A program made the translations under genes and the position numbers. A stretch of DNA of 62,349 bases from Candidatus Saccharimonadota bacterium. GTDB lineage: Bacteria > Patescibacteriota > Saccharimonadia > Saccharimonadales > Saccharimonadaceae. The stretch's first letter is position 1. The number at the start of each line of letters is the position of its first letter. This document shows positions 1-62,349 of the stretch, piece after piece. The stretch lies in assembly GCA_017432225.1 (NCBI GenBank), contig JAFRJN010000013.1, positions 1 to 62,349 on the forward strand, written 5' to 3'. The notes beneath the pieces were generated by a model. The model was not told the DNA's origin. It was given only the letters and a program-made list of their open reading frames with translations, and ran no database searches.

Positions 1-288
1 CAGTACGGTTTATATCCGGCATGATCGTTAGGAATTTTGAGGAGATTTGTCTCTAGTACGAGAGGACCTAGATGAACGCATCTCTAGTGTACCGGTTGTG
101 GCCACCTGCTGCATCGCCGGGTAGCTATGTGCGGAAGAGATAAGCGCTGAAAGCATATTAAGCGCGAAGCCCACTCCAAGATTAGAATTCCCTAGGAGAC
201 TCCTAAAAGATGATTAGGTTGATAGGCTTTAAGTGGAAGTACCGCAAGGTATGGAGCTGAGAAGTACTAATAGGTCCATCGCCTTTTT
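1..288 (+). rRNA. rrl: 23S ribosomal RNA, 3' end (partial)
   Basis: The window opens inside domain VI of large-subunit rRNA. The sarcin-ricin loop core AGTACGAGAGGACC is at about 55-68, and the conserved stretches GCGGAAGAGATAAG (131-144) and GTACTAATAGGTC near 265 match the known 3' region. The 5' part lies outside the window. The mature 3' end is estimated near 288, just before a processing stem (292-301 pairing with 352-361). Confidence 0.97.
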
Positions 289-481
289 ATGTTCTGAGTT
301 TTGCTAATAAACTTATTTAAGTCGCAAGACCGCTATTTAAGCTTACTGGTGAAACTCAGAAGACGTAACTAGCAATCGGTGCTTGATTTTATTAAATTGC
401 ACCGCGACGCTTTAATTTTTTCAGTTAATTTAAGCATCTTATGGACATCAATAGTGATAATAAGGCGTCCTTGTTATCATC
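289..481 (+). other. 23S-5S spacer with processing helices
   Basis: This spacer holds no gene. TTCTGAGTTT at 292-301 pairs perfectly with AAACTCAGAA at 352-361, as expected for an RNase III-type helix at the 23S 3' end. A second hairpin, TGATAATAAG (455-464) with CTTGTTATCA (470-479), ends two bases before 5S and may set its 5' maturation. Short ORFs that run through here and into 5S are not real. Confidence 0.6.
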
Positions 482-592
482 ATTTGGTGCCCATAGCGCT
501 GGGGAAATACCTGTTCTCATTCCGAACACAGAAGTCAAGCCCAGTAGCGCCGATTATACTGGTAAAACCGGGAAACTAGGAAGGTGCCAAAT
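482..592 (+). rRNA. rrf: 5S ribosomal RNA
   Basis: The sequence is 111 nt and folds as 5S rRNA: ATTTGGTGCC at the 5' end pairs with GGTGCCAAAT at the 3' end (with G-U pairs). The conserved loop region TCTCATTCCGAACACAGAAG (about 514-533) is present. It sits directly behind 23S in the usual order and is followed by a long stem. Confidence 0.93.
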
Positions 593-634
593 TATCAAAA
601 TCACCACCCGAAAGGGTGGTATTTTGATAATTTG
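588..634 (+). terminator. rrn operon 3' stem-loop
   Basis: An inverted repeat with a GAAA tetraloop (610-613). The left arm 588-609 and right arm 614-634 pair over about 21 bp with one bulge, and the left arm includes the 3' bases of 5S rRNA. There is no long T tract, so it may be a processing or 3'-end stem as well as a terminator. Confidence 0.6.
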
Positions 635-646
635 AAAAAGAATAAG

Positions 647-815
647 GAAGAATAATAAAACTATTTTTCTCATCGATAAAATTCCGCCAAGATAATTTTT
701 ACAACATCAGGCTGATTTTTAACTTTGTAACAAGTTCAAAGATTAAAAATCGTGAAGTTGTAAAAATTATATGGGGAATTTTATATGATTCGAAGAAATA
801 GTTTTATTATTCTTC
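647..815. repeat. 169-nt near-perfect palindrome between rrn and nusA
   Basis: Arms 647-666 and 796-815 are perfect reverse complements over 20 bases. Further in, 692-705 pairs with 757-770 (ATAATTTTTACAAC with GTTGTAAAAATTAT), and GATTTTTAACTTTG pairs with CAAAGATTAAAAATC around a small loop near 728-736. Overall the arms are about 80 percent complementary over roughly 80 bases. The right arm contains the last codons and stop of nusA. It lies between two convergent transcription units, so it could be a bidirectional terminator or a MITE-like element. It carries no ORF. Confidence 0.8.
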
Positions 816-1922
816 TGAAACTTCTTCAGACTCTTCCAGGGCAGAGATGAGGGAATCCTCGACGTTTTTGGATTTCTTTTTCTTGGTGGCTTTGACGAGC
901 TCGATGTCGATGTCGTAGCCGGTAAGCTTACTTGCAAGGCGGACGTTTTGGCCTTGTTTGCCGATAGCGATGGATTGCATTTCTTCGGAAACGAGGACTT
1001 TGGCTTTTTTGCCTTCGATCTCAACCTTGTTGATTTCGGCTGGGCTCAAAGCTTCTCGGATGTATTCGGAGGCGTTGTCGCTCCAGGTGATGACGTCGAT
1101 TTTTTCTTTGTCACCAATTTCGTTCATGACGGCTTGGACGCGAACGCCACGACCACCGACGAAGGTGCCGACCGGGTCGATACCAGGGACGGAGCTCGTC
1201 ACAGCGATCTTGGTGCGACGGCCGGCCTCACGTGCGATACCTTTGATCTCAACAGTGCCGGTTTCGAGCTCTGGAACTTCCTGACGGAAGAGGCATTCGA
1301 CGAACTCGGCGGAGCCACGCGATAAGACGAGTTGGGCGCCTTTGTCATTTTTCTCGATGTTTTTGATATAAACTTTGATACGGGAACCGACAGAATAATA
1401 TTCGCCGTCGATTTGCTCGGATCTAGGCATGATGCCATTGGCGCGACCGAGGTCGATACGGACGATTTTAGGCTCGACACGGGTGATGACACCGGTAACG
1501 ACGGTACCAACTTTATCCTCATATTCGGCGAGAACGGCGTCGTTTTCGGCCTCGCGGAGGCGCTGAATTACGACCTGCTTGGCGGTCATAGCAGCGACGC
1601 GGCCAAACCCGGTAACTTTTTGCTTTTCTTCGACGATGTCGCCAATCTTGGCATCTTTTCCGGCCTCTTCTAGAGGGATTTCGGTCGAAGGGTTGTAGGC
1701 GAGCCCGTCTTCGATGACCTCGCGGGCAATGTAAACATCGGCTTCGCCGGTGCTGACGTTTAAGACGGCGCGAACGTTCATGTCGCGATCACCATTGTCT
1801 TTGCGCCAAGCAGCGGCAATAGCCTGCTCGATGACGCCAAGGACGGTTTCTTTCGGTAAACCTTTTTCTTCGGCAATGATGTCTACCATTTGAGACATTT
1901 GCTTCAAATCTAGTCCTTCCAT
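807..1922 (-). CDS. nusA: Transcription termination/antitermination factor NusA
   Basis: A protein of 371 residues that binds RNA polymerase and nascent RNA to control pausing, termination and antitermination. The N-terminal domain (about 1-120) includes the stretch GLPKETVLGVIEQAIAAAWR. An S1 domain follows (about 130-200, with GTVVTGVITRVEPKIVRIDL), then two KH domains (about 200-345, with IAIGKQGQNVRLASKL in the second). There are no C-terminal acidic repeats; the tail is short and rich in Lys then Glu. The start at 1922 is chosen because AAGGAG lies just upstream; an in-frame ATG at 1967 would place the leader hairpin inside the gene. The stop lies in the right arm of the 647-815 palindrome. 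Its promoter overlaps that of the divergent RNase J gene. Confidence 0.96.
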   Translation of the reverse strand: MEGLDLKQMSQMVDIIAEEKGLPKETVLGVIEQAIAAAWRKDNGDRDMNVRAVLNVSTGEADVYIAREVIEDGLAYNPSTEIPLEEAGKDAKIGDIVEEKQKVTGFGRVAAMTAKQVVIQRLREAENDAVLAEYEDKVGTVVTGVITRVEPKIVRIDLGRANGIMPRSEQIDGEYYSVGSRIKVYIKNIEKNDKGAQLVLSRGSAEFVECLFRQEVPELETGTVEIKGIAREAGRRTKIAVTSSVPGIDPVGTFVGGRGVRVQAVMNEIGDKEKIDVITWSDNASEYIREALSPAEINKVEIEGKKAKVLVSEEMQSIAIGKQGQNVRLASKLTGYDIDIELVKATKKKKSKNVEDSLISALEESEEVSEE

Positions 1923-1936
1923 GTTTTCTCCTTTTA

Positions 1937-1966
1937 TTAAAACAACCGGCCCTGATGGGTCGGTCA
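1937..1966 (-). promoter_or_regulatory. Hairpin in the nusA leader
   Basis: On the minus strand the leader contains CCGACCCATCAGGGCCGG, a short stem with an ATCA loop, followed by TTGTTTTAAT just before the ribosome binding site. The shape resembles a weak attenuator. NusA autoregulation is known in other bacteria, but its use here is inference. Confidence 0.35.
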
Positions 1967-1982
1967 ATATCTGTATACTATA

Positions 1983-2026
1983 ATTATAGCAAAGGGCTTG
2001 AAAAATTGCAAGCGGTTTGTTATAAT
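1983..2026. promoter_or_regulatory. Overlapping divergent promoters of nusA and rnjA
   Basis: Plus strand (rnjA): TTGAAA at 1998-2003, 17-base spacer, TATAAT at 2021-2026. Minus strand (nusA): TTGCAA at 2006-2011, 17-base spacer, TATAAT (read as ATTATA) at 1983-1988. The two elements interleave, so polymerase can probably occupy only one at a time. Confidence 0.75.
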
Positions 2027-2063
2027 AGAGGTAATAGAATCTACTTGAATAAAAAGGAAACTT

Positions 2064-4247
2064 ATGAATATAAATGAGGAAGAGCGGCGTGCCCGGCTCT
2101 TACAATCTAGGGCAGAAAGGATAGGAGATATCAAAAAACAGTTTGAAGAAGCGCAAAAACGCAATTTTAACTCAAATTTTGCCCCTGGAGGCAAGGATGC
2201 TCCATTAGTGGCATCCAAGCCTACTTCGGCTAAAAACGTCTCTAAGGGGGCAAAAAACGCGCCACAGGGCAAAAAGGCTAATGCTAATACCCCAAAAAAG
2301 GCTAAAAATCAGCCGCAAAAGTCGGCCAAAACTATTGCCAAACAGGCGGCGGCAGAGAAGCGCAAGGTGAACCTGTCGGTTTCAGCGAAAAAAGGTGATA
2401 TGGTGCATCATCAGAGGATGCTTTCTCAAGATGTGAATGCGCAGGCGACCCAGCATATTATTGGGGTGCCGGTGGATAAATCGCGCTACAACGGCTACAA
2501 CGGGGAACAGATGACTAATGCTAAACTCAAACAGATGCGGCCGGACCCAGAAGCGGTTAAGATTGTCCCGATTGGGGGTGTGGGTGAGTTTGGGATTGGT
2601 AAAAATATGACCATCATTGAGTATAAATCAGAGATGGTGATTATTGATATGGGGGTGCTGTTTGCGGGGGATGATTATCCTGGGGTGAACTATCTGATTC
2701 CAGATATTAAATATCTCGAAGACAATATTTCGAAGGTGAAAGCGATTTGCTTTACCCATGCGCATTTGGATCACATTGGAGCTTGCAAACATTTGCTTCC
2801 TAAATTTTCACCTCTGACGCCGATTTATGTCTCGGCCTTTACGATCGGAATGATTAAGAAGCAGATGACAGAGGTGGATGATGCTCCAGAGATGAACTAT
2901 ATCGCGGTGGATCCGTTTAAGCATGAAAAAATCCAGGTGTCCGAGAATTTTTCAGTGGAATTTATTCATACTTTGCACTCTATTCCTGGTAATACTGCGA
3001 TTATCGTGCGGACGCCGAATGGGCTGGTTTACTTCTCGGGTGACTGGCGATATGAAGCGCATCCGATGGGAACCCAAACTGATTACGAGCGGATTGACGA
3101 GATTGTCGCGAAAGAAGGGGTGGACCTCCTTGTAAATGAGTCAACAAATATCGATTCGCCGGGGCACCATCCACATTCGGAGTACGATGTGGGCGAGAAC
3201 CTCGGTCGGGTGATGGATCATTATGCTGGTGGGCGAGTGATTATTTCCTGTTTCTCGTCCCAGATTGCGCGTATTGAGTTGATTTTGTCTGAAGCGGCTA
3301 AACGGGGGCGCAAGGTAGCCTTTTCGGGATTTTCGATGATTAACAACGTCGAGGTGGCGCTCCGGGCCAAATCGATCAAGGTGCCAAAAGACACGATTGT
3401 AAAGATGGAAGATACTCTGAAACTCCCAGATGAGAAAGTTTGTATTGTCTGTACGGGGTCGCAAGGGGAGCTTAACGCGGTACTCAATCGGATGGTGACG
3501 GGGGCGCATAAATATATCAAGATTAAGCCGACGGATACGGTTGTGTTTTCTTCGAACCCGATTCCAGGGAATGAGCCGCATGTGGTGAATACTGTGGATG
3601 GGCTGCTACGCGAAGGGGCACAGGTGATTCAGAATGGCAAGACGCACCTGACTAATATTGGGCCTTTGCACCTTTCGGGGCATGCTTACTATGAAGACCA
3701 TGTGGAGTTTGTGACTAGACTTCAGCCGAAGAACTACGTGCCATATCACGGGGAATTCTATATGCTTCAGCATAACGCTGAGATGGCGGAGAATGTAGTG
3801 GGGATTCCGCGCGAGAGGATTATTCTGCCGGATGATGGGGACATTATTGAGCTTCTGCCGGACAAGACAATTAAAAAATGTGGGCGAATCCCGGTGGGTA
3901 ACAAGCTGTATGACGATGCGGACAAACCGGTGCATGAGGCGGTGGTGAAAGACCGGATTCATATTTCGAGAGAAGGGATTTTTGTGATTGTGCTCACTCT
4001 TAACAAAAAGACTGGACATCTGATGAAGACGCCAGATATTGTGTCGCGTGCGTTTATCTACCTTGATAACTCGGAAGAGCTGATTGGAAAAATTCGACAT
4101 TACCTCCGACAAAAGACAGATAAGTCCATCTCGACCGACCCGGATATGAAAGTTTTGAAAGACGAGATTAAGACTGACATTACGCATATTTTGTTTGATG
4201 CGACGGGACATACACCTATAGTGATTCCGGTCATCAATAAAGTTTAG
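2064..4247 (+). CDS. rnj: Ribonuclease J
   Basis: A metallo-beta-lactamase/beta-CASP ribonuclease for mRNA decay and rRNA maturation. The zinc-binding motif HAHLDH is at residues 232-237, and GDWRYE and the C-terminal GHAYYEDH region also fit. The protein has 727 residues against about 555 for typical RNase J. The excess is an N-terminal extension of roughly 160 residues, charged and coiled near 1-40, then Lys/Ala/Gln-rich, likely disordered and perhaps used for RNA or partner binding. The start ATG follows AAAAAGGAAAC. The gene converges on rarA and the two stops overlap by 4 bases. Confidence 0.96.
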   Translation: MNINEEERRARLLQSRAERIGDIKKQFEEAQKRNFNSNFAPGGKDAPLVASKPTSAKNVSKGAKNAPQGKKANANTPKKAKNQPQKSAKTIAKQAAAEKRKVNLSVSAKKGDMVHHQRMLSQDVNAQATQHIIGVPVDKSRYNGYNGEQMTNAKLKQMRPDPEAVKIVPIGGVGEFGIGKNMTIIEYKSEMVIIDMGVLFAGDDYPGVNYLIPDIKYLEDNISKVKAICFTHAHLDHIGACKHLLPKFSPLTPIYVSAFTIGMIKKQMTEVDDAPEMNYIAVDPFKHEKIQVSENFSVEFIHTLHSIPGNTAIIVRTPNGLVYFSGDWRYEAHPMGTQTDYERIDEIVAKEGVDLLVNESTNIDSPGHHPHSEYDVGENLGRVMDHYAGGRVIISCFSSQIARIELILSEAAKRGRKVAFSGFSMINNVEVALRAKSIKVPKDTIVKMEDTLKLPDEKVCIVCTGSQGELNAVLNRMVTGAHKYIKIKPTDTVVFSSNPIPGNEPHVVNTVDGLLREGAQVIQNGKTHLTNIGPLHLSGHAYYEDHVEFVTRLQPKNYVPYHGEFYMLQHNAEMAENVVGIPRERIILPDDGDIIELLPDKTIKKCGRIPVGNKLYDDADKPVHEAVVKDRIHISREGIFVIVLTLNKKTGHLMKTPDIVSRAFIYLDNSEELIGKIRHYLRQKTDKSISTDPDMKVLKDEIKTDITHILFDATGHTPIVIPVINKV

Positions 4248-5449
4248 TTTTTCCAGATCTTCTCGTTTTTGATGCTGTCTGGGAGGTAATTCTTGTCGAG
4301 GTGGAAGCCGGATTCCCATTTTTGACCTTTGCCGAAGCCGAGGTCTTTCATCAGCTTGGTGGGGGCGTTGCGGAGCCAGATGGGGACGGGTTCATTCATG
4401 GATTTTTTGGCTAAATCTTGGGCTTTGTACCAGGCGTCGGTGGTGGCCCTGGATTTTTTGCTAAGAGTCAAGGCGACGGTAGTGTGGGCGAGCATCAGGC
4501 CGGACTCGGGCATACCGACTCTTTCAACCGCCTGAAAGCAGGCGGTGGCGAGGGAAAGTGCGCCGTTTCCGGCGAGGCCGATGTCTTCGGAAGCGAAAAT
4601 CACCATGCGTCTTGCGATGAATTTGGGGTCTTCGCCGGATTCGACCATACGTGCCAGATAGTAGAGGGCGGCGTCGACATCGGAGCCGCGCATGGATTTG
4701 ATGAAGGCGGAAATAGTGTCGTAATGGTGGTCGCCCTTTTTGTCGTAGCCGGGGAGCTTTTTGCCGGCGGCCTCTTCTATGGTATCTTTAGTGATTTTAT
4801 TGGTGAGGGAGATGGCAAGCTCGAGATCGCCCAGAGCTGAGCGGGCATCGCCACCAGAGAGCTCGGCTAGATAGTCCAAGGCTTCTTCAGTGATGTATGG
4901 GGTGGATTTGGATGATTTCTTGACAATTTTGATGTTTTGTGCTATAATGGTGTTATGAAGCACTTCTAGAATAGCTTCTTTTTTTAGGGGTGATAAAACT
5001 ATGACGCGGGAGCGAGAGAGGAGCGGAGAAATGACCTCGAAGGAGGGGTTCTCGGTGGTGGCGCCGATTAGGGTGATGAGGCCAGATTCGACGTGGGGGA
5101 GGAAAGCGTCCTGCTGGGCCTTATTAAAACGGTGAATTTCGTCGACGAAAAGTACCGTGCGGGTCTTTAAATTCCAGTTGGTCTTGGCGCGCTCGACCAC
5201 CTGCTCGATGTCTTTTTTGCCAGAGGTGACGGCGGAGATTTCGATAAAATCGGCGTTGAACTCGTGCGCGAGAATGCGGGCGAGAGTAGTCTTGCCGGTG
5301 CCAGGAGGCCCCCAAAAAATCAGGTTGACGGGCTCCTTTTTCTTGACAATTTCGGTCAAGATTTTGCCCTCGCCGATGATTTTGTCCTGGCCGACGACCT
5401 CATCTAGCGTCTTCGGCCGCATCCGCTCCGCTAATGGCACTCTATTCAT
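4244..5449 (-). CDS. rarA: Replication-associated recombination protein A (RarA/MgsA AAA+ ATPase)
   Basis: A clamp-loader-like AAA+ ATPase (401 residues) acting at stalled replication forks. Walker [10 protein letters not shown] is at 47-55, Walker B FVDEIHRF around 101-108, followed by an arginine-finger region (LLSRSRVI) and the helical C-terminal tetramerisation domain ([16 protein letters not shown]-type stretch, here [20 protein letters not shown]). The -10 element (minus-strand TATAAT at 5456-5461) ends 6 bases from the ATG, and TTGCCA lies 17 bases further up, so the mRNA is predicted leaderless. A strong antisense promoter lies inside the gene at 4920-4948. Confidence 0.96.
4920..4990 (+). 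promoter_or_regulatory. Consensus antisense promoter plus terminator-like hairpin inside rarA
   Basis: TTGACA at 4920-4925, 17-base spacer ending TGTGC, then TATAAT at 4943-4948: a full consensus with extended -10. Six bases on is ATG (4955), opening a four-codon ORF (M-K-H-F-stop). A hairpin GAAGC/GCTTC around 4958-4979 is followed by seven or eight T. This would give an antisense RNA of about 30 nt, unless it simply reflects the AT-rich coding sequence. Confidence 0.5.
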
Positions 5450-5585
5450 GGTTTTATTATAACAGATTATGCGGATGGTGGCAAAGTGTTGTATTTTTTA
5501 CAACAGTTTTTTGACAGAAATATTTTTGGTATAAAGTTTTGAGTTTGCTATAAGCTAGGGGGTGATTTAAGTTTTTTAGGAAAAG

Positions 5586-5615
5586 TTGAACATTAGCAAA
5601 ATGGTGTGGTATAAT
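5586..5615 (+). promoter_or_regulatory. Promoter of the DUF4282-like gene
   Basis: TTGAAC at 5586-5591 and TATAAT at 5610-5615 (preceded by GTGTGG) are 18 bases apart. A leader of about 25 bases with AAAGGAG follows. Confidence 0.6.
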
Positions 5616-5646
5616 GAGGGTAATAATTAATAAAAGGAGTTATTAA

Positions 5647-6060
5647 ATGTACACAACATATTACGATTCTTTGGCATATAGTACGCCATCGACTGATCCG
5701 GGTGTCTGGAGTATTATTGCAATGATTATTGCAGTTGTGGGGTCGATTTTGATTTACTTCTTGTTCGTCAATTCGAAGACAGAGGTAAAAGGCAAATTTA
5801 CTAAATGGCTAAAGGATTTCTTGTCCTTCAAGATTATGTGGATTGAGCCGATTATGAAAATCGTCTATTACTGTGCGACAATCTTTTCGATTCTTTACTC
5901 GTTCACATTCTTGCAATACGGCGGATATGGGGTACTGTACTTCTTTATTTGCTTGATTTTGGTACCGATTCTAATCAGAGTAGGGTACGAGCTGTTCATG
6001 CTATTTATCATGGTCTGGCGAAATACCCGTGATATTGCGGAAAGCGTCAAGAAGAAATAA
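5647..6060 (+). CDS. Small membrane protein, DUF4282-like
   Basis: A protein of 137 residues with three predicted membrane segments: about 21-42 (WSIIAMIIAVVGSILIYFLF), about 72-95 and about 98-120. The C-terminal half, with FLSFKIMWIEPIMKIVYY, then a Gly-Tyr turn and ILIRVGYELFMLFIMVW, has the pattern of the DUF4282 family of bacterial membrane proteins, whose function is unknown. The ribosome binding site AAAGGAG precedes the ATG. A bidirectional terminator follows. The family assignment is from pattern recognition only. Confidence 0.8.
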   Translation: MYTTYYDSLAYSTPSTDPGVWSIIAMIIAVVGSILIYFLFVNSKTEVKGKFTKWLKDFLSFKIMWIEPIMKIVYYCATIFSILYSFTFLQYGGYGVLYFFICLILVPILIRVGYELFMLFIMVWRNTRDIAESVKKK

Positions 6061-6070
6061 GTTTTAAAGT

Positions 6071-6101
6071 AAAATACCACCTGGAAGACAGGTGGTATTT
6101 T
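6071..6101. terminator. Bidirectional terminator
   Basis: AAAATACCACCTG (6071-6083) and CAGGTGGTATTTT (6089-6101) form a perfect 13-bp stem with a 5-base loop. It separates the convergent DUF4282-like gene and murI. Confidence 0.85.
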
Positions 6102-6111
6102 GGTCTTTGGA

Positions 6112-6801
6112 TTATAGATGGGCGATTTCGGCTACGCGGTGAGCAACGCCGTCGGCGCCGTCTAGCAATGTGGCGTCAGGGAAGAATTTTTGGATTTCTG
6201 TTTTGATGAGAGGGTAATGAGTGCAGCCGAGGACGACGACATCGGGGGTTTCTGTGATGGGGTTTAGGAGCTCTCCAAGCTTTTTTTGGATGATTTTCTG
6301 CTGAGCCTCGTTTAGGGGGAGATGACAATAGTTCTCATCAAAATCTAAAGTGTGCTCAATAGTATCGGCGAGGCCAGGGCAAGGAAGAAGGGTGATTTTT
6401 TGATCCTTTTTGAGATTATTCGCTACCAGCTGATGAGCGCGTTCGGAATCTACCGTGCCGGGAGTGGCGAGGACGAGGATATTCTTGGCCGTGGTATTTG
6501 TAGCGAGCTTGATGGCGGGTTCGGTGCCGACAAATTTGATTCCGGGGTATTTGTGGCGGAGATAGTCGATACATCTGACCGTGGCGGTGTTGCAGGCGAT
6601 GACGATGATTTCAGCGCCCCAGTCTAGGAGGGTTTCGGCATTTTTCACGACGATCTTTTTTAACTCTTCTTCGGATTTTTCGCCGTAGGGGCAATTTTTG
6701 GAGTCGGCGAGATAGGAATATTCTTCGTCTGGCAAAACTTCTTTGATGGCACGAAAAATCGTGGTGCCGCCTATGCCAGAGTCAAAGATTCCAATTTTCA
6801 T
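6112..6801 (-). CDS. murI: Glutamate racemase
   Basis: Interconverts L- and D-glutamate for peptidoglycan synthesis in the cytoplasm. The 229-residue protein has the N-terminal FDSGIGG motif and the two catalytic cysteines in ACNTA (Cys70) and GCTHYPL (Cys193). It is slightly shorter than typical racemases (about 265). The -10 element (minus-strand TATAAT at 6808-6813) ends 6 bases before the ATG and overlaps the -10 of the divergent DUF167 gene, so transcription of the pair is probably mutually exclusive. Confidence 0.96.
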   Translation of the reverse strand: MKIGIFDSGIGGTTIFRAIKEVLPDEEYSYLADSKNCPYGEKSEEELKKIVVKNAETLLDWGAEIIVIACNTATVRCIDYLRHKYPGIKFVGTEPAIKLATNTTAKNILVLATPGTVDSERAHQLVANNLKKDQKITLLPCPGLADTIEHTLDFDENYCHLPLNEAQQKIIQKKLGELLNPITETPDVVVLGCTHYPLIKTEIQKFFPDATLLDGADGVAHRVAEIAHL

Positions 6802-6807
6802 TGTTTT

Positions 6808-6836
6808 ATTATATAATATTATATATGATTATTCAA
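6808..6836. promoter_or_regulatory. Overlapping divergent leaderless promoters of murI and the DUF167 gene
   Basis: The murI -10 (ATTATA on the plus strand, 6808-6813) and the DUF167 -10 (TATAAT, 6812-6817) share two bases. The murI -35 is TTGAAT (minus strand, 6831-6836) and lies inside the DUF167 coding sequence. The two start codons are only 23 bases apart. Confidence 0.65.
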
Positions 6837-7046
6837 GTGATGGTAAAGCCGGGGGCGAAACACGAAAAAATTGTGGTAACTGAATATGGGCTGATTGTGT
6901 ATTTGCACGCGAAAGCGCATGATGATGAAGCGAACGAGGCGCTGATTGAGGCGCTGGCGGAATTTTTCCAAGTGTCAAAAATTATGATAGGAATAAGAAG
7001 AGGGAGAAAATCCCGAAAAAAGTTGGTAGAAATTATCGGGATGTAA
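6825..7046 (+). CDS. DUF167 (YggU-type) protein
   Basis: A 73-residue protein of the YggU/DUF167 family of small alpha/beta proteins, whose role is not established. It shows the family pattern V-K-P-G-A-K near the N-terminus, an alanine-rich central helix (DEANEALIEALAEFF) and the C-terminal I-x-x-G-x-x-S-R-x-K motif (IGIRRGRKSRKK). The ATG at 6825 is chosen because TATAAT at 6812-6817 ends 7 bases before it and there is no Shine-Dalgarno site; a TTG at 6801 in frame would lie upstream of the predicted transcript. Confidence 0.88.
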   Translation: MIIQVMVKPGAKHEKIVVTEYGLIVYLHAKAHDDEANEALIEALAEFFQVSKIMIGIRRGRKSRKKLVEIIGM

Positions 7047-7065
7047 AAAAGACCTTTTCAAGGTC
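7045..7065 (-). terminator. Terminator of the tRNA cluster
   Basis: GACCTT/AAGGTC with a 3-base loop (7051-7065), followed on the minus strand by six T (7050-7045). It lies at the 3' end of the minus-strand tRNA unit and touches the stop of the DUF167 gene. Confidence 0.8.
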
Positions 7066-7071
7066 TGTAGG

Positions 7072-7110
7072 TGGTGGGCGATAGAGGAGTTGATTCGCAG
7101 AACAACTCCA
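7072..7110 (-). pseudogene. Fragment of a tRNA 3' end
   Basis: Bases 7072-7093 are identical over 22 nt to 7133-7154, the CCA end and T-arm side of tRNA-Val. Beyond that the match stops and GGAGTTG/CAACTCC forms a small hairpin. It looks like the remnant of a duplicated tRNA gene within the same transcription unit. Confidence 0.6.
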
Positions 7111-7132
7111 CCCTTTTTGATGCTGTATAGTA

Positions 7133-7210
7133 TGGTGGGCGATAGAGGAGTTGAACCTCTGACCTCGTCTACGTCAAAGACGCGCTCTAGCCAACTGAGC
7201 TAACCGCCCA
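7133..7210 (-). tRNA. tRNA-Val (GAC)
   Basis: A 78-nt cloverleaf with encoded CCA. The acceptor TGGGCGG pairs with the segment before CCA, the D arm is AGCTCAGTTGGCTAGAGC, the anticodon loop TTGACGT gives anticodon GAC, and the T arm has GGTTCAACTCC. It is the last full tRNA of the minus-strand cluster. Confidence 0.93.
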
Positions 7211-7214
7211 TAGT

Positions 7215-7291
7215 TGGTGAGCCGGGAGGGGCTCGAACCCTCGACACCGGGCTTAAAAGGCCCGTGCTCTAACCAGCTGAGCTACCGGCCC
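7215..7291 (-). tRNA. tRNA-Lys (TTT)
   Basis: A 77-nt cloverleaf with encoded CCA. The acceptor is GGGCCGG, the D arm AGCTCAGCTGGTTAGAGC, the anticodon stem-loop CGGGC-CTTTTAA-GCCCG with anticodon TTT, and the T arm GAGGGTTCGAGCCCCTC. It is four bases from tRNA-Val. Confidence 0.95.
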
Positions 7292-7298
7292 ACTTTCG

Positions 7299-7374
7299 TG
7301 GTGGTTCCGGCTGGACTTGAACCAGCGACACAAGGCTCTTCAGGCCTCTGCTCTACCAACTGAGCTACAGAACC
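7299..7374 (-). tRNA. tRNA-Phe (GAA)
   Basis: A 76-nt cloverleaf with encoded CCA. The acceptor is GGTTCTG, the D arm AGCTCAGTTGGTAGAGC, the anticodon loop CTGAAGA gives GAA, and the T arm is GCTGGTTCAAGTCCAGC. It is the first gene of the cluster; a minus-strand TATAAT (7383-7388) lies just upstream. Confidence 0.95.
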
Positions 7375-7421
7375 GTGTCTTTATTATAACACAAATCTTT
7401 GAAAAATGATATAATATTTTT

Positions 7422-8036
7422 ATGAACTGGAGGAAATGGCTAGATGATTTTGTGCTCGCGGGGCGAGGAGTGATGCTAGCGACGCGCGAAAAGCGATTTT
7501 GGTACGGGTTTTTGCCGACTTTTGTGTTCTTTGCGATGCTGATAAATCTGCTGGCGGCGGGGACTACGAAGTTCGAGCTGATGGGGGCTTCGGGACTGCC
7601 TGGGGCGATGAAGATCCTCGGGGACAGTTTCCTGTCGATTTTTGGGATAAACCAGATTTTCTTTGAGTGGCTACCGACGTTTTTGCTCGCTTTGCTCCAG
7701 GGGACGCTGGTGGGGCTGATTGTATTTCTTTGGGAGAAGAAAAAACAGACTAGAGAGGATAACGCCGCCGGGGTGGAAAAGGCTGGTATCATCACGGGGC
7801 TAGTGGCGCTCGGCGCGGGGTGTCCGACTTGCGGGACGACGCTTCTGACACCGCTTCTTGGTGCGATGTTTTCGACGGGCTCGCTCGCGATTGCGGGGGC
7901 GATTTCGACAATTGTGACGGTTGCGGCGGTGATTGTTGGTTTGCTATCTTTGAAGAAGCTGGGTTTAGAAACCTATGTTATAATAATAAATGAAAGGTAT
8001 TTGGAGAAGAAAAATGCAAAAAGCAAAAATCGCTAG
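7422..8036 (+). CDS. Multi-TM membrane protein with a Cys-Pro-Thr-Cys motif, probable partner of the DsbA-like protein
   Basis: Not recognised as a named family. The 204 residues hold about four hydrophobic segments (about 28-50, 75-105, 122-150, 152-172). The motif GCPTCGTT sits at the start of the third segment (about 130-137), a CxxC in or near the membrane. The gene overlaps the following DsbA-like gene, so it may carry electrons to or from it (DsbB- or CcdA-like role), which is inference. Predicted leaderless: TATAAT at 7410-7415 ends 6 bases before the ATG. Confidence 0.85.
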   Translation: MNWRKWLDDFVLAGRGVMLATREKRFWYGFLPTFVFFAMLINLLAAGTTKFELMGASGLPGAMKILGDSFLSIFGINQIFFEWLPTFLLALLQGTLVGLIVFLWEKKKQTREDNAAGVEKAGIITGLVALGAGCPTCGTTLLTPLLGAMFSTGSLAIAGAISTIVTVAAVIVGLLSLKKLGLETYVIIINERYLEKKNAKSKNR

Positions 8037-8712
8037 AATTATTGGACTTGTGGGGATTATCGTGGTAATTTTTGCGGCGATGGTGGTAAGTTTTAATCAC
8101 AAAGTGCCAAATTCAGAAAAAGTCTGGGATCAGGATACTACGATGGGTAATATCGATGCGAAAAATTATTTTATTATTTACTCTGATATCGTGTGCCCGT
8201 ACTGCGTGGCGTTTGAAAATGCGATGATTACGCACAAAGACGATTTGGAGAAATATATCGAGCAAAACGATGTGCTTCTGGAAATACGGGTGTCGGACTT
8301 TCTCTATGAATATGGGCAAAGTAACCCGGTCGCGTCGCGGTATAGCGCGGAAGCGGTGTTTTGCGCGAAAAACGAGGGGAAATTCTGGGATTATTACGAT
8401 CATATCATCACGACAGTCTGGGACGATTATTTTATGGCGCAGGGCAAGAATGCTTTGACAGCGCTCGATAAACAGGGGAAGGATTTCTGGATTTCTTTGG
8501 GGAAGGATGTGGGGCTATCGGATACATTTGAAACTTGTGTGAAAAATGATGAAACTCTGGAGGCGGTTAAAGAAACAGCGGCTAAAACGGTGAAGAATAT
8601 TGATGGGATGCCGTATTTTAAGTTTAATAGCTACATTGCGAGTGGGTTTGATTTGAACTGGGGGTGGGATTATGTACAGATGTATTTTGAAAATGGTTTA
8701 AAGTCTAGATAA
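7990..8712 (+). CDS. Membrane-anchored DsbA-like thiol oxidoreductase
   Basis: A thioredoxin-fold protein of the DsbA/Thioredoxin_4 type acting outside the membrane on disulfides. An N-terminal signal anchor (about 18-37) precedes the active site DIVCPYCVAFE (CPYC) and the cis-proline loop DGMPYF. Two starts are possible: ATG 7990 (5 bases after a TATAAT at 7979-7984) or ATG 8014, which has GGAG 8 bases upstream; the second gives a cleaner signal sequence. Both overlap the 3' end of the CxxC membrane gene. The 3' end overlaps that of convergent hisS by 8 bases. Confidence 0.9.
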   Translation: MKGIWRRKMQKAKIARIIGLVGIIVVIFAAMVVSFNHKVPNSEKVWDQDTTMGNIDAKNYFIIYSDIVCPYCVAFENAMITHKDDLEKYIEQNDVLLEIRVSDFLYEYGQSNPVASRYSAEAVFCAKNEGKFWDYYDHIITTVWDDYFMAQGKNALTALDKQGKDFWISLGKDVGLSDTFETCVKNDETLEAVKETAAKTVKNIDGMPYFKFNSYIASGFDLNWGWDYVQMYFENGLKSR

Positions 8713-9979
8713 ACCGTTTGATCTCGTACGATTTGTTTTTGACTTCTTCCTCGCCGAGGATGATGGCGTTTTTAACGAGTTTTGAGGCGTATTTGAGCTT
8801 GTCGGCGAGCTTTTTGTCGCCGGAGACGATGGTGACGGAGGCGCCGCGGGTGCGGAGATCCTTCGCTACTTCGAGCGCGTAAGGGATTTCGGCGGTGGAA
8901 ATCGGGATAATCGCGTAGTCGATAGGGTTCTCGGGGGCGTCGGATAAGAGATTTTTCTCATTTAAAACAAAGAAGAGGCGGTTGAGGCCGATGGAACCAC
9001 CGACGCCAGGGAACTTCTGGTCGGAGAAGTAGCCCGTGAGGTTGTCGTAGCGACCGCCGCCGCCGATGGAGCCAATCTCAGGATATTCGGGTAAAGCGAA
9101 TTCAAATACTGTGCCGGTGTAATAGTCGAGACCGCGGATGATGCGAAGGTCGGCTTTTGCTATATCTTCGTGGCCGGAAGATTTGAGGATGCTGATGACT
9201 TCGGCAAGCTCGGCGATGCCTTCGTCTAGAGTCGGATTTGATACGCCGAGAGATTTGAGGCCGTTTGCGACAGAGTCGATGTCGCCGTTTAAATCGATAA
9301 ATTGGAGGATTTTGGCTTGATTTTCCTCGGTGAGACCGATTTCGAGGAGGTTTTGTTCGGTTTTTTCGCGAGGGACCTTCTCGGAGTGGTCGATAATCGA
9401 AGAAATATCTCTAGATTTGTCCTGAAGGTTGAGGCCCTCGAGGAGGCCTTTTAAAATCTTGCGGTTAGAAATGCGAGCGACAACTGGGGTCTTTAACTCA
9501 AAACTCTGGTAGGCGTCGATCAGAGTGTCAATAATGTCGGCGTCGTAAAAAATTGGAAGGTCGTTTCGGCCGATAATGTCGGCGTCGCACTGATAAAATT
9601 CGCGAAAACGGCCCCTCTGGGCGCGCTCGCCACGAAAATTCTCGCCAATCTGGGAGACTTTGAAGGGAAAACTCAAGTCGCTCTCGTGCTCGACGATGTA
9701 GCGAGCCAGAGGCACGGTATGGTCAAAACGAAGGGCTTCGTCGGCTTTTTTGTCTGCGTCCTCGCCGGTCTTTTTGACTTCATAAATCTGTTTCTCGGTG
9801 TCGCCGCCGGCTTTGGCAAAGAGGACTTCGGTGCGCTCGAGGATTGGGGTTTCGATGTTTAGGAAGCCATGAGAACGATAAATTTTAGTGATTTTGGCCT
9901 TTAAAGTATCAAAAATGAATTGAGAGGTTGGCAAAAGTTCCTGGGTACCAGAAATTGGTGATGTGTTAATTTTTTTCAT
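8705..9979 (-). CDS. hisS: Histidyl-tRNA synthetase
   Basis: Class II synthetase charging tRNA-His (424 residues, normal length). Motif 2 region FRGERAQRGRFREFYQCDAD, the HisRS-specific RGLDYYTGTVFEF and motif 3 SIGGGGRYDNLTGYF are intact, with a C-terminal anticodon-binding domain. The start at 9979 (MKKINTSP) is preferred to the upstream in-frame ATG at 10054: the -10 element (minus-strand TATAAT, 9986-9991) ends 6 bases from it, so the longer form would start upstream of the transcript. Confidence 0.96.
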   Translation of the reverse strand: MKKINTSPISGTQELLPTSQFIFDTLKAKITKIYRSHGFLNIETPILERTEVLFAKAGGDTEKQIYEVKKTGEDADKKADEALRFDHTVPLARYIVEHESDLSFPFKVSQIGENFRGERAQRGRFREFYQCDADIIGRNDLPIFYDADIIDTLIDAYQSFELKTPVVARISNRKILKGLLEGLNLQDKSRDISSIIDHSEKVPREKTEQNLLEIGLTEENQAKILQFIDLNGDIDSVANGLKSLGVSNPTLDEGIAELAEVISILKSSGHEDIAKADLRIIRGLDYYTGTVFEFALPEYPEIGSIGGGGRYDNLTGYFSDQKFPGVGGSIGLNRLFFVLNEKNLLSDAPENPIDYAIIPISTAEIPYALEVAKDLRTRGASVTIVSGDKKLADKLKYASKLVKNAIILGEEEVKNKSYEIKRFI

Positions 9980-10264
9980 ATTTTTATTATACCATGAATA
10001 GGGATTATATAGAGTGATTTTATCGCCGTGGCAAGCCAGATGTTCAAAAATCACCTCATATTATTCTGATTTGTCAAGTATAATTACAACATGAAAAATC
10101 TGAAAAATCAATATTGACATTGAAAATGGCTATGATAAAATAAAATTAGGTTCGAACCAACATCTGACGTTGAGAGAGGCTACGAACCAGGGAGGAATTT
10201 GAAAATAAGCCTGTAAATCATAAGCGGGTTTATTTTTTTATTAACTTGTGATATAATGGATGCT
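9980..10264. other. hisS to rpf-like intergenic region
   Basis: There is no long gene. It holds the hisS promoter (minus), a TATAAT at 10079-10084 followed 6 bases later by an 8-codon ORF (10091-10117, M-K-N-L-K-N-Q-Y), a promoter-terminator unit (10114-10239) and the -10 element of the next gene (10252-10257). Confidence 0.6.
10148..10240 (+). ncRNA. Candidate small RNA or attenuated leader
   Basis: TTGACA at 10114-10119 and TAAAAT at 10136-10141 (16-base spacer) would start an RNA near 10148. It folds with GGTTCG (10149-10154) pairing CGAACC (10183-10188) around a small CAAC/GTTG hairpin, then has GGAGG at 10191-10195, then a 9-bp terminator stem (10203-10211 with 10227-10235) and a T run to about 10239. 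I recognise no Rfam family. A five-codon TTG ORF after GGAGG would run into the terminator, so an attenuator is an alternative. Confidence 0.45.
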
Positions 10265-11302
10265 ATGAAGCTTGATAAAAAGCTTGACAGAGTGATGGTT
10301 CTCGTAACGGTATTTATGATGGCATTTACTTTTGGTGTGACGATGGCTAGAAATGCGACTGTAAATACTTATGCGGAGAATGAAGATGGTGTTTACGAAG
10401 AACAGGAAGAGCATTTTGTGACTTTTTATGATGATGGCGATAAATTGATAGTAAAAACTACCGCGAGGACGGTGAAAGAGGCGCTAGATAAGGCTGGATA
10501 TGAGCTTTCGACGGGGGACAAGGTAGAGCCGGCTCTGAATGCAAAAATCGACAACAATAACTTCTTTATCAATATCTATCGGGCGCGGCCGGCGCTGGTG
10601 AAGGTGGGTTTGACAGAAAAATATGTGATGACGGCAAGTACAGATGCGCGCTCGGTGGTGAAAGACGCAGGGATTACGGTTTATGATGGTGATGAGATTA
10701 GGCTAGTCCGGAATACGAACTTTCTTGAAACAGGGGTGGCGACGGTTTATGAAGTGACGCGTAACGGGGGTAGGACTATAACGGTGGAGACGGAAATACC
10801 GTTTGCCGAAGTGGAAGAAAGAGATTATAACCTAGCATTAGGGCAGAAAGAGGTGCGGCAATATGGTGAGGTGGGGCTCAAAACCTCGACTTATGAGGTG
10901 CTGTATGTGGACGGCGAGGAGGCTTCAAGAACTTTGATTTCGGAGACGGTAGTGAGAGAGCCGGTCAATAAGATCGTGGCGGTGGGGGTGAAAAAGTCGC
11001 CCGCACCAGATACTGCTGACTGTATGCTATGGGCGAGGTCGGCTGGAGTGAGCGAGAGTGACCTTTCGGCGGCGATAGATTTGATCTATCATGAGAGTGG
11101 ATGCAGAGTGAATGCAAGAAATGCCTCTTCTGGGGCGTATGGGATCCCACAGGCTTTACCGGGCACCAAGATGGCATCAGAGGGCGATGACTGGGAGACT
11201 AACCCGATTACCCAGATAAAATGGATGATAAAATATGTTAATGGCCGGTATGGGGGGTGGAAACAGGCTCTAGAGTGGTGGTATAACCACGGTTGGTATT
11301 AG
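10265..11302 (+). CDS. Secreted Rpf-like protein: DUF348, G5 and lytic transglycosylase domains
   Basis: A predicted exported peptidoglycan-acting protein of 345 residues. Signal anchor at about 10-30; DUF348-type modules at about 50-100 and 105-150 (FYDDGDKLIVKTTARTVKEA; KYVMTASTDARSVVKDAGI); a G5-like domain at about 160-235; and a C-terminal lysozyme-like domain (about 245-345) with IYHESGCRVNARNASSGAYG, where the Glu of HESG would be catalytic. The order matches resuscitation-promoting factors and YabE-type proteins of Gram-positives. The start at 10265 is chosen because TATAAT (10252-10257) ends 7 bases earlier; the ATG at 10256 overlaps the -10 element. Confidence 0.92.
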   Translation: MKLDKKLDRVMVLVTVFMMAFTFGVTMARNATVNTYAENEDGVYEEQEEHFVTFYDDGDKLIVKTTARTVKEALDKAGYELSTGDKVEPALNAKIDNNNFFINIYRARPALVKVGLTEKYVMTASTDARSVVKDAGITVYDGDEIRLVRNTNFLETGVATVYEVTRNGGRTITVETEIPFAEVEERDYNLALGQKEVRQYGEVGLKTSTYEVLYVDGEEASRTLISETVVREPVNKIVAVGVKKSPAPDTADCMLWARSAGVSESDLSAAIDLIYHESGCRVNARNASSGAYGIPQALPGTKMASEGDDWETNPITQIKWMIKYVNGRYGGWKQALEWWYNHGWY

Positions 11303-11304
11303 AT

Positions 11305-11332
11305 ATGGCAACAGATAAGGCTCTGATAAGGA
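11305..11332 (+). repeat. Degenerate copy of the first rsmA codons
   Basis: ATGGCAACAGATAAGGCTCT at 11305 closely matches ATGACAACGAATAAGGCTCT at 11339, the start of rsmA. The upstream copy reads M-A-T-D-K-A-L then diverges into a short ORF, and its tail supplies the AAGGAG ribosome binding site of rsmA. It is a small tandem duplication. Confidence 0.6.
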
Positions 11333-11338
11333 GTGGGT

Positions 11339-12091
11339 ATGACAACGAATAAGGCTCTGGGGCAGCATTGGCTGCAAAACCGGGAAATTCTTAATGAAAT
11401 TGCCGATTTGGCGCGATTTGATGACGCTAGCGTTAAAAATGCCTCTGTGGGCGATTTTAAGGCCTCTCATGGCCTTTGTGTGGAAATAGGGCCGGGACTC
11501 GGCACTTTGACCGCATCGCTTCTAAAACGCTTTAAAAAAGTGCTTGCAGTGGAATTTGACGCGAAACTAGCGGCAAATCTGCCGGGGAGCTTCCCGGGGA
11601 CCTCTCTAGAGGTGATAAATGCGGATATTTTGAAATTTGACTTTTCCCAGATAAAAGAGCCGTACGCAGTGGCGGGGAATATCCCCTATTACATCACGAG
11701 CCCGATTATAGAGAAGATTTTGACGGCGTCGAATCCGCCAGAGAAGGTGGTGCTTTTGATGCAAAAAGAGGTGGCGGAGCGGATTTGCTCGGAAAAAGAG
11801 TCGGTATTGTCTCTTTTTGTGAAAAATTATGCGGAGGTGGAGCTGGGGCCGGTGGTCCCCAAAGAAGAGTTTAGTCCGGCACCGAAGGTGGACTCGCAGG
11901 TGCTGATTCTGGCGCCTTTTAAAGATGGGCCGAAGTATCCAACAGAGGTGATGGAACTTATTAAAAGGGCGTTTAAAAATCCTAGAAAGAAGTTGAAGCA
12001 TAATTTGCCCAATGTACCGGAAAAATATGCTAATCTGAGGCCAGAAAATCTACATTTAAATGATTATTGTGCTATAATGAAATCATGTTAG
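11339..12091 (+). CDS. rsmA: 16S rRNA (adenine1518/1519-N6)-dimethyltransferase RsmA (KsgA)
   Basis: Dimethylates two adenines in helix 45 of 16S rRNA, late in small-subunit assembly. The family start KALGQHWLQN, SAM-binding motif EIGPGLGTLT and catalytic motif GNIPYYIT are intact (250 residues). The ATG at 11339 is chosen with AAGGAG 6 bases upstream; a GTG at 11333 is too close to that site. The 3' end overlaps serS by 7 bases and contains the serS promoter. Confidence 0.95.
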   Translation: MTTNKALGQHWLQNREILNEIADLARFDDASVKNASVGDFKASHGLCVEIGPGLGTLTASLLKRFKKVLAVEFDAKLAANLPGSFPGTSLEVINADILKFDFSQIKEPYAVAGNIPYYITSPIIEKILTASNPPEKVVLLMQKEVAERICSEKESVLSLFVKNYAEVELGPVVPKEEFSPAPKVDSQVLILAPFKDGPKYPTEVMELIKRAFKNPRKKLKHNLPNVPEKYANLRPENLHLNDYCAIMKSC

Positions 12092-13329
12092 ATGTGAAGT
12101 TTATCCGAGAAAATCTGGGGCTTGTGGAAAAGTCTGCCAAAGAAAAGGGGTATAAAGTCAACGTATCTGAAGCGATAGAGCTGGATGACAAGAGAAAGGC
12201 TGTACTATCCGAAGTGGAGACCTTAAGGGCGAAGCGAAATGAGGTAGCCTCGAAGATGAAAGGCGGTAAGCCGTCTCCGGAACTAATTGCGGAAGGCAAG
12301 AAAATTAAAGAGGAGCTTGCTGGTCTAGAAAAAGATTTGGAAGCGACTGAAACAGAGCTTGATTCTGTTTTGAAACAGATTCCAAATGTAATTTTTGATG
12401 ATGTGCCGCTAGGGGGCGAAGAATGCTCGGTAGAAGTCAAAAAATGGGGTGAAAACCACGAAAAAGGCATTGATCATCTGGATTTTGCCACCAAGAGAGA
12501 TTGGCTCGACTTTGAGAGAGGTGCGAAGGTTGCAGGAGCGAAATTTTATTATTTGAAAGGTGATTTGGCCTTGATCGAGAATGCGCTTCTCCAATATGGA
12601 CTATCAAAGGTCCTAGAGCATGGGTTTACCTATATGACGGTGCCAGATATGGTGTCTTCGAGGGTACTCGAGGGGTGCGGGTTTAATCCGCGGAGCTCGG
12701 AGCAGTCGGATGAGTATTATATCGAAGGTGAGGATCTCGCGATGATTGCGACGGCGGAGATGCCGCTGACAGGCTATCATATGGATGAAATTCTCGATGA
12801 AGACCAATTGCCGCTGTTTTATGCGGGATATTCGGCGTGTTTTAGAAAAGAGGCAGGGGCTTATGGTAAATATACTAGAGGGCTATTTAGAGTACACCAG
12901 TTTAACAAGCTGGAAATGTACGTATTTTGTTTGCCAGAACAGAGCAAAGAGATTCACGAGAAGATTCTAGCAATTGAAGAAGAAATTTGGCAAGGGCTTG
13001 GGATACCGTACCATGTGATTAATATTGCAGCGGGGGACCTCGGGGCGCCGGCGGCGAAAAAGTACGATATGGAATATTGGAGCCCGGTAAACCAGAAGTA
13101 TCAGGAGATTACAAGTTGTTCTAACTGCACGGACTTCCAGGCGAGAGCTTGCAACATCCGGGTGAGGAAGAAAGACGGTTCGCTTGAATATGTACATACT
13201 TTGAATGGTACGGCGATACCTCTAGCGCGGGCACTGGTGGTTCTAATTGAAAATTACGCAACGGAAGATGGCAAATTTATGGTGCCGGAGGTTTTAAGAC
13301 CATATTTAGGAGGAAAAGCAGAGCTTTAG
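12085..13329 (+). CDS. serS: Seryl-tRNA synthetase
   Basis: Class II synthetase (414 residues). The N-terminal coiled-coil arm (about 25-110) is rich in Lys and Glu, motif 2 is around FRKEAGAYGKYTRGLFRVHQ, and motif 3 is LNGTAIPLARALVVLIENY. The start at 12085 follows TGTGCTATAAT with a gap of 6 bases, so it is predicted leaderless; an in-frame ATG at 12067 would lie upstream of the -10 element. The promoter lies in the 3' end of rsmA. Confidence 0.96.
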   Translation: MLDVKFIRENLGLVEKSAKEKGYKVNVSEAIELDDKRKAVLSEVETLRAKRNEVASKMKGGKPSPELIAEGKKIKEELAGLEKDLEATETELDSVLKQIPNVIFDDVPLGGEECSVEVKKWGENHEKGIDHLDFATKRDWLDFERGAKVAGAKFYYLKGDLALIENALLQYGLSKVLEHGFTYMTVPDMVSSRVLEGCGFNPRSSEQSDEYYIEGEDLAMIATAEMPLTGYHMDEILDEDQLPLFYAGYSACFRKEAGAYGKYTRGLFRVHQFNKLEMYVFCLPEQSKEIHEKILAIEEEIWQGLGIPYHVINIAAGDLGAPAAKKYDMEYWSPVNQKYQEITSCSNCTDFQARACNIRVRKKDGSLEYVHTLNGTAIPLARALVVLIENYATEDGKFMVPEVLRPYLGGKAEL

Positions 13330-13379
13330 AATAAGTAAAATGGCTTACAAACCAATTTTAAGAGGAAGAAAGGAAAAAT

Positions 13380-13742
13380 ATGATAGAAAAAATTGAAATC
13401 ACCGGAAATGGCTACAAAGTAGAAGAAGGATTAAGAAAATATGTAGAAAAGCGGATTGGGAAGCTGGATCGGTATTTGCCACGGGGGTACAAGAAGGATA
13501 TTGTGGCGAAGGTGAATGTGTCGGAAGCAGGTAAAGGCAAGGGTGATAAATACGAAATTTCGGTGGCGATGGAAATTCCTGGGGGCAAGGTGATTGCGGC
13601 GAAAGATGAATGTTCGAACATTTTTGCAGGGGTGGATCTAGTGGAAGCCAAGGTGACCGGGCAAATCCGGCGTTACAAACTAGAGATGCAGCCGCACCGC
13701 CAGAAAAGATCCCTCAAAAACCTCTTTATTCGTAGGGGTTAA
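13380..13742 (+). CDS. hpf: Ribosome hibernation promoting factor (HPF/YfiA, short form)
   Basis: Binds the small subunit and stabilises inactive ribosomes. The 120 residues cover the N-terminal beta-alpha-beta-beta-beta-alpha domain: KIEITGNGYKVEEGLRKYVE, KLDRYLP, VSVAMEIPGGKVIAAKDECSNIFAGVDL-type strand and helix (quoted loosely), then a basic tail QPHRQKRSLKNL. It lacks the C-terminal dimerisation domain of long HPF. AAAGGAAAAAT precedes the ATG. Confidence 0.9.
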   Translation: MIEKIEITGNGYKVEEGLRKYVEKRIGKLDRYLPRGYKKDIVAKVNVSEAGKGKGDKYEISVAMEIPGGKVIAAKDECSNIFAGVDLVEAKVTGQIRRYKLEMQPHRQKRSLKNLFIRRG

Positions 13743-13776
13743 TGTGGTATAATGGGGGAAAGAATGGAGTGTAATA

Positions 13777-16506
<2,730 letters not shown>

Positions 16507-16508
16507 TC

Positions 16509-16546
16509 CATAATACTATTATAGCACAAGAGGCATAAAAAGTCAA
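16509..16546 (-). promoter_or_regulatory. Strong minus-strand promoter antisense to secA
   Basis: On the minus strand: TTGACT (16546-16541), 17-base spacer ending TTGTGC, TATAAT (16523-16518), then exactly 6 bases and ATG (16511-16509). The ORF it opens (to 16158) is the complement of the Lys-rich secA tail, is Phe-rich and does not look like a real protein. The signal therefore predicts an antisense RNA over the secA 3' end. Confidence 0.55.
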
Positions 16547-16549
16547 GTT

Positions 16550-17821
16550 ATGAAACACTCGGTCGAAGAAATCACACTGAAAAACGGGGCAAAGGGGCTA
16601 CTTATCGATGTGCCAAATGCTTCGGTGATGGCGACGAGAATCCAGTTCCGGGCAGGGATGATGTATGCCAAAAATCATGACGTGTATGAGCTGCCACATT
16701 TGGTCGAACATTTAGCTTTCGGTGCGAATGCGAAGTATAAAGATGAGCAGGAGTTTGAGGCGGAGTTTACCAAAAATGGGGCGTATCATAATGCTTGGAC
16801 GAGCGATGTTTCGGTTTGTTACGAGACAGAATGCGCGGACTTTGAGTGGGACCGGATCATGGAACTTCAGAAGGTATCAATTGCAGAGCCGAGATTTAAC
16901 GAAGAAGAGCTGAAGTCGGAAAAAGCGAATGTGCGCTCGGAACTCACAGGCTATATGAACGATTATTATCGTTTGCTCTGGCCGCGGGTGCAACAGGCGG
17001 TGGGTGAGGATATTCTAGACCTGCCGGAGAGACTAAAGACGATCTCAAACATCGAGCTGAAAGACATTCGCGAGCATTACCGGCGGACCCACACGGCAAA
17101 AAACATGATGTTTATCATTGCGGGGAAAATTCATGGTAGAAAGCACAAAATCATCCGGGAGCTGGAGTCGTGGCCACTGAAGGAGGGGGAGAAATTTGAG
17201 ATTCCTCTTGCGGATTTGCATTCGTCGGAAGCGGTGTCGATTAGGCGGAAGGACGCGTCGAATATCACCTTTGGCTTTTCGCTGGTGACGCCGAGGCATC
17301 TAGATACGAAGGAGGTCTATGCGATGAACTGTCTAAATCATATCCTAAATGGGACGATGAATTCGCGGATTTTTGGTAAAGCGAGGAAGCGCGGGCTGGT
17401 CTATGGGATGGGGAGCGCGACGAATTCTAATGCGCATAGTACTTACTGGGATTTTGAGGGGGAAGTAAATGAGGAAAACGCCGAAGAGCTGTTCCTCTTG
17501 ATTCAACATGAGCTGATGGAGGCTTTAAATGGGGAAGTGTCGGATAAGGATTTTGAAGCGGCGAAGCAGTATGCGCTTGGGCGGTTCCAGATGGGAGCGC
17601 AGACGGTGGGGCAAATCGCCGATTATTATGCCGAGAATTACTTTACTAATGAAGAAGTAGAAAAATACGATAATGTGCCGAACCTCATCAAAGACATTGA
17701 TAAGTCGAAGATGATTGAGCTTGCAAGGGAGTTTGCCGGATCTGGCATTAAGGGGTTTGTGACCGTATCCTCGGTAGAGAAGGCTGTGATATCGTCTTTG
17801 GAAACTAAATTGAACTTCTAA
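16550..17821 (+). CDS. M16 family zinc metallopeptidase (pitrilysin-like)
   Basis: A 423-residue single-unit M16 peptidase. The inverted zinc motif HLVEH is at 50-54 and the third ligand is probably Glu131 in RSEL, the expected spacing. The C-terminal half is the second, non-catalytic alpha/beta unit (LVYGMGSATNSNAHSTYWDF). M16 proteins often act in pairs; no partner gene is beside it. The gene follows secA by 43 bases and lacks a good Shine-Dalgarno site. Its stop overlaps convergent murD by 17 bases. Confidence 0.92.
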   Translation: MKHSVEEITLKNGAKGLLIDVPNASVMATRIQFRAGMMYAKNHDVYELPHLVEHLAFGANAKYKDEQEFEAEFTKNGAYHNAWTSDVSVCYETECADFEWDRIMELQKVSIAEPRFNEEELKSEKANVRSELTGYMNDYYRLLWPRVQQAVGEDILDLPERLKTISNIELKDIREHYRRTHTAKNMMFIIAGKIHGRKHKIIRELESWPLKEGEKFEIPLADLHSSEAVSIRRKDASNITFGFSLVTPRHLDTKEVYAMNCLNHILNGTMNSRIFGKARKRGLVYGMGSATNSNAHSTYWDFEGEVNEENAEELFLLIQHELMEALNGEVSDKDFEAAKQYALGRFQMGAQTVGQIADYYAENYFTNEEVEKYDNVPNLIKDIDKSKMIELAREFAGSGIKGFVTVSSVEKAVISSLETKLNF

Positions 17822-19049
17822 CGATTTTTTGATATTGGTCGCCGCGGTCGTAGACATTCTCGAACATATCGAAGCTGGCGGCGGCGGGGGACATGACGAC
17901 GAGGTGAGCGTCGGTGTTTCTGGCTTCTTCATAGGCTTTTTTGACGGCGTCTTCGAGAGATTCGGCCAGGATGAGATGGTCTTTTAGGCTAGAGTCTTGG
18001 TAGCGATTCATGAATTCGTGGCCAGACGTTCCCATGAGAATAATGGCTGGAATATAATCTTGATTTAAAATCTCGTAGAGCTCGGGCAAATCTTGGTAAT
18101 CGGTCTTGTCGAGGCCGCCGATGATGGGGATGATTTTTTCGCCGGGGAAGGCTTCGAGGGCAACTTTGGTCGAGGCGGTGTTGGTAGAGAAATTGTCGTC
18201 GTAGAACTTGATACCGCCAATTTCACGGACAAATTCGAGGCGGTGAGGGAGGCCGTGGAAGCTCGATAAGCCTCTGATAATCTCGTCTTTATACTCTCTT
18301 AAATATTCGTCTGGTGATATATTTTTGTAGCTAGCGACAGCGGCAATGGCGGCAATGGCATTGTTTTTGTTATGCTCGCCAGGGATTTTGACAGCATTTA
18401 CGATATCATTTGGGATTTCGAATGGGTAGGGAATTTTGTGGGGCCTGTCCGTGACATTTGTAAGCTCGATAGACTCGGGATTGTTTTTGAAATAAATGAG
18501 ATAGTCATCAGCGGTCTGATAACGGCAAATGTTGGCCTTGGCGTTTTTGTAGTCGCTGTAATCTTTGTGAACATTGAGGTGATCGGGCTCGATGGTGCCG
18601 ATAACGCTAATATGGGGGGATTTTTTGAGATCCCAGAGCTGGAAACTACTCATCTCGTAGACGACAACAGAGTTCTCATTGAGACTGTCTAGGGCGTTGA
18701 TGGCGGGCTCGCCGATGTTGCCGACGAGGTAGGCATCCTCTCCGTGAGCCTTCAAGAGATAATGGATAAAGGAACAAGTGGTACCCTTGCCTTTGGTGGC
18801 GGTGACGCCGATAATAGGGCAAGGACAGTGCTCGAAGAAATATTTGGTGATACTGGATTTGTTCTCAAGATGAAGTGGGGGTACGCTAGGACTCCTAAAA
18901 ATTATATCATAGGGCGAATAATCTCTCTGTTTTAAATCTGCAGGTGTGAAATCCTGCCAGACGTCGATCTTAACGGATTTGTCGTGGGATTTGAAATATT
19001 TCTCGAGAGCCTGGCCCTCTTTGCCATAGCCTAATAGTAGAATTTTCAT
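17805..19049 (-). CDS. murD: UDP-N-acetylmuramoyl-L-alanine:D-glutamate ligase
   Basis: Adds D-glutamate to UDP-MurNAc-L-Ala, directly using the product of MurI. The 414 residues include the ATP-binding loop GVTATKGKGTTCSFI (a variant of GTNGKST), NAIAAIAAV, and the C-terminal DDNFSTNTAS and GGLDKTDY motifs. The -10 element TAAAAT (minus strand, 19061-19056) ends 6 bases before the ATG and overlaps the stop of dusB, so murD can be transcribed on its own as a leaderless mRNA. Confidence 0.94.
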   Translation of the reverse strand: MKILLLGYGKEGQALEKYFKSHDKSVKIDVWQDFTPADLKQRDYSPYDIIFRSPSVPPLHLENKSSITKYFFEHCPCPIIGVTATKGKGTTCSFIHYLLKAHGEDAYLVGNIGEPAINALDSLNENSVVVYEMSSFQLWDLKKSPHISVIGTIEPDHLNVHKDYSDYKNAKANICRYQTADDYLIYFKNNPESIELTNVTDRPHKIPYPFEIPNDIVNAVKIPGEHNKNNAIAAIAAVASYKNISPDEYLREYKDEIIRGLSSFHGLPHRLEFVREIGGIKFYDDNFSTNTASTKVALEAFPGEKIIPIIGGLDKTDYQDLPELYEILNQDYIPAIILMGTSGHEFMNRYQDSSLKDHLILAESLEDAVKKAYEEARNTDAHLVVMSPAAASFDMFENVYDRGDQYQKIVRSSI

Positions 19050-19053
19050 ACTA

Positions 19054-19989
19054 TTATTTTAGCACATTTCGGGTGTCTTTTATAGAGTGAGTCTCCATGA
19101 GCTTCGCACGGAGGTCAGAGGCGCCCGGAAAATTATTGATATAAATTTTGAAAAAATGCTTGAGAGGCTCGTAAGAGACTTGGTGGGTTTTAGAGTATTT
19201 TTCGTATAAATCCAGATGAAGGTAGAGTAAATCCATCAGCTCCTCGCGGGTGGGGGTGTGGTCGGTAAAACAGTAGGGGTTAGCAAAGACGCCGCGGCCG
19301 ATCATAAAACCGTCAACCTCGGGGTATTTCTCATGCAACTCTAGGGCGTGGGTGCGATCTTTGATGTCGCCATTGATGATGAGTTTGGTCTCGGGGCTGA
19401 TTTCGTCGCGAAGCTTGACAATCTCGGGAATGAGCTCGTAATGAGCGGGAACTTTGCTCATTTCTTTCTTGGTGCGGAGGTGTACAGTGAGGGCGGCGGG
19501 GCGCTCGCGCAAAAGTACTGGGAGCCAGTCTTGGTACTCTTCGGGCCGAGAATAGCCGAGGCGAGTCTTGATAGAAACTGGCAAATCGGTATTTTCACGG
19601 GCATTTTTGAAACACTCGACGGCAAGGTCGGGGGTTCTAATCATGGCCGCCCCGCCGCCCGCCCTATTAACATTTTTGTCTGGGCAGCCAAAATTGAGGT
19701 CCACCCCTGAAAAACCAAGCGATTTCAAAGCTTTGACAGTCTCCGCAAAATGCGCCGGCTCTTGGCCCCAAATTTGCGCGATAATCGGAGAATCGGTGGG
19801 GGCGATTTCGAGTCTCTCGAGAGCATTGGCGCGGCCTTTCTCCGAGGCATAGGAAGAAACATTAGTAAATTCGGTAAAAAAGAGATCTGGCCGGCCGGCA
19901 TGTGCCACCACCTGACGAAAAACCACATCCGTGACGCCTTCCATCGGCGCAAGGATTAAAAATGGGCGTGGTAGTTCATTCCAAATCAT
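19054..19989 (-). CDS. dusB: tRNA-dihydrouridine synthase (Dus)
   Basis: FMN-dependent reduction of uridines in tRNA D loops. The TIM-barrel motif APMEGVTD near the N-terminus, catalytic Cys102 in NFGCPDK, NRAGGGAAM and IINGDIKD are present (311 residues). It precedes murD by 4 bases. The -10 element (minus-strand TATAAT, 20001-19996) ends 6 bases before the ATG. The exact subfamily (DusB or another) is uncertain. Confidence 0.92.
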   Translation of the reverse strand: MIWNELPRPFLILAPMEGVTDVVFRQVVAHAGRPDLFFTEFTNVSSYASEKGRANALERLEIAPTDSPIIAQIWGQEPAHFAETVKALKSLGFSGVDLNFGCPDKNVNRAGGGAAMIRTPDLAVECFKNARENTDLPVSIKTRLGYSRPEEYQDWLPVLLRERPAALTVHLRTKKEMSKVPAHYELIPEIVKLRDEISPETKLIINGDIKDRTHALELHEKYPEVDGFMIGRGVFANPYCFTDHTPTREELMDLLYLHLDLYEKYSKTHQVSYEPLKHFFKIYINNFPGASDLRAKLMETHSIKDTRNVLK

Positions 19990-20013
19990 TTTTAAATTAT
20001 AACATTTTTATGG

Positions 20014-20159
20014 TAAAATAGAAATAGCTCACGCTATACTTCGGTCACTGGCGATGAGAAAAGTTTAACGGTCTCGTGGTATTGTCATTTATGCCCCTGA
20101 CTTTGAGCCAACCAAGGCTCACATAAATGACTCTTTATCAATTAATTTAAGGAGTCTTT
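20014..20159 (+). promoter_or_regulatory. Promoter and structured leader of the 84-residue orphan
   Basis: TAAAAT at 20014-20019 is a plausible -10. The leader holds a hairpin ATAGC/GCTAT and a strong stem: GTCATTTATG (20084-20093) with CATAAATGAC (20122-20131), stacked on TGAGCC (20104-20109) with GGCTCA (20116-20121) around a 6-base loop, leaving a one-sided 10-base bulge. AAGGAG precedes the ATG. Known leader families were not recognised. Confidence 0.5.
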
Positions 20160-20414
20160 ATGAAAAACTTTAACAAAAACCAAACAGAAACCGTTGAGGT
20201 AATGGCGCTTTTCGGCTACGAGATGACGCCATGCCAGCCTTTGACCTTCCGAAGGAAGGGCGAGGCAGAGGTGGAGGTTTCAGAGCTTCTCCGCAGCACC
20301 ATTCGGTTTGCGGGGCGCGCGACCATCCACATCTTCGACGTACTAGTGGGACGGGAGAAAGTCCGGCTCGAGTTTAACTCGGTCGATCTCTCTTGGACGC
20401 TAGTCTCGGCCTAA
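20160..20414 (+). CDS. Small orphan protein, weakly DUF6504-like
   Basis: A protein of 84 residues with no clear family. The pattern PLTFRRKGEAEVEVSELL, then a His-containing strand (IHIFDVLVGREKVRLEF) and a final SWTLV faintly recalls DUF6504 proteins. It has its own promoter, a long structured leader, AAGGAG and a terminator, so it is a self-contained unit. Function unknown. Confidence 0.75.
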   Translation: MKNFNKNQTETVEVMALFGYEMTPCQPLTFRRKGEAEVEVSELLRSTIRFAGRATIHIFDVLVGREKVRLEFNSVDLSWTLVSA

Positions 20415-20427
20415 TCTGGGTCGGCTC

Positions 20428-20463
20428 AAAAAACCGAGCGGCTTCCTATACGCCCGGTTTTTT
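20428..20463 (+). terminator. Terminator after the 84-residue orphan
   Basis: AAAAAACCG (20428-20436) pairs with CGGTTTTTT (20455-20463) and GCG with CGC inside, followed by the T run. Confidence 0.85.
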
Positions 20464-20483
20464 GTGTATGGTATAATGGTGAT

Positions 20484-21557
20484 ATGCAAGAGCTAGAAAA
20501 AAGACTTTTGAATCTAGAAACGGATTTTTTGTCTACCTATGAGAAATTGGGGATTTCGGAGAAATTGGAGCATTTGCATGAGCTCGAAAAGCAAGTGGCG
20601 GAGCCGGAAATTTGGCATGATGTAAAGAGGGCTACCGAGATGAATCAGGAGGTGGCGAGGCTAACCTCTGAAGTGGAGCCCTGGGAGCTTCTCAAAACCC
20701 AGATTAATGATTTGAAAGAGTTGATTTCAATTTCGGATGAAGATTTGAAGACGGAAATTGAGGGGCAAATTTCGGCGATGGAGGCGGATTTTTCGGAAAA
20801 TAGAAAGGCGCTCCGATTGACCGGTCCGTATGACAGTAAAAACGCGATTGTGAGGATCACCTCTGGGGCGGGTGGCACCGAAGCGATGGATTGGGCGGGG
20901 ATGCTAGAGCGGATGTATCTTCGATTTTTTGAACGAAAAGGGTTTAAGGCTACTTTGATTGAGCGAACTGAAGGTGAGGAGGCCGGGATCAAGACCGCCG
21001 TTTATGAGATTAATGGGCCAAATGCTTACGGATTTTTGAAATCCGAGCACGGGGTACATCGACTGGTGCGGCTTTCGCCTTTTAATGCTAATAATCTCCG
21101 GCAGACTTCTTTTGCTTTGGTGGAAGTTTTGCCGGTGATTGACTCGGACACTGATATTCAGATAGATGAGAAAGATTTGCGCATCGACACCTATCACTCT
21201 GGTGGGCATGGTGGCCAGGGGGTAAATACGACTAATTCGGCGGTCCGGATTACCCACCTGCCGACTGGGATAGCGGTAGCGATTCAAAACGAACGAAATT
21301 TCCATCAAAACAAGGAAAGGGCGATGGAAATTTTGCGTGGGAAGTTAGCGCAGATGGTACTAGAACAAAATGCGGAGTCGATTGACAAATTGCGGGCGGG
21401 GGAGTCGGCCGGCTGGGGGCAGCAGATTAGAAATTATGTTTTGCAGCCGTATAGATTGGTAAAAGATACAAGGACGGGGTTTGAAACTACAGATACGGAT
21501 GCGGTACTGGACGGCGGAATTGATGATTTTATTGAAAAATACCTTGATTTATCTTAG
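20484..21557 (+). CDS. prfB: Peptide chain release factor 2
   Basis: Terminates translation at UGA and UAA (357 residues). The GGQ motif is at 243-245 in SGGHGGQGVNT, and the RF2 anticodon-like motif SPF is in LSPFNANN. It reads as one frame, so the programmed frameshift found in many prfB genes is absent. The mRNA is predicted leaderless: TATAAT at 20472-20477 ends 6 bases before the ATG. Confidence 0.96.
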   Translation: MQELEKRLLNLETDFLSTYEKLGISEKLEHLHELEKQVAEPEIWHDVKRATEMNQEVARLTSEVEPWELLKTQINDLKELISISDEDLKTEIEGQISAMEADFSENRKALRLTGPYDSKNAIVRITSGAGGTEAMDWAGMLERMYLRFFERKGFKATLIERTEGEEAGIKTAVYEINGPNAYGFLKSEHGVHRLVRLSPFNANNLRQTSFALVEVLPVIDSDTDIQIDEKDLRIDTYHSGGHGGQGVNTTNSAVRITHLPTGIAVAIQNERNFHQNKERAMEILRGKLAQMVLEQNAESIDKLRAGESAGWGQQIRNYVLQPYRLVKDTRTGFETTDTDAVLDGGIDDFIEKYLDLS

Positions 21558-21561
21558 AATC

Positions 21562-21660
21562 TGTGCTATAATGGTCTTAATAACTAGATATGGGGACAGG
21601 TCCTAGTGAACTCAACACTCTGCTAGGAAACCGGCTCGTAAATCTAGTTTTAAGAGTGTT
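21562..21660 (+). promoter_or_regulatory. Promoter and pseudoknot leader of ribosomal block 1
   Basis: TGTGC-TATAAT at 21562-21572 starts a leader of about 105 bases. P1: AACTAGAT (21582-21589) pairs ATCTAGTT (21642-21649). P2: TCCTAG (21601-21606) pairs CTAGGA (21623-21628). The P2 loop AACACTCT (21614-21621) pairs perfectly with AGAGTGTT (21653-21660), giving a pseudoknot that ends 10 bases before the ribosome binding site (AAAGGAAAGGAAG). By analogy with other bacteria a product of the operon could bind it (L4 in E. coli S10 operons), but this structure is not one I recognise. Confidence 0.65.
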
Positions 21661-21684
21661 ATAAAATTAAAGGAAAGGAAGAAG

Positions 21685-22305
21685 ATGCAAGTCATTCTCG
21701 GCACCAAAATTGGTATGACCCAGATTATCGGCGAAGATGGCAATGTCACCCCAGTGACGATCCTCCAAGCCGGCCCGTGCACGGTGACTCAGATAAAAAC
21801 TGTCGAAACCGACGGTTATAATGCTGTGCAAGTGGGCTACGGTCAGGGTAAGAATCTGAGCAAGTCGACTCTCGGCCATGTAAAAAAGGCCGGTGAAAAT
21901 ATCAGCCCTAAAGCTATCAAGGAGTTCCGCGTAGAGGCGATCCCAGAAGGGGTGAAACTCGGAGATACTCTCACTGTGGAGAGCTTCAAGCTGGGCGACA
22001 AAGTGTCGGTAACTGGTACCTCCAAGGGTAAAGGTTACGCTGGTACCGTGAAGCGCTGGAATTTCAACGAATCCAGAAACACGCACGGTTTTAAGGGCGA
22101 CATCCGGAAGGTCGGTTCGATCGGTTCGATGTACCCACAGAAAGTTTTTAAGGGCAAAAAGATGCCAGGCCGGATGGGGCATGACACCGTGACCGTCAAA
22201 AACTTAGTCGTATCTTATATTGATGTGGCAAACAATCTAATCGGACTGAAAGGCGCAGTGCCTGGCCCGAAAAAATCAATCGTAACAGTAGAGGGAAAGG
22301 AGTAA
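21685..22305 (+). CDS. rplC: 50S ribosomal protein L3
   Basis: Large-subunit protein near the peptidyl transferase centre (206 residues). Family signatures LGTKIGMTQI at the start and FKGKKMPGRMGHDTVTVKNL near 165-185 are present. It opens the block: rpsJ, usually first in S10 operons, is not upstream. The AAAGGAAAGGAAG site is strong and follows the pseudoknot leader. Confidence 0.97.
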   Translation: MQVILGTKIGMTQIIGEDGNVTPVTILQAGPCTVTQIKTVETDGYNAVQVGYGQGKNLSKSTLGHVKKAGENISPKAIKEFRVEAIPEGVKLGDTLTVESFKLGDKVSVTGTSKGKGYAGTVKRWNFNESRNTHGFKGDIRKVGSIGSMYPQKVFKGKKMPGRMGHDTVTVKNLVVSYIDVANNLIGLKGAVPGPKKSIVTVEGKE

Positions 22306-22306
22306 T

Positions 22307-22903
22307 ATGGCTGCACTAGATAAAGATATATTTGGCCTTTCCGTAGAAAATCATGAGCTGATTAAGCTCGCTTATGATGCATATCTGGCGAATTCCCGTT
22401 CATCGCACGCCAAGACTTTGAAGCGCGGTGAGGTCCGTGGTGGTGGTAAGAAGCCATGGAAGCAGAAAGGTACTGGTAGAGCTCGGTTTGGTTCGACGCG
22501 TAACCCAATCTGGCGGCATGGTGGTGTGGCCTTTGGCCGGACTGGGCTAGAGAACTTCACCAAGAAGATCTCGAAATCCGCCAAGAGACAGGCAGTGGCC
22601 CAAGCGCTTTCTTTGAAAAATGCTGACAAGGCTGTCATTGCGATGGATGCAGAGCTAAAGCTCGATGGCAAGACTAAATCGGCCGTGAAAGTCTTGAAAG
22701 ACCTCAAGGTAGCCGACAAGAATACTTTGATGGTAGTTTCGGAGAAAACTCCAGAGATTTTGCGTTCGACCAACAACATTTCCAATTTGAAATTGGTTAA
22801 AGCGCAATATCTCAATGTATTTGACATTATGAATGCAGATGCAATCGTATTTACACCGGCGGGCCTCAAGGCTACTACCGAGTGGTTGAAAGGAGATAAA
22901 TAA
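22307..22903 (+). CDS. rplD: 50S ribosomal protein L4
   Basis: Primary rRNA-binding protein lining the exit tunnel (198 residues). The tunnel loop is recognisable: RGEVRGGGKKPWKQKGTGRA followed by RFGSTRNPIWRHGGVAFG. It starts 1 base after rplC and its stop overlaps the rplW start. It is the first candidate for binding the rplC leader. Confidence 0.96.
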   Translation: MAALDKDIFGLSVENHELIKLAYDAYLANSRSSHAKTLKRGEVRGGGKKPWKQKGTGRARFGSTRNPIWRHGGVAFGRTGLENFTKKISKSAKRQAVAQALSLKNADKAVIAMDAELKLDGKTKSAVKVLKDLKVADKNTLMVVSEKTPEILRSTNNISNLKLVKAQYLNVFDIMNADAIVFTPAGLKATTEWLKGDK

Positions 22904-23316
22904 TGGCAGATACAGAGAAAAAGACCGCGAAGGTGGCGCTAAACTTGCTTGAGCCTAGGGCTACTGAAAAGACCTATGCCGAGTCGATGAAGCGGACTTA
23001 TGTTTTTCAAATTAAGAAAAACGTGACGAAGCAAGAAGTCGCTACGATGGTTGAAAAAGAATTTAATGTGACCGTGACCGATGTACGTACGCTGGTCCGC
23101 AAGGGCAAGCAGACGAAGTACTCCAAGGGTAAGCACGCTTATCCAGGGATTACTCATCGCCAGGACAAGAAGTTTGCTTATGTGACTTTGAAGGAAGGCG
23201 ACTCGATCAAGGTATTTGAAACCGAAGAAAATCATAACACCAGCGCAAAGGATGCCCAAATGGCCGACAAGGTGGCCAAGAAGGCGGACAAGACTGCAGG
23301 TAAGGAGACTAAGTAA
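22903..23316 (+). CDS. rplW: 50S ribosomal protein L23
   Basis: Exit-tunnel rim protein and docking site for trigger factor and SRP. Core residues 10-95 contain LLEPRATEKTYAES, YVFQIKKNVTKQEVATMVE and the basic loop RKGKQTKYSKGKHAYPG. At 137 residues it exceeds the usual 95-100 because of a Lys/Ala/Asp tail. The start overlaps the rplD stop (TAATG). Confidence 0.94.
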   Translation: MADTEKKTAKVALNLLEPRATEKTYAESMKRTYVFQIKKNVTKQEVATMVEKEFNVTVTDVRTLVRKGKQTKYSKGKHAYPGITHRQDKKFAYVTLKEGDSIKVFETEENHNTSAKDAQMADKVAKKADKTAGKETK

Positions 23317-24152
23317 TGTGTATTAAAGCATATCGCCCTACTACTCCGGCCCAGAGGCAGAAGACGACTGAGGACTACGATCAGATCACTACGCGTAAGC
23401 CTCTCAAATCTTTGACTTTGGCCAAGAAACAGAGAGCGGGCAAGAACAATCAAGGTCGCATCACCGTGCGGCACCGTGGCGGTGGGGTCAAGAGGCATTA
23501 TCGCCTGATGACTTACAATTTGCCAAAGAATTTGACTCTCACCGTAGAGGAAATCGAATACGATCCGAACCGTTCGGCACGAATTGCCCGGGTGAAAGAT
23601 CAGGATGGTGTATATTACTATGTACTCGCTGACACTACAATGACCAAGGGCATCGTATTTAAGACTGGTGACGAGGTAGAGGTGGAAGCTTCCAACCGGA
23701 TGCCACTAAAGAGTATTCCAGTAGGTACTTTTGTTTACGCCGTGGAGCTGACTCCTGGTAAAGGCGCACAGATGGTGCGCGCAGCAGGGGCACAGGCACA
23801 GCTGATGGCAAGAGAAGATGGCTACGCTACTCTCAAGATGCCATCTGGTGAAGTCCGCAAAGTGCTCGAGGCTTGCGAAGCTTCGATCGGTACAGTTTCG
23901 AATTTGCAACATCAGAACGTCAAGATTGGCGCCGCTGGGCGTCGTCGTCGCAAGGGGATTCGCCCGACAGTAAGAGGTGTCGTGATGAACGCGACAGATC
24001 ACCCACACGGTGGTGGTGACGGTGGTCGTCACGGTACGGGTAAAGCGCCACGGACTCCATGGGGCCAGTTGACGCTCGGCTATCGTACTCGTCACAACAA
24101 GAAAACTAATAAAATGATCGTGCGCAGTCGCCACGAAGGAAAGAGGAAATAA
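23316..24152 (+). CDS. rplB: 50S ribosomal protein L2
   Basis: Needed for subunit association and peptidyl transfer (278 residues, normal). Signatures [18 protein letters not shown], the [18 protein letters not shown]-type segment (here [20 protein letters not shown]) and [14 protein letters not shown] with its conserved His are intact. It overlaps rplW and rpsS by one base at each stop/start. Confidence 0.97.
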
Positions 24153-24445
24153 TGGGAAGGAGTATGAAAAAAGGTCCATTTGTGGACTTCAAACTCGCCA
24201 AGAAAATCGCCGCACTTTCCAGCGAGGACCGCACCGTGATAAAGACTTGGGCTAGACAGTCTACGATTTCGCCAGAGATGGTAGGCCGGACTATCGCCGT
24301 ACACAACGGCAAGGTCCATGTGCCAGTATTTATTTCGGAAAATATGGTTGGTCATAAGCTAGGTGAGTTTGCGCCGACACGCAAGTTTAAGAGACACGGT
24401 GGTAAGAAAGCTGCAGAAGCGGCCGCCGCGAAGGGGAGTAACTAA
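24152..24445 (+). CDS. rpsS: 30S ribosomal protein S19
   Basis: Head protein of the small subunit (97 residues). [16 protein letters not shown] at the start and [20 protein letters not shown] near the C-terminus are family signatures. A short Ala-rich tail follows. Confidence 0.96.
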
Positions 24446-24447
24446 TT

Positions 24448-24885
24448 ATGGCTACGATATTTGCACATGCATACGAGAAGGGGATTGATATCCAGCCTCG
24501 AAAGACGAACATTGTGGCGTCTCTCGTTCGGGATCGCTATGTACAAGACGCGATTGTAATTTTAGAGAACACTCCACGCCGGGCTGCTACAGCTGTAAGA
24601 AAGGCTATCGAATCGGCCAATGCTAATTTACTGAATAATTCGAAGGTTTCGATTGATCCAAAGACCATCAGAATCGCTCGGATTGTAGTAACTGCTGGTA
24701 CGAGGATGCGCCGCTATATGCCAGCATCCCGGGGTCGCGCCCTTCCATTTGAGAAGATTTCAAGCAATATATTCGTCGAGGTCGCCGGCGAAGAGAAAGT
24801 TAAGAAGTCAGCTGACAAAGAAGGCTCGGATAAGAAATCCGTGAAGCCGGCTGTGAAAAAAGTTGACGATAAGGAGAAAAAGTAA
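24448..24885 (+). CDS. rplV: 50S ribosomal protein L22
   Basis: Exit-tunnel protein. The core (about 1-115) includes VASLVRDRYVQDAIVILE and the hairpin RIVVTAGTRMRRYMPASRGR. A tail of about 28 Lys/Asp-rich residues extends it to 145. AAGGGGAG lies upstream. The stop is adjacent to rpsC. Confidence 0.94.
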   Translation: MATIFAHAYEKGIDIQPRKTNIVASLVRDRYVQDAIVILENTPRRAATAVRKAIESANANLLNNSKVSIDPKTIRIARIVVTAGTRMRRYMPASRGRALPFEKISSNIFVEVAGEEKVKKSADKEGSDKKSVKPAVKKVDDKEKK

Positions 24886-24886
24886 T

Positions 24887-25513
24887 ATGGGTCAGAAGGT
24901 TAATCCCATCTCTTACCGTCTCCAAGTGAGCAAGGATTGGAGCTCCAAGTGGTTTACACGGAAAGCTAACTACCGTCGCTGGCTATACGAAGACGATAAG
25001 ATTCGCGGGCTGATCGAAGAGCGGTTCAAGAGCCGTCCGACGATTGCACGCATCAACATTGAACGTTCGGCAAACCTTACCACCATCACGATATTGACCG
25101 CCAAGGCGGGTGCTGTGATTGGTAAACAGGGTGCTGGCATCAATGAACTCAAGAAAGATTTGGAAAAGGTCGTCGAAGGCCCAATCCGAATCAACGTAGA
25201 AGAAGTGAAAAAGCCAGAGCTCAACGCTAAACTCGTGGCCGAGAACATCGGCTTCCAGCTGGGCAAGCGGATGAACTTCCGCCGAGCGGTAAAGATGGCT
25301 CTTTCCTCCACGATGAACGCGGGCGCCAAAGGCGTGCGTATCGAGGTATCAGGACGGTTGAACGGTGCAGAAATGAGTCGCCGGGAGAAGTTTATCGAGG
25401 GGTCAGTGCCTCTACATACACTTCGCGCGGATATCGACTTTTACTGTCATCACGCACCAACCATTGCTGGTATCGTAGGGGTAAAGGTCTGGATTTATAA
25501 GGGGGAGAAATAA
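24887..25513 (+). CDS. rpsC: 30S ribosomal protein S3
   Basis: Lines the mRNA entry channel (208 residues). The start MGQKVNPISYRL at 24887 is chosen over an in-frame ATG at 24863, as this is the conserved N-terminus and AAGGAG lies upstream. The KH domain with TAKAGAVIGKQGAGINELKK and the C-terminal GRLNGAEMSRRE and ADIDF motifs are intact. Confidence 0.96.
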   Translation: MGQKVNPISYRLQVSKDWSSKWFTRKANYRRWLYEDDKIRGLIEERFKSRPTIARINIERSANLTTITILTAKAGAVIGKQGAGINELKKDLEKVVEGPIRINVEEVKKPELNAKLVAENIGFQLGKRMNFRRAVKMALSSTMNAGAKGVRIEVSGRLNGAEMSRREKFIEGSVPLHTLRADIDFYCHHAPTIAGIVGVKVWIYKGEK

Positions 25514-25515
25514 TT

Positions 25516-25935
25516 ATGGCTATTTTACTTCCAAAGAAAACCGCTCACCGCAAGGTGAAGAAGGGCAAGAACGAGGGCATCGCTACTCGTTGCAATACCG
25601 TGGCCTTTGGTGACTACGGACTAATGTCGCTAGACAATGAGCGCGTGACTTCCCGCCAAATCGAGGCGGCCCGTCAGGCGATTACCCGCTATATTAAGCG
25701 TGGTGGTAAAATCTGGATTCGGATTTTCCCACATACACCGGTGACCAAGAAGCCACTTGATGTAAAAATGGGCTCTGGTAAAGGTGAACCACAGTTCTTT
25801 GTCGCTAAGGTAAAGGCTGGGACAATGATGTTTGAAATCGCGGATGTCACCGACGAACAGGCGCGTGAAGCCTTGAGATTAGCTTCACACAAATTGCCAG
25901 TGAGATGCAAAATAATTAAGAAAGAGGAGTTTTAA
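25516..25935 (+). CDS. rplP: 50S ribosomal protein L16
   Basis: Binds near the A-site and tRNA elbow (139 residues, normal). Signatures: IATRCNTVAFGDYGLMSL, IKRGGKIWIRIFPHTPVTKK and MGSGKGEPQFFVAKVK. The next gene begins one base after the stop: rpmC (L29), which normally lies between L16 and S17, is missing here. Confidence 0.96.
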   Translation: MAILLPKKTAHRKVKKGKNEGIATRCNTVAFGDYGLMSLDNERVTSRQIEAARQAITRYIKRGGKIWIRIFPHTPVTKKPLDVKMGSGKGEPQFFVAKVKAGTMMFEIADVTDEQAREALRLASHKLPVRCKIIKKEEF

Positions 25936-25936
25936 T

Positions 25937-26284
25937 ATGGCACACACATTGATTGGAACCGTAACTTCCGACTCTAGAGATAAGACCATTACCGTCTCGA
26001 TCGTTTCTCGGGAAACTCATCCTCTCTATCGCAAACAATACTCGAAAACTCGCAAATACACCGCTCATGATGAAAAGAATGAAGCGAAAAAGGGTGATCT
26101 AGTAGAGATTGCAGCTTGCCGGCCGATTGCCAAGACCAAGGCTTACACTCTGGTCAAGGTGATTGAAAAGGCTCGTGGCGTGGTAGAACTGAAAGAGGAT
26201 GTGAACACCGTAATCGAAGAGAAGAAGGTGGGCGCAGACGAAATCGCTCGGGCTGCTGAAGCTACAGAAGGGGAGGACAAATAA
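25937..26284 (+). CDS. rpsQ: 30S ribosomal protein S17
   Basis: Binds 16S rRNA helices 7 and 11. The OB-fold core (about 1-75) shows [36 protein letters not shown] and [16 protein letters not shown]. At 115 residues it carries a C-terminal extension of about 30, mostly charged. It overlaps rplN by one base. Confidence 0.94.
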
Positions 26285-26652
26285 TGATACAGCAAGAAAC
26301 TAGACTAAAGGTAGCCGACAACAGTGGCGCCAAGGAGCTCGGAGTAATCCGCGTGCTTGGTGGCACTCGTGCTCGCTACGCTCGGGTCGGTGACATCGTC
26401 ACCTGCTCGGTCAAAGATGCTTCACCTACTGGTGGCGTCAAGAAAAAAGCCGTGGTTCGTGCAGTAATTGTACGCACTTGCGCTCCGATTCGTCGTCCAG
26501 ATGGCTCGACCATCCGTTTCGACGAAAACGCTGCGGTGCTCGTAAACGAAGATAAGACGCCAAAAGGCACGCGTGTCTTTGGTCCGATTCCTCGTGAGCT
26601 AAGAGACCTTGGATTTTCGAAAATTATCAGCCTTGCGCCGGAGGTACTATAA
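26284..26652 (+). CDS. rplN: 50S ribosomal protein L14
   Basis: Interface protein contacting the small subunit (122 residues, exact family length). [20 protein letters not shown] and the [16 protein letters not shown] segment are diagnostic. It overlaps both neighbours by one base. Confidence 0.97.
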
Positions 26653-26957
26653 TGAAAAGTTTGAAAGTAAATGACACTGTCAAAATCATCTCGGGCGACA
26701 AGAAGGGCGTGGAAGCGAAAATCGTCAAGATCGACCGCGAGAATGGTAAAGCTTGCCTCGAAGGTATCGGCGTGATCGAGAAGAAACTCAAGCCAACCAC
26801 GATGAACCCAAGAGGTGGCAAGAAGACCGTACATCTTCCTATCGATCTTTCGAATTTGAAGCTGGTGAAAGCCTCGGAATCCGTGAAGTCGACTGTGAAA
26901 AAAATTGACAAAACTGATAAGAAATCAGATAAGAAAGCTAAGAAAGGAGCTAAATAA
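26652..26957 (+). CDS. rplX: 50S ribosomal protein L24
   Basis: Early-assembly protein with a KOW motif: VKIISGDKKGVEAKIVKID near the N-terminus, followed by a segment with NPRGGKKTVHLPID. The length is 101 residues with a Lys-rich tail. Confidence 0.94.
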   Translation: MKSLKVNDTVKIISGDKKGVEAKIVKIDRENGKACLEGIGVIEKKLKPTTMNPRGGKKTVHLPIDLSNLKLVKASESVKSTVKKIDKTDKKSDKKAKKGAK

Positions 26958-27565
26958 TGGCGGAAAAGAAAACGGCTGCTAAAGCTACGGCAAAAGTCGA
27001 AGCCAAAGCACAACCACGCCTGAAAGCTCTCTACAATTCAGAGCTAAAGGCGAAACTTCAGAAAGAGCTGGGCCTTGAGAATATCAACCAGGTGCCAGAG
27101 CTCTCTAAAGTGGTCGTGTCGGCTGGCGTAGGTAAGAAGCGTGAAGATAAGAGATTTACCGAGACGGTAGAGCTGACTCTCGCGAAGATTACCGGTCAAG
27201 CGGCGACATCGAGACTCGCAAAGAAGTCGATTGCGACATTTAAAATTCGGAAGGGCATGGGTGCGCCAGTTGGCTACCTCGTCACTCTCCGCAACGACAA
27301 AATGTATGAATTTGTGGACAGATTGATCAACATCGCTTTGCCACACGTACGCGATTTCCATGGAGTTTCGAAGACGGCTTTTGATAAGCAAGGAAATTAC
27401 AATTTGGGCCTTAAGGAACAGACGGTTTTCCCAGAGATTACCTTTGAAGATGCGTCAGTTCTACATGGGTTAGAAATCACATTTATCATTAAAAATGGTT
27501 CGAAGGAAGGAAGCTATAAATTGCTAGAATCTTTTGGAATGCCGTTTGAGAAAGGAGAGAAGTAA
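26957..27565 (+). CDS. rplE: 50S ribosomal protein L5
   Basis: Binds 5S rRNA and forms bridge contacts with the small subunit. The core begins near residue 20 ([18 protein letters not shown]) and includes [32 protein letters not shown] and a C-terminal [18 protein letters not shown]. The protein has 202 residues owing to a Lys/Ala N-terminal extension of about 18. Confidence 0.96.
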
Positions 27566-27834
27566 TGGCAAAGAAATCTGCAGTACTTCGCGACGAAAAG
27601 CGGCGTAAAATGAACGAGAAATACAAGGCTAAAAGGTTGGAGCTGAAGGCGGCTGGTGACCTCGAGGGGCTAGCTAAGCTTCCTCGGAACGCTTCGCCGA
27701 CTCGGCTGAAAAACCGTGACATGCTGGACGGGCGTCCGCGTGGCTATATGCGTCGATTTGGCCTCTCACGTATTAATTTTCGGGAAAAAGCCTCCAAGGG
27801 TGAAATCCCAGGTGTAACAAAGAGTAGCTGGTAG
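27565..27834 (+). CDS. rpsN: 30S ribosomal protein S14, zinc-free (C-minus) form
   Basis: Head protein of 89 residues. It contains [20 protein letters not shown] and [20 protein letters not shown], the S14 signature, with no cysteine at all. It belongs to the form lacking a zinc ribbon. It overlaps rplE by one base. Confidence 0.95.
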
Positions 27835-27848
27835 GAGAAAGGAGAAAT

Positions 27849-28250
27849 ATGTCATTACAATCTACAGATCAAATCGCTGACTTTATCACACGTATTCGTA
27901 ATGCGGTGATGGTAGGCAAAACTGAAATTCTCGTCCCTACTTCTAAACTGAAGGTAGCCGTGACCGAACTCTTGGTTAAAAACGGATATCTTGCATCTTT
28001 TGATGTAATCGAGGGTGAGCCGCGTGGGATGCTCCATGTGGTAATCAATGAGCCAGGCACAGTGGCTCGGGTTTCGGAAATTACCAAAGTTTCGAAGCCA
28101 GGGCGCCGGGTGTATTCATCCGCCGACGATCTCAAGGCTGTAAAGTCGGGTCGTGGGATGCTGATTGTCTCTACTTCCAAAGGTCTAATGACTGGCAAAG
28201 AAGCCAAGAAAAATCATCTTGGTGGGGAAGTGCTGATAAGAGTATGGTAA
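27849..28250 (+). CDS. rpsH: 30S ribosomal protein S8
   Basis: Central-domain assembly protein (133 residues). The N-terminal TDQIADFITRIRNAVMVGK and C-terminal GRGMLIVSTSKGLMTGKEAK are family signatures. AGGAGAAAGGAGAAAT lies upstream. It ends block 1: L6, normally next, is about 17 kb downstream. Confidence 0.96.
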   Translation: MSLQSTDQIADFITRIRNAVMVGKTEILVPTSKLKVAVTELLVKNGYLASFDVIEGEPRGMLHVVINEPGTVARVSEITKVSKPGRRVYSSADDLKAVKSGRGMLIVSTSKGLMTGKEAKKNHLGGEVLIRVW

Positions 28251-28278
28251 AAAAATAGCCCTTAGGGGCTATTTTTTT
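28251..28278 (+). terminator. Terminator of ribosomal block 1
   Basis: AAAAATAGCCC pairs GGGCTATTTTT with a 4-base loop, followed by T. The same stem sequence recurs at 34258-34285. Confidence 0.88.
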
Positions 28279-28307
28279 ATGCGCCAATTTATGGTATAAT
28301 TACAGAT

Positions 28308-30590
28308 ATGGATAGATATGAACCACTGAAAATTGAACAAAAATGGCAAGAAAAATGGGAGGCCGAGGGAGCCTTCAAAGCCGTTGATTTTGAGAAAAAG
28401 CCAAAGATGATGTGTGCTGAAATGTTCCCCTACCCATCGGGGGCGGGGCTACATGTCGGGCATGTGCGCAATTTTACCATTGTGGATGTCCTCACCCGGT
28501 TCTACACCCAGCAAGGCATGAATGTGCTCCGGCCGTTTGGCTACGATACTTTTGGCCTGCCAGCAGAGAACTATGCAATTAAGACCGGTACGGCCCCGCA
28601 AGAGGTGACTCGCACCAATATCGAGAATTTTAGGAAGCAGGCTAAGAGATTAGGCTTCGCCATCGACTGGTCGCGCGAAATCAACACTTCCTCTCCAGAG
28701 TATTACAAGTGGACGCAGTGGTGCTTTTTGAAACTTTTTGAAAAGGAACTTGCCTATCAGAAAGAATCTTATCAGTGGTGGTGTCCAGAGGACCAGACAG
28801 TGCTAGCGAACGAGCAGGTCGAGGGTGGCAAATGCTGGCGCTGTGGCCACGAAGTCGAAAAGAAAAAGATGAAACAGTGGTTCTTCAAGATTACGGAGTA
28901 TGCGGATGAGCTGCTAGACGAGATTGATAATTTGGAGTGGCCAGAGAAGATCAAGACTATGCAGAAAAATTGGATTGGGCGCTCAACGGGAGCAGAAATT
29001 GATTTTAAATTAGAAGATAATAGCAAGATTACTGTATTTACTACTCGGCCGGATACGATTATGGGGGCGACTTTCTTGGTTTTGGCGCCGGAATATGCTG
29101 AGCTAGATTTTATTGTAACTGATAATTGCCGGGATGCGGTGGCTAAATATAAAGCGGAGGCTCTGAAGAAGTCTGAGGTAGAGCGCCAAGAGAACAAGGA
29201 GAAAACTGGAGTGTTTACCGGGGCTTATGCGATCAACCCGGCGACGAAAGAAAAAATCCCCATCTGGGTAGCAGACTATGTGCTGTCTGGCTACGGTACG
29301 GGGGCGATTATGGCAGTGCCGGCGATGGATGAGCGTGACCGCGAATTTGCCGAGAAGTTTGAACTTCCGATTGTGGAAACTGAGCTTATCGACAGGGATC
29401 TCTACGGCACACCGGAGACGACTTACAAGATGCGTGACTGGCTGATTTCTAGGCAACGCTATTGGGGCTGCCCGATTCCAATCGCTTATGATAAGGATGG
29501 TAATCCTCATGCGATTCCAGAGGACCAGCTGCCAGTGATGTTGCCAGAGGTAAAGGATTACAAACCAGATTCTTCGGGGCGTTCAGCTCTAGCCAAAGCT
29601 AAAGATTGGCTGAAGGTAGAGATTCCAGTGAAAGATCCAAAGACTGGCGAAACGCACATGGAAGAAATGACCCGCGAGACGGATACGCTAGATGGCTACG
29701 CTTGCTCGTCTTGGTATCTCTGGCGCTATGCTTCGCCGCACGACAGCGAGCACGCTTGGGACCCAGAGGCGATTAAATATTGGGAGCCGACGGACTATTA
29801 TGTGGGGGCAGACCACGCGGTGGCACACCTTCTTTATATCAGATTTTGGTGTAAATTCTTTGCCGACCAGGGGTATTTGCCTTTTAGGGAGCCGATTAAG
29901 AGGCTACTTTACAACGGCTACATCAACGCGCCAGATGGCAAGAAAATGAGTAAATCTAAGGGTAATGTGATTGACCCGCTCGATGTGATTAATGACGGTT
30001 ATGGGGCGGATACTCTCAGAACTTACGAAATGTTTATCGGCCCGTATGACATGGACGCGGCTTGGGACCCGAGGAGTGTCGGTGGCGTGTATAGATTTTT
30101 GAACCGTTCATATAATTTATTAGATAAAATCGATGAGAATGCAGACAATGCGATTATTAGAAACAAAACTATCAAGAAGGCGACCGAGGACATTCATCGC
30201 TACAATTTCAATACTGCAGTGGCGGCGCTGATGGAATATGTAAATGAGCTTTATAAATCTGGCGCGTCGAAAGAAGATTTGGTGGTGCTAGCGAAACTAC
30301 TCAAGCCATTTGCCCCACATCTGGCTTCGGAGATGCTAGAGAAATTAGATTCTGATGACGAGTGGCCAAAGTGGGATGAAAAATATCTGGTATCTGACAC
30401 CGTGACGGTGGTAGTACAGATTAACGGCAAGCTCCGCGCGAAGTTTGAAGTGTCTGCAGAAGATCTCGAAGATGAAGAAAAAATCATGGAGATGGTCTTG
30501 TCCGACAAAAAAGTCCAGAAATACACTGAAGGTGGCGTGAAAAAGCAGATTTTCGTCAAAAAGGCTAAACTAGTCAATCTGGTAGTATAA
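28308..30590 (+). CDS. leuS: Leucyl-tRNA synthetase
   Basis: Class I synthetase. The HIGH-type motif is in YPSGAGLHVGHVRNF, KMSKS in KKMSKSKGNV, and the WW-C-x-x-C-type zinc segment includes GGKCWRCGHEV. The CP1 editing domain is present (TTRPDTIMG and AVPAMDERD with the conserved Asp), but the linker after it is about 50 residues shorter than in E. coli, giving 760 residues instead of 860. The mRNA is predicted leaderless: TATAAT at 28295-28300 ends 7 bases before the ATG. Confidence 0.96.
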   Translation: MDRYEPLKIEQKWQEKWEAEGAFKAVDFEKKPKMMCAEMFPYPSGAGLHVGHVRNFTIVDVLTRFYTQQGMNVLRPFGYDTFGLPAENYAIKTGTAPQEVTRTNIENFRKQAKRLGFAIDWSREINTSSPEYYKWTQWCFLKLFEKELAYQKESYQWWCPEDQTVLANEQVEGGKCWRCGHEVEKKKMKQWFFKITEYADELLDEIDNLEWPEKIKTMQKNWIGRSTGAEIDFKLEDNSKITVFTTRPDTIMGATFLVLAPEYAELDFIVTDNCRDAVAKYKAEALKKSEVERQENKEKTGVFTGAYAINPATKEKIPIWVADYVLSGYGTGAIMAVPAMDERDREFAEKFELPIVETELIDRDLYGTPETTYKMRDWLISRQRYWGCPIPIAYDKDGNPHAIPEDQLPVMLPEVKDYKPDSSGRSALAKAKDWLKVEIPVKDPKTGETHMEEMTRETDTLDGYACSSWYLWRYASPHDSEHAWDPEAIKYWEPTDYYVGADHAVAHLLYIRFWCKFFADQGYLPFREPIKRLLYNGYINAPDGKKMSKSKGNVIDPLDVINDGYGADTLRTYEMFIGPYDMDAAWDPRSVGGVYRFLNRSYNLLDKIDENADNAIIRNKTIKKATEDIHRYNFNTAVAALMEYVNELYKSGASKEDLVVLAKLLKPFAPHLASEMLEKLDSDDEWPKWDEKYLVSDTVTVVVQINGKLRAKFEVSAEDLEDEEKIMEMVLSDKKVQKYTEGGVKKQIFVKKAKLVNLVV

Positions 30591-31138
30591 TGGAGCTGGT
30601 TTTAGTCCTGCATAATATCCGGTCGTGCTATAACGTGGGGGCAATCTTACGCACGGCCGAAGGATTTGGCGTGAGCAAAGTGATTTTGTCGGGTTACACC
30701 CCGAGGGTGCATGACCTGGATTTATTGCCACACCTTCGCGAAAAACTGGACCGTGAAATCCATAAGACGGCGCTAGGCGCGGAAGATATGGTAAAGATCG
30801 AAAATGTACCTTGTGAGAGAGATGAAAACGGTATAAATGATGCAAAAAATGCGGAAAATTTAAGAGCGCTTCTTTTGGACTATCACAGGGGTGGTTTTAA
30901 GATTGTGGGGTTAGAAAACCATATTAAAAAAGAGACTTTAGAACTAAGCGACCCCAGTTTGAAAGAAAAAATTGGTGAAAAATGTGTCCTAATTCTAGGT
31001 GAAGAAGTCCATGGTATCCCGGCGGATTTATACGATCTCGTTGACTTATTTATCGAAATTCCGATGAAAGGCCAGAAAGAATCTTTTAATGTTTCTGTGG
31101 CGGCAGGGATAGCCTTGTATGGGTTTTTGGTGGGCTAG
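30590..31138 (+). CDS. SpoU/TrmH family RNA 2'-O-methyltransferase
   Basis: A knotted SAM-dependent RNA ribose methyltransferase of 182 residues. Motif 1 NIRSCYNVGAILRTAEGFG, motif 2 LILGEEVHGIP and motif 3 IPMKGQKESFNVSVAAGI are clear. It lacks an N-terminal RNA-binding domain, like minimal TrmL/TrmH-type proteins, so the target (tRNA or rRNA) cannot be named. The start overlaps the leuS stop (TAATG), suggesting coupling. Confidence 0.92.
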   Translation: MELVLVLHNIRSCYNVGAILRTAEGFGVSKVILSGYTPRVHDLDLLPHLREKLDREIHKTALGAEDMVKIENVPCERDENGINDAKNAENLRALLLDYHRGGFKIVGLENHIKKETLELSDPSLKEKIGEKCVLILGEEVHGIPADLYDLVDLFIEIPMKGQKESFNVSVAAGIALYGFLVG

Positions 31139-31147
31139 CATGGCTTA

Positions 31148-31176
31148 TTGACAACGGCTTTGTTTTATGCTATCAT
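31148..31176 (+). promoter_or_regulatory. Promoter of the 155-residue orphan
   Basis: TTGACA at 31148-31153, 17-base spacer, TATCAT at 31171-31176. The leader that follows is about 110 bases and contains a CTGGG/CCCAG hairpin near 31230. Confidence 0.65.
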
Positions 31177-31292
31177 AGGAGGTAGAATAATAAAAATAGC
31201 ACTTTAGAAAATTAACTTTTTTCTTTTTCTGGGGAATCCCAGTGTTCATAGATTTTAACACGTCAACCAACTTTTTTAGAAGGAGAACGGCT

Positions 31293-31760
31293 ATGGAAAA
31301 AAGAAATATCCAAATGTACAGCATCCAACCCACCTTGTCAGACTTTGGTTTGCATTCAAAGGACAGCGAGCATTTCGCTAGAGAGACGGCGGCGCTTGCG
31401 GTCGCGATCGCTAGTGAAAAGAACGTCGTGATCAAGCCTGAGTACAGAGTATATTTGCATGGGACTACCGATGTCGCTCCGCCTTTTCGTGAGATTCAGC
31501 ATGGCGACATGATAAGTACCTCTCATATTACCGAGATTTATTTCGAAAAGGTGTTTATCAAGGGCAAACTGCGCACTGACCTCTATGTCAAAACTCGGCA
31601 TACTACTTATCTGATCAGGGATTATCGGCGGCACATGCGCGCCTCAATGCGAGATCTGCTGCGACGGGCTGTCATCAGTGATGGTATGACATTTGAGAGC
31701 TGCAAAGGCTATTTTAGCAAAGTTGAGGAGACTCACCCCGAGATCGAGGTGGTCTGCTAA
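31293..31760 (+). CDS. Orphan protein of 155 residues
   Basis: Not recognised. It is a soluble protein with no signal peptide; the N-terminal half is mixed, the C-terminal half basic (RDYRRHMRASMRDLLRRAV). Possible strand-rich centre with KPEYRVYLHGTT. The start at 31293 has AGAAGGAG upstream; an in-frame ATG at 31242 lacks one. It has its own promoter, leader and terminator, a layout shared with the other orphans here (84-residue and 191-residue proteins). Confidence 0.8.
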   Translation: MEKRNIQMYSIQPTLSDFGLHSKDSEHFARETAALAVAIASEKNVVIKPEYRVYLHGTTDVAPPFREIQHGDMISTSHITEIYFEKVFIKGKLRTDLYVKTRHTTYLIRDYRRHMRASMRDLLRRAVISDGMTFESCKGYFSKVEETHPEIEVVC

Positions 31761-31779
31761 GTTAATTTTCACCCCCTAT

Positions 31780-31808
31780 AAAACCGGAGTCAAATTGACC
31801 CCGGTTTT
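31780..31808 (+). terminator. Terminator after the 155-residue orphan
   Basis: AAAACCGG pairs CCGGTTTT outside and GTCAA pairs TTGAC inside, with one A-C mismatch between them and a single-base loop region. Confidence 0.8.
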
Positions 31809-31859
31809 GTCTGGAGCTGGAGTTTGGTGGCGAGGCGCATTTTTTGGTCTAATCATGGT

Positions 31860-32081
31860 ATGATAAAGATTTATACGACTGAAACTTGTGCTTATTGCCA
31901 TGCTCTGATGGACTGGCTGGATGGGCTAGGGGTGGAGTACGAGGAGATTGACGCTACAGATAATTCGGAGATAAAAACCGTGCCGGTGACAGAGATTGGA
32001 GACGCGCGGATTGTGGGGTTTGACAGGCCAGCAATTAGGAAAGCCTTGCGGAATCTGCAAAATCGTGGTACAATGGTCTAA
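31860..32081 (+). CDS. Glutaredoxin-like protein
   Basis: A 73-residue thioredoxin-fold protein: IYTTETCAYCHALMDWL with the CAYC active site, a TVPV cis-proline loop and a C-terminal helix. It resembles NrdH or mycoredoxin-type glutaredoxins. The start at 31860 follows TCTAAT (31848-31853) by 6 bases, so it is predicted leaderless; the longer frame from 31824 begins upstream of the promoter. L32-like and nusB genes follow. Confidence 0.88.
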   Translation: MIKIYTTETCAYCHALMDWLDGLGVEYEEIDATDNSEIKTVPVTEIGDARIVGFDRPAIRKALRNLQNRGTMV

Positions 32082-32106
32082 ATTATCTATCAAATAAAGG
32101 AGCAAA

Positions 32107-32277
32107 ATGCCTGAACCTAAAAAACAGAGTAGCCCAAGAAAGACGGGGCTTAGAAGAAGCCACCTCCGTCTGAAATTGGCTCGCAGCGTTAACAGCAAAT
32201 CTCCAGTGAAGGTCTTTGAGACTGAGAAAAAGACCCCAAATCTGAAGGTTAAGACCGTGAAGGAGAAAAAGAAATAG
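32107..32277 (+). CDS. rpmF: Ribosomal protein L32-like, without cysteines
   Basis: A 56-residue very basic protein starting MPEPKKQSSPRKTGLRRSHL, which matches the L32 N-terminus (V-P-K-K-K-x-S-x-x-R-x-x-x-R-R). The zinc-binding cysteine pairs of classical L32 are absent; the C-terminal part is short and Lys-rich. AAAGGAG precedes the ATG. Its position near rnc agrees with rpmF being near rnc in some bacteria. The assignment rests on the N-terminal pattern. Confidence 0.75.
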   Translation: MPEPKKQSSPRKTGLRRSHLRLKLARSVNSKSPVKVFETEKKTPNLKVKTVKEKKK

Positions 32278-32280
32278 CGT

Positions 32281-32943
32281 ATGGCAAGTAATCGACATTT
32301 AGGTAGAGTTATTGTCCTGCAGAGTCTGTATGAATATGAGTGTAGGACCCTCGCGCATGACCCAGAAGTCGATCTCGATGTAATCATCGCGAAAAATATC
32401 GAGCCATACGAAGGTACCTTAGGTGATACAGAGTTTGTCTATGAGCTGACCCATAAAGTAGTGGATAATATTCCAGCTCTAGACGCGGCGCTTACACCGA
32501 TGGCGCCAGAGTGGCCGATCTCGGCAATTGCGGCGGTGGATCGCAATGTGTTAAGGATTGGGTTGTACGAGCTTTCGGAGTGCGGAGATACCGTGCCACC
32601 GAAGGTTGCGATAAATGAAGCAGTGGAGCTTGCAAAAGCGTTTGGCTCGGACTCGTCGTCTAGATTTGTAAATGGCGTGCTCGGGACTGCGTTTAAGAAG
32701 CTCGGACTGGTCGTGGAAGAAAAAGATGAATCAAAACGGAATGATACCAAGACGGATTCCGAAGACAGCGTCGAGGGTGACGCCAAGAATGACGTCAAAG
32801 GCAGCGCCAAGAGTGACGCCAAAGACAATGCAGAAAGTGACGCCAAAGACAATACAGAGAGCGACGCCAAGGCCGACAAGGCCCCAAAGCGGGGAACCGG
32901 TGGAAAGGCGCACGCTGAAGGTGCCGGAAGCGTTACCGACTGA
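32281..32943 (+). CDS. nusB: Transcription antitermination factor NusB with a repetitive tail
   Basis: Binds boxA RNA with S10 for rRNA antitermination. The helical core is about 1-140: [17 protein letters not shown], then [15 protein letters not shown] and the signature [17 protein letters not shown] with [13 protein letters not shown]. The remaining 80 residues are a low-complexity Asp/Lys/Ser/Ala tail made of roughly 8-residue units (SDAKDNAE-like) encoded by near-repeats at 32776-32880. The tail overlaps an open frame leading into the Nudix gene. Confidence 0.92.
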
Positions 32944-33445
32944 AGAAGTCAAAGAGTCGCCTTTTCGTAAGTTTACTTCGGCAGTTTTTCGGAAAAAAGT
33001 AGCAATCCAAGAGATTGTGAGAGAACCGACTTCTGGTGGGATAGTTTTTCGGTTGACTGCAGATAAGACCGATATCGAAGTGCTTCTAATCCAAGATTCT
33101 AAAGGGCGCTGGACAATTCCAAAGGGGCACATTGAGCCGGGTGAGACGGCCAAGATGACCGCGCGGCGTGAGATTGAGGAAGAAACGGGCCTTAAGAACT
33201 TTGATATTTTGACGTGGCTAGGTAAAATCCATTTCAAATATCGCCGGGCAGATAAGCTGGTCTTGATGACGACCCAGATTTATCTGGTGCAGGCGCTGGA
33301 TGCTAGAGAGAGACCGACAGCGGAAAAGTGGATGAAGGGGATTAAATGGTTTTCATTTACCGAGGCGCTAGATTTGATTGAGTATGAGGATATTGAAAAA
33401 TTAATGCTGATTGCCAAACGCAAGATTCGCGCAGGGGATTTTTAA
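32921..33445 (+). CDS. Nudix hydrolase
   Basis: Hydrolyses a nucleoside diphosphate-linked substrate, which cannot be named. The complete Nudix box is [20 protein letters not shown] followed by TGL. The start is uncertain. The frame stays open upstream to 32672 through the nusB repeats, where it reads Thr/Pro/Lys-rich; ATG 32726 and ATG 32741 are alternatives. GTG 32921 is preferred since it gives an ordinary Nudix protein of 174 residues overlapping nusB by 23 bases, with GGAAAGG upstream. Confidence 0.82.
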
Positions 33446-33467
33446 CAAAAAGAAAGGAAATTAAAAT

Positions 33468-34259
33468 ATGGATGAAGAAAAAGGGGAAGAAGAATTATTA
33501 AAAGATCTGGTAGACACGACGCCATATCAGGAATTCGCCAAAGAAAGAATAGGGTTTGAATTTAAAAATATTTACCTTCTAGTGACGGCCTTGACGCACC
33601 GGAGCTATGTAAATGAGCACCGCAAAATGATGATTCCGCACAATGAGCGGTTGGAATACTTGGGTGACGCGGTCTTGGAGCTAGTCGTTTCAGATTTTTT
33701 GTATCGGCGATACGACGAATCTGAGGGGATTATGACTTCGCTGCGTTCGGCGCTGGTGCGAACGGAATCGATCGGCGAATCTGGCTATGAGCTGGGGTAC
33801 GAGCCACTGGTGCGGCTGTCTAAAGGGGAAAAAATGGGTTCTGCGCGAGCGCATGAGGTGATTATTGCGGATTGTTTTGAGGCGGTGATCGGGGCGATTT
33901 ATCTCGACCAGGGGTACGAAACGGCCAAAAAGTTCATTGCCAAACATATTTTGAGCAAAATTGATTCAATCGTGGAAGGCGGGACTTGGCGAGACCCGAA
34001 GTCGTATGTGCAGGAGCTTTCGCAAAAAGTCTCGGGGGTGACGCCGACTTATCGGACGCTCAGAGAGGAGGGGCCGGACCACGATAAGCATTTTGTGGTG
34101 GCGATGTATGTGGATGGGGAGCTCTTTGCTACTGGCGAAGGACATTCCAAACAAGATGCGCAAACTATGGCGGCCAAGGTGGCGGTGAAGAAATACCGTA
34201 AAATGCTTGGCCCAGAGATTGATCAGTTTAAGAAAAATATTGAATATTTGGAACAATAA
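33468..34259 (+). CDS. rnc: Ribonuclease III
   Basis: Cleaves double-stranded RNA such as the rRNA processing stems in this window (263 residues). The signature HNERLEYLGDAVLELVVSD carries the metal-binding acidic residues; the second catalytic region is IIADCFEAVIGAIYLDQG. A dsRNA-binding domain follows (DPKSYVQELSQ to the C-terminal AAKVAVKKY). The N-terminus has about 15 extra acidic residues. AAAGGAAATT is upstream of the ATG. Confidence 0.96.
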   Translation: MDEEKGEEELLKDLVDTTPYQEFAKERIGFEFKNIYLLVTALTHRSYVNEHRKMMIPHNERLEYLGDAVLELVVSDFLYRRYDESEGIMTSLRSALVRTESIGESGYELGYEPLVRLSKGEKMGSARAHEVIIADCFEAVIGAIYLDQGYETAKKFIAKHILSKIDSIVEGGTWRDPKSYVQELSQKVSGVTPTYRTLREEGPDHDKHFVVAMYVDGELFATGEGHSKQDAQTMAAKVAVKKYRKMLGPEIDQFKKNIEYLEQ

Positions 34260-34285
34260 AAAATAGCCCCTAGGGGCTATTTTTT
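34258..34285. terminator. Bidirectional terminator between rnc and rpsP
   Basis: AAAAAATAGCCCC and GGGGCTATTTTTT form a perfect stem with a two-base loop. It serves rnc from the plus strand and overlaps the rpsP stop on the minus strand. Confidence 0.88.
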
Positions 34286-34661
34286 ATTCTGCAGCTGGAG
34301 TTTCTTCGGCTGGGGCTTCAGCTGGTTCAGCTGGGGCTGCTTCTTCCTTTGGCTGGTTTTTGCGCAGCTTGTCGGCGTGCTTGGCCTTGTAAGATTTCTT
34401 TGGGGCTTCTTTGTACCATTTTGGTAACTTGATGTCGTTCTTTTTAAGGACCATTGCTACCCGGCTGGATGGCTGGGCGCCGTTACTTAAATATTTCTCT
34501 ACCGCTTTTTTGTCAAGGACGCAAGTTTTGGTAGCTGGGTTGTAATTGCCGACCTCGGCCACAACGCGTCCTGAAAGAGGATGGCGCTGGGATTCTTGGA
34601 CGACTATCCGGTACACAGGGAGGTGTGCCCGGCCATTACGCTGCATACGAATCGCTAGCAT
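34284..34661 (-). CDS. rpsP: 30S ribosomal protein S16
   Basis: Assembly protein of the 5' domain. The core (1-80) shows MLAIRMQRNGRAHLPVYRIV, RHPLSGRVVAEVGNYNP and KYLSNGAQPSSRV. A Lys-rich then Pro/Ala/Glu-rich tail extends it to 125 residues. AAGGAGAAAAT lies upstream. The promoter is TTGTAT (minus, 34718-34713), 17-base spacer, TAAAAT (34695-34690). It lies head to head with khpA. Confidence 0.96.
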   Translation of the reverse strand: MLAIRMQRNGRAHLPVYRIVVQESQRHPLSGRVVAEVGNYNPATKTCVLDKKAVEKYLSNGAQPSSRVAMVLKKNDIKLPKWYKEAPKKSYKAKHADKLRKNQPKEEAAPAEPAEAPAEETPAAE

Positions 34662-34777
34662 ATTTTCTCCTTAAATTATTGTTCATTTAATTTTAGCATA
34701 AAATTAGCAAAAATACAAGATACAAATTGTGAGGCTTGTGCTATAATGGAATTATAATAAATAAAAATGGAGATCAC

Positions 34778-35215
34778 ATGGCTACTATTGACCAGCAATT
34801 CGTAGAATATATTGTAAAAACCTTAGTCAACAATCCGGATAAAGTTTCTGTAGATCGCAAGATTGATGAAAAGGGCGTGCTACTCTCCCTTACGGTGGAT
34901 CCTGAAGACGTCGGCCGGGTGATTGGCCGCAAAGGTACAACGGCACAGTCGCTTCGAGTACTCCTCCGAGCGCTTGGTACCAAGCAAGATGCGCGTTTTA
35001 ATCTAAAAATCGTAAACACCGATGAAGAAGGCCACGAAATCAGCCGGCCAAAGGCGAGGGCTGAAGAAGCTCCAGTAAAGGAGACGGCCGAAGAGGCGGC
35101 AGGTGAGACAGAAGAAGTAGAAGAGCCAGAAGAAGTTGAAGAAGAGCCCGAGACTTCGGAGCTAGCCGAAAAGACCCGCGCCGAACTTGCGGATTTGGAT
35201 GATCTAGACATCTAG
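34778..35215 (+). CDS. khpA: KH-domain RNA-binding protein KhpA
   Basis: A small RNA chaperone-like protein often encoded next to rpsP. The KH domain (about 1-80) has the GxxG loop in GRVIGRKGTTAQSLRVLLRA. The C-terminal 60 residues are Glu-rich and probably disordered. The start at 34778 has GGAG upstream; an in-frame ATG at 34736 lies before the TGTGC-TATAAT promoter (34742-34747). The total length of 145 residues is nearly twice the family norm. Confidence 0.92.
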   Translation: MATIDQQFVEYIVKTLVNNPDKVSVDRKIDEKGVLLSLTVDPEDVGRVIGRKGTTAQSLRVLLRALGTKQDARFNLKIVNTDEEGHEISRPKARAEEAPVKETAEEAAGETEEVEEPEEVEEEPETSELAEKTRAELADLDDLDI

Positions 35216-35259
35216 GGTGAAGAAGACTCCTTTACAGGGGGTCTTCCCGGTTTCTAACC

Positions 35260-35288
35260 TTGACTATTTTCATAAAGTGTGATATAAT
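35260..35288 (+). promoter_or_regulatory. Promoter of the three-orphan operon
   Basis: TTGACT at 35260-35265, 17-base spacer ending GTGTGA, TATAAT at 35283-35288. Six bases later is ATG-GGC-TGA, a two-codon ORF, then the attenuator-like leader. Confidence 0.75.
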
Positions 35289-35297
35289 GAGGGTATG

Positions 35298-35343
35298 GGC
35301 TGATTTTTGTTTAAAGAATCGGTCAGTAGATTAATTCTTTTTT
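35298..35343 (+). promoter_or_regulatory. Attenuator-like leader hairpins
   Basis: Two mutually exclusive hairpins share the bases GAAT. Hairpin 1: 298-306 with 316-324 (positions 35298-35306 and 35316-35324). Hairpin 2: AAAGAAT (35313-35319) with ATTCTTT (35334-35340), followed by TTT, terminator-like. The two-codon ORF covers the 5' arm of hairpin 1. Confidence 0.45.
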
Positions 35344-35360
35344 GGAAAGGGGGTACGAAC

Positions 35361-35540
35361 ATGCAAGTGATTGTTTCTGACAATCGAGAGACTGTAGTAG
35401 TGATTGATGGTGAAACCGAGGAACAGCTGACTACCAGAGAGTTTATTAAGATCTATGGTGAGGACAAGCTCCCGAAAGAGAAATCTGGTTTGCCAGACAA
35501 AGAAACTAGAGCGATGATTGAGGAAATTCATAAGTCCTAA
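35361..35540 (+). CDS. Small orphan protein of 59 residues
   Basis: Not recognised. It begins MQVIVSDNRETVVVIDGETE, suggesting a short beta hairpin, followed by a charged helical part. AAGGGGG lies about 8 bases before the ATG at 35361. An upstream in-frame start (35307) lies inside the leader hairpins. First gene of a probable operon with the next two. Confidence 0.65.
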   Translation: MQVIVSDNRETVVVIDGETEEQLTTREFIKIYGEDKLPKEKSGLPDKETRAMIEEIHKS

Positions 35541-35549
35541 AGGAGTTAT

Positions 35550-35948
35550 TTGAACCTTTTTCTGGAGTTTCTAGATGCCGATGGCAAATATATCCACCTC
35601 TTTAAACTGCAGCAAAATGCTCAAGATGGCGTATATCCGGTACAACAGGTGGCTTATCAATATGGCCATGTGGGGATATTTGACCAAGAGCTGGATGACC
35701 GTAACAGGGGTCGCTGGAGCAAACTTCGAGCTTTGAACGTGGCTTCGCAATGTGCGGGCTATCTACCGATGGATGAAGCTGGTATGCAGAAAGTGATGAA
35801 CTTCTTTGAAGATTCTGATCGCCGGCGCTATGTTAGAGACAATATTCGTCGAATGTTAAAAAACGACGAATGTATGTCGATTGCCGATTTGATGCAAAAA
35901 CGCTATCAAGTCGAGAAAAAGAACCGAGAAAGGAGTAAAGTTCTTTAA
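35550..35948 (+). CDS. Orphan protein of 132 residues, TTG start
   Basis: Not recognised. The start is TTG with AAAGGAG 5 bases upstream; no ATG occurs until residue 74. The sequence is soluble, with QYGHVGIFDQELDDRNRGRW and a basic C-terminal third (RRRYVRDNIRRML) that could bind nucleic acid. It lies 9 bases after the 59-residue gene. Confidence 0.7.
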   Translation: MNLFLEFLDADGKYIHLFKLQQNAQDGVYPVQQVAYQYGHVGIFDQELDDRNRGRWSKLRALNVASQCAGYLPMDEAGMQKVMNFFEDSDRRRYVRDNIRRMLKNDECMSIADLMQKRYQVEKKNRERSKVL

Positions 35949-36019
35949 AAATTTGAGAAAGGAGAAAATTGTTTTTGCTAGCTACTGATTTTTACAAAAA
36001 ACTATAGGGGGTAAGTAGA

Positions 36020-36598
36020 ATGACAAGAAAAGCAATAGGGATAACTTTTGATGACCTAGATCTCGATCCGAGGACTAGAGGATATTTGGAGAGGAATTTC
36101 TGCTCGGCTACTGATGCGATTTTGGACGGCAGGTGGATGGCATACACTAAAAGTATGCGTCCGCGACCAGATAAGCGCATGAACAAGTGGGCTCTAGACC
36201 TGATTGCAGTGTTAGAAAAAGAGGGCTTTGTGCGCCCGGCAAGCGATTTTACGTTGACTTTTAACATAAATCGTTTGTATACGGATGTCTATGACGACCT
36301 CGACATTGCAACCGGCTTTGATTACTTCGATAATGAAGGCTATGAGAACTTTCTGTCGATAACCGAAGACGAATACAGGGCTGTTACGAAAGTCCTGAAG
36401 GAGTCATTGACCGAGGATGAGAAAGAGTTTATCTCATTTCACTATGGGCTTTCCAGGGGTGGACTGTCACATACATTTACAAATACCAGAAATTTGTTTG
36501 GTCTGACCGAGAGGCAGGCAACTACGCTTGAGCTTTCAGCTTTGGCGAAATTGAGGGAGCAGGATTTGCTTCCAAAAATTCATGTCAGGGGGTGCTGA
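36020..36598 (+). CDS. Orphan protein with a sigma-70 region 4-like C-terminal domain
   Basis: A 192-residue protein. The last 70 residues have the spacing of sigma region 4: LTEDEKEFISFHYGLS (L-T-x-x-E-x-x-x-x-x-x-x-Y-G-L), then NLFGLTERQATTLELSALAK as the helix-turn-helix, then LRE. No region 2 or 3 is present, so it could be a partial sigma-like regulator or a DNA-binding protein of other function. GGGGG lies 9 bases before the ATG. A possible 12-codon leader ORF (TTG near 35969, after AAAGGAG) precedes it. It is the last gene before the rpoB terminator region. Confidence 0.75.
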   Translation: MTRKAIGITFDDLDLDPRTRGYLERNFCSATDAILDGRWMAYTKSMRPRPDKRMNKWALDLIAVLEKEGFVRPASDFTLTFNINRLYTDVYDDLDIATGFDYFDNEGYENFLSITEDEYRAVTKVLKESLTEDEKEFISFHYGLSRGGLSHTFTNTRNLFGLTERQATTLELSALAKLREQDLLPKIHVRGC

Positions 36599-36633
36599 CA
36601 TCAGAAAACCAAGGGACGCGTCCTTTCTTGAAT

Positions 36634-36667
36634 AAAAAATCCCCTCGGCTTTTGCCGGGGGATTTTT
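36634..36667 (+). terminator. Terminator of the orphan operon
   Basis: AAAAATCCCC pairs GGGGATTTTT with an inner CGGC/GCCG and a TTTT loop, followed by T. Confidence 0.9.
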
Positions 36668-36728
36668 GATGTCTAGGATTTTGATTAGTGAGACTTTGAT
36701 GGCGGATTTATATTTAGATTTTTACCCC

Positions 36729-36757
36729 AAAAAACACCTTCAACGTAGGTGTTTTTT
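36729..36757. terminator. Bidirectional terminator
   Basis: AAAAAACACC (36729-36738) and GGTGTTTTTT (36748-36757) form a perfect 10-bp stem with T runs in both directions. Confidence 0.88.
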
Positions 36758-36813
36758 AGACATATATAAGCTCTCAACTTTTTCCCCAAGCCGACTCGCA
36801 GTTAGTTAGCTTA
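36729..36813 (-). ncRNA. Candidate small RNA between the orphan operon and rpoB
   Basis: Minus-strand promoter: TTGCAA (36848-36843), 17-base spacer, TATAAT (36825-36820). The predicted transcript starts near 36813 and ends at the 36757-36729 terminator, about 85 nt. It contains AAGCT and AGCTT segments able to close a stem around a purine-rich loop with TTGGGGAAAAAG. No ORF and no family recognised. Confidence 0.5.
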
Positions 36814-36899
36814 AGTATTATTATACGCACGTGACGACGCGATTGCAAGCCTAAAATTGAAAATTTTTTGAAAAAAGTGTGGAAAACTAATTTTGGCCC

Positions 36900-36928
36900 T
36901 TGTATTTTTGCAGAATCTGTGCTAAACT
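36900..36928 (+). promoter_or_regulatory. rpoB promoter
   Basis: TTGTAT (36900-36905), 17-base spacer ending TGTGC, TAAACT (36923-36928). The leader includes TTCTA (36983-36987) pairing TAGAA (37026-37030) stacked directly on GCAGT (37000-37004) pairing ACTGC (37021-37025). Confidence 0.55.
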
Positions 36929-37085
36929 TGATATTAAGAAGTAGTGTGCTCTGTTTCAAAAATCTGAAGAAATCTGGCGAATTTCTAGGGGGAGACTGGG
37001 CAGTAATCTTCGGCGCTGAGACTGCTAGAAGTTGTGAGGGCTTTTGGTGGTCGAAAAGATACTAAACACTAATAAAAGAGGTAAG

Positions 37086-40000
37086 ATGGCGACAAAACCA
37101 AGCGACAAGCGCCTGTTCTTCACTGAAGAAGACAAGGCAGTAGAAGTCCCAGATATGGTGGAACACCAGAAGAGATCTTGGGAAGACTTCATCGAAAACG
37201 GTTTGCAAGAGGTTTTTGACGAGTTGAATCCGATTGACGATTACACCGGTCAGAAGTTCTCGCTCCGTTTCAAAGAATATAAATTTAAGGAGCCTCAGGA
37301 ATCTGAGAAGGAAGCCAAGTACAATTTGGCGACCTATGAGAAGCCGCTCTATGTAGTGGTTGAGCTCGAAAACAAGAAAACTAAAACCAAGAAAAAGCAA
37401 GAGATTTACTTCGGTAACTATCCTTGTATGACTGAAAGGGCGACCTTTATCATCAATGGTACCGAGCGCGTGATTGTATCGCAGTTGATTCGGTCGGCTG
37501 GGGTGTTTTTCACCGCAGAGAATATCGGGGTGAAGAACCTCTACGGAGCCAAGGTGATCCCAGGGCGGGGTGCGTGGCTCGAGTTTGAGACTACGGCCAA
37601 CGGTGCGATTAACGTCAAGATTGACCGCCGTCGCAAGATTCCGGTAACGACATTCCTCCGGGCTCTTGGTATGAAGGAATCTGAAATTAAGAAAGCCTTT
37701 GAAAAAATCGACAATGGCGAGAAGAGCTACATCCAGGCTACTCTCGAAAAGGACCCATCTTCTACGCAAGGTGAGGCACTTCTTGAGGTGTACCGAAGGA
37801 TTCGTCCGGGTGACCTCGCTACGGTAGAGAACGCGAAGTCGATGATCGACCGGATGTTCTTTGACCCGAAGCGGTATGACTATTCCAAGGTCGGTCGGTT
37901 TAAGATGAATCGCAGGCTTGGATTTGATACGCCAAACGAGCCAGAATATCGCACTCTACAGATGAAGGATGTAATTGCAATCATTACAGAGATTATTCGT
38001 CTCAATAATACGCAAGATCCAGCGGACGATATCGACTCTTTGTCGAACCGTCGTGTGAAGTTGGTCGGCGAGCTGGTCCAGAGACAATTCCGTCTGGGGA
38101 TGCTGCGCCTGCAGAGAAACATCCTCGATAGGATGTCGATGGCTAATCCAGATGACGCGGTACCAATGCAGCTAATCAATCCACGTCCAGTAGTAGCAGC
38201 AGTGAAAGAATTTTTCTCAACCTCACAGCTTTCACAGTTGATGGACGAAGTTAACCCATTCTCCGAGCTTGCACATAAGCGCCGGTTAAGCTCGATGGGT
38301 CCTGGTGGTCTCACTCGGGAGCGCGCGGGCTTTGACGTGCGTGACGCTCACCCGACTCACTACGGTAGAATTTGTACGGTAGAGACACCAGAAGGTGGTA
38401 ACGTAGGTCTGGTTCTAAACCTCGCTACTTACGCCCGGATTAACGAGTACGGCTTTATTGAGGCTCCTTATCGGGTAGTAAAGAACGGCAAGGTGACTGA
38501 CGAAGTCGTTTTCATGGATGCAGCGACCGAAGATGACAAGATCATCGCGGACGCTTCAGTAAAGATTGATAAAAACGGTAAATTTGTCGAAGACTGGGTA
38601 TCAGCCCGGGTTCACGGTAAGCCAGCCCAGGTAGAAGCTAAAAGGGTGACTCACGTGGATGCAGCGCACAAAGAGATTCTCGGTGTGTCGGCAAGCTTGA
38701 TTCCATTTGTAGAAAAAAACCGTGTTGACCGGTCTCTGATGGCCTGCGCCATGCAGAAACAAGCAGTGCCACTGCTTCGTACCGATAACCCAATCGTGGG
38801 TACCGGTATCGAGGGCGCGGTAGCTCGCAACACTTCGCAGCTAATCGTAGCAGAAGGTGCGGGTGAAGTAATCAAGGCTGATGGTGAATCGGTGATTGTC
38901 AAATATGACAAGGGTGGTCAGCACGAATACAAGATCACTCACTTTGAAAAGACTAATGATGACCGCTGTTACAACCAGCGCTGTGTGGCCTGGAGAGGCG
39001 AGAAAGTCAAGAAGGGCGATGTCCTGATTGAGGGTGCATCAGTTCATAATAAAGAACTAGCCCTTGGCCGCGACCTTCTTGTAGCTTTCATGCCATGGCG
39101 TGGTTACAACATGGACGACGCGATCGTGATTTCCAATAGATTGGTCGAGGATGATACTCTCACCTCTATCAATATCAAAGATTTCGACGTAGAAGTCCGT
39201 GATACCAAGCTTGGTCCAGAGCAGGTGACTAGAGACATTCCAAATGTTTCGGAACACTCGCTCCGCCACCTTGGCGAAGATGGTATCGTGACGATTGGCT
39301 CGGAAGTCCGAAACGGCGACATCCTCGTTGGTAAGATTACACCAAAGGGTGAAAGAGAGCTTTCCTCTGAAGAGAGACTGCTCCGCGCCATCTTTGGTGA
39401 GAAGGCTAACGATGTCCGCGACACTTCAGTACGGATGAACGGTTCTTCGGTAGGTAAAGTTGTAGACGTTCGCGTTTACGATGCCGAGAAATGTCGTGAG
39501 CAAGGCCACGAACTAAAGGCTGGTGTATTGAAGCAGATTAAGATTTATGTTGCAGAAATGCGCAAAATCGGCGTCGGTGATAAGCTAGCTGGTCGGCATG
39601 GTAACAAGGGTGTGGTTTCTAGAGTGCTACCAGTAGAAGATATGCCATTTATGGAAGATGGTACGCCAATTGACATTCTTTTGTCGCCAATGGGTGTGCC
39701 TTCGCGTATGAACCTCGGGCAGCTCTTTGAAATCCACCTTGGTATGGCGGCGAGAGCTCTAGGCTACACAGTAGCAACTCCTCCGTTTAACGGGGTGCCA
39801 GACGAAGTGATTTCCGATGAGCTCGAAAAGGCTGGCTTCTCTAGAGATGGTAAGGTTCAGCTCTATGATGGTCTCACCGGTGAGCCATTTGATGGTAGGA
39901 CTTCGGTAGGTGTAATGCACATGCTGAAGCTTCACCACATGGTAGAGGATAAGATTCACGCACGTTCGACTGGTCCTTACACGATGGTGACCCAGCAGCC

Positions 40001-40520
40001 GCTCGGTGGTAAAGCTCAGAACGGTGGTCAGAGATTTGGGGAAATGGAGGTATGGGCGCTCGAAGCTTACGGTGCAGCTACTACCCTCCAGGAAATGCTT
40101 ACCATTAAGTCAGATGACGTTTACGGACGGGCCAAGGCGTATGAAGCTATCATTAAACACGAGCCGATTGAGGGGCCAAAGCTCCCAGAAGGCTTTAACG
40201 TGCTAGTGAAAGAGCTTCAAGGTTTGGGGCTCAAAGTAGATCTCTTGGATCACGGTGAATCGTCAGATGCAGGTGACGTGATTGAAAAGACTTCAAGAGA
40301 AATTGAAAAGAGTAAAGATGATCAATCGATTTATGATCAACACAAGAAAGATACCGAACCAAACATCGTAGACCTCGATGAAAATGAGGCAGCCGCGATG
40401 ATGGCGGAAGAAGGTATTGAAATAACAGAGGCGGATGAGGACCTAGATTCTGAACTTCCCGAGGAAGAACCAGAGGAAGAATTAGGTGAGGGTACCATTG
40501 ACCTCGGAGAGGAGTTCTAA
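37086..40520 (+). CDS. rpoB: RNA polymerase beta subunit
   Basis: Catalytic-core subunit (1144 residues). The rifampicin-pocket region SQLSQLMDEVNPFSELAHKR and RLSSMGPGGLTRERAGFDVR keep the usual Gln, Asp, Ser, His, Arg and Ser positions, with Phe-to-Leu, Asn-to-Val and Leu-to-Met changes against E. coli. GDKLAGRHGNKGVVS and MPWRGYNMDDAIVIS are intact. The C-terminus is a long acidic tail. The start at 37086 follows AGAGGTAAG; an in-frame upstream start at 37044 lacks a site. It is transcribed with rpoC. Confidence 0.97.
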   Translation: MATKPSDKRLFFTEEDKAVEVPDMVEHQKRSWEDFIENGLQEVFDELNPIDDYTGQKFSLRFKEYKFKEPQESEKEAKYNLATYEKPLYVVVELENKKTKTKKKQEIYFGNYPCMTERATFIINGTERVIVSQLIRSAGVFFTAENIGVKNLYGAKVIPGRGAWLEFETTANGAINVKIDRRRKIPVTTFLRALGMKESEIKKAFEKIDNGEKSYIQATLEKDPSSTQGEALLEVYRRIRPGDLATVENAKSMIDRMFFDPKRYDYSKVGRFKMNRRLGFDTPNEPEYRTLQMKDVIAIITEIIRLNNTQDPADDIDSLSNRRVKLVGELVQRQFRLGMLRLQRNILDRMSMANPDDAVPMQLINPRPVVAAVKEFFSTSQLSQLMDEVNPFSELAHKRRLSSMGPGGLTRERAGFDVRDAHPTHYGRICTVETPEGGNVGLVLNLATYARINEYGFIEAPYRVVKNGKVTDEVVFMDAATEDDKIIADASVKIDKNGKFVEDWVSARVHGKPAQVEAKRVTHVDAAHKEILGVSASLIPFVEKNRVDRSLMACAMQKQAVPLLRTDNPIVGTGIEGAVARNTSQLIVAEGAGEVIKADGESVIVKYDKGGQHEYKITHFEKTNDDRCYNQRCVAWRGEKVKKGDVLIEGASVHNKELALGRDLLVAFMPWRGYNMDDAIVISNRLVEDDTLTSINIKDFDVEVRDTKLGPEQVTRDIPNVSEHSLRHLGEDGIVTIGSEVRNGDILVGKITPKGERELSSEERLLRAIFGEKANDVRDTSVRMNGSSVGKVVDVRVYDAEKCREQGHELKAGVLKQIKIYVAEMRKIGVGDKLAGRHGNKGVVSRVLPVEDMPFMEDGTPIDILLSPMGVPSRMNLGQLFEIHLGMAARALGYTVATPPFNGVPDEVISDELEKAGFSRDGKVQLYDGLTGEPFDGRTSVGVMHMLKLHHMVEDKIHARSTGPYTMVTQQPLGGKAQNGGQRFGEMEVWALEAYGAATTLQEMLTIKSDDVYGRAKAYEAIIKHEPIEGPKLPEGFNVLVKELQGLGLKVDLLDHGESSDAGDVIEKTSREIEKSKDDQSIYDQHKKDTEPNIVDLDENEAAAMMAEEGIEITEADEDLDSELPEEEPEEELGEGTIDLGEEF

Positions 40521-40521
40521 T

Positions 40522-43500
40522 ATGGCATGGATGGATAACTTTATCAGCGCTTCAGACTTCGATTCGATTCGGCTCAGCGTAGCAAGTCGCGACGACATCT
40601 TGAATTGGAGCTATGGCGAAGTAACAAAGCCAGAAACTATCAACTATCGGACCCAGAAACCAGAGCGGGACGGCTTGTTCTGCGAAAGAATCTTCGGGCC
40701 AACCAAGGATATTAATCCGCACGATTCTAAACTCAAAGGTGTGCGGAGCCGTGAGGCGGCGGTCGACAAAGAGGGTAACCTCGTAACCAAGTCGATCACC
40801 CGTCGTGAGCGGATGGGCCACATTGCCTTGGCTGCACCAGTGGCGCACATTTGGTTTATGCGTGGCGTGCCTTCCGCATTGTCACTACTTTTGGACATTA
40901 CAGTGAAGAACATCGAAAAAGTAGTTTACTTTGCTACGTATCTTATCACTGATGCCAAGACAGAGGCGATTCAGGCGGTTTTGGAGCAGCTAGAGCAACA
41001 GACTACGGCGGCTCGAGAAGCGATTAAGATTCGCTACGCCGAGGCGGCTAAAGCCAAAGATGCAGACGTCAAGGCTCTCTCCGAACAGCAAGAAGAAGAG
41101 ATGAAAGCTCTCGACGATGATTATACCGCAAGAAAGGTTCTACTTGAATCGTTTAAGAAGGGTGGCGTGATTGCAGAAGTCGATTATCGTAATCTTCCAG
41201 AAGAATATGAAGAGCTGATTACGGTGGAAATGGGTGCGACCGCAATCAAGAAGATGCTTGACGAGATTGATCTTGATAAATTGATCGAATCGCTCAAGAA
41301 AGAGGCTGAAGAAGCTAAAGGTCAGAAGGAAAAGAAGATTCAGAAGCGCCTCAAGACCCTCGAGGGGATGCAGGCAGCTGGCATCAAACCAGAAGATTTG
41401 GTCCTCACGGTAATTCCAGTGATTCCGCCGGATCTTCGCCCAATGATTGCCCTTCCTGGTGGTCGGTTTGCGACTTCTGATCTTAACGACCTCTATCGCC
41501 GGGTGATTAACCGTAACAACCGTCTCAAGAAATTGATGGATTTGAACGCGCCAGAGGTGATTTGTAGAAACGAAATGCGGATGCTGCAAGAGGCGGTCGA
41601 TGCACTGATTGACAACTCGGCAGCTCATGGCTCTAGAGGTGCGAACTCGACTAACGGTCGGAGAAGGCTCAAATCTCTGTCTGACCTCCTTAAGGGTAAG
41701 CAGGGTCGCTTCCGCCAGAACCTTCTGGGTAAGCGCGTGGACTACTCTGGTCGCTCGGTGATCGTGGTAGGTCCAGAACTAAAACTCAACGAATGCGGTC
41801 TGCCAAAGCAGATGGCGCTCGAGCTATTTAAGCCATTTGTGATTTCTTGGCTAATCGGCCATGAGCACGCAAACAACATCCGGGCAGCTTCGAGACTGAT
41901 TGAGGCGAAGGAAACTATCGTCTGGGATGCGCTCGACGAGGTGATTGAGGGTAAATATGTACTCCTCAACCGTGCTCCGTCGCTTCACCGTTTGTCGGTG
42001 CAGGCGTTCCAGCCGAGATTGATTGACGGTAAAGCAATCAAGCTTCATCCACTCGTAGCATCTGGGTTTAACGCGGACTACGATGGTGATCAGATGGCGG
42101 TGCACTTGCCACTTTCTGAAGGTGCCCAGATGGAAGCTAAAGAGCTGATGACGGCAGAGAAAAACCTTTTGAAGCCGGCTGATGGGTCTCCAGTTTTGGC
42201 AATTTACCAGGATGTAGTGCTCGGTGCGTATTATTTGACTTACGATAAGCCAGGTACAGACACCGACAAACCAAAGGCTTTCTCCTCTGTTTATGAGGCG
42301 GAAATGGCCTACGAGCAGGGTGTGATTGCGCTGCAGACACCGATTCGCGTGTTTGCCAAGAAGGAAGTGCGTAATACTACGCTTGGACGGGTGATTTTCA
42401 ACGAAATTCTCCCAGAAGATTATCCGTATGACAACTCGGTACAGACCAAGAAGCACCTTTCCAAGGTGATGGCGAATATCTTTGATATGTACGGGGCAGA
42501 GACTACGGTCAAGACTGCTGACGCACTCAAAGATTTGGCATTTGAATACGAGACGGTGGCTTCGATTTCGACGGCGAAGGACGATTATCCGACTTACGAC
42601 GAAATCGACGACTTTATCGCTGAAGGTGATGCCAAGACTGCAATGATTCAGCAAGATTTCAACGATGGTCTTACCACTGAAGAAGAGCGTTATCGGTTAA
42701 CTATCGCCAACTGGCGTGATATTGACGGTAAAATTTCTGACTTCTTGTCTTCCAAGCTATCAGAGATGGACACCGACATCGCGGTGATGGTGAACTCGGG
42801 TGCTCGTGGTAATATCTCAAACATCAAGCTCGCTTCGGCAGAGATTGGTATCATGGTGGATATTAACAACAATGAAATTGAGCTTCCAGTGAAATCTTCA
42901 TACAAGAAAGGTCTCAACACTCTGGAATCCTTTATCGCAACGCGGGGTGCGCGTCAGGGGCAGGTGTCGACGGCTCTACGTACGGCAGATTCTGGGTACC
43001 TCACTCGGCGTCTCGTAGATGTGTCTCAAGATGTATTTACCACTGACGAAGAGGCGGAAGATCCAGGCTTCGTGGTTTACAAGAACGAAACTGAGGTTTC
43101 GGGTATTGGGTTCTCGATGCGGATTGCTGGGCGCTATACTGCAGAGGCTATCCCAGGCTATCTGGAAGCGGATGAGCTGATTACTAAAGAAGTAGCAGAA
43201 CAGATTGAAAATGACGAAAATATCCAGTCGGTGAAGATTCAGTCGATTCTCTCGACGACGGCGGTAAATGGCGTCCCACGCAAGGCTTACGGTGTCGATA
43301 TGTCTACTCGTATGCTGGTGGCGGCGAATGAGCCGGTCGGGGTGATTGCAGCGCAGTCGCTCGGTGAGCCAGGTACGCAGCTGACGCTTGATACCAAGCA
43401 CGGCTCTGGTGTGGCAGGTTCTGGTGCAATCGCTCGAGGTCTTCCTCGTGTAGAGGAGCTACTTGAGGCTCGTACACCAAAGGGTCAGGCTTATGTTTCG

Positions 43501-44355
43501 CCAATTAGCGGTGTAGTGACAGTGACCGAAGAGGGCAACCACTATACGGTAAAGGTAGAGGCGCAAGCTGGGCCGGTGATAAAGATTGATCTAGAAGGTC
43601 GCAGACCAGCGGTGAAAGACGGCGAAACTGTAAAGGCTGGAGCAACGCTGATTCGCAAGAGCGGCGACAAACCAGCGGTAAAAGCAGCGGAAGCTGGTAA
43701 TGTACAGCTGGTCAAGGATGCGATTTTGCTCGTAACTGAATCAGAAGAGAGCGCAGAAATCAAGATTCCTAACGACGCAGAAGTGATTGTAAAGACTGGT
43801 GATACGGTAGAGGCTGGTGATAGACTTACGACCGGGTCTCTTAACCTTCAGGATTTGATGAACTACAAGGGCATCGAAGAGACTGAACGCTACATCATGA
43901 ACGACGTGCTTTCGGTTTACTCGGCACAAGGTCATGAAATTTCGCCAAAGCACCTTGAGATCTTGGTTCGCCAAATGTTCTCTAAGGTAGAGGTAAAAGA
44001 GCCAGGCGATACACGGTTTATCTCTGGCGAAATCGTCTCGCGGGCGGATATGTTAGCAGAAAACGAAGCGGTAGAGAAAGCCGGTAAGACTCCAGCGACT
44101 TACATCAATAAGTTGCTTGGTATTACCAAGGTCTCGATTTACTCGGATTCGTTCCTCTCGGCGGCGTCCTTCCAGGATACTACACGTGTCTTGATTGGCG
44201 CAGCGATCCGGGGTTCGGTGGATCATCTCCGTGGCCTCAAGGAAAACGTGATCATTGGTCGCAAGATTCCAGTAGGTACAGGGGTGGCCCCAATCGAGGA
44301 TTTTGAGACATCAGATAGCAAAGTCCCAACCGAGGAAGACCTAGAAAACCTCTAG
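40522..44355 (+). CDS. rpoC: RNA polymerase beta' subunit lacking both zinc-binding sites
   Basis: Catalytic-core subunit (1277 residues). The Mg-binding motif is NADYDGDQ at 517-524 (Tyr for the usual Phe). Clamp helices (LKKLMDLNAPEVICRNEMRM) and the trigger-loop segment GARQGQVSTALRTADSGYLT are present. The N-terminal zinc ribbon, normally four Cys just after FGPTKD, is replaced by INPHDSKLKGVRSREAAV (residues 64-81). The second zinc site (C-x6-C-x2-C-Y-G region) reads STTAVNGVPRKAYG, and its first Cys region reads TTDEEAEDPG. A Lys/Glu coiled-coil insertion lies at about 150-270. The ATG at 40522 follows the rpoB stop by one base. Confidence 0.96.
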   Translation: MAWMDNFISASDFDSIRLSVASRDDILNWSYGEVTKPETINYRTQKPERDGLFCERIFGPTKDINPHDSKLKGVRSREAAVDKEGNLVTKSITRRERMGHIALAAPVAHIWFMRGVPSALSLLLDITVKNIEKVVYFATYLITDAKTEAIQAVLEQLEQQTTAAREAIKIRYAEAAKAKDADVKALSEQQEEEMKALDDDYTARKVLLESFKKGGVIAEVDYRNLPEEYEELITVEMGATAIKKMLDEIDLDKLIESLKKEAEEAKGQKEKKIQKRLKTLEGMQAAGIKPEDLVLTVIPVIPPDLRPMIALPGGRFATSDLNDLYRRVINRNNRLKKLMDLNAPEVICRNEMRMLQEAVDALIDNSAAHGSRGANSTNGRRRLKSLSDLLKGKQGRFRQNLLGKRVDYSGRSVIVVGPELKLNECGLPKQMALELFKPFVISWLIGHEHANNIRAASRLIEAKETIVWDALDEVIEGKYVLLNRAPSLHRLSVQAFQPRLIDGKAIKLHPLVASGFNADYDGDQMAVHLPLSEGAQMEAKELMTAEKNLLKPADGSPVLAIYQDVVLGAYYLTYDKPGTDTDKPKAFSSVYEAEMAYEQGVIALQTPIRVFAKKEVRNTTLGRVIFNEILPEDYPYDNSVQTKKHLSKVMANIFDMYGAETTVKTADALKDLAFEYETVASISTAKDDYPTYDEIDDFIAEGDAKTAMIQQDFNDGLTTEEERYRLTIANWRDIDGKISDFLSSKLSEMDTDIAVMVNSGARGNISNIKLASAEIGIMVDINNNEIELPVKSSYKKGLNTLESFIATRGARQGQVSTALRTADSGYLTRRLVDVSQDVFTTDEEAEDPGFVVYKNETEVSGIGFSMRIAGRYTAEAIPGYLEADELITKEVAEQIENDENIQSVKIQSILSTTAVNGVPRKAYGVDMSTRMLVAANEPVGVIAAQSLGEPGTQLTLDTKHGSGVAGSGAIARGLPRVEELLEARTPKGQAYVSPISGVVTVTEEGNHYTVKVEAQAGPVIKIDLEGRRPAVKDGETVKAGATLIRKSGDKPAVKAAEAGNVQLVKDAILLVTESEESAEIKIPNDAEVIVKTGDTVEAGDRLTTGSLNLQDLMNYKGIEETERYIMNDVLSVYSAQGHEISPKHLEILVRQMFSKVEVKEPGDTRFISGEIVSRADMLAENEAVEKAGKTPATYINKLLGITKVSIYSDSFLSAASFQDTTRVLIGAAIRGSVDHLRGLKENVIIGRKIPVGTGVAPIEDFETSDSKVPTEEDLENL

Positions 44356-44360
44356 ACTAG

Positions 44361-44389
44361 TGGCCTTTTCTCCGGAGGAGAAAAGGCCA
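44361..44389 (+). terminator. Perfect hairpin after rpoC
   Basis: TGGCCTTTTCTCC and GGAGAAAAGGCCA form a 13-bp stem with a 3-base loop. No T run follows, so it may protect the rpoBC mRNA 3' end ahead of the true terminator. Confidence 0.6.
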
Positions 44390-44407
44390 GCAAAAGAGGC
44401 CAGTAAG

Positions 44408-44444
44408 AAAATCGAACCGAAAGTGAATTCCGGTTCGATTTTTT
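44408..44444 (+). terminator. rpoBC terminator
   Basis: AAAATCGAACCG pairs CGGTTCGATTTT around an 11-base loop, followed by T. Confidence 0.88.
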
Positions 44445-44485
44445 GATTATATCTTCATATTTCTTTCAGAAATATAAAGTGGGGC

Positions 44486-44514
44486 TTGACTTTTTGTGGT
44501 GGGTGTGATATAAT
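44486..44514 (+). promoter_or_regulatory. Promoter of the 191-residue orphan
   Basis: TTGACT (44486-44491), 17-base spacer ending GTGTGA, TATAAT (44509-44514). The leader of about 95 bases holds a GCCAGA/TCTGGC hairpin and a short ORF (ATG 44523, six codons). Confidence 0.7.
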
Positions 44515-44614
44515 AAGGGGTGATGGTAGTTTTGGGGGTATAGATGTAACTGTAAACAATCGCCAGACCAAAAATCTGGCACCATTGAACTTTGAATTTT
44601 TGGAGGTGGAAAAC

Positions 44615-45190
44615 ATGAAAAGTTTTCTAAGGTTTGATTTGAAAACAGGTGAAGACCTGGTTGGAGGAATTGCTAGCGAGCAAGGACTCGTCAATATTAT
44701 CGATACTCTTTTTAACGAAATCAAGGAGGATGAAGCGGTAGAGATACATATCTTTCGCAAATATATTCTCATTGGTACTCGCAAAAAGGGGCATGGCGAT
44801 AAGATGCTGATGAAGTTCACCAACTTTGGCTTTTGTCCTAATTCAAAGGATGCGAAGGCGGACGTCTTGATGTATGCGATCAAGGCGATCGATGATGGAA
44901 ATCTGCCAGATTACTGCTACAAAGCTATCGGTGGTGACCCAGGCGCCCTTCGTCAGACTACTCAGCACGTTGTACGTGCTTATGATGCGAAGATTCGTCG
45001 CATGCAAGAGAAAGATAAGAGTTATGCCGAGATTGAGCCGTTCATTTTGAAAAGAGATGCGGCTAAAAGTCGACTTGAACTTTTGGACGAGGATTTACTG
45101 GACGTTTCGGAACCGATCATTGTCGAGGTCCCAAAGAATCCAGAGGATTTCTACGAAGAAACTGATGTAGCCATCGGGAAAGAAGAATAA
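44615..45190 (+). CDS. Orphan protein of 191 residues
   Basis: Not recognised. Begins MKSFLRFDLKTGEDLVGGIA; centre with HIFRKYILIGTRKKGHGDK; a long charged helix near 125-165; acidic C-terminus. No signal peptide or membrane segment. The start at 44615 has GGAGGTGG 6 bases upstream, one of the strongest sites in the window; the in-frame ATG at 44486 overlaps the promoter. A stand-alone unit with leader and terminator. Confidence 0.8.
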   Translation: MKSFLRFDLKTGEDLVGGIASEQGLVNIIDTLFNEIKEDEAVEIHIFRKYILIGTRKKGHGDKMLMKFTNFGFCPNSKDAKADVLMYAIKAIDDGNLPDYCYKAIGGDPGALRQTTQHVVRAYDAKIRRMQEKDKSYAEIEPFILKRDAAKSRLELLDEDLLDVSEPIIVEVPKNPEDFYEETDVAIGKEE

Positions 45191-45258
45191 TTTTGAAATT
45201 TGACTAGCCAAGAGTTTTAAACTCTCGGCAATTTGATACCACCCCCCAAATGCACCTT

Positions 45259-45290
45259 GAAAAAGGCCCTATGAAAATAGGGTCTTTTTC
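45259..45290 (+). terminator. Terminator after the 191-residue orphan
   Basis: AAAAAGGCCCTAT pairs ATAGGGTCTTTTT with one mismatch and a GAAA loop, followed by T. Confidence 0.85.
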
Positions 45291-45291
45291 C

Positions 45292-45320
45292 TTGCTTTTT
45301 TCTCTAATCTGTGGTACAAT
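45292..45320 (+). promoter_or_regulatory. Promoter of ribosomal block 2
   Basis: TTGCTT (45292-45297), 17-base spacer, TACAAT (45315-45320). A short leader follows with AAAGGAAG before the rplF ATG. Confidence 0.6.
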
Positions 45321-45350
45321 TATAGGAATAACATTAATGTAAAGGAAGAT

Positions 45351-45887
45351 ATGAGTCGTATCGGAAAACAACCCATCGAAATTCCGGCGGGAGTGACAAT
45401 CACGGTCGGCGACAAAGAGATTACTGTCGCAGGCCCGAAGGGTCAGCTCATTGTGCCGGTGCAGCCTCAGACCAAAACTACGGTCGAGGGCAACGTGGCG
45501 ACCGTCACTCGGAGTGACGACGAGCCAAAGTCTCGGGCTTGGCATGGTCTCCAGAGAGCGCTTCTCAACAACGCTGTTGTGGGCGTGACCAAAGGTTACG
45601 AGAAAAAACTAGAGATTAACGGTGTCGGTTTTCGTCTTTCTGGCGGTGGTCAGGAGATCGAAATGGCGCTTGGGTTCTCACACCCAGTGAAGTATCGCGC
45701 TCCAGAGGGCGTACAACTTTCTACCAACAAAATGGAAATCACCGTATCGGGGATTGACAAGCAGAAGGTAGGCCAGGTAGCCGCAGAAATCCGTGCTCTA
45801 AAGAAGCCTGAACCATACAAGGGTAAAGGTATAAAGTACGTGGACGAGGTAATCATCCGCAAGGCTGGAAAGGCAGGTAAGAAATAA
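45351..45887 (+). CDS. rplF: 50S ribosomal protein L6
   Basis: Near the factor-binding site (178 residues, normal). The start SRIGKQPIEIPAGVTI and the C-terminal PEPYKGKGIKYVDEVI-type signature (KKPEPYKGKGIKYVDE) are diagnostic. First gene of the displaced half of the spc operon; S8, normally before it, ends block 1 at 28250. Confidence 0.97.
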   Translation: MSRIGKQPIEIPAGVTITVGDKEITVAGPKGQLIVPVQPQTKTTVEGNVATVTRSDDEPKSRAWHGLQRALLNNAVVGVTKGYEKKLEINGVGFRLSGGGQEIEMALGFSHPVKYRAPEGVQLSTNKMEITVSGIDKQKVGQVAAEIRALKKPEPYKGKGIKYVDEVIIRKAGKAGKK

Positions 45888-46216
45888 TGAAAAGCGAATA
45901 TAGAGCGGCAAGGACCCGCGCCAAGATTCACGGCACGGCAGAACGGCCAAGGCTGACGGTTCATTTTTCAAATTTGAACATTACCGCGCAAATTATTGAT
46001 GATGATAAGAAAACTACCCTAGCTTATGCTACGACTGTCGGTACTAAAATGACCGGTACTAGGACTGAAAAGGCTGCCCAGATTGGCACCGAAATCGCCA
46101 AAAAGGCCAAGGCCAAGAAAGTTTCAAAAGTAGTATTTGACAGAGGTGCAAAATTATATGCAGGCCGGATGCACGCACTCGCGGAAGCGGCTCGCAAGGA
46201 AGGATTGGAGTTCTAA
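45887..46216 (+). CDS. rplR: 50S ribosomal protein L18
   Basis: 5S rRNA-binding protein (109 residues). RARTRAKIHGTAERPRLTVH, KAAQIGTEIAKKAKAKKVSK and FDRGAKLYAGRMHALAEAAR are family signatures. It overlaps rplF by one base. Confidence 0.95.
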   Translation: MKSEYRAARTRAKIHGTAERPRLTVHFSNLNITAQIIDDDKKTTLAYATTVGTKMTGTRTEKAAQIGTEIAKKAKAKKVSKVVFDRGAKLYAGRMHALAEAARKEGLEF

Positions 46217-46217
46217 A

Positions 46218-47033
46218 ATGGCAGAGGAAAATGCTAACAAGGCCCCAAGAGTAATTAACAAGTCTGGTACTCTTAAGATGGACGACAAAGTCGCCGCTAC
46301 CAAGCAGGTGCGTGACATCTCTGGTAAAAAGATGGAACGCCATGGTCGTCGTGACAGAGTAAAAGCCGAGACTGGGCCAAAAGAATTTGACGAAATTACC
46401 ATTGCGATTGATCGCGTATCTCGTACTGTGGCTGGTGGTCGTCGGATGAGATTTAAAGCGCTCGTGGCGATTGGCAACCACAAGAACAAAGTCGGTATCG
46501 GCGTAGCTAAGGGTAACGACGTAACGACTGCAGTAAACAAAGCTACGACCAAGGCGAAGAAGTCGATGATTACCTTCAACATGGACGGTGAGACGATTTG
46601 CCACGAGACCCGGACCAAGGTGACTGGTGCTGACGTATTGATGAAGCCGGCAGCTCCTGGTACTGGGATTATCGCCGGTGGTACCGTACGTTCGATTATG
46701 GGTCTTACTGGGGTAAAGAACTTGATTTCGAAGTCGCTAGGCTCTACTAATAAGGTGAACATCGCTTATGCAGTGATGGAAGGCCTCAAGGCCCAGGTGC
46801 CACGTGGCAAATGGGTTGGCTACGAGAATAAGACTCCGAAGGTAAAGACTGAGACTAAAGCTCCGGCTAAAAAGGTTGAGGCCAAGAAGACTGAAGCCAA
46901 AAGAGTTGAGGCCAAAGCTCCGGCTAAGAAGGCAGAGGCAAAAAAGGCTGAAACCAAAAAGGCTCCAGCTAAAAAAGCTGAAACTGCCAAGAAAGCTCCA
47001 GCCAAGAAGACCTCGAAGAAGGAGGATAAGTAA
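46218..47033 (+). CDS. rpsE: 30S ribosomal protein S5 with long basic tail
   Basis: Decoding-fidelity protein. The core (about 50-215) includes the dsRBD-like start EFDEITIAIDRVSRTVAGGR, GNHKNKVGIGVAKGNDVTTA and PAAPGTGIIAGGTVRSIMGL. There is an N-terminal extension of about 50 and a C-terminal tail of about 55 residues built of Lys/Ala/Pro/Glu repeats (KAPAKKAEAKKAE-like), giving 271 residues against about 165. The start at 46218 is one base after rplR. rpmD (L30) does not follow. Confidence 0.94.
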   Translation: MAEENANKAPRVINKSGTLKMDDKVAATKQVRDISGKKMERHGRRDRVKAETGPKEFDEITIAIDRVSRTVAGGRRMRFKALVAIGNHKNKVGIGVAKGNDVTTAVNKATTKAKKSMITFNMDGETICHETRTKVTGADVLMKPAAPGTGIIAGGTVRSIMGLTGVKNLISKSLGSTNKVNIAYAVMEGLKAQVPRGKWVGYENKTPKVKTETKAPAKKVEAKKTEAKRVEAKAPAKKAEAKKAETKKAPAKKAETAKKAPAKKTSKKEDK

Positions 47034-47494
47034 TGAAATACAATGATCTAAATGTGAACAAGAATACCCGTCCGTCCCGCAAGGGTCGTGGCATCTCGGC
47101 TGGCCAGGGTAAGACCGCTGGCCGTGGTACCAAGGGTCAGAAGGCTCGTACTGGTCATTCCAAGATGCCGGCAGGCTTTATGGGTGGTCAGCGTGCTATT
47201 ATGCAGGCCGTGCCAAAGCTGAAAGGTTTTAAATCTTTCCATGCCAAGGCCGAGGTGGTCTACACTGATAGACTAAACGACCTTTCTGGCAAGGTGGACA
47301 ACGTGGTCCTCGCCGAGAAAAGCTTGATTTCTAGCCCTTATGTTAAGGTGAAGGTGATTTCTCGCGGAGAAATTACGAGCAAAATCGAGCTCGAGACCCA
47401 GTTTGCTTCAAAGACTGCTATTGAAGCTATCAAGAAGGCGGGCGGCTCGTTTAAAAAAGTTTCGATTCTTAAAAAAGCTAAAAAAGAAGCCTAA
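47033..47494 (+). CDS. rplO: 50S ribosomal protein L15
   Basis: Late-assembly protein (153 residues). RKGRGISAGQGKTAGRGTKG and a GGQ-containing segment GFMGGQRAIMQAVPKLKGF are typical. secY, adk, infA and map, which often follow L15, are not here; the unit ends with a terminator. Confidence 0.96.
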   Translation: MKYNDLNVNKNTRPSRKGRGISAGQGKTAGRGTKGQKARTGHSKMPAGFMGGQRAIMQAVPKLKGFKSFHAKAEVVYTDRLNDLSGKVDNVVLAEKSLISSPYVKVKVISRGEITSKIELETQFASKTAIEAIKKAGGSFKKVSILKKAKKEA

Positions 47495-47499
47495 AATTC

Positions 47500-47526
47500 A
47501 AAAAGAAGCCCATAGGGCTTCTTTTT
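47500..47526 (+). terminator. Terminator of ribosomal block 2
   Basis: AAAAAGAAGCCC pairs GGGCTTCTTTTT with a 3-base loop. Confidence 0.9.
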
Positions 47527-47560
47527 GTGGTATAATAATATCTGTAACTGTGGAGATTTT

Positions 47561-48280
47561 ATGGAAAAAGAGTTGAAGACCAGTACTGGTCAGCGGGTGG
47601 CGATTGGAATAATCGCTTTTATTATGCTGGGGTCGATTATCGCGTCTTATGCGGCGATTATTGTGGGGCAGAATGCCAATAATTCTGGTGAGGCTAAATT
47701 GTCAGATGAGCGGATGGCCTACTATTCGAGCAAATATGCAGAAAAATTGAGCACCTTTAAAGAGGTCTCAAAAAATGATTATGAGACATTTGTCCAATAT
47801 AAATCAGAGGTAGCGGCGTATAATGAGACTTCAGCGAATGAAAGTGGTGTGCAAGTTCGAGATTTGCTAGCCGGTACGGGGCGGGCGCTCGAGGCCGAGG
47901 ATAGCGATTATCTCGCTTACTATATCGGTTGGTGCGCAGACGAGACGATTTTTGACTCGTCCTTTGATAGCGACAGGAGCCCTTCGGCTTTTGCGAAAGC
48001 GCTTAATGTTTCGCTGGGGATGATTGAGGGGTGGTATCAGGGTATGCAAGGATTGAAGCTCGGCGGGATTCGCGAAATTACGATTCCGGGGCCACTAGCC
48101 TATGGCAACCAGACGGAAATTTGTGGCGGATACAACAAGCCACTTAGATTCATTGTGATGGCGGTGGCAAACGAGGATCCACTCAAGACTGCAGCGACGG
48201 AGCTCGATGCGGCGTACACGATGCTACAATATGCTTATTACGGTATAGATTACGAAAAAGAAGCTGGCGCGAACGCTTAA
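47561..48280 (+). CDS. Membrane-anchored FKBP-type peptidyl-prolyl isomerase
   Basis: A 239-residue protein with an N-terminal membrane anchor (about 13-37) and an extracytoplasmic FKBP domain (about 95-220): VRDLLAGTGRALEAED, DETIFDSSFD, the GMQGLKLGGIREITIP core and LAYGNQ, ending in LRFIVMAV. Probable foldase for exported proteins. GGAG lies 6 bases before the ATG at 47561; TATAAT is at 47531-47536. Confidence 0.88.
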   Translation: MEKELKTSTGQRVAIGIIAFIMLGSIIASYAAIIVGQNANNSGEAKLSDERMAYYSSKYAEKLSTFKEVSKNDYETFVQYKSEVAAYNETSANESGVQVRDLLAGTGRALEAEDSDYLAYYIGWCADETIFDSSFDSDRSPSAFAKALNVSLGMIEGWYQGMQGLKLGGIREITIPGPLAYGNQTEICGGYNKPLRFIVMAVANEDPLKTAATELDAAYTMLQYAYYGIDYEKEAGANA

Positions 48281-48282
48281 TA

Positions 48283-48311
48283 TTGACAAATTAGCATAAG
48301 TGTGATATAAT
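48283..48311 (+). promoter_or_regulatory. Upstream promoter of the surface-protein gene
   Basis: TTGACA (48283-48288), 17-base spacer ending GTGTGA, TATAAT (48306-48311). A second -10, TATCAT at 48365-48370 with TTGAAT 17 bases up, ends 6 bases before the start codon. The gene may be read both with and without a leader. Confidence 0.65.
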
Positions 48312-48376
48312 GAAAAGATAAGACATTTTCTTATAAAATTATTGAATTATTGAAACGTTTATGCTATCATAAGGGT

Positions 48377-49213
48377 ATGAAGGTCAAACATATTATCTCA
48401 ACATGCGGTATTTTACTGGGGGGTGTGGCTATGGCGCAGGCCGCGAGCGCGGTAGTTACGTACAAGACTAGCACGGATGTGCAGTTTACATTTAATTCTA
48501 CACTAAATTTGACAGTGTCGGACGATTTCACGATTACTGATCTAGCGCCAGGTACGGCAGATGATAGCAATACAGTAGATATTACTGTCGGCACTAACAG
48601 CTCGGCTGGCTATACTTTGTCGGCGAAGGTAGGTAATACCACTTACAATAATACTTCTCTGACCCGGACCGCAAACTCAACTCTTGATACGAATAATGTG
48701 TTTACCATGACAGCTGGTGGCGTGAGTACGCTCGTGGCTGGTACTTGGGGGTATCTCTTAAATTCAGCGACTAATTATGCGGCGCTTTCGACCTCGGATA
48801 CAGTGATTAATAAGACTACCGACAATGCCGGTACAGGCGCATCTGGGTACGATGGCGATTCTGGCGACGGCAAAACCACGATGAAGATTGGCGCGAATGC
48901 GGATTCGACTCAACGCTCTGGTGACTACAAGAACGTGATTACCTTTACGGCGACGGCCAACGTGGATGCGCATACGGTGACGGTAGCAGCTGGTACCAAT
49001 GTAGCATCGGTTACCCCGGCTACGGCGGCTTCTTATGACAATGGCAGTGTTATCAACATCACGGCGACCTGTAGCTCTGGCTATGCCTTTACCCAGTGGG
49101 TGAACTCGACCGAATACGGTACGGTAGCAGACCCAAGTTCAGCTAGTACGACCTTTACAGTAGGGCCACACGACACGACCCTGACGGCTTACTGCAACGC
49201 TACTTCTTCCTAA
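48377..49213 (+). CDS. Secreted surface protein with an InlB-type C-terminal repeat
   Basis: A protein of 278 residues. Signal peptide at 1-25 (ISTCGILLGGVAMAQAASA). Residues about 27-200 form a Thr/Ser/Asn-rich beta domain with the pattern D-I-T-V-x-T-N-x-x-x-G-Y-T-L-S, then TWGY, then GDYKNVITFTATAN, a pattern common in surface proteins of this phylum. The last 75 residues (VTVAAGTNVASVTPATAASY and YAFTQWVNS) look like a divergent InlB B-repeat. A paralogue of the beta domain begins at 61483. No sortase or anchor motif was seen. Confidence 0.82.
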   Translation: MKVKHIISTCGILLGGVAMAQAASAVVTYKTSTDVQFTFNSTLNLTVSDDFTITDLAPGTADDSNTVDITVGTNSSAGYTLSAKVGNTTYNNTSLTRTANSTLDTNNVFTMTAGGVSTLVAGTWGYLLNSATNYAALSTSDTVINKTTDNAGTGASGYDGDSGDGKTTMKIGANADSTQRSGDYKNVITFTATANVDAHTVTVAAGTNVASVTPATAASYDNGSVINITATCSSGYAFTQWVNSTEYGTVADPSSASTTFTVGPHDTTLTAYCNATSS

Positions 49214-49279
49214 ATTTAAAGAGTTTGACCTAAAATACCGCTCTTAAAAAGGGGCGGTATTTTGTGTTATAATAAAAAC

Positions 49280-50614
49280 ATGAAGCCGAGTTTTTTCTTT
49301 TACGATCTTGAAACGAGCGGGCTGAAACCGCGAGCGGACCGGATTATGCAGTTTGCGGGCCAGCGGACGGATTTAAATTTGAATCCGATTGGCGAGTCGG
49401 TTGATATTTTGGTCAAAATGACGGATGACGCACTTCCTAGTCCGCAGGCGATTAACGTCACAGGGATTACGCCACAAAAGACTCTAGCAGAGGGTATAAA
49501 AGAAGCCGAGTTTTGTAAAAAAGTGACGGAAGAGATTTTTACGCCGGGGACGATTGTGCTTGGCTATAACACGGTGAGATTTGATGATGAGTTTATGCGG
49601 GCGATTTTTTGGCGAAATTTTTATGACCCTTATGAATGGCAATGGAAAGATGGACGAAGCCGGTGGGATATGCTTGACGTGGTGCGACTGACGCGGGCGC
49701 TTCGGCCGGAGGGAATTAATTGGCCGGTGAGTGCGGAAGGTAAGCCGACTAATCGGCTGGAGTTTCTCACGAAAGAGAACGGTCTAGAGCATACGCACGC
49801 ACACGATGCTTTGTCTGATGTCTATGCGACGATTGCGGTGGCGAAGCTGATTAAGGACAAACAACCCAGTCTATTTAACTTTTTGATGAAAAACCGGGGC
49901 AAAAGAGAAATCGCCGCGATGGTAAATTTGGAAAATCCGGTGCCGGTGGTCTATGCGTCGGGGAGATACGCGAATGAGTTTAATAAGACTACGGTGGTGG
50001 TGCCGCTAGCGCCTTCAAAAAACGGAAATATTCTGGTCTATGATCTTCGTTACAATTTGGAAGAAATTTTGAAAGACGATGAGCCGAAGTTTTATCCGGT
50101 GGTGAAAGAGCTCTGCTATAATAAGTGCCCGGCGGTGGCGCCAATTTCGGTCCTTTCAAAAGATGATGGCTGGGGCAAAATTAGACTAGACGAGGACACC
50201 GTGCGACGCAACCTAGAGACTCTAAAGAAACACCCAGAGTTTGCTGAAAAAATGCGGACTTTAAACGAAGAAAGGTCGGAGTTTCCAGCTGCGCCCGAGC
50301 CGGAGCAGGCACTCTATGATGGCTTTTTGAACGACAAAGATCGCCTCAAGGTGGAGGCGGTAAGAAATGCTGAACCTTCTAAACTGGCGGATTTTCATCC
50401 AGAGTTTGACGATGAGAGATTGCCGGAGCTTTTGCTGCATTATAAGGGCCGAAACTTTCCGGAGAGTTTGTCGGAAGAAGAAATGGAAGAATGGGAAGGG
50501 TATCGAATGAGGCGGCTCCAGGCACAGGCGCCGATGTATCTAAATGAGCTTGAGAATGTAGAAGATGATTTTATTAAAGAAGAACTACGACTCTACATAG
50601 AATCTGTGGTATAA
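49280..50614 (+). CDS. sbcB: Exodeoxyribonuclease I
   Basis: A 3'-5' single-strand DNA exonuclease (444 residues) in recombination and mismatch repair. DEDDh motifs: FYDLETSGLK (Exo I), GYNTVRFDDEFMR (Exo II) and HAHDALSDVYAT (Exo III), with the ExoI-specific SH3-like and C-terminal helical parts after residue 200. The start at 49280 follows TATAAT (49268-49273) by 6 bases, predicted leaderless; the in-frame ATG at 49262 is upstream of the -10 element. Confidence 0.93.
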   Translation: MKPSFFFYDLETSGLKPRADRIMQFAGQRTDLNLNPIGESVDILVKMTDDALPSPQAINVTGITPQKTLAEGIKEAEFCKKVTEEIFTPGTIVLGYNTVRFDDEFMRAIFWRNFYDPYEWQWKDGRSRWDMLDVVRLTRALRPEGINWPVSAEGKPTNRLEFLTKENGLEHTHAHDALSDVYATIAVAKLIKDKQPSLFNFLMKNRGKREIAAMVNLENPVPVVYASGRYANEFNKTTVVVPLAPSKNGNILVYDLRYNLEEILKDDEPKFYPVVKELCYNKCPAVAPISVLSKDDGWGKIRLDEDTVRRNLETLKKHPEFAEKMRTLNEERSEFPAAPEPEQALYDGFLNDKDRLKVEAVRNAEPSKLADFHPEFDDERLPELLLHYKGRNFPESLSEEEMEEWEGYRMRRLQAQAPMYLNELENVEDDFIKEELRLYIESVV

Positions 50615-50621
50615 TATGCTT

Positions 50622-51542
50622 ATGGATAATAACAAAGTGATGATTGTGGGGACGGGGAACGTGGGGGCGAGCATTGCTTTTGCCGCTTTGAACCAACGGA
50701 CCGCGATAAATGAAATTGTATTAACAGACATTGTGGCCGAGGACGCTGAAGGTGAGGCGATGGATCTTCGCGATGCGCTGGCGGTGGCGCCGAGCCATCT
50801 TAAGATTTCCAATGGTACTTACAAAGATGCGAAAGATTGCGACATTGTAATTATTACGGCGGGAGCAGCGCAGAAACCGGGCGAATCGCGGATGGACTTA
50901 ATCGAAAAAAATGTGAAAATTCTGAAGAGTATGGTGACTGAAATCATGGCGAGTGGATTTGATGGGATTTTTCTCGTGGTGTCGAATCCGATGGATGTGA
51001 TGACCTACTATACCCTCAAGTTTTCGGGCTTGCCAGCCGAAAAGGTGATTGGCTCGGGAACTTTGCTCGATTCGGCGAGGCTCCGGCAAAGAATCGCAAG
51101 TTTTCTGAATGTCAACGCCAAATCGGTACACGCTTATCAAGTGGGTGAGCACGGTGATACAGAGGTTTCGCTCTGGTCGGTGGCAGATATGGGCGGGCAA
51201 AATGTGACGGAGCTTTTGCCTCGTGACACGCTCGAAGGGATTTCGGATTTTGTCAAAAATGAGGCCTATCAGATTATCGAGAAAAAGGGCGCGACTTATT
51301 ATGGCATTGCAACCTGCGTTCTTCAGATCGTAGGTTCGATACTAAATGATGAAATGCGGGTTCTGCCGGTATCGTCTTTTGACGAATTTTCGGGAACTTG
51401 TTTTGGCTGGCCGACGGTGGTGGGCCGAGAAGGCGTACTGCGGCGGCTTGATCTCAAGATTTCCGAAAACGAAGGAATTAGTCTGCAAAAATCAATCAAT
51501 GCTCTTGGGGAAGCGATTAAATCGGTAGAAAATAAGGTTTAA
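50622..51542 (+). CDS. ldh: L-lactate dehydrogenase
   Basis: Reduces pyruvate to L-lactate, regenerating NAD+ in fermentation (306 residues). GTGNVGASIA is the NAD-binding loop, the Gln in AAQKPGESRMDL sets lactate rather than malate specificity, and GEHGDTEV holds the catalytic His. Start at 50622: TATAAT (50610-50615) ends 6 bases before it, so it is predicted leaderless; ATG 50616 abuts the -10 element. Confidence 0.95.
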   Translation: MDNNKVMIVGTGNVGASIAFAALNQRTAINEIVLTDIVAEDAEGEAMDLRDALAVAPSHLKISNGTYKDAKDCDIVIITAGAAQKPGESRMDLIEKNVKILKSMVTEIMASGFDGIFLVVSNPMDVMTYYTLKFSGLPAEKVIGSGTLLDSARLRQRIASFLNVNAKSVHAYQVGEHGDTEVSLWSVADMGGQNVTELLPRDTLEGISDFVKNEAYQIIEKKGATYYGIATCVLQIVGSILNDEMRVLPVSSFDEFSGTCFGWPTVVGREGVLRRLDLKISENEGISLQKSINALGEAIKSVENKV

Positions 51543-51604
51543 AAATCTACAAAAAAGAGTATAATATAATTAACTATAAGCATTAAGTAGAAAAAGGAAA
51601 AGAA

Positions 51605-52279
51605 ATGGATCCAGCAAATAATAATCCAGTGCAACCGGCGGCTCCGGTCAGTCCGGCACCAGCTCCGACTTCGCCAGCTCCGGCGGCTCCAGTAGCGCCA
51701 GCTCCGGCTCCCGTAGCACCGGCAGCACCAGCAGCTCCGGTTAATCCGGCGCCAGTAACTCCGGTGGCTCAAGCTCCGGTGAATGCTGATGTAGCGAATG
51801 CTGCGCTCAATCCCCCGGTAAATCCGGTGGTGGCTCCGGGTGCGAACCCAGCAGCGAGTACAATGTCGATGAACCAGATGTTCCAGACGCAGCCAGTCGC
51901 AAATGTATTTGACGAAACGACGGCGATTGCGGTGCCAGAGGGCCCAAAACCACCAGATCCAGTAGAAGAAGAGCTCAAAGCTCCGCTTAAGGCAGCAGAG
52001 CCGGTGCCAGGCTCGATCGGTAGCTCGGTGTCGATGCCGCCAGCAGACGGGGCTCAACCGATGAACAATGGCGTGAATGAGCAGATGCTAGCAAACGGGA
52101 CTAACCCGATGGCGGCAGATGCTAATTCTCCGGCCGGCAAGAAGCCAAACATTTTTGATAAATTGACCGCCAAGACCAAGATGAGCAAAAGCACTTTGAT
52201 TTTGCTATCGGTGGTGGCGGGGCTAATAGTGCTAGTTCTAGTGGTGATTCTGATACTACTAGCTGCTGGTATATTATAG
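51605..52279 (+). CDS. Pro/Ala-rich tail-anchored membrane protein
   Basis: Not recognised. The 224 residues begin with about 75 of Pro/Ala/Val repeats (PAPAPVAPAAPAAP-like), a polar middle, and a C-terminal membrane segment (about 198-224, STLILLSVVAGLIVLVLVVI). No signal peptide, so the N-terminal part is probably cytoplasmic. AAAAGGAAAAGAA lies before the ATG; TATAAT is near 51561. Confidence 0.8.
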   Translation: MDPANNNPVQPAAPVSPAPAPTSPAPAAPVAPAPAPVAPAAPAAPVNPAPVTPVAQAPVNADVANAALNPPVNPVVAPGANPAASTMSMNQMFQTQPVANVFDETTAIAVPEGPKPPDPVEEELKAPLKAAEPVPGSIGSSVSMPPADGAQPMNNGVNEQMLANGTNPMAADANSPAGKKPNIFDKLTAKTKMSKSTLILLSVVAGLIVLVLVVILILLAAGIL

Positions 52280-52285
52280 AAAGCT

Positions 52286-52315
52286 TAAAACGCCCCCTCA
52301 AGCGGGGCGTTTTTT
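52286..52315 (+). terminator. Terminator after the Pro-rich gene
   Basis: AAAACGCCCC pairs GGGGCGTTTT around a short loop, followed by T. Confidence 0.9.
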
Positions 52316-52351
52316 GTTGATTATTTTGAATAATTATTGTAAAATATAAAT

Positions 52352-53767
52352 ATGGAAAAAATCTATATTACTACTGCAATCCCGTATGTAAATGGCGCGC
52401 CACACGTGGGGCACGCGATGGATTATCTTTTGGCGGATGTATGTTCGCGCTACCAAAAAATGTTAGGAAACGAAGTAAGATTTCAGGCTGGTACGGATGA
52501 GCACGGTAACAAGATTTTTCAAAAAGCAAAAGAATTGAACATCCCTACAAAAGAATACGTCGATCAAAATGCAAATAAGTTTAAAGATTTTATTAAGAAG
52601 CTAAATGTAGAATATACCGATTTTGTGCGGACGACGGATGAGGCGCACGAAAAACGCGTTCAAGAAATTTGGGAAAAACTAAAAGACCACATTTATCTTT
52701 CGAAATACGAGGGCTGGTATTGTAGCGGTTGCGAAAGATTTATTACCGAGAAAGAATACGAAGAAAATCACGGGGTTTGTCCAGATCATCAAAAGCCTTA
52801 TGAAAGATTGGAAGAGGAGAACTATTATCTCAAGATTTCAGATTTCAAGGCGGATATTCGCGATGCGATTGTGTCAGGCAAAATGCTGATTCTGCCAGAT
52901 TTTAGAGAAAAAGAAATTTTGAAATTGCTCGATGAATCGCCGGACGTGTCGATTTCTCGGCCGAGGGCGCAACTGACTTGGGGCGTACCGGTGCCAGGTG
53001 ACGATAACCAAGTGATGTACGTGTGGGTAGATGCTCTTTGTAATTACCTTACGGTGCTCGGCTATCCAGAGCAGGATATTGCTGACTTTTGGCCGGCTTT
53101 AGCGCAGTTTGTAGGTAAAGATATTTTGAGATTTCACGCGATTATCTGGCCAGCGATTCTCTTGGCGCTTGGGCTAGAGCTACCAAAGACTTTAGTGTCG
53201 CACGGGATGGTGCTCTCAAATGGACAAAAGATGAGTAAGTCGATCGGCAACGTAGTAGATCCTTTGGAAGTCCTGGAGAAGCACGGCACGGAAGCTTTCC
53301 GTTACTTCTTCCTCCGCCATATCGATACTTTTTCTGATTCGGATTTTACCTGGGAAAAATACGAGAATGCTTACAATAATGAGCTCGCGAATGATCTTGG
53401 AAACTTGGTGCAGCGGCTCGCGACTTTGGCATACAAAAATAATTTTGTTTATGAAAAAGCCGAGATTTCTTTGCCTGATGAATATAGAGATCTAATGAAA
53501 GAGTTTAAATTTAATTTGGCGTTTGATTTTGTGTGGGGGAAGGTTCAGGATGTAAACAAACAAATTGATGACGATGCTCCGTGGAGTTTGGCCAAAAATG
53601 GTGAGACTAAAAAACTAAATGAAGCCTTAAATAGTGAAATCTCTAATCTCTTGATTGCGAATAAAATGCTCGAGCCGTTTTTGCCGGAGACTTCGGCAAA
53701 AATCGCGCAGATTTTTACGAATCAGATTGATCCCCCAAAAGAACCGCTGTTTCCAAAAACAAAATAA
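52352..53767 (+). CDS. metG: Methionyl-tRNA synthetase
   Basis: Class I synthetase (471 residues). The HIGH-type motif is APHVGHAMDY, KMSKS is QKMSKSIGNV. The knuckle WYCSGCERF with GVCPDHQK suggests one zinc site, so this lineage still uses zinc elsewhere. The C-terminal EMAP-like dimer domain is absent. TAAAAT (52340-52345) ends 6 bases before the ATG, so it is predicted leaderless. Confidence 0.95.
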   Translation: MEKIYITTAIPYVNGAPHVGHAMDYLLADVCSRYQKMLGNEVRFQAGTDEHGNKIFQKAKELNIPTKEYVDQNANKFKDFIKKLNVEYTDFVRTTDEAHEKRVQEIWEKLKDHIYLSKYEGWYCSGCERFITEKEYEENHGVCPDHQKPYERLEEENYYLKISDFKADIRDAIVSGKMLILPDFREKEILKLLDESPDVSISRPRAQLTWGVPVPGDDNQVMYVWVDALCNYLTVLGYPEQDIADFWPALAQFVGKDILRFHAIIWPAILLALGLELPKTLVSHGMVLSNGQKMSKSIGNVVDPLEVLEKHGTEAFRYFFLRHIDTFSDSDFTWEKYENAYNNELANDLGNLVQRLATLAYKNNFVYEKAEISLPDEYRDLMKEFKFNLAFDFVWGKVQDVNKQIDDDAPWSLAKNGETKKLNEALNSEISNLLIANKMLEPFLPETSAKIAQIFTNQIDPPKEPLFPKTK

Positions 53768-53787
53768 ACCCCGATGGGGTTTATTTT
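53761..53787. terminator. Bidirectional terminator between metG and the aquaporin gene
   Basis: AAAATAAACCCC and GGGGTTTATTTT form a perfect 12-bp stem with a 3-base loop. It includes the metG stop codon. Confidence 0.88.
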
Positions 53788-53802
53788 GTTTTTAAGATAC
53801 CA

Positions 53803-54744
53803 TTACTCTTTGTCGCCAGAGAGTCTAGCGGTGAGCTCGGATGCATAGAAGCCGAGTACGCCACCAATCATTGGAAGCAAAGCGTAGACGGAAAGTGCTT
53901 GGCAAATGCCGCCAAAAATTTCGCCAAAGTTTTCGCCAGAAGTTGGGAAAATTTGGAACATGAGTGCCGCGGCAGGGTTGACGATGAAGTTGCTAGAAAG
54001 CCCCAAGAAGGCTGCTGAAATCACGTATGACACTACCATGACAAAAGCGAAACCACCGGCAACTACAGCTGCGAAGGTAAACACGCTCTTTTTGTATTTA
54101 ATAGCACGTGCGTAGAAGAACGCAACGATGATAGCCGACATAAATTCGACTGCCGCTACGATACCGAACTTACCTTCGGCGATCTCGGTCATCGTGGGGA
54201 TAGCGTAAGCGCTGTCGCCACCGGCCAAGTGGAACGAGTTGAAAATCAACCAACCGATCCAGGCACCGATAATTTCGGCGATGATGTACATCACGCCACG
54301 AATGACGGACATACGACGAGAAGCCATCATGCCAGCGGTGATGATAGGGTTGAGGCAGGCGCCAGAAAGGGCGTAAACCCCTACAAAGATAGCGATCACG
54401 GCAAAGGAATAAGTAGCGATGCTAGATAGACCTAGGAGTGATAGCGAAAATAGTAGGATGGTGATGAGACCAGTGCCGATTACCTCGCCGAGCAGAGCTC
54501 CGTAGAACTTTGGATTTTTGAAGATGGTGAGAATGCTCTCGTTTTCTTCGTATTTTTTGCTGAAGAAACCTTTGAAGCAGGAACCTTTTTCGGGGCTGCT
54601 TACGATGGCTTCAGCTTTGGTCTCGACTGCTGGTTTGGCAGTAGAGGTGACGGACGCAGACTTCGCGGTCGATGCGGTCGCAGTTTTTGGTTTCGTCGAT
54701 TTGGTCTTGGACTTTGCCGACGACTTAGGCTTTTTTGTGGCCAT
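53803..54744 (-). CDS. Aquaporin/glycerol facilitator family channel (MIP)
   Basis: A membrane channel for water or small neutral solutes (313 residues). The first 75 residues are a Lys/Ser/Thr/Ala-rich cytoplasmic extension. Six membrane segments follow from about 80. The two half-helix motifs are SGACLNPIITAG (NPI in place of NPA) and FIVNPAAALMF (NPA). GEVIGTG marks the first helix. GGAGG lies before the ATG. The selectivity cannot be judged from sequence reading alone. Confidence 0.88.
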   Translation of the reverse strand: MATKKPKSSAKSKTKSTKPKTATASTAKSASVTSTAKPAVETKAEAIVSSPEKGSCFKGFFSKKYEENESILTIFKNPKFYGALLGEVIGTGLITILLFSLSLLGLSSIATYSFAVIAIFVGVYALSGACLNPIITAGMMASRRMSVIRGVMYIIAEIIGAWIGWLIFNSFHLAGGDSAYAIPTMTEIAEGKFGIVAAVEFMSAIIVAFFYARAIKYKKSVFTFAAVVAGGFAFVMVVSYVISAAFLGLSSNFIVNPAAALMFQIFPTSGENFGEIFGGICQALSVYALLPMIGGVLGFYASELTARLSGDKE

Positions 54745-54772
54745 TATTCCTCCTTTATTTGATATTGTCTAT

Positions 54773-54800
54773 ATTATATCACAAAAAATTGTGATATAAT
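54773..54800. promoter_or_regulatory. Palindromic divergent promoter
   Basis: ATTATATCACAA (54773-54784) and TTGTGATATAAT (54789-54800) are perfect reverse complements with AAAA between them. Each arm carries a GTGATATAAT extended -10 facing outward: the minus arm serves the aquaporin gene, the plus arm the 80-residue gene. Each -35 area overlaps the other -10. Confidence 0.7.
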
Positions 54801-54825
54801 AAAAAATAACTTATTTAGGAAAATT

Positions 54826-55068
54826 ATGGGTATAGTAGTAAATAAAGAAGATAATAAAAATCAAGATTTGGAACGGAGGATTTCAGCGGACCTGCGCGCG
54901 AAGGCGGTGAAGCAGGCGCCGGATGGTGAAGTGACGGATTTTGAGAAAGATTCGGAATATATCAAGGATACCAAAAAGACTGGTAAATTTGCTTGGGTGT
55001 GGGCGATACTGATAGTGCTAGCGATTGTGTCGTTAGTAATTATTTTTATGCCGGTGCCGAGAGGATAA
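54826..55068 (+). CDS. Small single-TM membrane protein
   Basis: Not recognised. A charged N-terminal part (about 1-52) and one C-terminal membrane segment (about 55-75, FAWVWAILIVLAIVSLVIIF). AGGAAAATT precedes the ATG. It lies 5 bases before the 916-residue gene, so the two probably act together. Confidence 0.78.
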   Translation: MGIVVNKEDNKNQDLERRISADLRAKAVKQAPDGEVTDFEKDSEYIKDTKKTGKFAWVWAILIVLAIVSLVIIFMPVPRG

Positions 55069-55073
55069 TATAT

Positions 55074-57824
55074 ATGGTGGGAAATCTAGCAGCAGTAGAA
55101 CAGTCCGCGACGAAGGCAGTGTCTGCGGTCAAGGCTAATACCGCGGAAGATGTTGCTAAATCTGGTGGCCTTTATAATGCTAGTAAGCCCGAAACAGGCG
55201 AATCATCAGAGGGGAAGAAGTTTAAAATCCCGGGGGCGCTCAAGGCGATGCTGCCGATGCTAATCGTAATGGGAATGATTTTTGCTATAATTGGGCTGGT
55301 GATTGCGCTTCCAATGATGATGATTGGGGCGATTGATTACAATTTGCAAAAGGCCCTAGGCTTTACTGATACGGTAGGGCTTCTAGAGACGCAGGGTGAA
55401 TACATAACGGCAGAAATGGCAGCGAATGGCAAGGTGCCGGAAGGATATGCCTCGGATTTGGCGGAGCATGGGGTGGATGTAGGACAAATCACCGCAACAG
55501 GGGAATTTTATAAGACAAATGTCTATATTGCCAATATTGAGGAAAAAGAAGGCATGGTGGCGGCGGCTGGCGGGTTTTCTTATGTTAGTGATGAAGAGGG
55601 TGAGCTTGCCATGCTGTATGATGGTGAAATTATCCGGGCGTCGGAGTTTGTGGCGGCGGTAGAGTCAAACCCGAGACTTTATGCGGCGTATTCGGGCGCG
55701 GCGGATCTTGCGGCGAAGTATTACTATGGCAAAGACGTGTCGGACGCGTACGATAGTATGGGGCTCTCGAGGGGTAATTTTAACGGCTGGGAGCAGACTG
55801 GTGACTATGCGACGGACGAGGCGAGCTTTGTGGCGATTCTAAACGGAGTTTTAGATAATTCAACCGATACGATAGTGGGTGGGGCGAGAGACGATGAGAA
55901 ACCATTTGGTTGGCCTGCTTCGCTTATTTATAGAAGGATGTCCTCGTGGTGGACAAAAGTGGTTGGTGATGAAGGTGAGGATGAGGACGATGAAGGTGCA
56001 GAGGGTACCTTTGAGGAAGATATTTCTACTGGTGAAGCGAGCGAAATCACTGCGACAGTAGCCGAAAAAACCAAAGGATACATTATAGACTGGGTCAAAA
56101 GTGAGGAGTGTGAGGAGCCGACATACGACGAAAAAGGCGTACAGACGGGCACGAGGATTTTTAAATGCCAGTATGGGGTCTATGATGATACCCAGACCAA
56201 GCGGGCGGCGGAGCTTCTCAATAGTGCAGTTTCGGCGAAGGAACCTTACACGGCGGCCAATACATTTCTAGCGATTGAGGAGCCAATTCAAAGGGCGAGA
56301 ATCGGTGATAACGGGCCAGTTAATGAGCTAATGAACACCATCAGTACTCCTACGACGGTTTCTTACGAAAATGTTTATACTGGTGAGATCGAGACGAAAA
56401 GCCTTTCGATTTTGGAAACCATTAACTTCCAGGCGGCGGTAGGTGAGAAGAATTATTCCAAGGAGGAAGCGGCGAACTTTTCGCGAGATAGGGTATTATA
56501 TAACACTGACCAGGTGGATAAAGATATAATTAATTCTACAGTGGTGACTTCTAATGGTGGCCAAAAGTCAGAATCGGCCGTGAGAAATGGTAAGGGCGAT
56601 TCGGCGGATGCGGAAGTGATTTCAAAGGCCAATAATAGCATCTCGCTTGCGATTTCCGAAAAGAACTCGAGCGTGTTTAGAAGTGTGATTGGGGCAAATA
56701 GGCTGCTCGAGGGCGGTTCGTTTATCAATAATAGTCTAAATAGAAAAGCGATTGGTGCGATGCCTTCAAATGAGGAAGCGATTTTGGCCTATCAGATGGA
56801 GGTGGACAAGGCGGTGGCAAGAAAAGAAGAGGCCGAGCGTGCGACGCTTAGTCCCTTTGATATTTCTTCGCCAAATACTTTTCTAGGTAGCATTATGCAC
56901 AATCTAGCGACGGCGATGTTGGGATCTTATAGCTCCTCGGGGTCTCTACTGTCGGCGGTGCAGTCGACTGGTAGTGTGACTGGTGATGCGGTAGCTAATA
57001 TTCTAGGGACGGCCAAAGCGGAAAACGTAAACCAAAAGTTTACAACGATGTCGCAAGATATTTGCGCGACGATTTCTACGGTGGAGGTGCTAGGTGATCT
57101 TTTCTGTACTTCTCATAATACTGTGGCGACGGATTATATAGGCTGGACGATGGGCGATTGGAAAGGTTCGGAGATTGGCGATTCGATTGGTGATGACGGC
57201 GAGATATTAGAGGGTAGCGATTTGGAAAAATTCGGGATTCTAGGCGCAGATCGAGAAGCGACGGTCGGTGTGAGTAGCGCGGAAGTTTGTGAGGCGGTAG
57301 GTAATCTCGAGGGCGGGATTCTTGACAAATTACTTAAGTATTTCAAAGACGTGATTGGGCTTTACAGAACTTGTAAAGGCGTAGGTGTAGAGGTGGCGAC
57401 AGGCGCAAATTACACTTTTTCCGGGACGGAGGCACAGGACGAAAATCTCGGGCTTTATTCGGGTTACATGTTGTACAATCAGGTCTACTCGCTACTTTCT
57501 GATACGGATTCTAGTATGGCGGTGGTGAGGGAAAGATATTATAGTAAATATCCGAAGGACAATTCCGAGGCGGGGGTGATTGCGAGGAGGTCGGGGATGA
57601 CGAAAGATGAGGCAGAGCTGGCTCTGGCTTATGCTGACTATCTGAATGAGATTGCCTCGTACGATCCGGCGGAGCGGTACCACTTTGGATTTGAAGATTT
57701 GGGGCTTGGTACAGACACGATTAGCCTAAAAGTCCATAGTGACAAAATGGCGGGGGACTACGTGGCATGGTATATGAAAGAGATTGAATATGAAGATCTC
57801 CGCGAACTGACTACTTGCGCCTAG
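55074..57824 (+). CDS. Large single-TM surface protein of 916 residues
   Basis: Not recognised. A membrane segment at about 52-80 (AMLPMLIVMGMIFAIIGLVI) follows a polar N-terminus, and about 830 acidic, Ala/Ser-rich residues follow, presumably outside the cell. Conserved-looking cysteine pairs occur (CEEPTYDEKG with FKCQYG; ICATIS with LFCTSHN; EVCEAVG with YRTCKG), which could form disulfides through the DsbA-like protein. The start ATG 55074 follows GAGGATAAT. Large proteins of this layout are sometimes near type IV secretion genes in this phylum, but none is visible here. Confidence 0.8.
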   Translation: MVGNLAAVEQSATKAVSAVKANTAEDVAKSGGLYNASKPETGESSEGKKFKIPGALKAMLPMLIVMGMIFAIIGLVIALPMMMIGAIDYNLQKALGFTDTVGLLETQGEYITAEMAANGKVPEGYASDLAEHGVDVGQITATGEFYKTNVYIANIEEKEGMVAAAGGFSYVSDEEGELAMLYDGEIIRASEFVAAVESNPRLYAAYSGAADLAAKYYYGKDVSDAYDSMGLSRGNFNGWEQTGDYATDEASFVAILNGVLDNSTDTIVGGARDDEKPFGWPASLIYRRMSSWWTKVVGDEGEDEDDEGAEGTFEEDISTGEASEITATVAEKTKGYIIDWVKSEECEEPTYDEKGVQTGTRIFKCQYGVYDDTQTKRAAELLNSAVSAKEPYTAANTFLAIEEPIQRARIGDNGPVNELMNTISTPTTVSYENVYTGEIETKSLSILETINFQAAVGEKNYSKEEAANFSRDRVLYNTDQVDKDIINSTVVTSNGGQKSESAVRNGKGDSADAEVISKANNSISLAISEKNSSVFRSVIGANRLLEGGSFINNSLNRKAIGAMPSNEEAILAYQMEVDKAVARKEEAERATLSPFDISSPNTFLGSIMHNLATAMLGSYSSSGSLLSAVQSTGSVTGDAVANILGTAKAENVNQKFTTMSQDICATISTVEVLGDLFCTSHNTVATDYIGWTMGDWKGSEIGDSIGDDGEILEGSDLEKFGILGADREATVGVSSAEVCEAVGNLEGGILDKLLKYFKDVIGLYRTCKGVGVEVATGANYTFSGTEAQDENLGLYSGYMLYNQVYSLLSDTDSSMAVVRERYYSKYPKDNSEAGVIARRSGMTKDEAELALAYADYLNEIASYDPAERYHFGFEDLGLGTDTISLKVHSDKMAGDYVAWYMKEIEYEDLRELTTCA

Positions 57825-57885
57825 ACGTATAATCCTATATATATAATATATAGTGGTGATTTTGTGATATAATAATATATATAAT

Positions 57886-58845
57886 ATGGAAGAGCTGGAG
57901 AAACTAAAAAAAGAACTCAAAGATTTGAACGCGGAGTACGCCAAGATCAAAGAAATCCCGGCGGAGAAACGCGGGGCTTTTGGGCGAGAATTAAATGCTA
58001 AAAAGATGGCGCTCCTTGATAAGATTATGAAGGCGGAGGAGGCCCAGTATGACATGACGGTGGAGCCGTTAGACGTCACGGCGCCGTGTGCTCCGAATGA
58101 GAAGCTGCCGGAATTATATTCTGTGGAACAGGGTTCTCGGCATCCTCTGATGGTGGAGCTAGACCGGGTAACTTCAATTTACCAGATGATGGGCTTTGAT
58201 GTGATGGAGAGTCGCCAGCTAGACGACGAATATCACATGTTTGACTCTTTGAACTTTGCCAAAGAACATCCAGCGAGGGATGGCTATGATACTTTTCGGA
58301 CGGAGGAGGGCTATATCCCGCCAGCTCATACATCTACTATGCAGAACCGAGTTTTAAAAGCTTATAAAAAGAAGCTAGACGAGACAGGGCTGATCTCCGT
58401 GGTGGTGCCAGGACGGGTATATCGAAACGAAGATGTAGACGCTACACACGAGCATACTTTCTACCAGTGCGAGGGAGTATATGTATCAGAGAGTTGTACG
58501 ATGGGGCAGATGCTTGGGATTTTGCGTGAATTTTTTGAAAAATACTACGAACAGAAGCTAAATATCCGCACGCAGCCGGGGTATTTCCCGTTTACGGAGC
58601 CGTCGCTTGAGTTTATGATCGAGAAACCGAAGTCGCTCGGGGGTAAGAAAGGTGACTTCCTTGAGATGCTAGGGTGCGGGATGATCCATCCGAATGTATT
58701 AAAGATGGCCGGGATTGATCCGGAGAAATATCATGGTTTCGCCTGGGGTGGGGGGATTGATCGGCTAGTGATGCTACGATATGGACTGAAAGATGTGCGA
58801 CATTTTGAGAGCGGTAATCTCAACTTTTTAAGGAACTTTAAGTAG
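57886..58845 (+). CDS. pheS: Phenylalanyl-tRNA synthetase alpha subunit
   Basis: Class II catalytic subunit (319 residues). A short N-terminal coiled coil is followed by the core with PAHTSTMQNRVL (motif 1 region), VPGRVYRNEDVDATHEHTFY (motif 2) and FAWGGGIDRLVMLRYGLKD (motif 3). Two TATAAT copies lie upstream (57868-57873 and 57880-57885); the second touches the ATG, so the first is more likely, with a very short leader. Cotranscribed with pheT. Confidence 0.95.
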   Translation: MEELEKLKKELKDLNAEYAKIKEIPAEKRGAFGRELNAKKMALLDKIMKAEEAQYDMTVEPLDVTAPCAPNEKLPELYSVEQGSRHPLMVELDRVTSIYQMMGFDVMESRQLDDEYHMFDSLNFAKEHPARDGYDTFRTEEGYIPPAHTSTMQNRVLKAYKKKLDETGLISVVVPGRVYRNEDVDATHEHTFYQCEGVYVSESCTMGQMLGILREFFEKYYEQKLNIRTQPGYFPFTEPSLEFMIEKPKSLGGKKGDFLEMLGCGMIHPNVLKMAGIDPEKYHGFAWGGGIDRLVMLRYGLKDVRHFESGNLNFLRNFK

Positions 58846-58857
58846 GAGCGAGGCGAA

Positions 58858-61203
58858 ATGAAAATTTCTCTAAATTGGATCAAAAAATATGTAAAAATCC
58901 CAGTCTCGGATGAAGAGCTGATTCGGCTAATTGGGGCGCGACTGGTGGAGGTCGAGGGGGTAATTGACGAATCGCATAAATATGATAATATATATGTAGT
59001 TAAAGTGGTGAGCGCCGAAAAGATACCTGACACACACTTGACGCTCTGTCAAATAAATGTTGGTGCTGATGAGCTGGTCCAGGTAGTCTGCGGGGCGCCC
59101 AATGTGCGTGAAGGGATGCTGGCAGCCTGGATAGCGCCAGGGGCGGTAGTGCCGGCTTCGGTGCATGAGGACCAGCCATTTGTAATTGGTAAGCGTAAAA
59201 TGCTGAATAAGTATGACTCTAATGGTATGCTCGCCGGAGCGGATGAACTGGACTTTGGCGATGACCACAGTGGCATCGTCGAGATTGACCCAGAGATGGC
59301 GGAGCCGGGTGACCTGCTCAAGGATGTGTTTGAGCTGGATGATAAAATCTTGGAGATTGAAAATAAGTCGCTCACTCACCGGCCGGACACCTTTGGGATT
59401 ATCGGATTTTCGCGCGAGGTGGCGGGGATACTGGGTGAGAGCTTTGACTACGAATACCAGGATACGACTCTGAAGCCGGGCAAAGAGCTCTCAGTGAAAA
59501 TCGCAGATGCGGATATTTGTGGCAGATATACGGCGATAGTACTAGAGAAACACGGTGAGATAGACAAGAAATATCTTTCGATGGTGGATGTACTGCTTTC
59601 AAAATCGGGGATGAAGCCGATTTCGCCGATTGTAGACGTGACGAATTATCTGATGCTACTTACTGGCCAACCACTGCACGCCTTTGACTATGATAAATTT
59701 GTAAAGGTGGGCAAGAGCGCTAAACCAGAGATTACGGTGAGGCTAGCGAAAAAAGGCGAGAAACTGGAGCTTCTGGACGACACAAAGGTGGATCTGATCG
59801 AGAGCGACATTGTGATTTGCTCTGGTGATACACCGGTGGCGCTAGCTGGGGCGATGGGTGGCAAGTCGACTATGATAGACGAGAATACGCGAAGCATCAT
59901 CATCGAGTCGGCGACTTTCTCACTCTATAATCTACGCAAGACACAGATGGCGCACGGGATTTTTTCCGAGGCGATTACACGGTTTACCAAGGGACAGCCG
60001 TCGTATCAATGCCTGAAGGTAGCGGAAGCGGCAGCAGAGATGCTGGCAGGTGGTTACAGAGTGGCGCTAGTGGCGGATACGGAGAAAAAATCCGAGAAAC
60101 CGATTAGTGTAGAAGTAAATATAGACGAAATTAATGGGCTGCTCGGCACAGATTATAGCGAAAAAGAGATTGTCAAGACTCTCGAAAATGTCGGTTTTGA
60201 AATTGAAGGCAAAAATGGAAATTTGAAGGTTAAATCCCCACTTTGGCGGACAGATATCCATATCAAAGAAGACGTCATCGAAGAAGTGGGGCGGCTCAAT
60301 GGCTATGATAATATCGCGCCAGTCTTGCCGCTACATCAGACGGCGGAGAAGAACGCAAGTCTCTCTCTTAAGGCTCGGATACGCGATATTCTATCTAGTT
60401 TCGGTGCAAACGAAGTCCTCACCTATAGTTTTGTTAGTGCGCATCTAGTTGAAAAAGCGGGGTTAGACCCGAAGGAATCTTACAGGATTGTCAATTCGAT
60501 TTCGCCAGAGCTTCAGCTGATCCGTCAGGCGATTGTGCCGAGCCTTTTGGACAAGGCTTATGTTAATCAAAAGCTCCCAGTAGATAAATTTGCGATTTTT
60601 GAGATGAATAAGGTGTATCAGAAGTCGCTGGGGCTAGATAGCGAGGGGGTGCCAGTAGAAAAGATGCACCTTGCGCTCGTGATAGCGGAGCGGAAGAATG
60701 CCGGTACGGCTTACTACCAGGCGAAATACTACCTAGAGAGATTGCTCGAGGCTCTGAATATCGAGGTATCTTTCGAAGGAAAGTTAGACACTTGTCCAGT
60801 TTCGCGTCCGTTCGAGAAAAAGCGTTCGGCCAGCGTGATAGTAAATGGTGAAACTATCGGCGTAGTGGGTGAATTTAAAAATTCCGTGAGGAGAGCCTTT
60901 AAGCTGGGAGATTATCTGGCGGGATTTGAGCTTGATTTTGATAAGCTAATTGAATATGCACGTCCGACTCGCGAAATAGACACTTCATTAGTTGTAGACA
61001 AAAGAGACCTTACGGTAGAGACAGACAAGACTTACCGTGAAGTGATAGAAAAAGTGGAAGAAATCTTGGCGAAGCATGAAGTAAAGGCCGAAATCACTCC
61101 GCTTGCAATCTACCAGCCAGAGACGATTAAGCATATCTCGATTCATCTAGAGTTCAAAGAAAAAATCGATGACACGCTGATGCAAGAACTTGAGAAAATC
61201 TAG
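58858..61203 (+). CDS. pheT: Phenylalanyl-tRNA synthetase beta subunit
   Basis: tRNA-binding and editing subunit (781 residues). An EMAP-like tRNA-binding domain (about 40-150), B3/B4 editing domain (PDTFGIIGFSREVAGILG near 178), B5 and core, and the C-terminal FDX-ACB anticodon domain ending in HISIHLEFKEKIDDTL. GGAG lies 8 bases before the ATG, 12 bases after pheS. No clear terminator follows. Confidence 0.95.
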   Translation: MKISLNWIKKYVKIPVSDEELIRLIGARLVEVEGVIDESHKYDNIYVVKVVSAEKIPDTHLTLCQINVGADELVQVVCGAPNVREGMLAAWIAPGAVVPASVHEDQPFVIGKRKMLNKYDSNGMLAGADELDFGDDHSGIVEIDPEMAEPGDLLKDVFELDDKILEIENKSLTHRPDTFGIIGFSREVAGILGESFDYEYQDTTLKPGKELSVKIADADICGRYTAIVLEKHGEIDKKYLSMVDVLLSKSGMKPISPIVDVTNYLMLLTGQPLHAFDYDKFVKVGKSAKPEITVRLAKKGEKLELLDDTKVDLIESDIVICSGDTPVALAGAMGGKSTMIDENTRSIIIESATFSLYNLRKTQMAHGIFSEAITRFTKGQPSYQCLKVAEAAAEMLAGGYRVALVADTEKKSEKPISVEVNIDEINGLLGTDYSEKEIVKTLENVGFEIEGKNGNLKVKSPLWRTDIHIKEDVIEEVGRLNGYDNIAPVLPLHQTAEKNASLSLKARIRDILSSFGANEVLTYSFVSAHLVEKAGLDPKESYRIVNSISPELQLIRQAIVPSLLDKAYVNQKLPVDKFAIFEMNKVYQKSLGLDSEGVPVEKMHLALVIAERKNAGTAYYQAKYYLERLLEALNIEVSFEGKLDTCPVSRPFEKKRSASVIVNGETIGVVGEFKNSVRRAFKLGDYLAGFELDFDKLIEYARPTREIDTSLVVDKRDLTVETDKTYREVIEKVEEILAKHEVKAEITPLAIYQPETIKHISIHLEFKEKIDDTLMQELEKI

Positions 61204-61240
61204 GGTGTGGAAAAAATATGAAAAAAGTTGGTTAAAACGC

Positions 61241-61270
61241 TTGCATTTATTTTTAAAAGTATGCTATAAT
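61241..61270 (+). promoter_or_regulatory. Promoter of the structured leader
   Basis: TTGCAT (61241-61246), 18-base spacer ending TATGC, TATAAT (61265-61270). The expected start near 61277 coincides with the first base of the closing helix of the leader. Confidence 0.7.
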
Positions 61271-61276
61271 GAGAGT

Positions 61277-61608
61277 GCAACAGTTATACAGTTTTATTAA
61301 AAAGGAGGTACGGTTTAAGCTGAAAAGAACTTTTTCGAGCTTGTTTATGGCACCGTGAGGAGTCTAAAGTTTGAAAAAGTTAACCTCTTAATCGAATTGT
61401 ATGACTGTTGCACCTCGCGGTGTCGTTTTCTTATAAGGGTTAGAGAACGCACCGGACTTATAAAAATAAATGAAAGGTCCAAATGTCTAAGGTCATACAA
61501 AAAATCAATTTCGAACTACACCGTGGTCGGGGAGATAAGTCTTCTGACCCTTATTCATACAGAACTAACTTCCTCACGAAGCTAAGAGGTCTTCGTGCAC
61601 GGTGTAGT
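61277..61608 (+). ncRNA. Large structured leader with alternative pairings
   Basis: Domain 1: 61277-61290 pairs 61398-61411 (14 bp), then AGGAGGT (61303-61309) with ACCTCTT (61383-61389), and ACGGT (61310-61314) with ACCGT (61352-61356). Then hairpins at 61412-61421 (CACC/GGTG) and 61424-61449 (8 bp). The loop ATAAGGGT (61433-61440) matches ACCCTTAT (61547-61554), a pseudoknot. Domain 2: ACTACACCGTG (61515-61525) with CACGGTGTAGT (61598-61608) enclosing CACGAAG/CTTCGTG (61575-61597). Competing pairs: TTGTATGAC (61397-61405) with GTCATACAA (61492-61500), and AACTTTTTC (61328-61336) with GAAAAAGTT (61373-61381). No known family recognised. Confidence 0.6.
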
Positions 61609-62349
61609 AGTACATCAAAAGTGAATTCCATTTCAAGATTTGATAATAACATTAGATTTAATAGTCATGCTCGTCTAATTGGTGCGTCTTCCGCTATTTT
61701 GCTTTTGTCGCTTCTGACCCTTACTGTTCTTCCAGTTGTCCATAATGATGATTCTGCTGATGCTGCTACCGGTACCGCCACACAGTCTAGTACCACCGTT
61801 TCAGTTAGTACCGCCACCGCCAGTGTAGATCTCACGGCCACCAGTACGGACGGGACCTTTGCTACTTCTACTGGCTCTGGCATCGCATCCTTTGACGTCA
61901 CCACGACTAACTATACAGGCTACACTCTCACCATTGAAGCAGATGATGATGACGGCACCCTTACTAATGGTTCTGGCGGAACATTCACTTCCATTTCTTC
62001 CGTGATGGACGAAAAGACCTTTGATGATTCTACTTATAATGGCAAATGGGGCTACAAGCCAAGCAAAATGAATGGTGTAGAAAACGTCGGCTTCTGGCCA
62101 TCACCTACTACTACTGCTACTACTCTTGATACTACTAAAGTAGCTAACACCACAGCTAATACTTATACTATCGCCCTCGGTGCCAGAGCCTCTGCCTCCC
62201 AAGCTGCAGGAACTTATAGCAAGACTGTCACTATCACTGCTACATCCAACCCAGCGAACTATTCTATTACCTACAAAGACGACACCAGCGATAGCACGGT
62301 AAAGAATATCCCGGATGCCACCACTTCTACTACTTCTGGGACGTCCATC
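61483..62349 (+). CDS. Secreted Thr/Ser-rich surface protein (partial, runs off the window)
   Basis: The frame is open to the window edge (289 codons). From ATG 61483 (AAAGG 6 bases upstream) there is a 65-residue polar N-terminus, then a membrane/signal segment SSAILLLSLLTLTVLPVV, then a Thr/Ser-rich beta domain: FDVTTTNYTGYTLTIEADDD, KWGYKPS and ASQAAGTYSKTVTITATSNP, the same pattern as the 48377 protein. Codons 12-42 coincide with a strong RNA helix (61515-61608), so an in-frame GTG at 61621, just after that helix, is an alternative start giving a more ordinary signal peptide, though without a good Shine-Dalgarno site. Confidence 0.78.
   Translation, partial: MSKVIQKINFELHRGRGDKSSDPYSYRTNFLTKLRGLRARCSSTSKVNSISRFDNNIRFNSHARLIGASSAILLLSLLTLTVLPVVHNDDSADAATGTATQSSTTVSVSTATASVDLTATSTDGTFATSTGSGIASFDVTTTNYTGYTLTIEADDDDGTLTNGSGGTFTSISSVMDEKTFDDSTYNGKWGYKPSKMNGVENVGFWPSPTTTATTLDTTKVANTTANTYTIALGARASASQAAGTYSKTVTITATSNPANYSITYKDDTSDSTVKNIPDATTSTTSGTSI

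Follow-up and report, generated by a model that had tools for sequence, protein, structure and literature searches.

A previously uncatalogued multi-copy family of structured leader RNAs in Candidatus Saccharibacteria

A leader near the end of the window, the whole 62,349-nucleotide stretch of DNA analysed here, belongs to a multi-copy family of structured RNAs from Candidatus Saccharibacteria. The family is previously uncatalogued. Its predicted structure, composed of the helices P1 and P3 and a pairing between two strands, A and B, is firmly supported by covariation. With slightly more confidence than doubt, we read the leader as a cis-acting transcription attenuator, in which the A-B pairing would be the antiterminator and a hairpin formed by B itself the terminator. 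Gene regulation in Saccharibacteria is almost unexplored, and about one leader per 20 kb, as in one relative, is extreme for a cis-acting RNA. If the leader switches, it opens a way to study surface choice in these host-attached bacteria. A strand that has three possible partners and is present in more than 100 replicates with different stems represents a clean system for co-transcriptional RNA folding.

Position and anatomy of the leader

The window ends where its contig ends, in a 0.62-Mb genome of 18 contigs (G000). The 3' end of the 23S rRNA gene and a 5S rRNA gene lie at the window start (1-592), three tRNAs are encoded on the minus strand at 7136-7374, and the leader is located between an upstream pheT-like gene (58858-61203) and a gene with its ATG at 61483. 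All features of the leader are on the plus strand. P1 begins 4 nt past an extended -10 promoter element, TGC-TATAAT (TGCTATAAT, 61262-61270), and thus starts at about +1; it comprises 20 bp, G-U pairs included, between its 5' arm (GTGCAACAGTTATACAGTTT, 61275-61294) and its 3' arm (61394-61413). The 14-bp helix of the original prediction at the presumed transcription start was therefore found, in a longer version. P3 was recovered by folding and by covariation (61328-61342 with 61367-61381). Its apical loop is strand A (ATGGCACCGTGAGG, 61347-61360), which pairs over 14 bp and with a duplex energy of -25.5 kcal/mol with strand B (CCTCGCGGTGTCGT, 61413-61426), located directly behind P1; a loop-loop match of only 8 bases had been noticed before. 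Since A-B is a pseudoknot, a minimum-energy fold cannot show it.

Two other partners of B are visible in the window copy. Pairing of B on itself (61410-61414 with 61419-61423) yields a terminator-like hairpin T, GCACC-TCGC-GGTGT at 61410-61423, which shares bases with the foot of P1 and with strand B and is weak in this copy, with -5.9 kcal/mol and only four U in the U-tract (61426-61429). Strand C (GAGAACGCACCG, 61443-61454) complements B together with its U-tract, and the B-C duplex (-17.4 kcal/mol) is present in the computed fold of the window leader. The likely ribosome-binding sequence of the downstream gene is GAAAGG at 61472-61477; the gene itself, a putative surface-protein gene, is open at the contig end (61483-62349, 289 amino acids seen). 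The 344-nt stretch singled out originally folds with -111.8 kcal/mol, compared to -76.0 +/- 5.8 kcal/mol in 100 shuffles (z -6.17), none of which was as low, and the segment 61275-61430 likewise folds far better than shuffles (z -6.2).

The frame from 61483 is conserved, as paralogues align with in-frame indels only and with third-position changes in excess. Because the sequence from 61483 onward is coding, the element ends near 61454. The 11-bp helix proposed to close a second leader domain (61515-61525 with 61598-61608) exists, but it lies inside this frame and not in the leader; with 61483-61620 being coding, the second domain drops out and the leader up to about 61454 stands. A buried ribosome-binding sequence (AAGGAGGT, 61302-61309) is not conserved in the homologous leaders and is peculiar to the window copy among those aligned. 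Mutually exclusive helices had also been foreseen. They were found in sequence for B, which can pair with A, itself or C, whereas the 9-bp match of the P1 3' arm (TTGTATGAC) to the first codons (GTCATACAA) is not shared by the family, staying at chance level over 87 leaders (mean z 0.20, p 0.45).

In 27 % of leader-linked genes, compared to 2 % of shuffles, the initial 200 coding nucleotides contain perfect inverted repeats whose arms measure at least 10 bp. They were seen at window positions 61515-61608 and also behind leaders L042, L020, L021, L130, L149 and L144. Several unrelated arm sequences recur among paralogues; they may reflect RNA structure, a recombination site or a protein constraint.

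Members of the family and covariation

A DNA search revealed partial copies in the window's genome and genus. All of them combine a -10 box with a long P1, with P3 and with an A complementary to B, and their stems differ in sequence. A pattern made from A and B matched 13 saccharibacterial stretches among 84,980 genomes, including Candidatus Saccharibacteria from ruminant gut (among them G007, G052, G060 and G088, all of the window's genus), plus two unrelated chance matches; those in Demequina and Latescibacterota lacked the arrangement of promoter, P1 and U-tract and were rejected. Twelve of the 13 stretches, some of them loci already seen, passed a scan for P1 plus pseudoknot, and L036 was caught by the covariance model only. 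This model, R1, was built from 11 aligned leaders and matched 64 of 147 sampled genomes of the window's genus, the sample consisting of species representatives, many of them incomplete. In a full scan of two genomes, 8 matches on the gene strand were obtained in the window's genome and 39 in a 0.8-Mb relative. At least nine copies are present in the window's genome, with L003 (contig C13 near 39040, E 1.9e-5) missing from the scan's eight. Strict filters in the searches lead to an undercount of copies. Contigs often end inside leader-linked genes (C7, C13, C14, C15 and C16 of the window's genome, and many in G100, G094 and G023), a hint that assemblies break at this repetitive surface-gene family and that its size is under-counted. 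A phage origin found no support in exact-pattern scans of viral contigs, a narrow test.

The 11 leaders were aligned with MAFFT without knowledge of the structure, hence the alignment does not lean towards it. In P1, P1b, P3 and A-B, 95.6 % of the cells were paired, compared to 34-47 % in slid controls. Changes on both sides were present in 29 of the 50 pairs (12 of 17 in P1, 11 of 13 in P3), and none of 500 shuffles was as good; these counts, like those below, refer to sequences and not to events, the leaders being mutually related. Thus the arms vary with compensatory changes, as expected for the regulatory RNA of unknown class that had been proposed. Rfam 15 gave no family at the gathering score, and a search of the leader at E<=10 returned only miRNA and proV noise. 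No description of the leader was found in open-access full texts on Saccharibacteria, Patescibacteria or CPR.

In the family, P1 has a length of 15-25 bp and A-B of 12-18 bp. In 158 of 170 leaders, the distance from the end of a -10-like hexamer to the model start is 4 or 5 nt; given this fixed spacing, P1 starts no more than a few bases from where transcription is expected to begin. A paired better in cis than with the B strands of the genome's remaining leaders (p 1e-7; +8.6 in the window's genome). This better fit of A to its own B where B differs between a genome's leaders indicates that the A-B pairing acts in cis. Identity between copies of one genome was 0.41-0.61 for the P1 arm and 0.67-1.00 for B in the multi-copy form of the window's genus (first form); in several genomes B is nearly identical between copies (0.97-1.00). 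No conserved unpaired pocket or motif was seen among the aligned leaders of the multi-copy form.

Near-identical gene starts can carry wholly different leader stems, observed for L042, L016 and L020 in G049 and for L002 and L003 in the window's genome. This mismatch of stem and gene looks like the outcome of an exchange of leaders, or of leaders diversifying more rapidly than genes. Some P1 arms (GTCTAAC/GTTAGAC) recall an integron attC site, an identity that we rejected by judgement, as the arms vary freely and start at the promoter's +1.

Alternative partners of strand B

Of the 165 scored leaders, 155 have a standard pair (A-U, G-C or G-U) at the closing position of hairpin T, formed by the nucleotides immediately 5' of CACC and 3' of GGTG. 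The closing pair is G-C in 109 of 121 leaders of the first form and A-U in 36 of 49 of a second form from other genera. This switch separates two clades, so the signal is partly phylogenetic, and within the alignment of the second form T had no covariation of its own. The U-tract follows the hairpin by 1 or 2 bases; among 116 first-form leaders, 104 have a tract of precisely five U. Its positions are T in 96-99 %, whereas their partner positions in A pair in 75-97 % only; this conservation beyond the pairing with A argues that the U-tract is kept for its own sake. In L003 and L020, which have an unusual B, the self-hairpin is absent and A-B is kept. Duplex energies range from -21 to -31 kcal/mol for A-B and from -6 to -9 kcal/mol for T. 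At equilibrium A-B is thus favoured, and a regulated choice would be kinetic or need a factor.

Strand C matches B in most leaders and is usually found within about 70 nt downstream. B-C complementarity exceeded that to shuffled downstream sequence (mean z 3.7; p<=0.025 in 66 % of the leaders), compared to z 0.4 in a control at +300. C is a near-exact repeat of A in several leaders, e.g., in L012 (TGGCACCGCAAGGGG vs CCCCTTGCGGTGCCA). In many leaders, including several of the window's genome, C is weak or broken, and often it ends 20-40 nt before the Shine-Dalgarno sequence (SD), leaving the SD uncovered.

Proposed mechanism and competing explanations

The features of an attenuator are present in the sequence: an upstream promoter, a hairpin with a U-tract and a conserved pairing that excludes the hairpin. 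A-B, conserved by covariation, and T share the bases GGTGY and are hence mutually exclusive. Transcription would start at about 61275, so that P1 closes the extreme 5' end of the message, and P3 would display strand A in its apical loop. Newly made B would then face two exclusive choices, A or itself. Paired with A, it would form a pseudoknot stacked beside a fully zipped P1, B would be kept from the hairpin and RNA polymerase would pass. Folded on itself, GCACC-N4-GGTGY followed by U5 would act as an intrinsic terminator and open the base of P1 too. Read-through would expose C, which could compete with A for B and whose role may be to reset the leader or to adjust translation or decay; located beyond the U-tract, C cannot act on termination there. 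A terminator function of the B hairpin with U5 is strongly suggested by the sequence, while for A-B as antiterminator and for the role of C we infer the function. A protein, an RNA polymerase cofactor or folding kinetics is a likelier trigger than a small metabolite, given that the multi-copy form has hypervariable stems and that no conserved unpaired pocket was seen in it.

A constitutive 5'-end cap, in which P1 at +1 and the pseudoknot shield the mRNA from 5'-end-dependent decay without any switching, has a limited but real chance of being the correct explanation. It accords with the start of P1 at about +1 in nearly all leaders, with stems that are free in sequence and strict in pairing, and with the diversity of downstream genes in other genera. 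However, a cap leaves unexplained the self-folding of B, a U5 kept beyond its pairing with A and the existence of C. C would be accounted for by a translational or post-transcriptional switch, with B bound to A in a free leader or to C in a hairpin before the ribosome-binding site, altering translation or processing. The position of C between B and the start codon and the B-C complementarity above shuffles speak for such a switch, which we nevertheless regard as unlikely: C is weak or broken in many leaders and often stops short of the SD, and U5 again finds no explanation.

Several observations count against the attenuator reading: the weak T with four U in the window copy, the partly phylogenetic signal of T, the loss of the self-hairpin in L003 and L020 with A-B kept, and the position of C beyond the U-tract. 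In addition, A-B ends right at the U-tract, and it could itself be the terminator stem, relieved by opening P3 or P1. The 12-18 bp with a GC-rich middle run without gap into the U-tract, and the upstream side is A-rich. Still, strands separated by another helix are unusual for an intrinsic terminator and the conserved self-hairpin of B would be superfluous, which makes this explanation quite improbable. A stand-alone trans-acting small RNA ending at the U-tract, with the genes behind as mere neighbours, would suit the compact unit of 120-180 nt from +1 to the U-tract and a B that, being nearly identical between the copies of several genomes, permits pairing between leaders, yet it is hardly credible in view of the cis-matched A-B, the same-strand genes close behind nearly all copies and the strong enrichment of surface genes.

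For the attenuator, a speculative extension concerns the terminated leaders. With B near-identical over up to about 39 copies and stems that are all different, pairing between leaders is possible, and terminated leaders could pair via B with C or A of other surface-gene messages and form a network. We consider this unlikely; if true, leader RNAs would set which surface proteins co-occur or exclude each other.

Downstream genes

Same-strand genes follow at about 15-100 nt in nearly all copies. In the window's genus, they appear to code mostly for secreted surface proteins: behind an N-terminal segment lie a hydrophobic stretch, read as a membrane or signal segment, and a long, apparently secreted remainder. 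Several of these proteins contained Fib_succ_major domains and Listeria-Bacteroides repeats according to Pfam, which gave no match for the window protein as cut off by the contig end. In the relative G056, 28 of the 37 Fib_succ_major genes have a same-strand leader within 2.6 kb upstream, where 0.06 per gene were expected, and four of the nine genes without leader adjoin a contig end. One RNA architecture thus fronts most surface-domain genes of a genome. This agrees with the surface-protein control suggested originally, the regulation itself being deduced from the alternative pairings. The downstream genes of other genera are mixed and include a T4SS pilin, DUF4352, small membrane proteins and a methylase-like gene. 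A shared metabolite theme was not found among the downstream genes of the genus or of other genera.

Comparison with known leader RNAs

The preQ1-I and fluoride riboswitches are pseudoknot riboswitches with terminator expression platforms. Like them, the saccharibacterial leader has a 5'-leader pseudoknot, from a loop to a 3' strand, that shares bases with an intrinsic-terminator-like hairpin. Its pseudoknot of 12-18 bp differs from theirs of a few bp, as do the hypervariable stems, the missing conserved unpaired pocket (in the multi-copy form) and the P1 fixed at +1; a metabolic gene theme and an Rfam match are absent. EAR and put antitermination RNAs carry conserved sequence motifs by which they act on RNA polymerase. 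They are structured leaders of roughly similar size that promote read-through before surface or export genes, as proposed here, but the visible logic of the saccharibacterial leader is exclusive pairing with an internal hairpin-U5, and Rfam similarity to them is missing. T-box leaders make a terminator/antiterminator choice in the 5' leader, the choice also proposed for the saccharibacterial leader. A T-box identity was rejected, since Rfam, which includes the T-box, returned no match; aminoacyl-tRNA or amino-acid genes are not found downstream, and pheT lies upstream. Comparative-genomics surveys list candidate structured RNAs (e.g., PMC11109978, PMC8632094, PMC7266159), and these candidates resemble our leader as uncharacterised structured leader RNAs found by comparative genomics.

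A second form in other genera

Outside the window's genus, genomes of the same taxonomic family usually have one copy, mostly shorter (about 118-150 nt). The typical B of this second form is GACACC-TTGC-GGTGTC-G-TTTTTT, and the typical A is CGGCACCGCATAAGCA. A-B was 100 % paired in 29 leaders, 12 of which have G-C or U-A in place of C-G and 10 of which have G-C in place of A-U; P1 covaried in 7 of 8 pairs. RNAalifold, unprompted, picked A-B as the consensus fold. R2, a covariance model of the second form, matched 86 of 343 genomes sampled from the class, several other families included. Elsewhere in the phylum its matches were weak and rare, and three weak ones in the phylum sample were treated as chance; within the limits of the models, the element thus looks confined to the class. 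Two motifs are conserved in the second form, ATAAGCA behind A and G[TC]GAATGG in the inner loop of P1. These motifs could bind something, or they could bend P1 so that the loop reaches B.

For a strand A* upstream of A that would sequester it, the other genera gave support (mean z 1.56, p 3.5e-7); in the leader type of the window it is absent (mean z -0.13). In type-2 leaders, e.g., L202, L208 and L209, a short B-like strand (TTGCGG) upstream of A can pair locally with A, which exceeds chance in the single-copy form only. One leader copy, L210 near 203-540 in G071, lies about 200 nt before a gene resembling that of ribosomal protein S12. Behind it comes a long stretch that is almost perfectly complementary to B and the P1 3' arm, and the whole could fold as one long hairpin.
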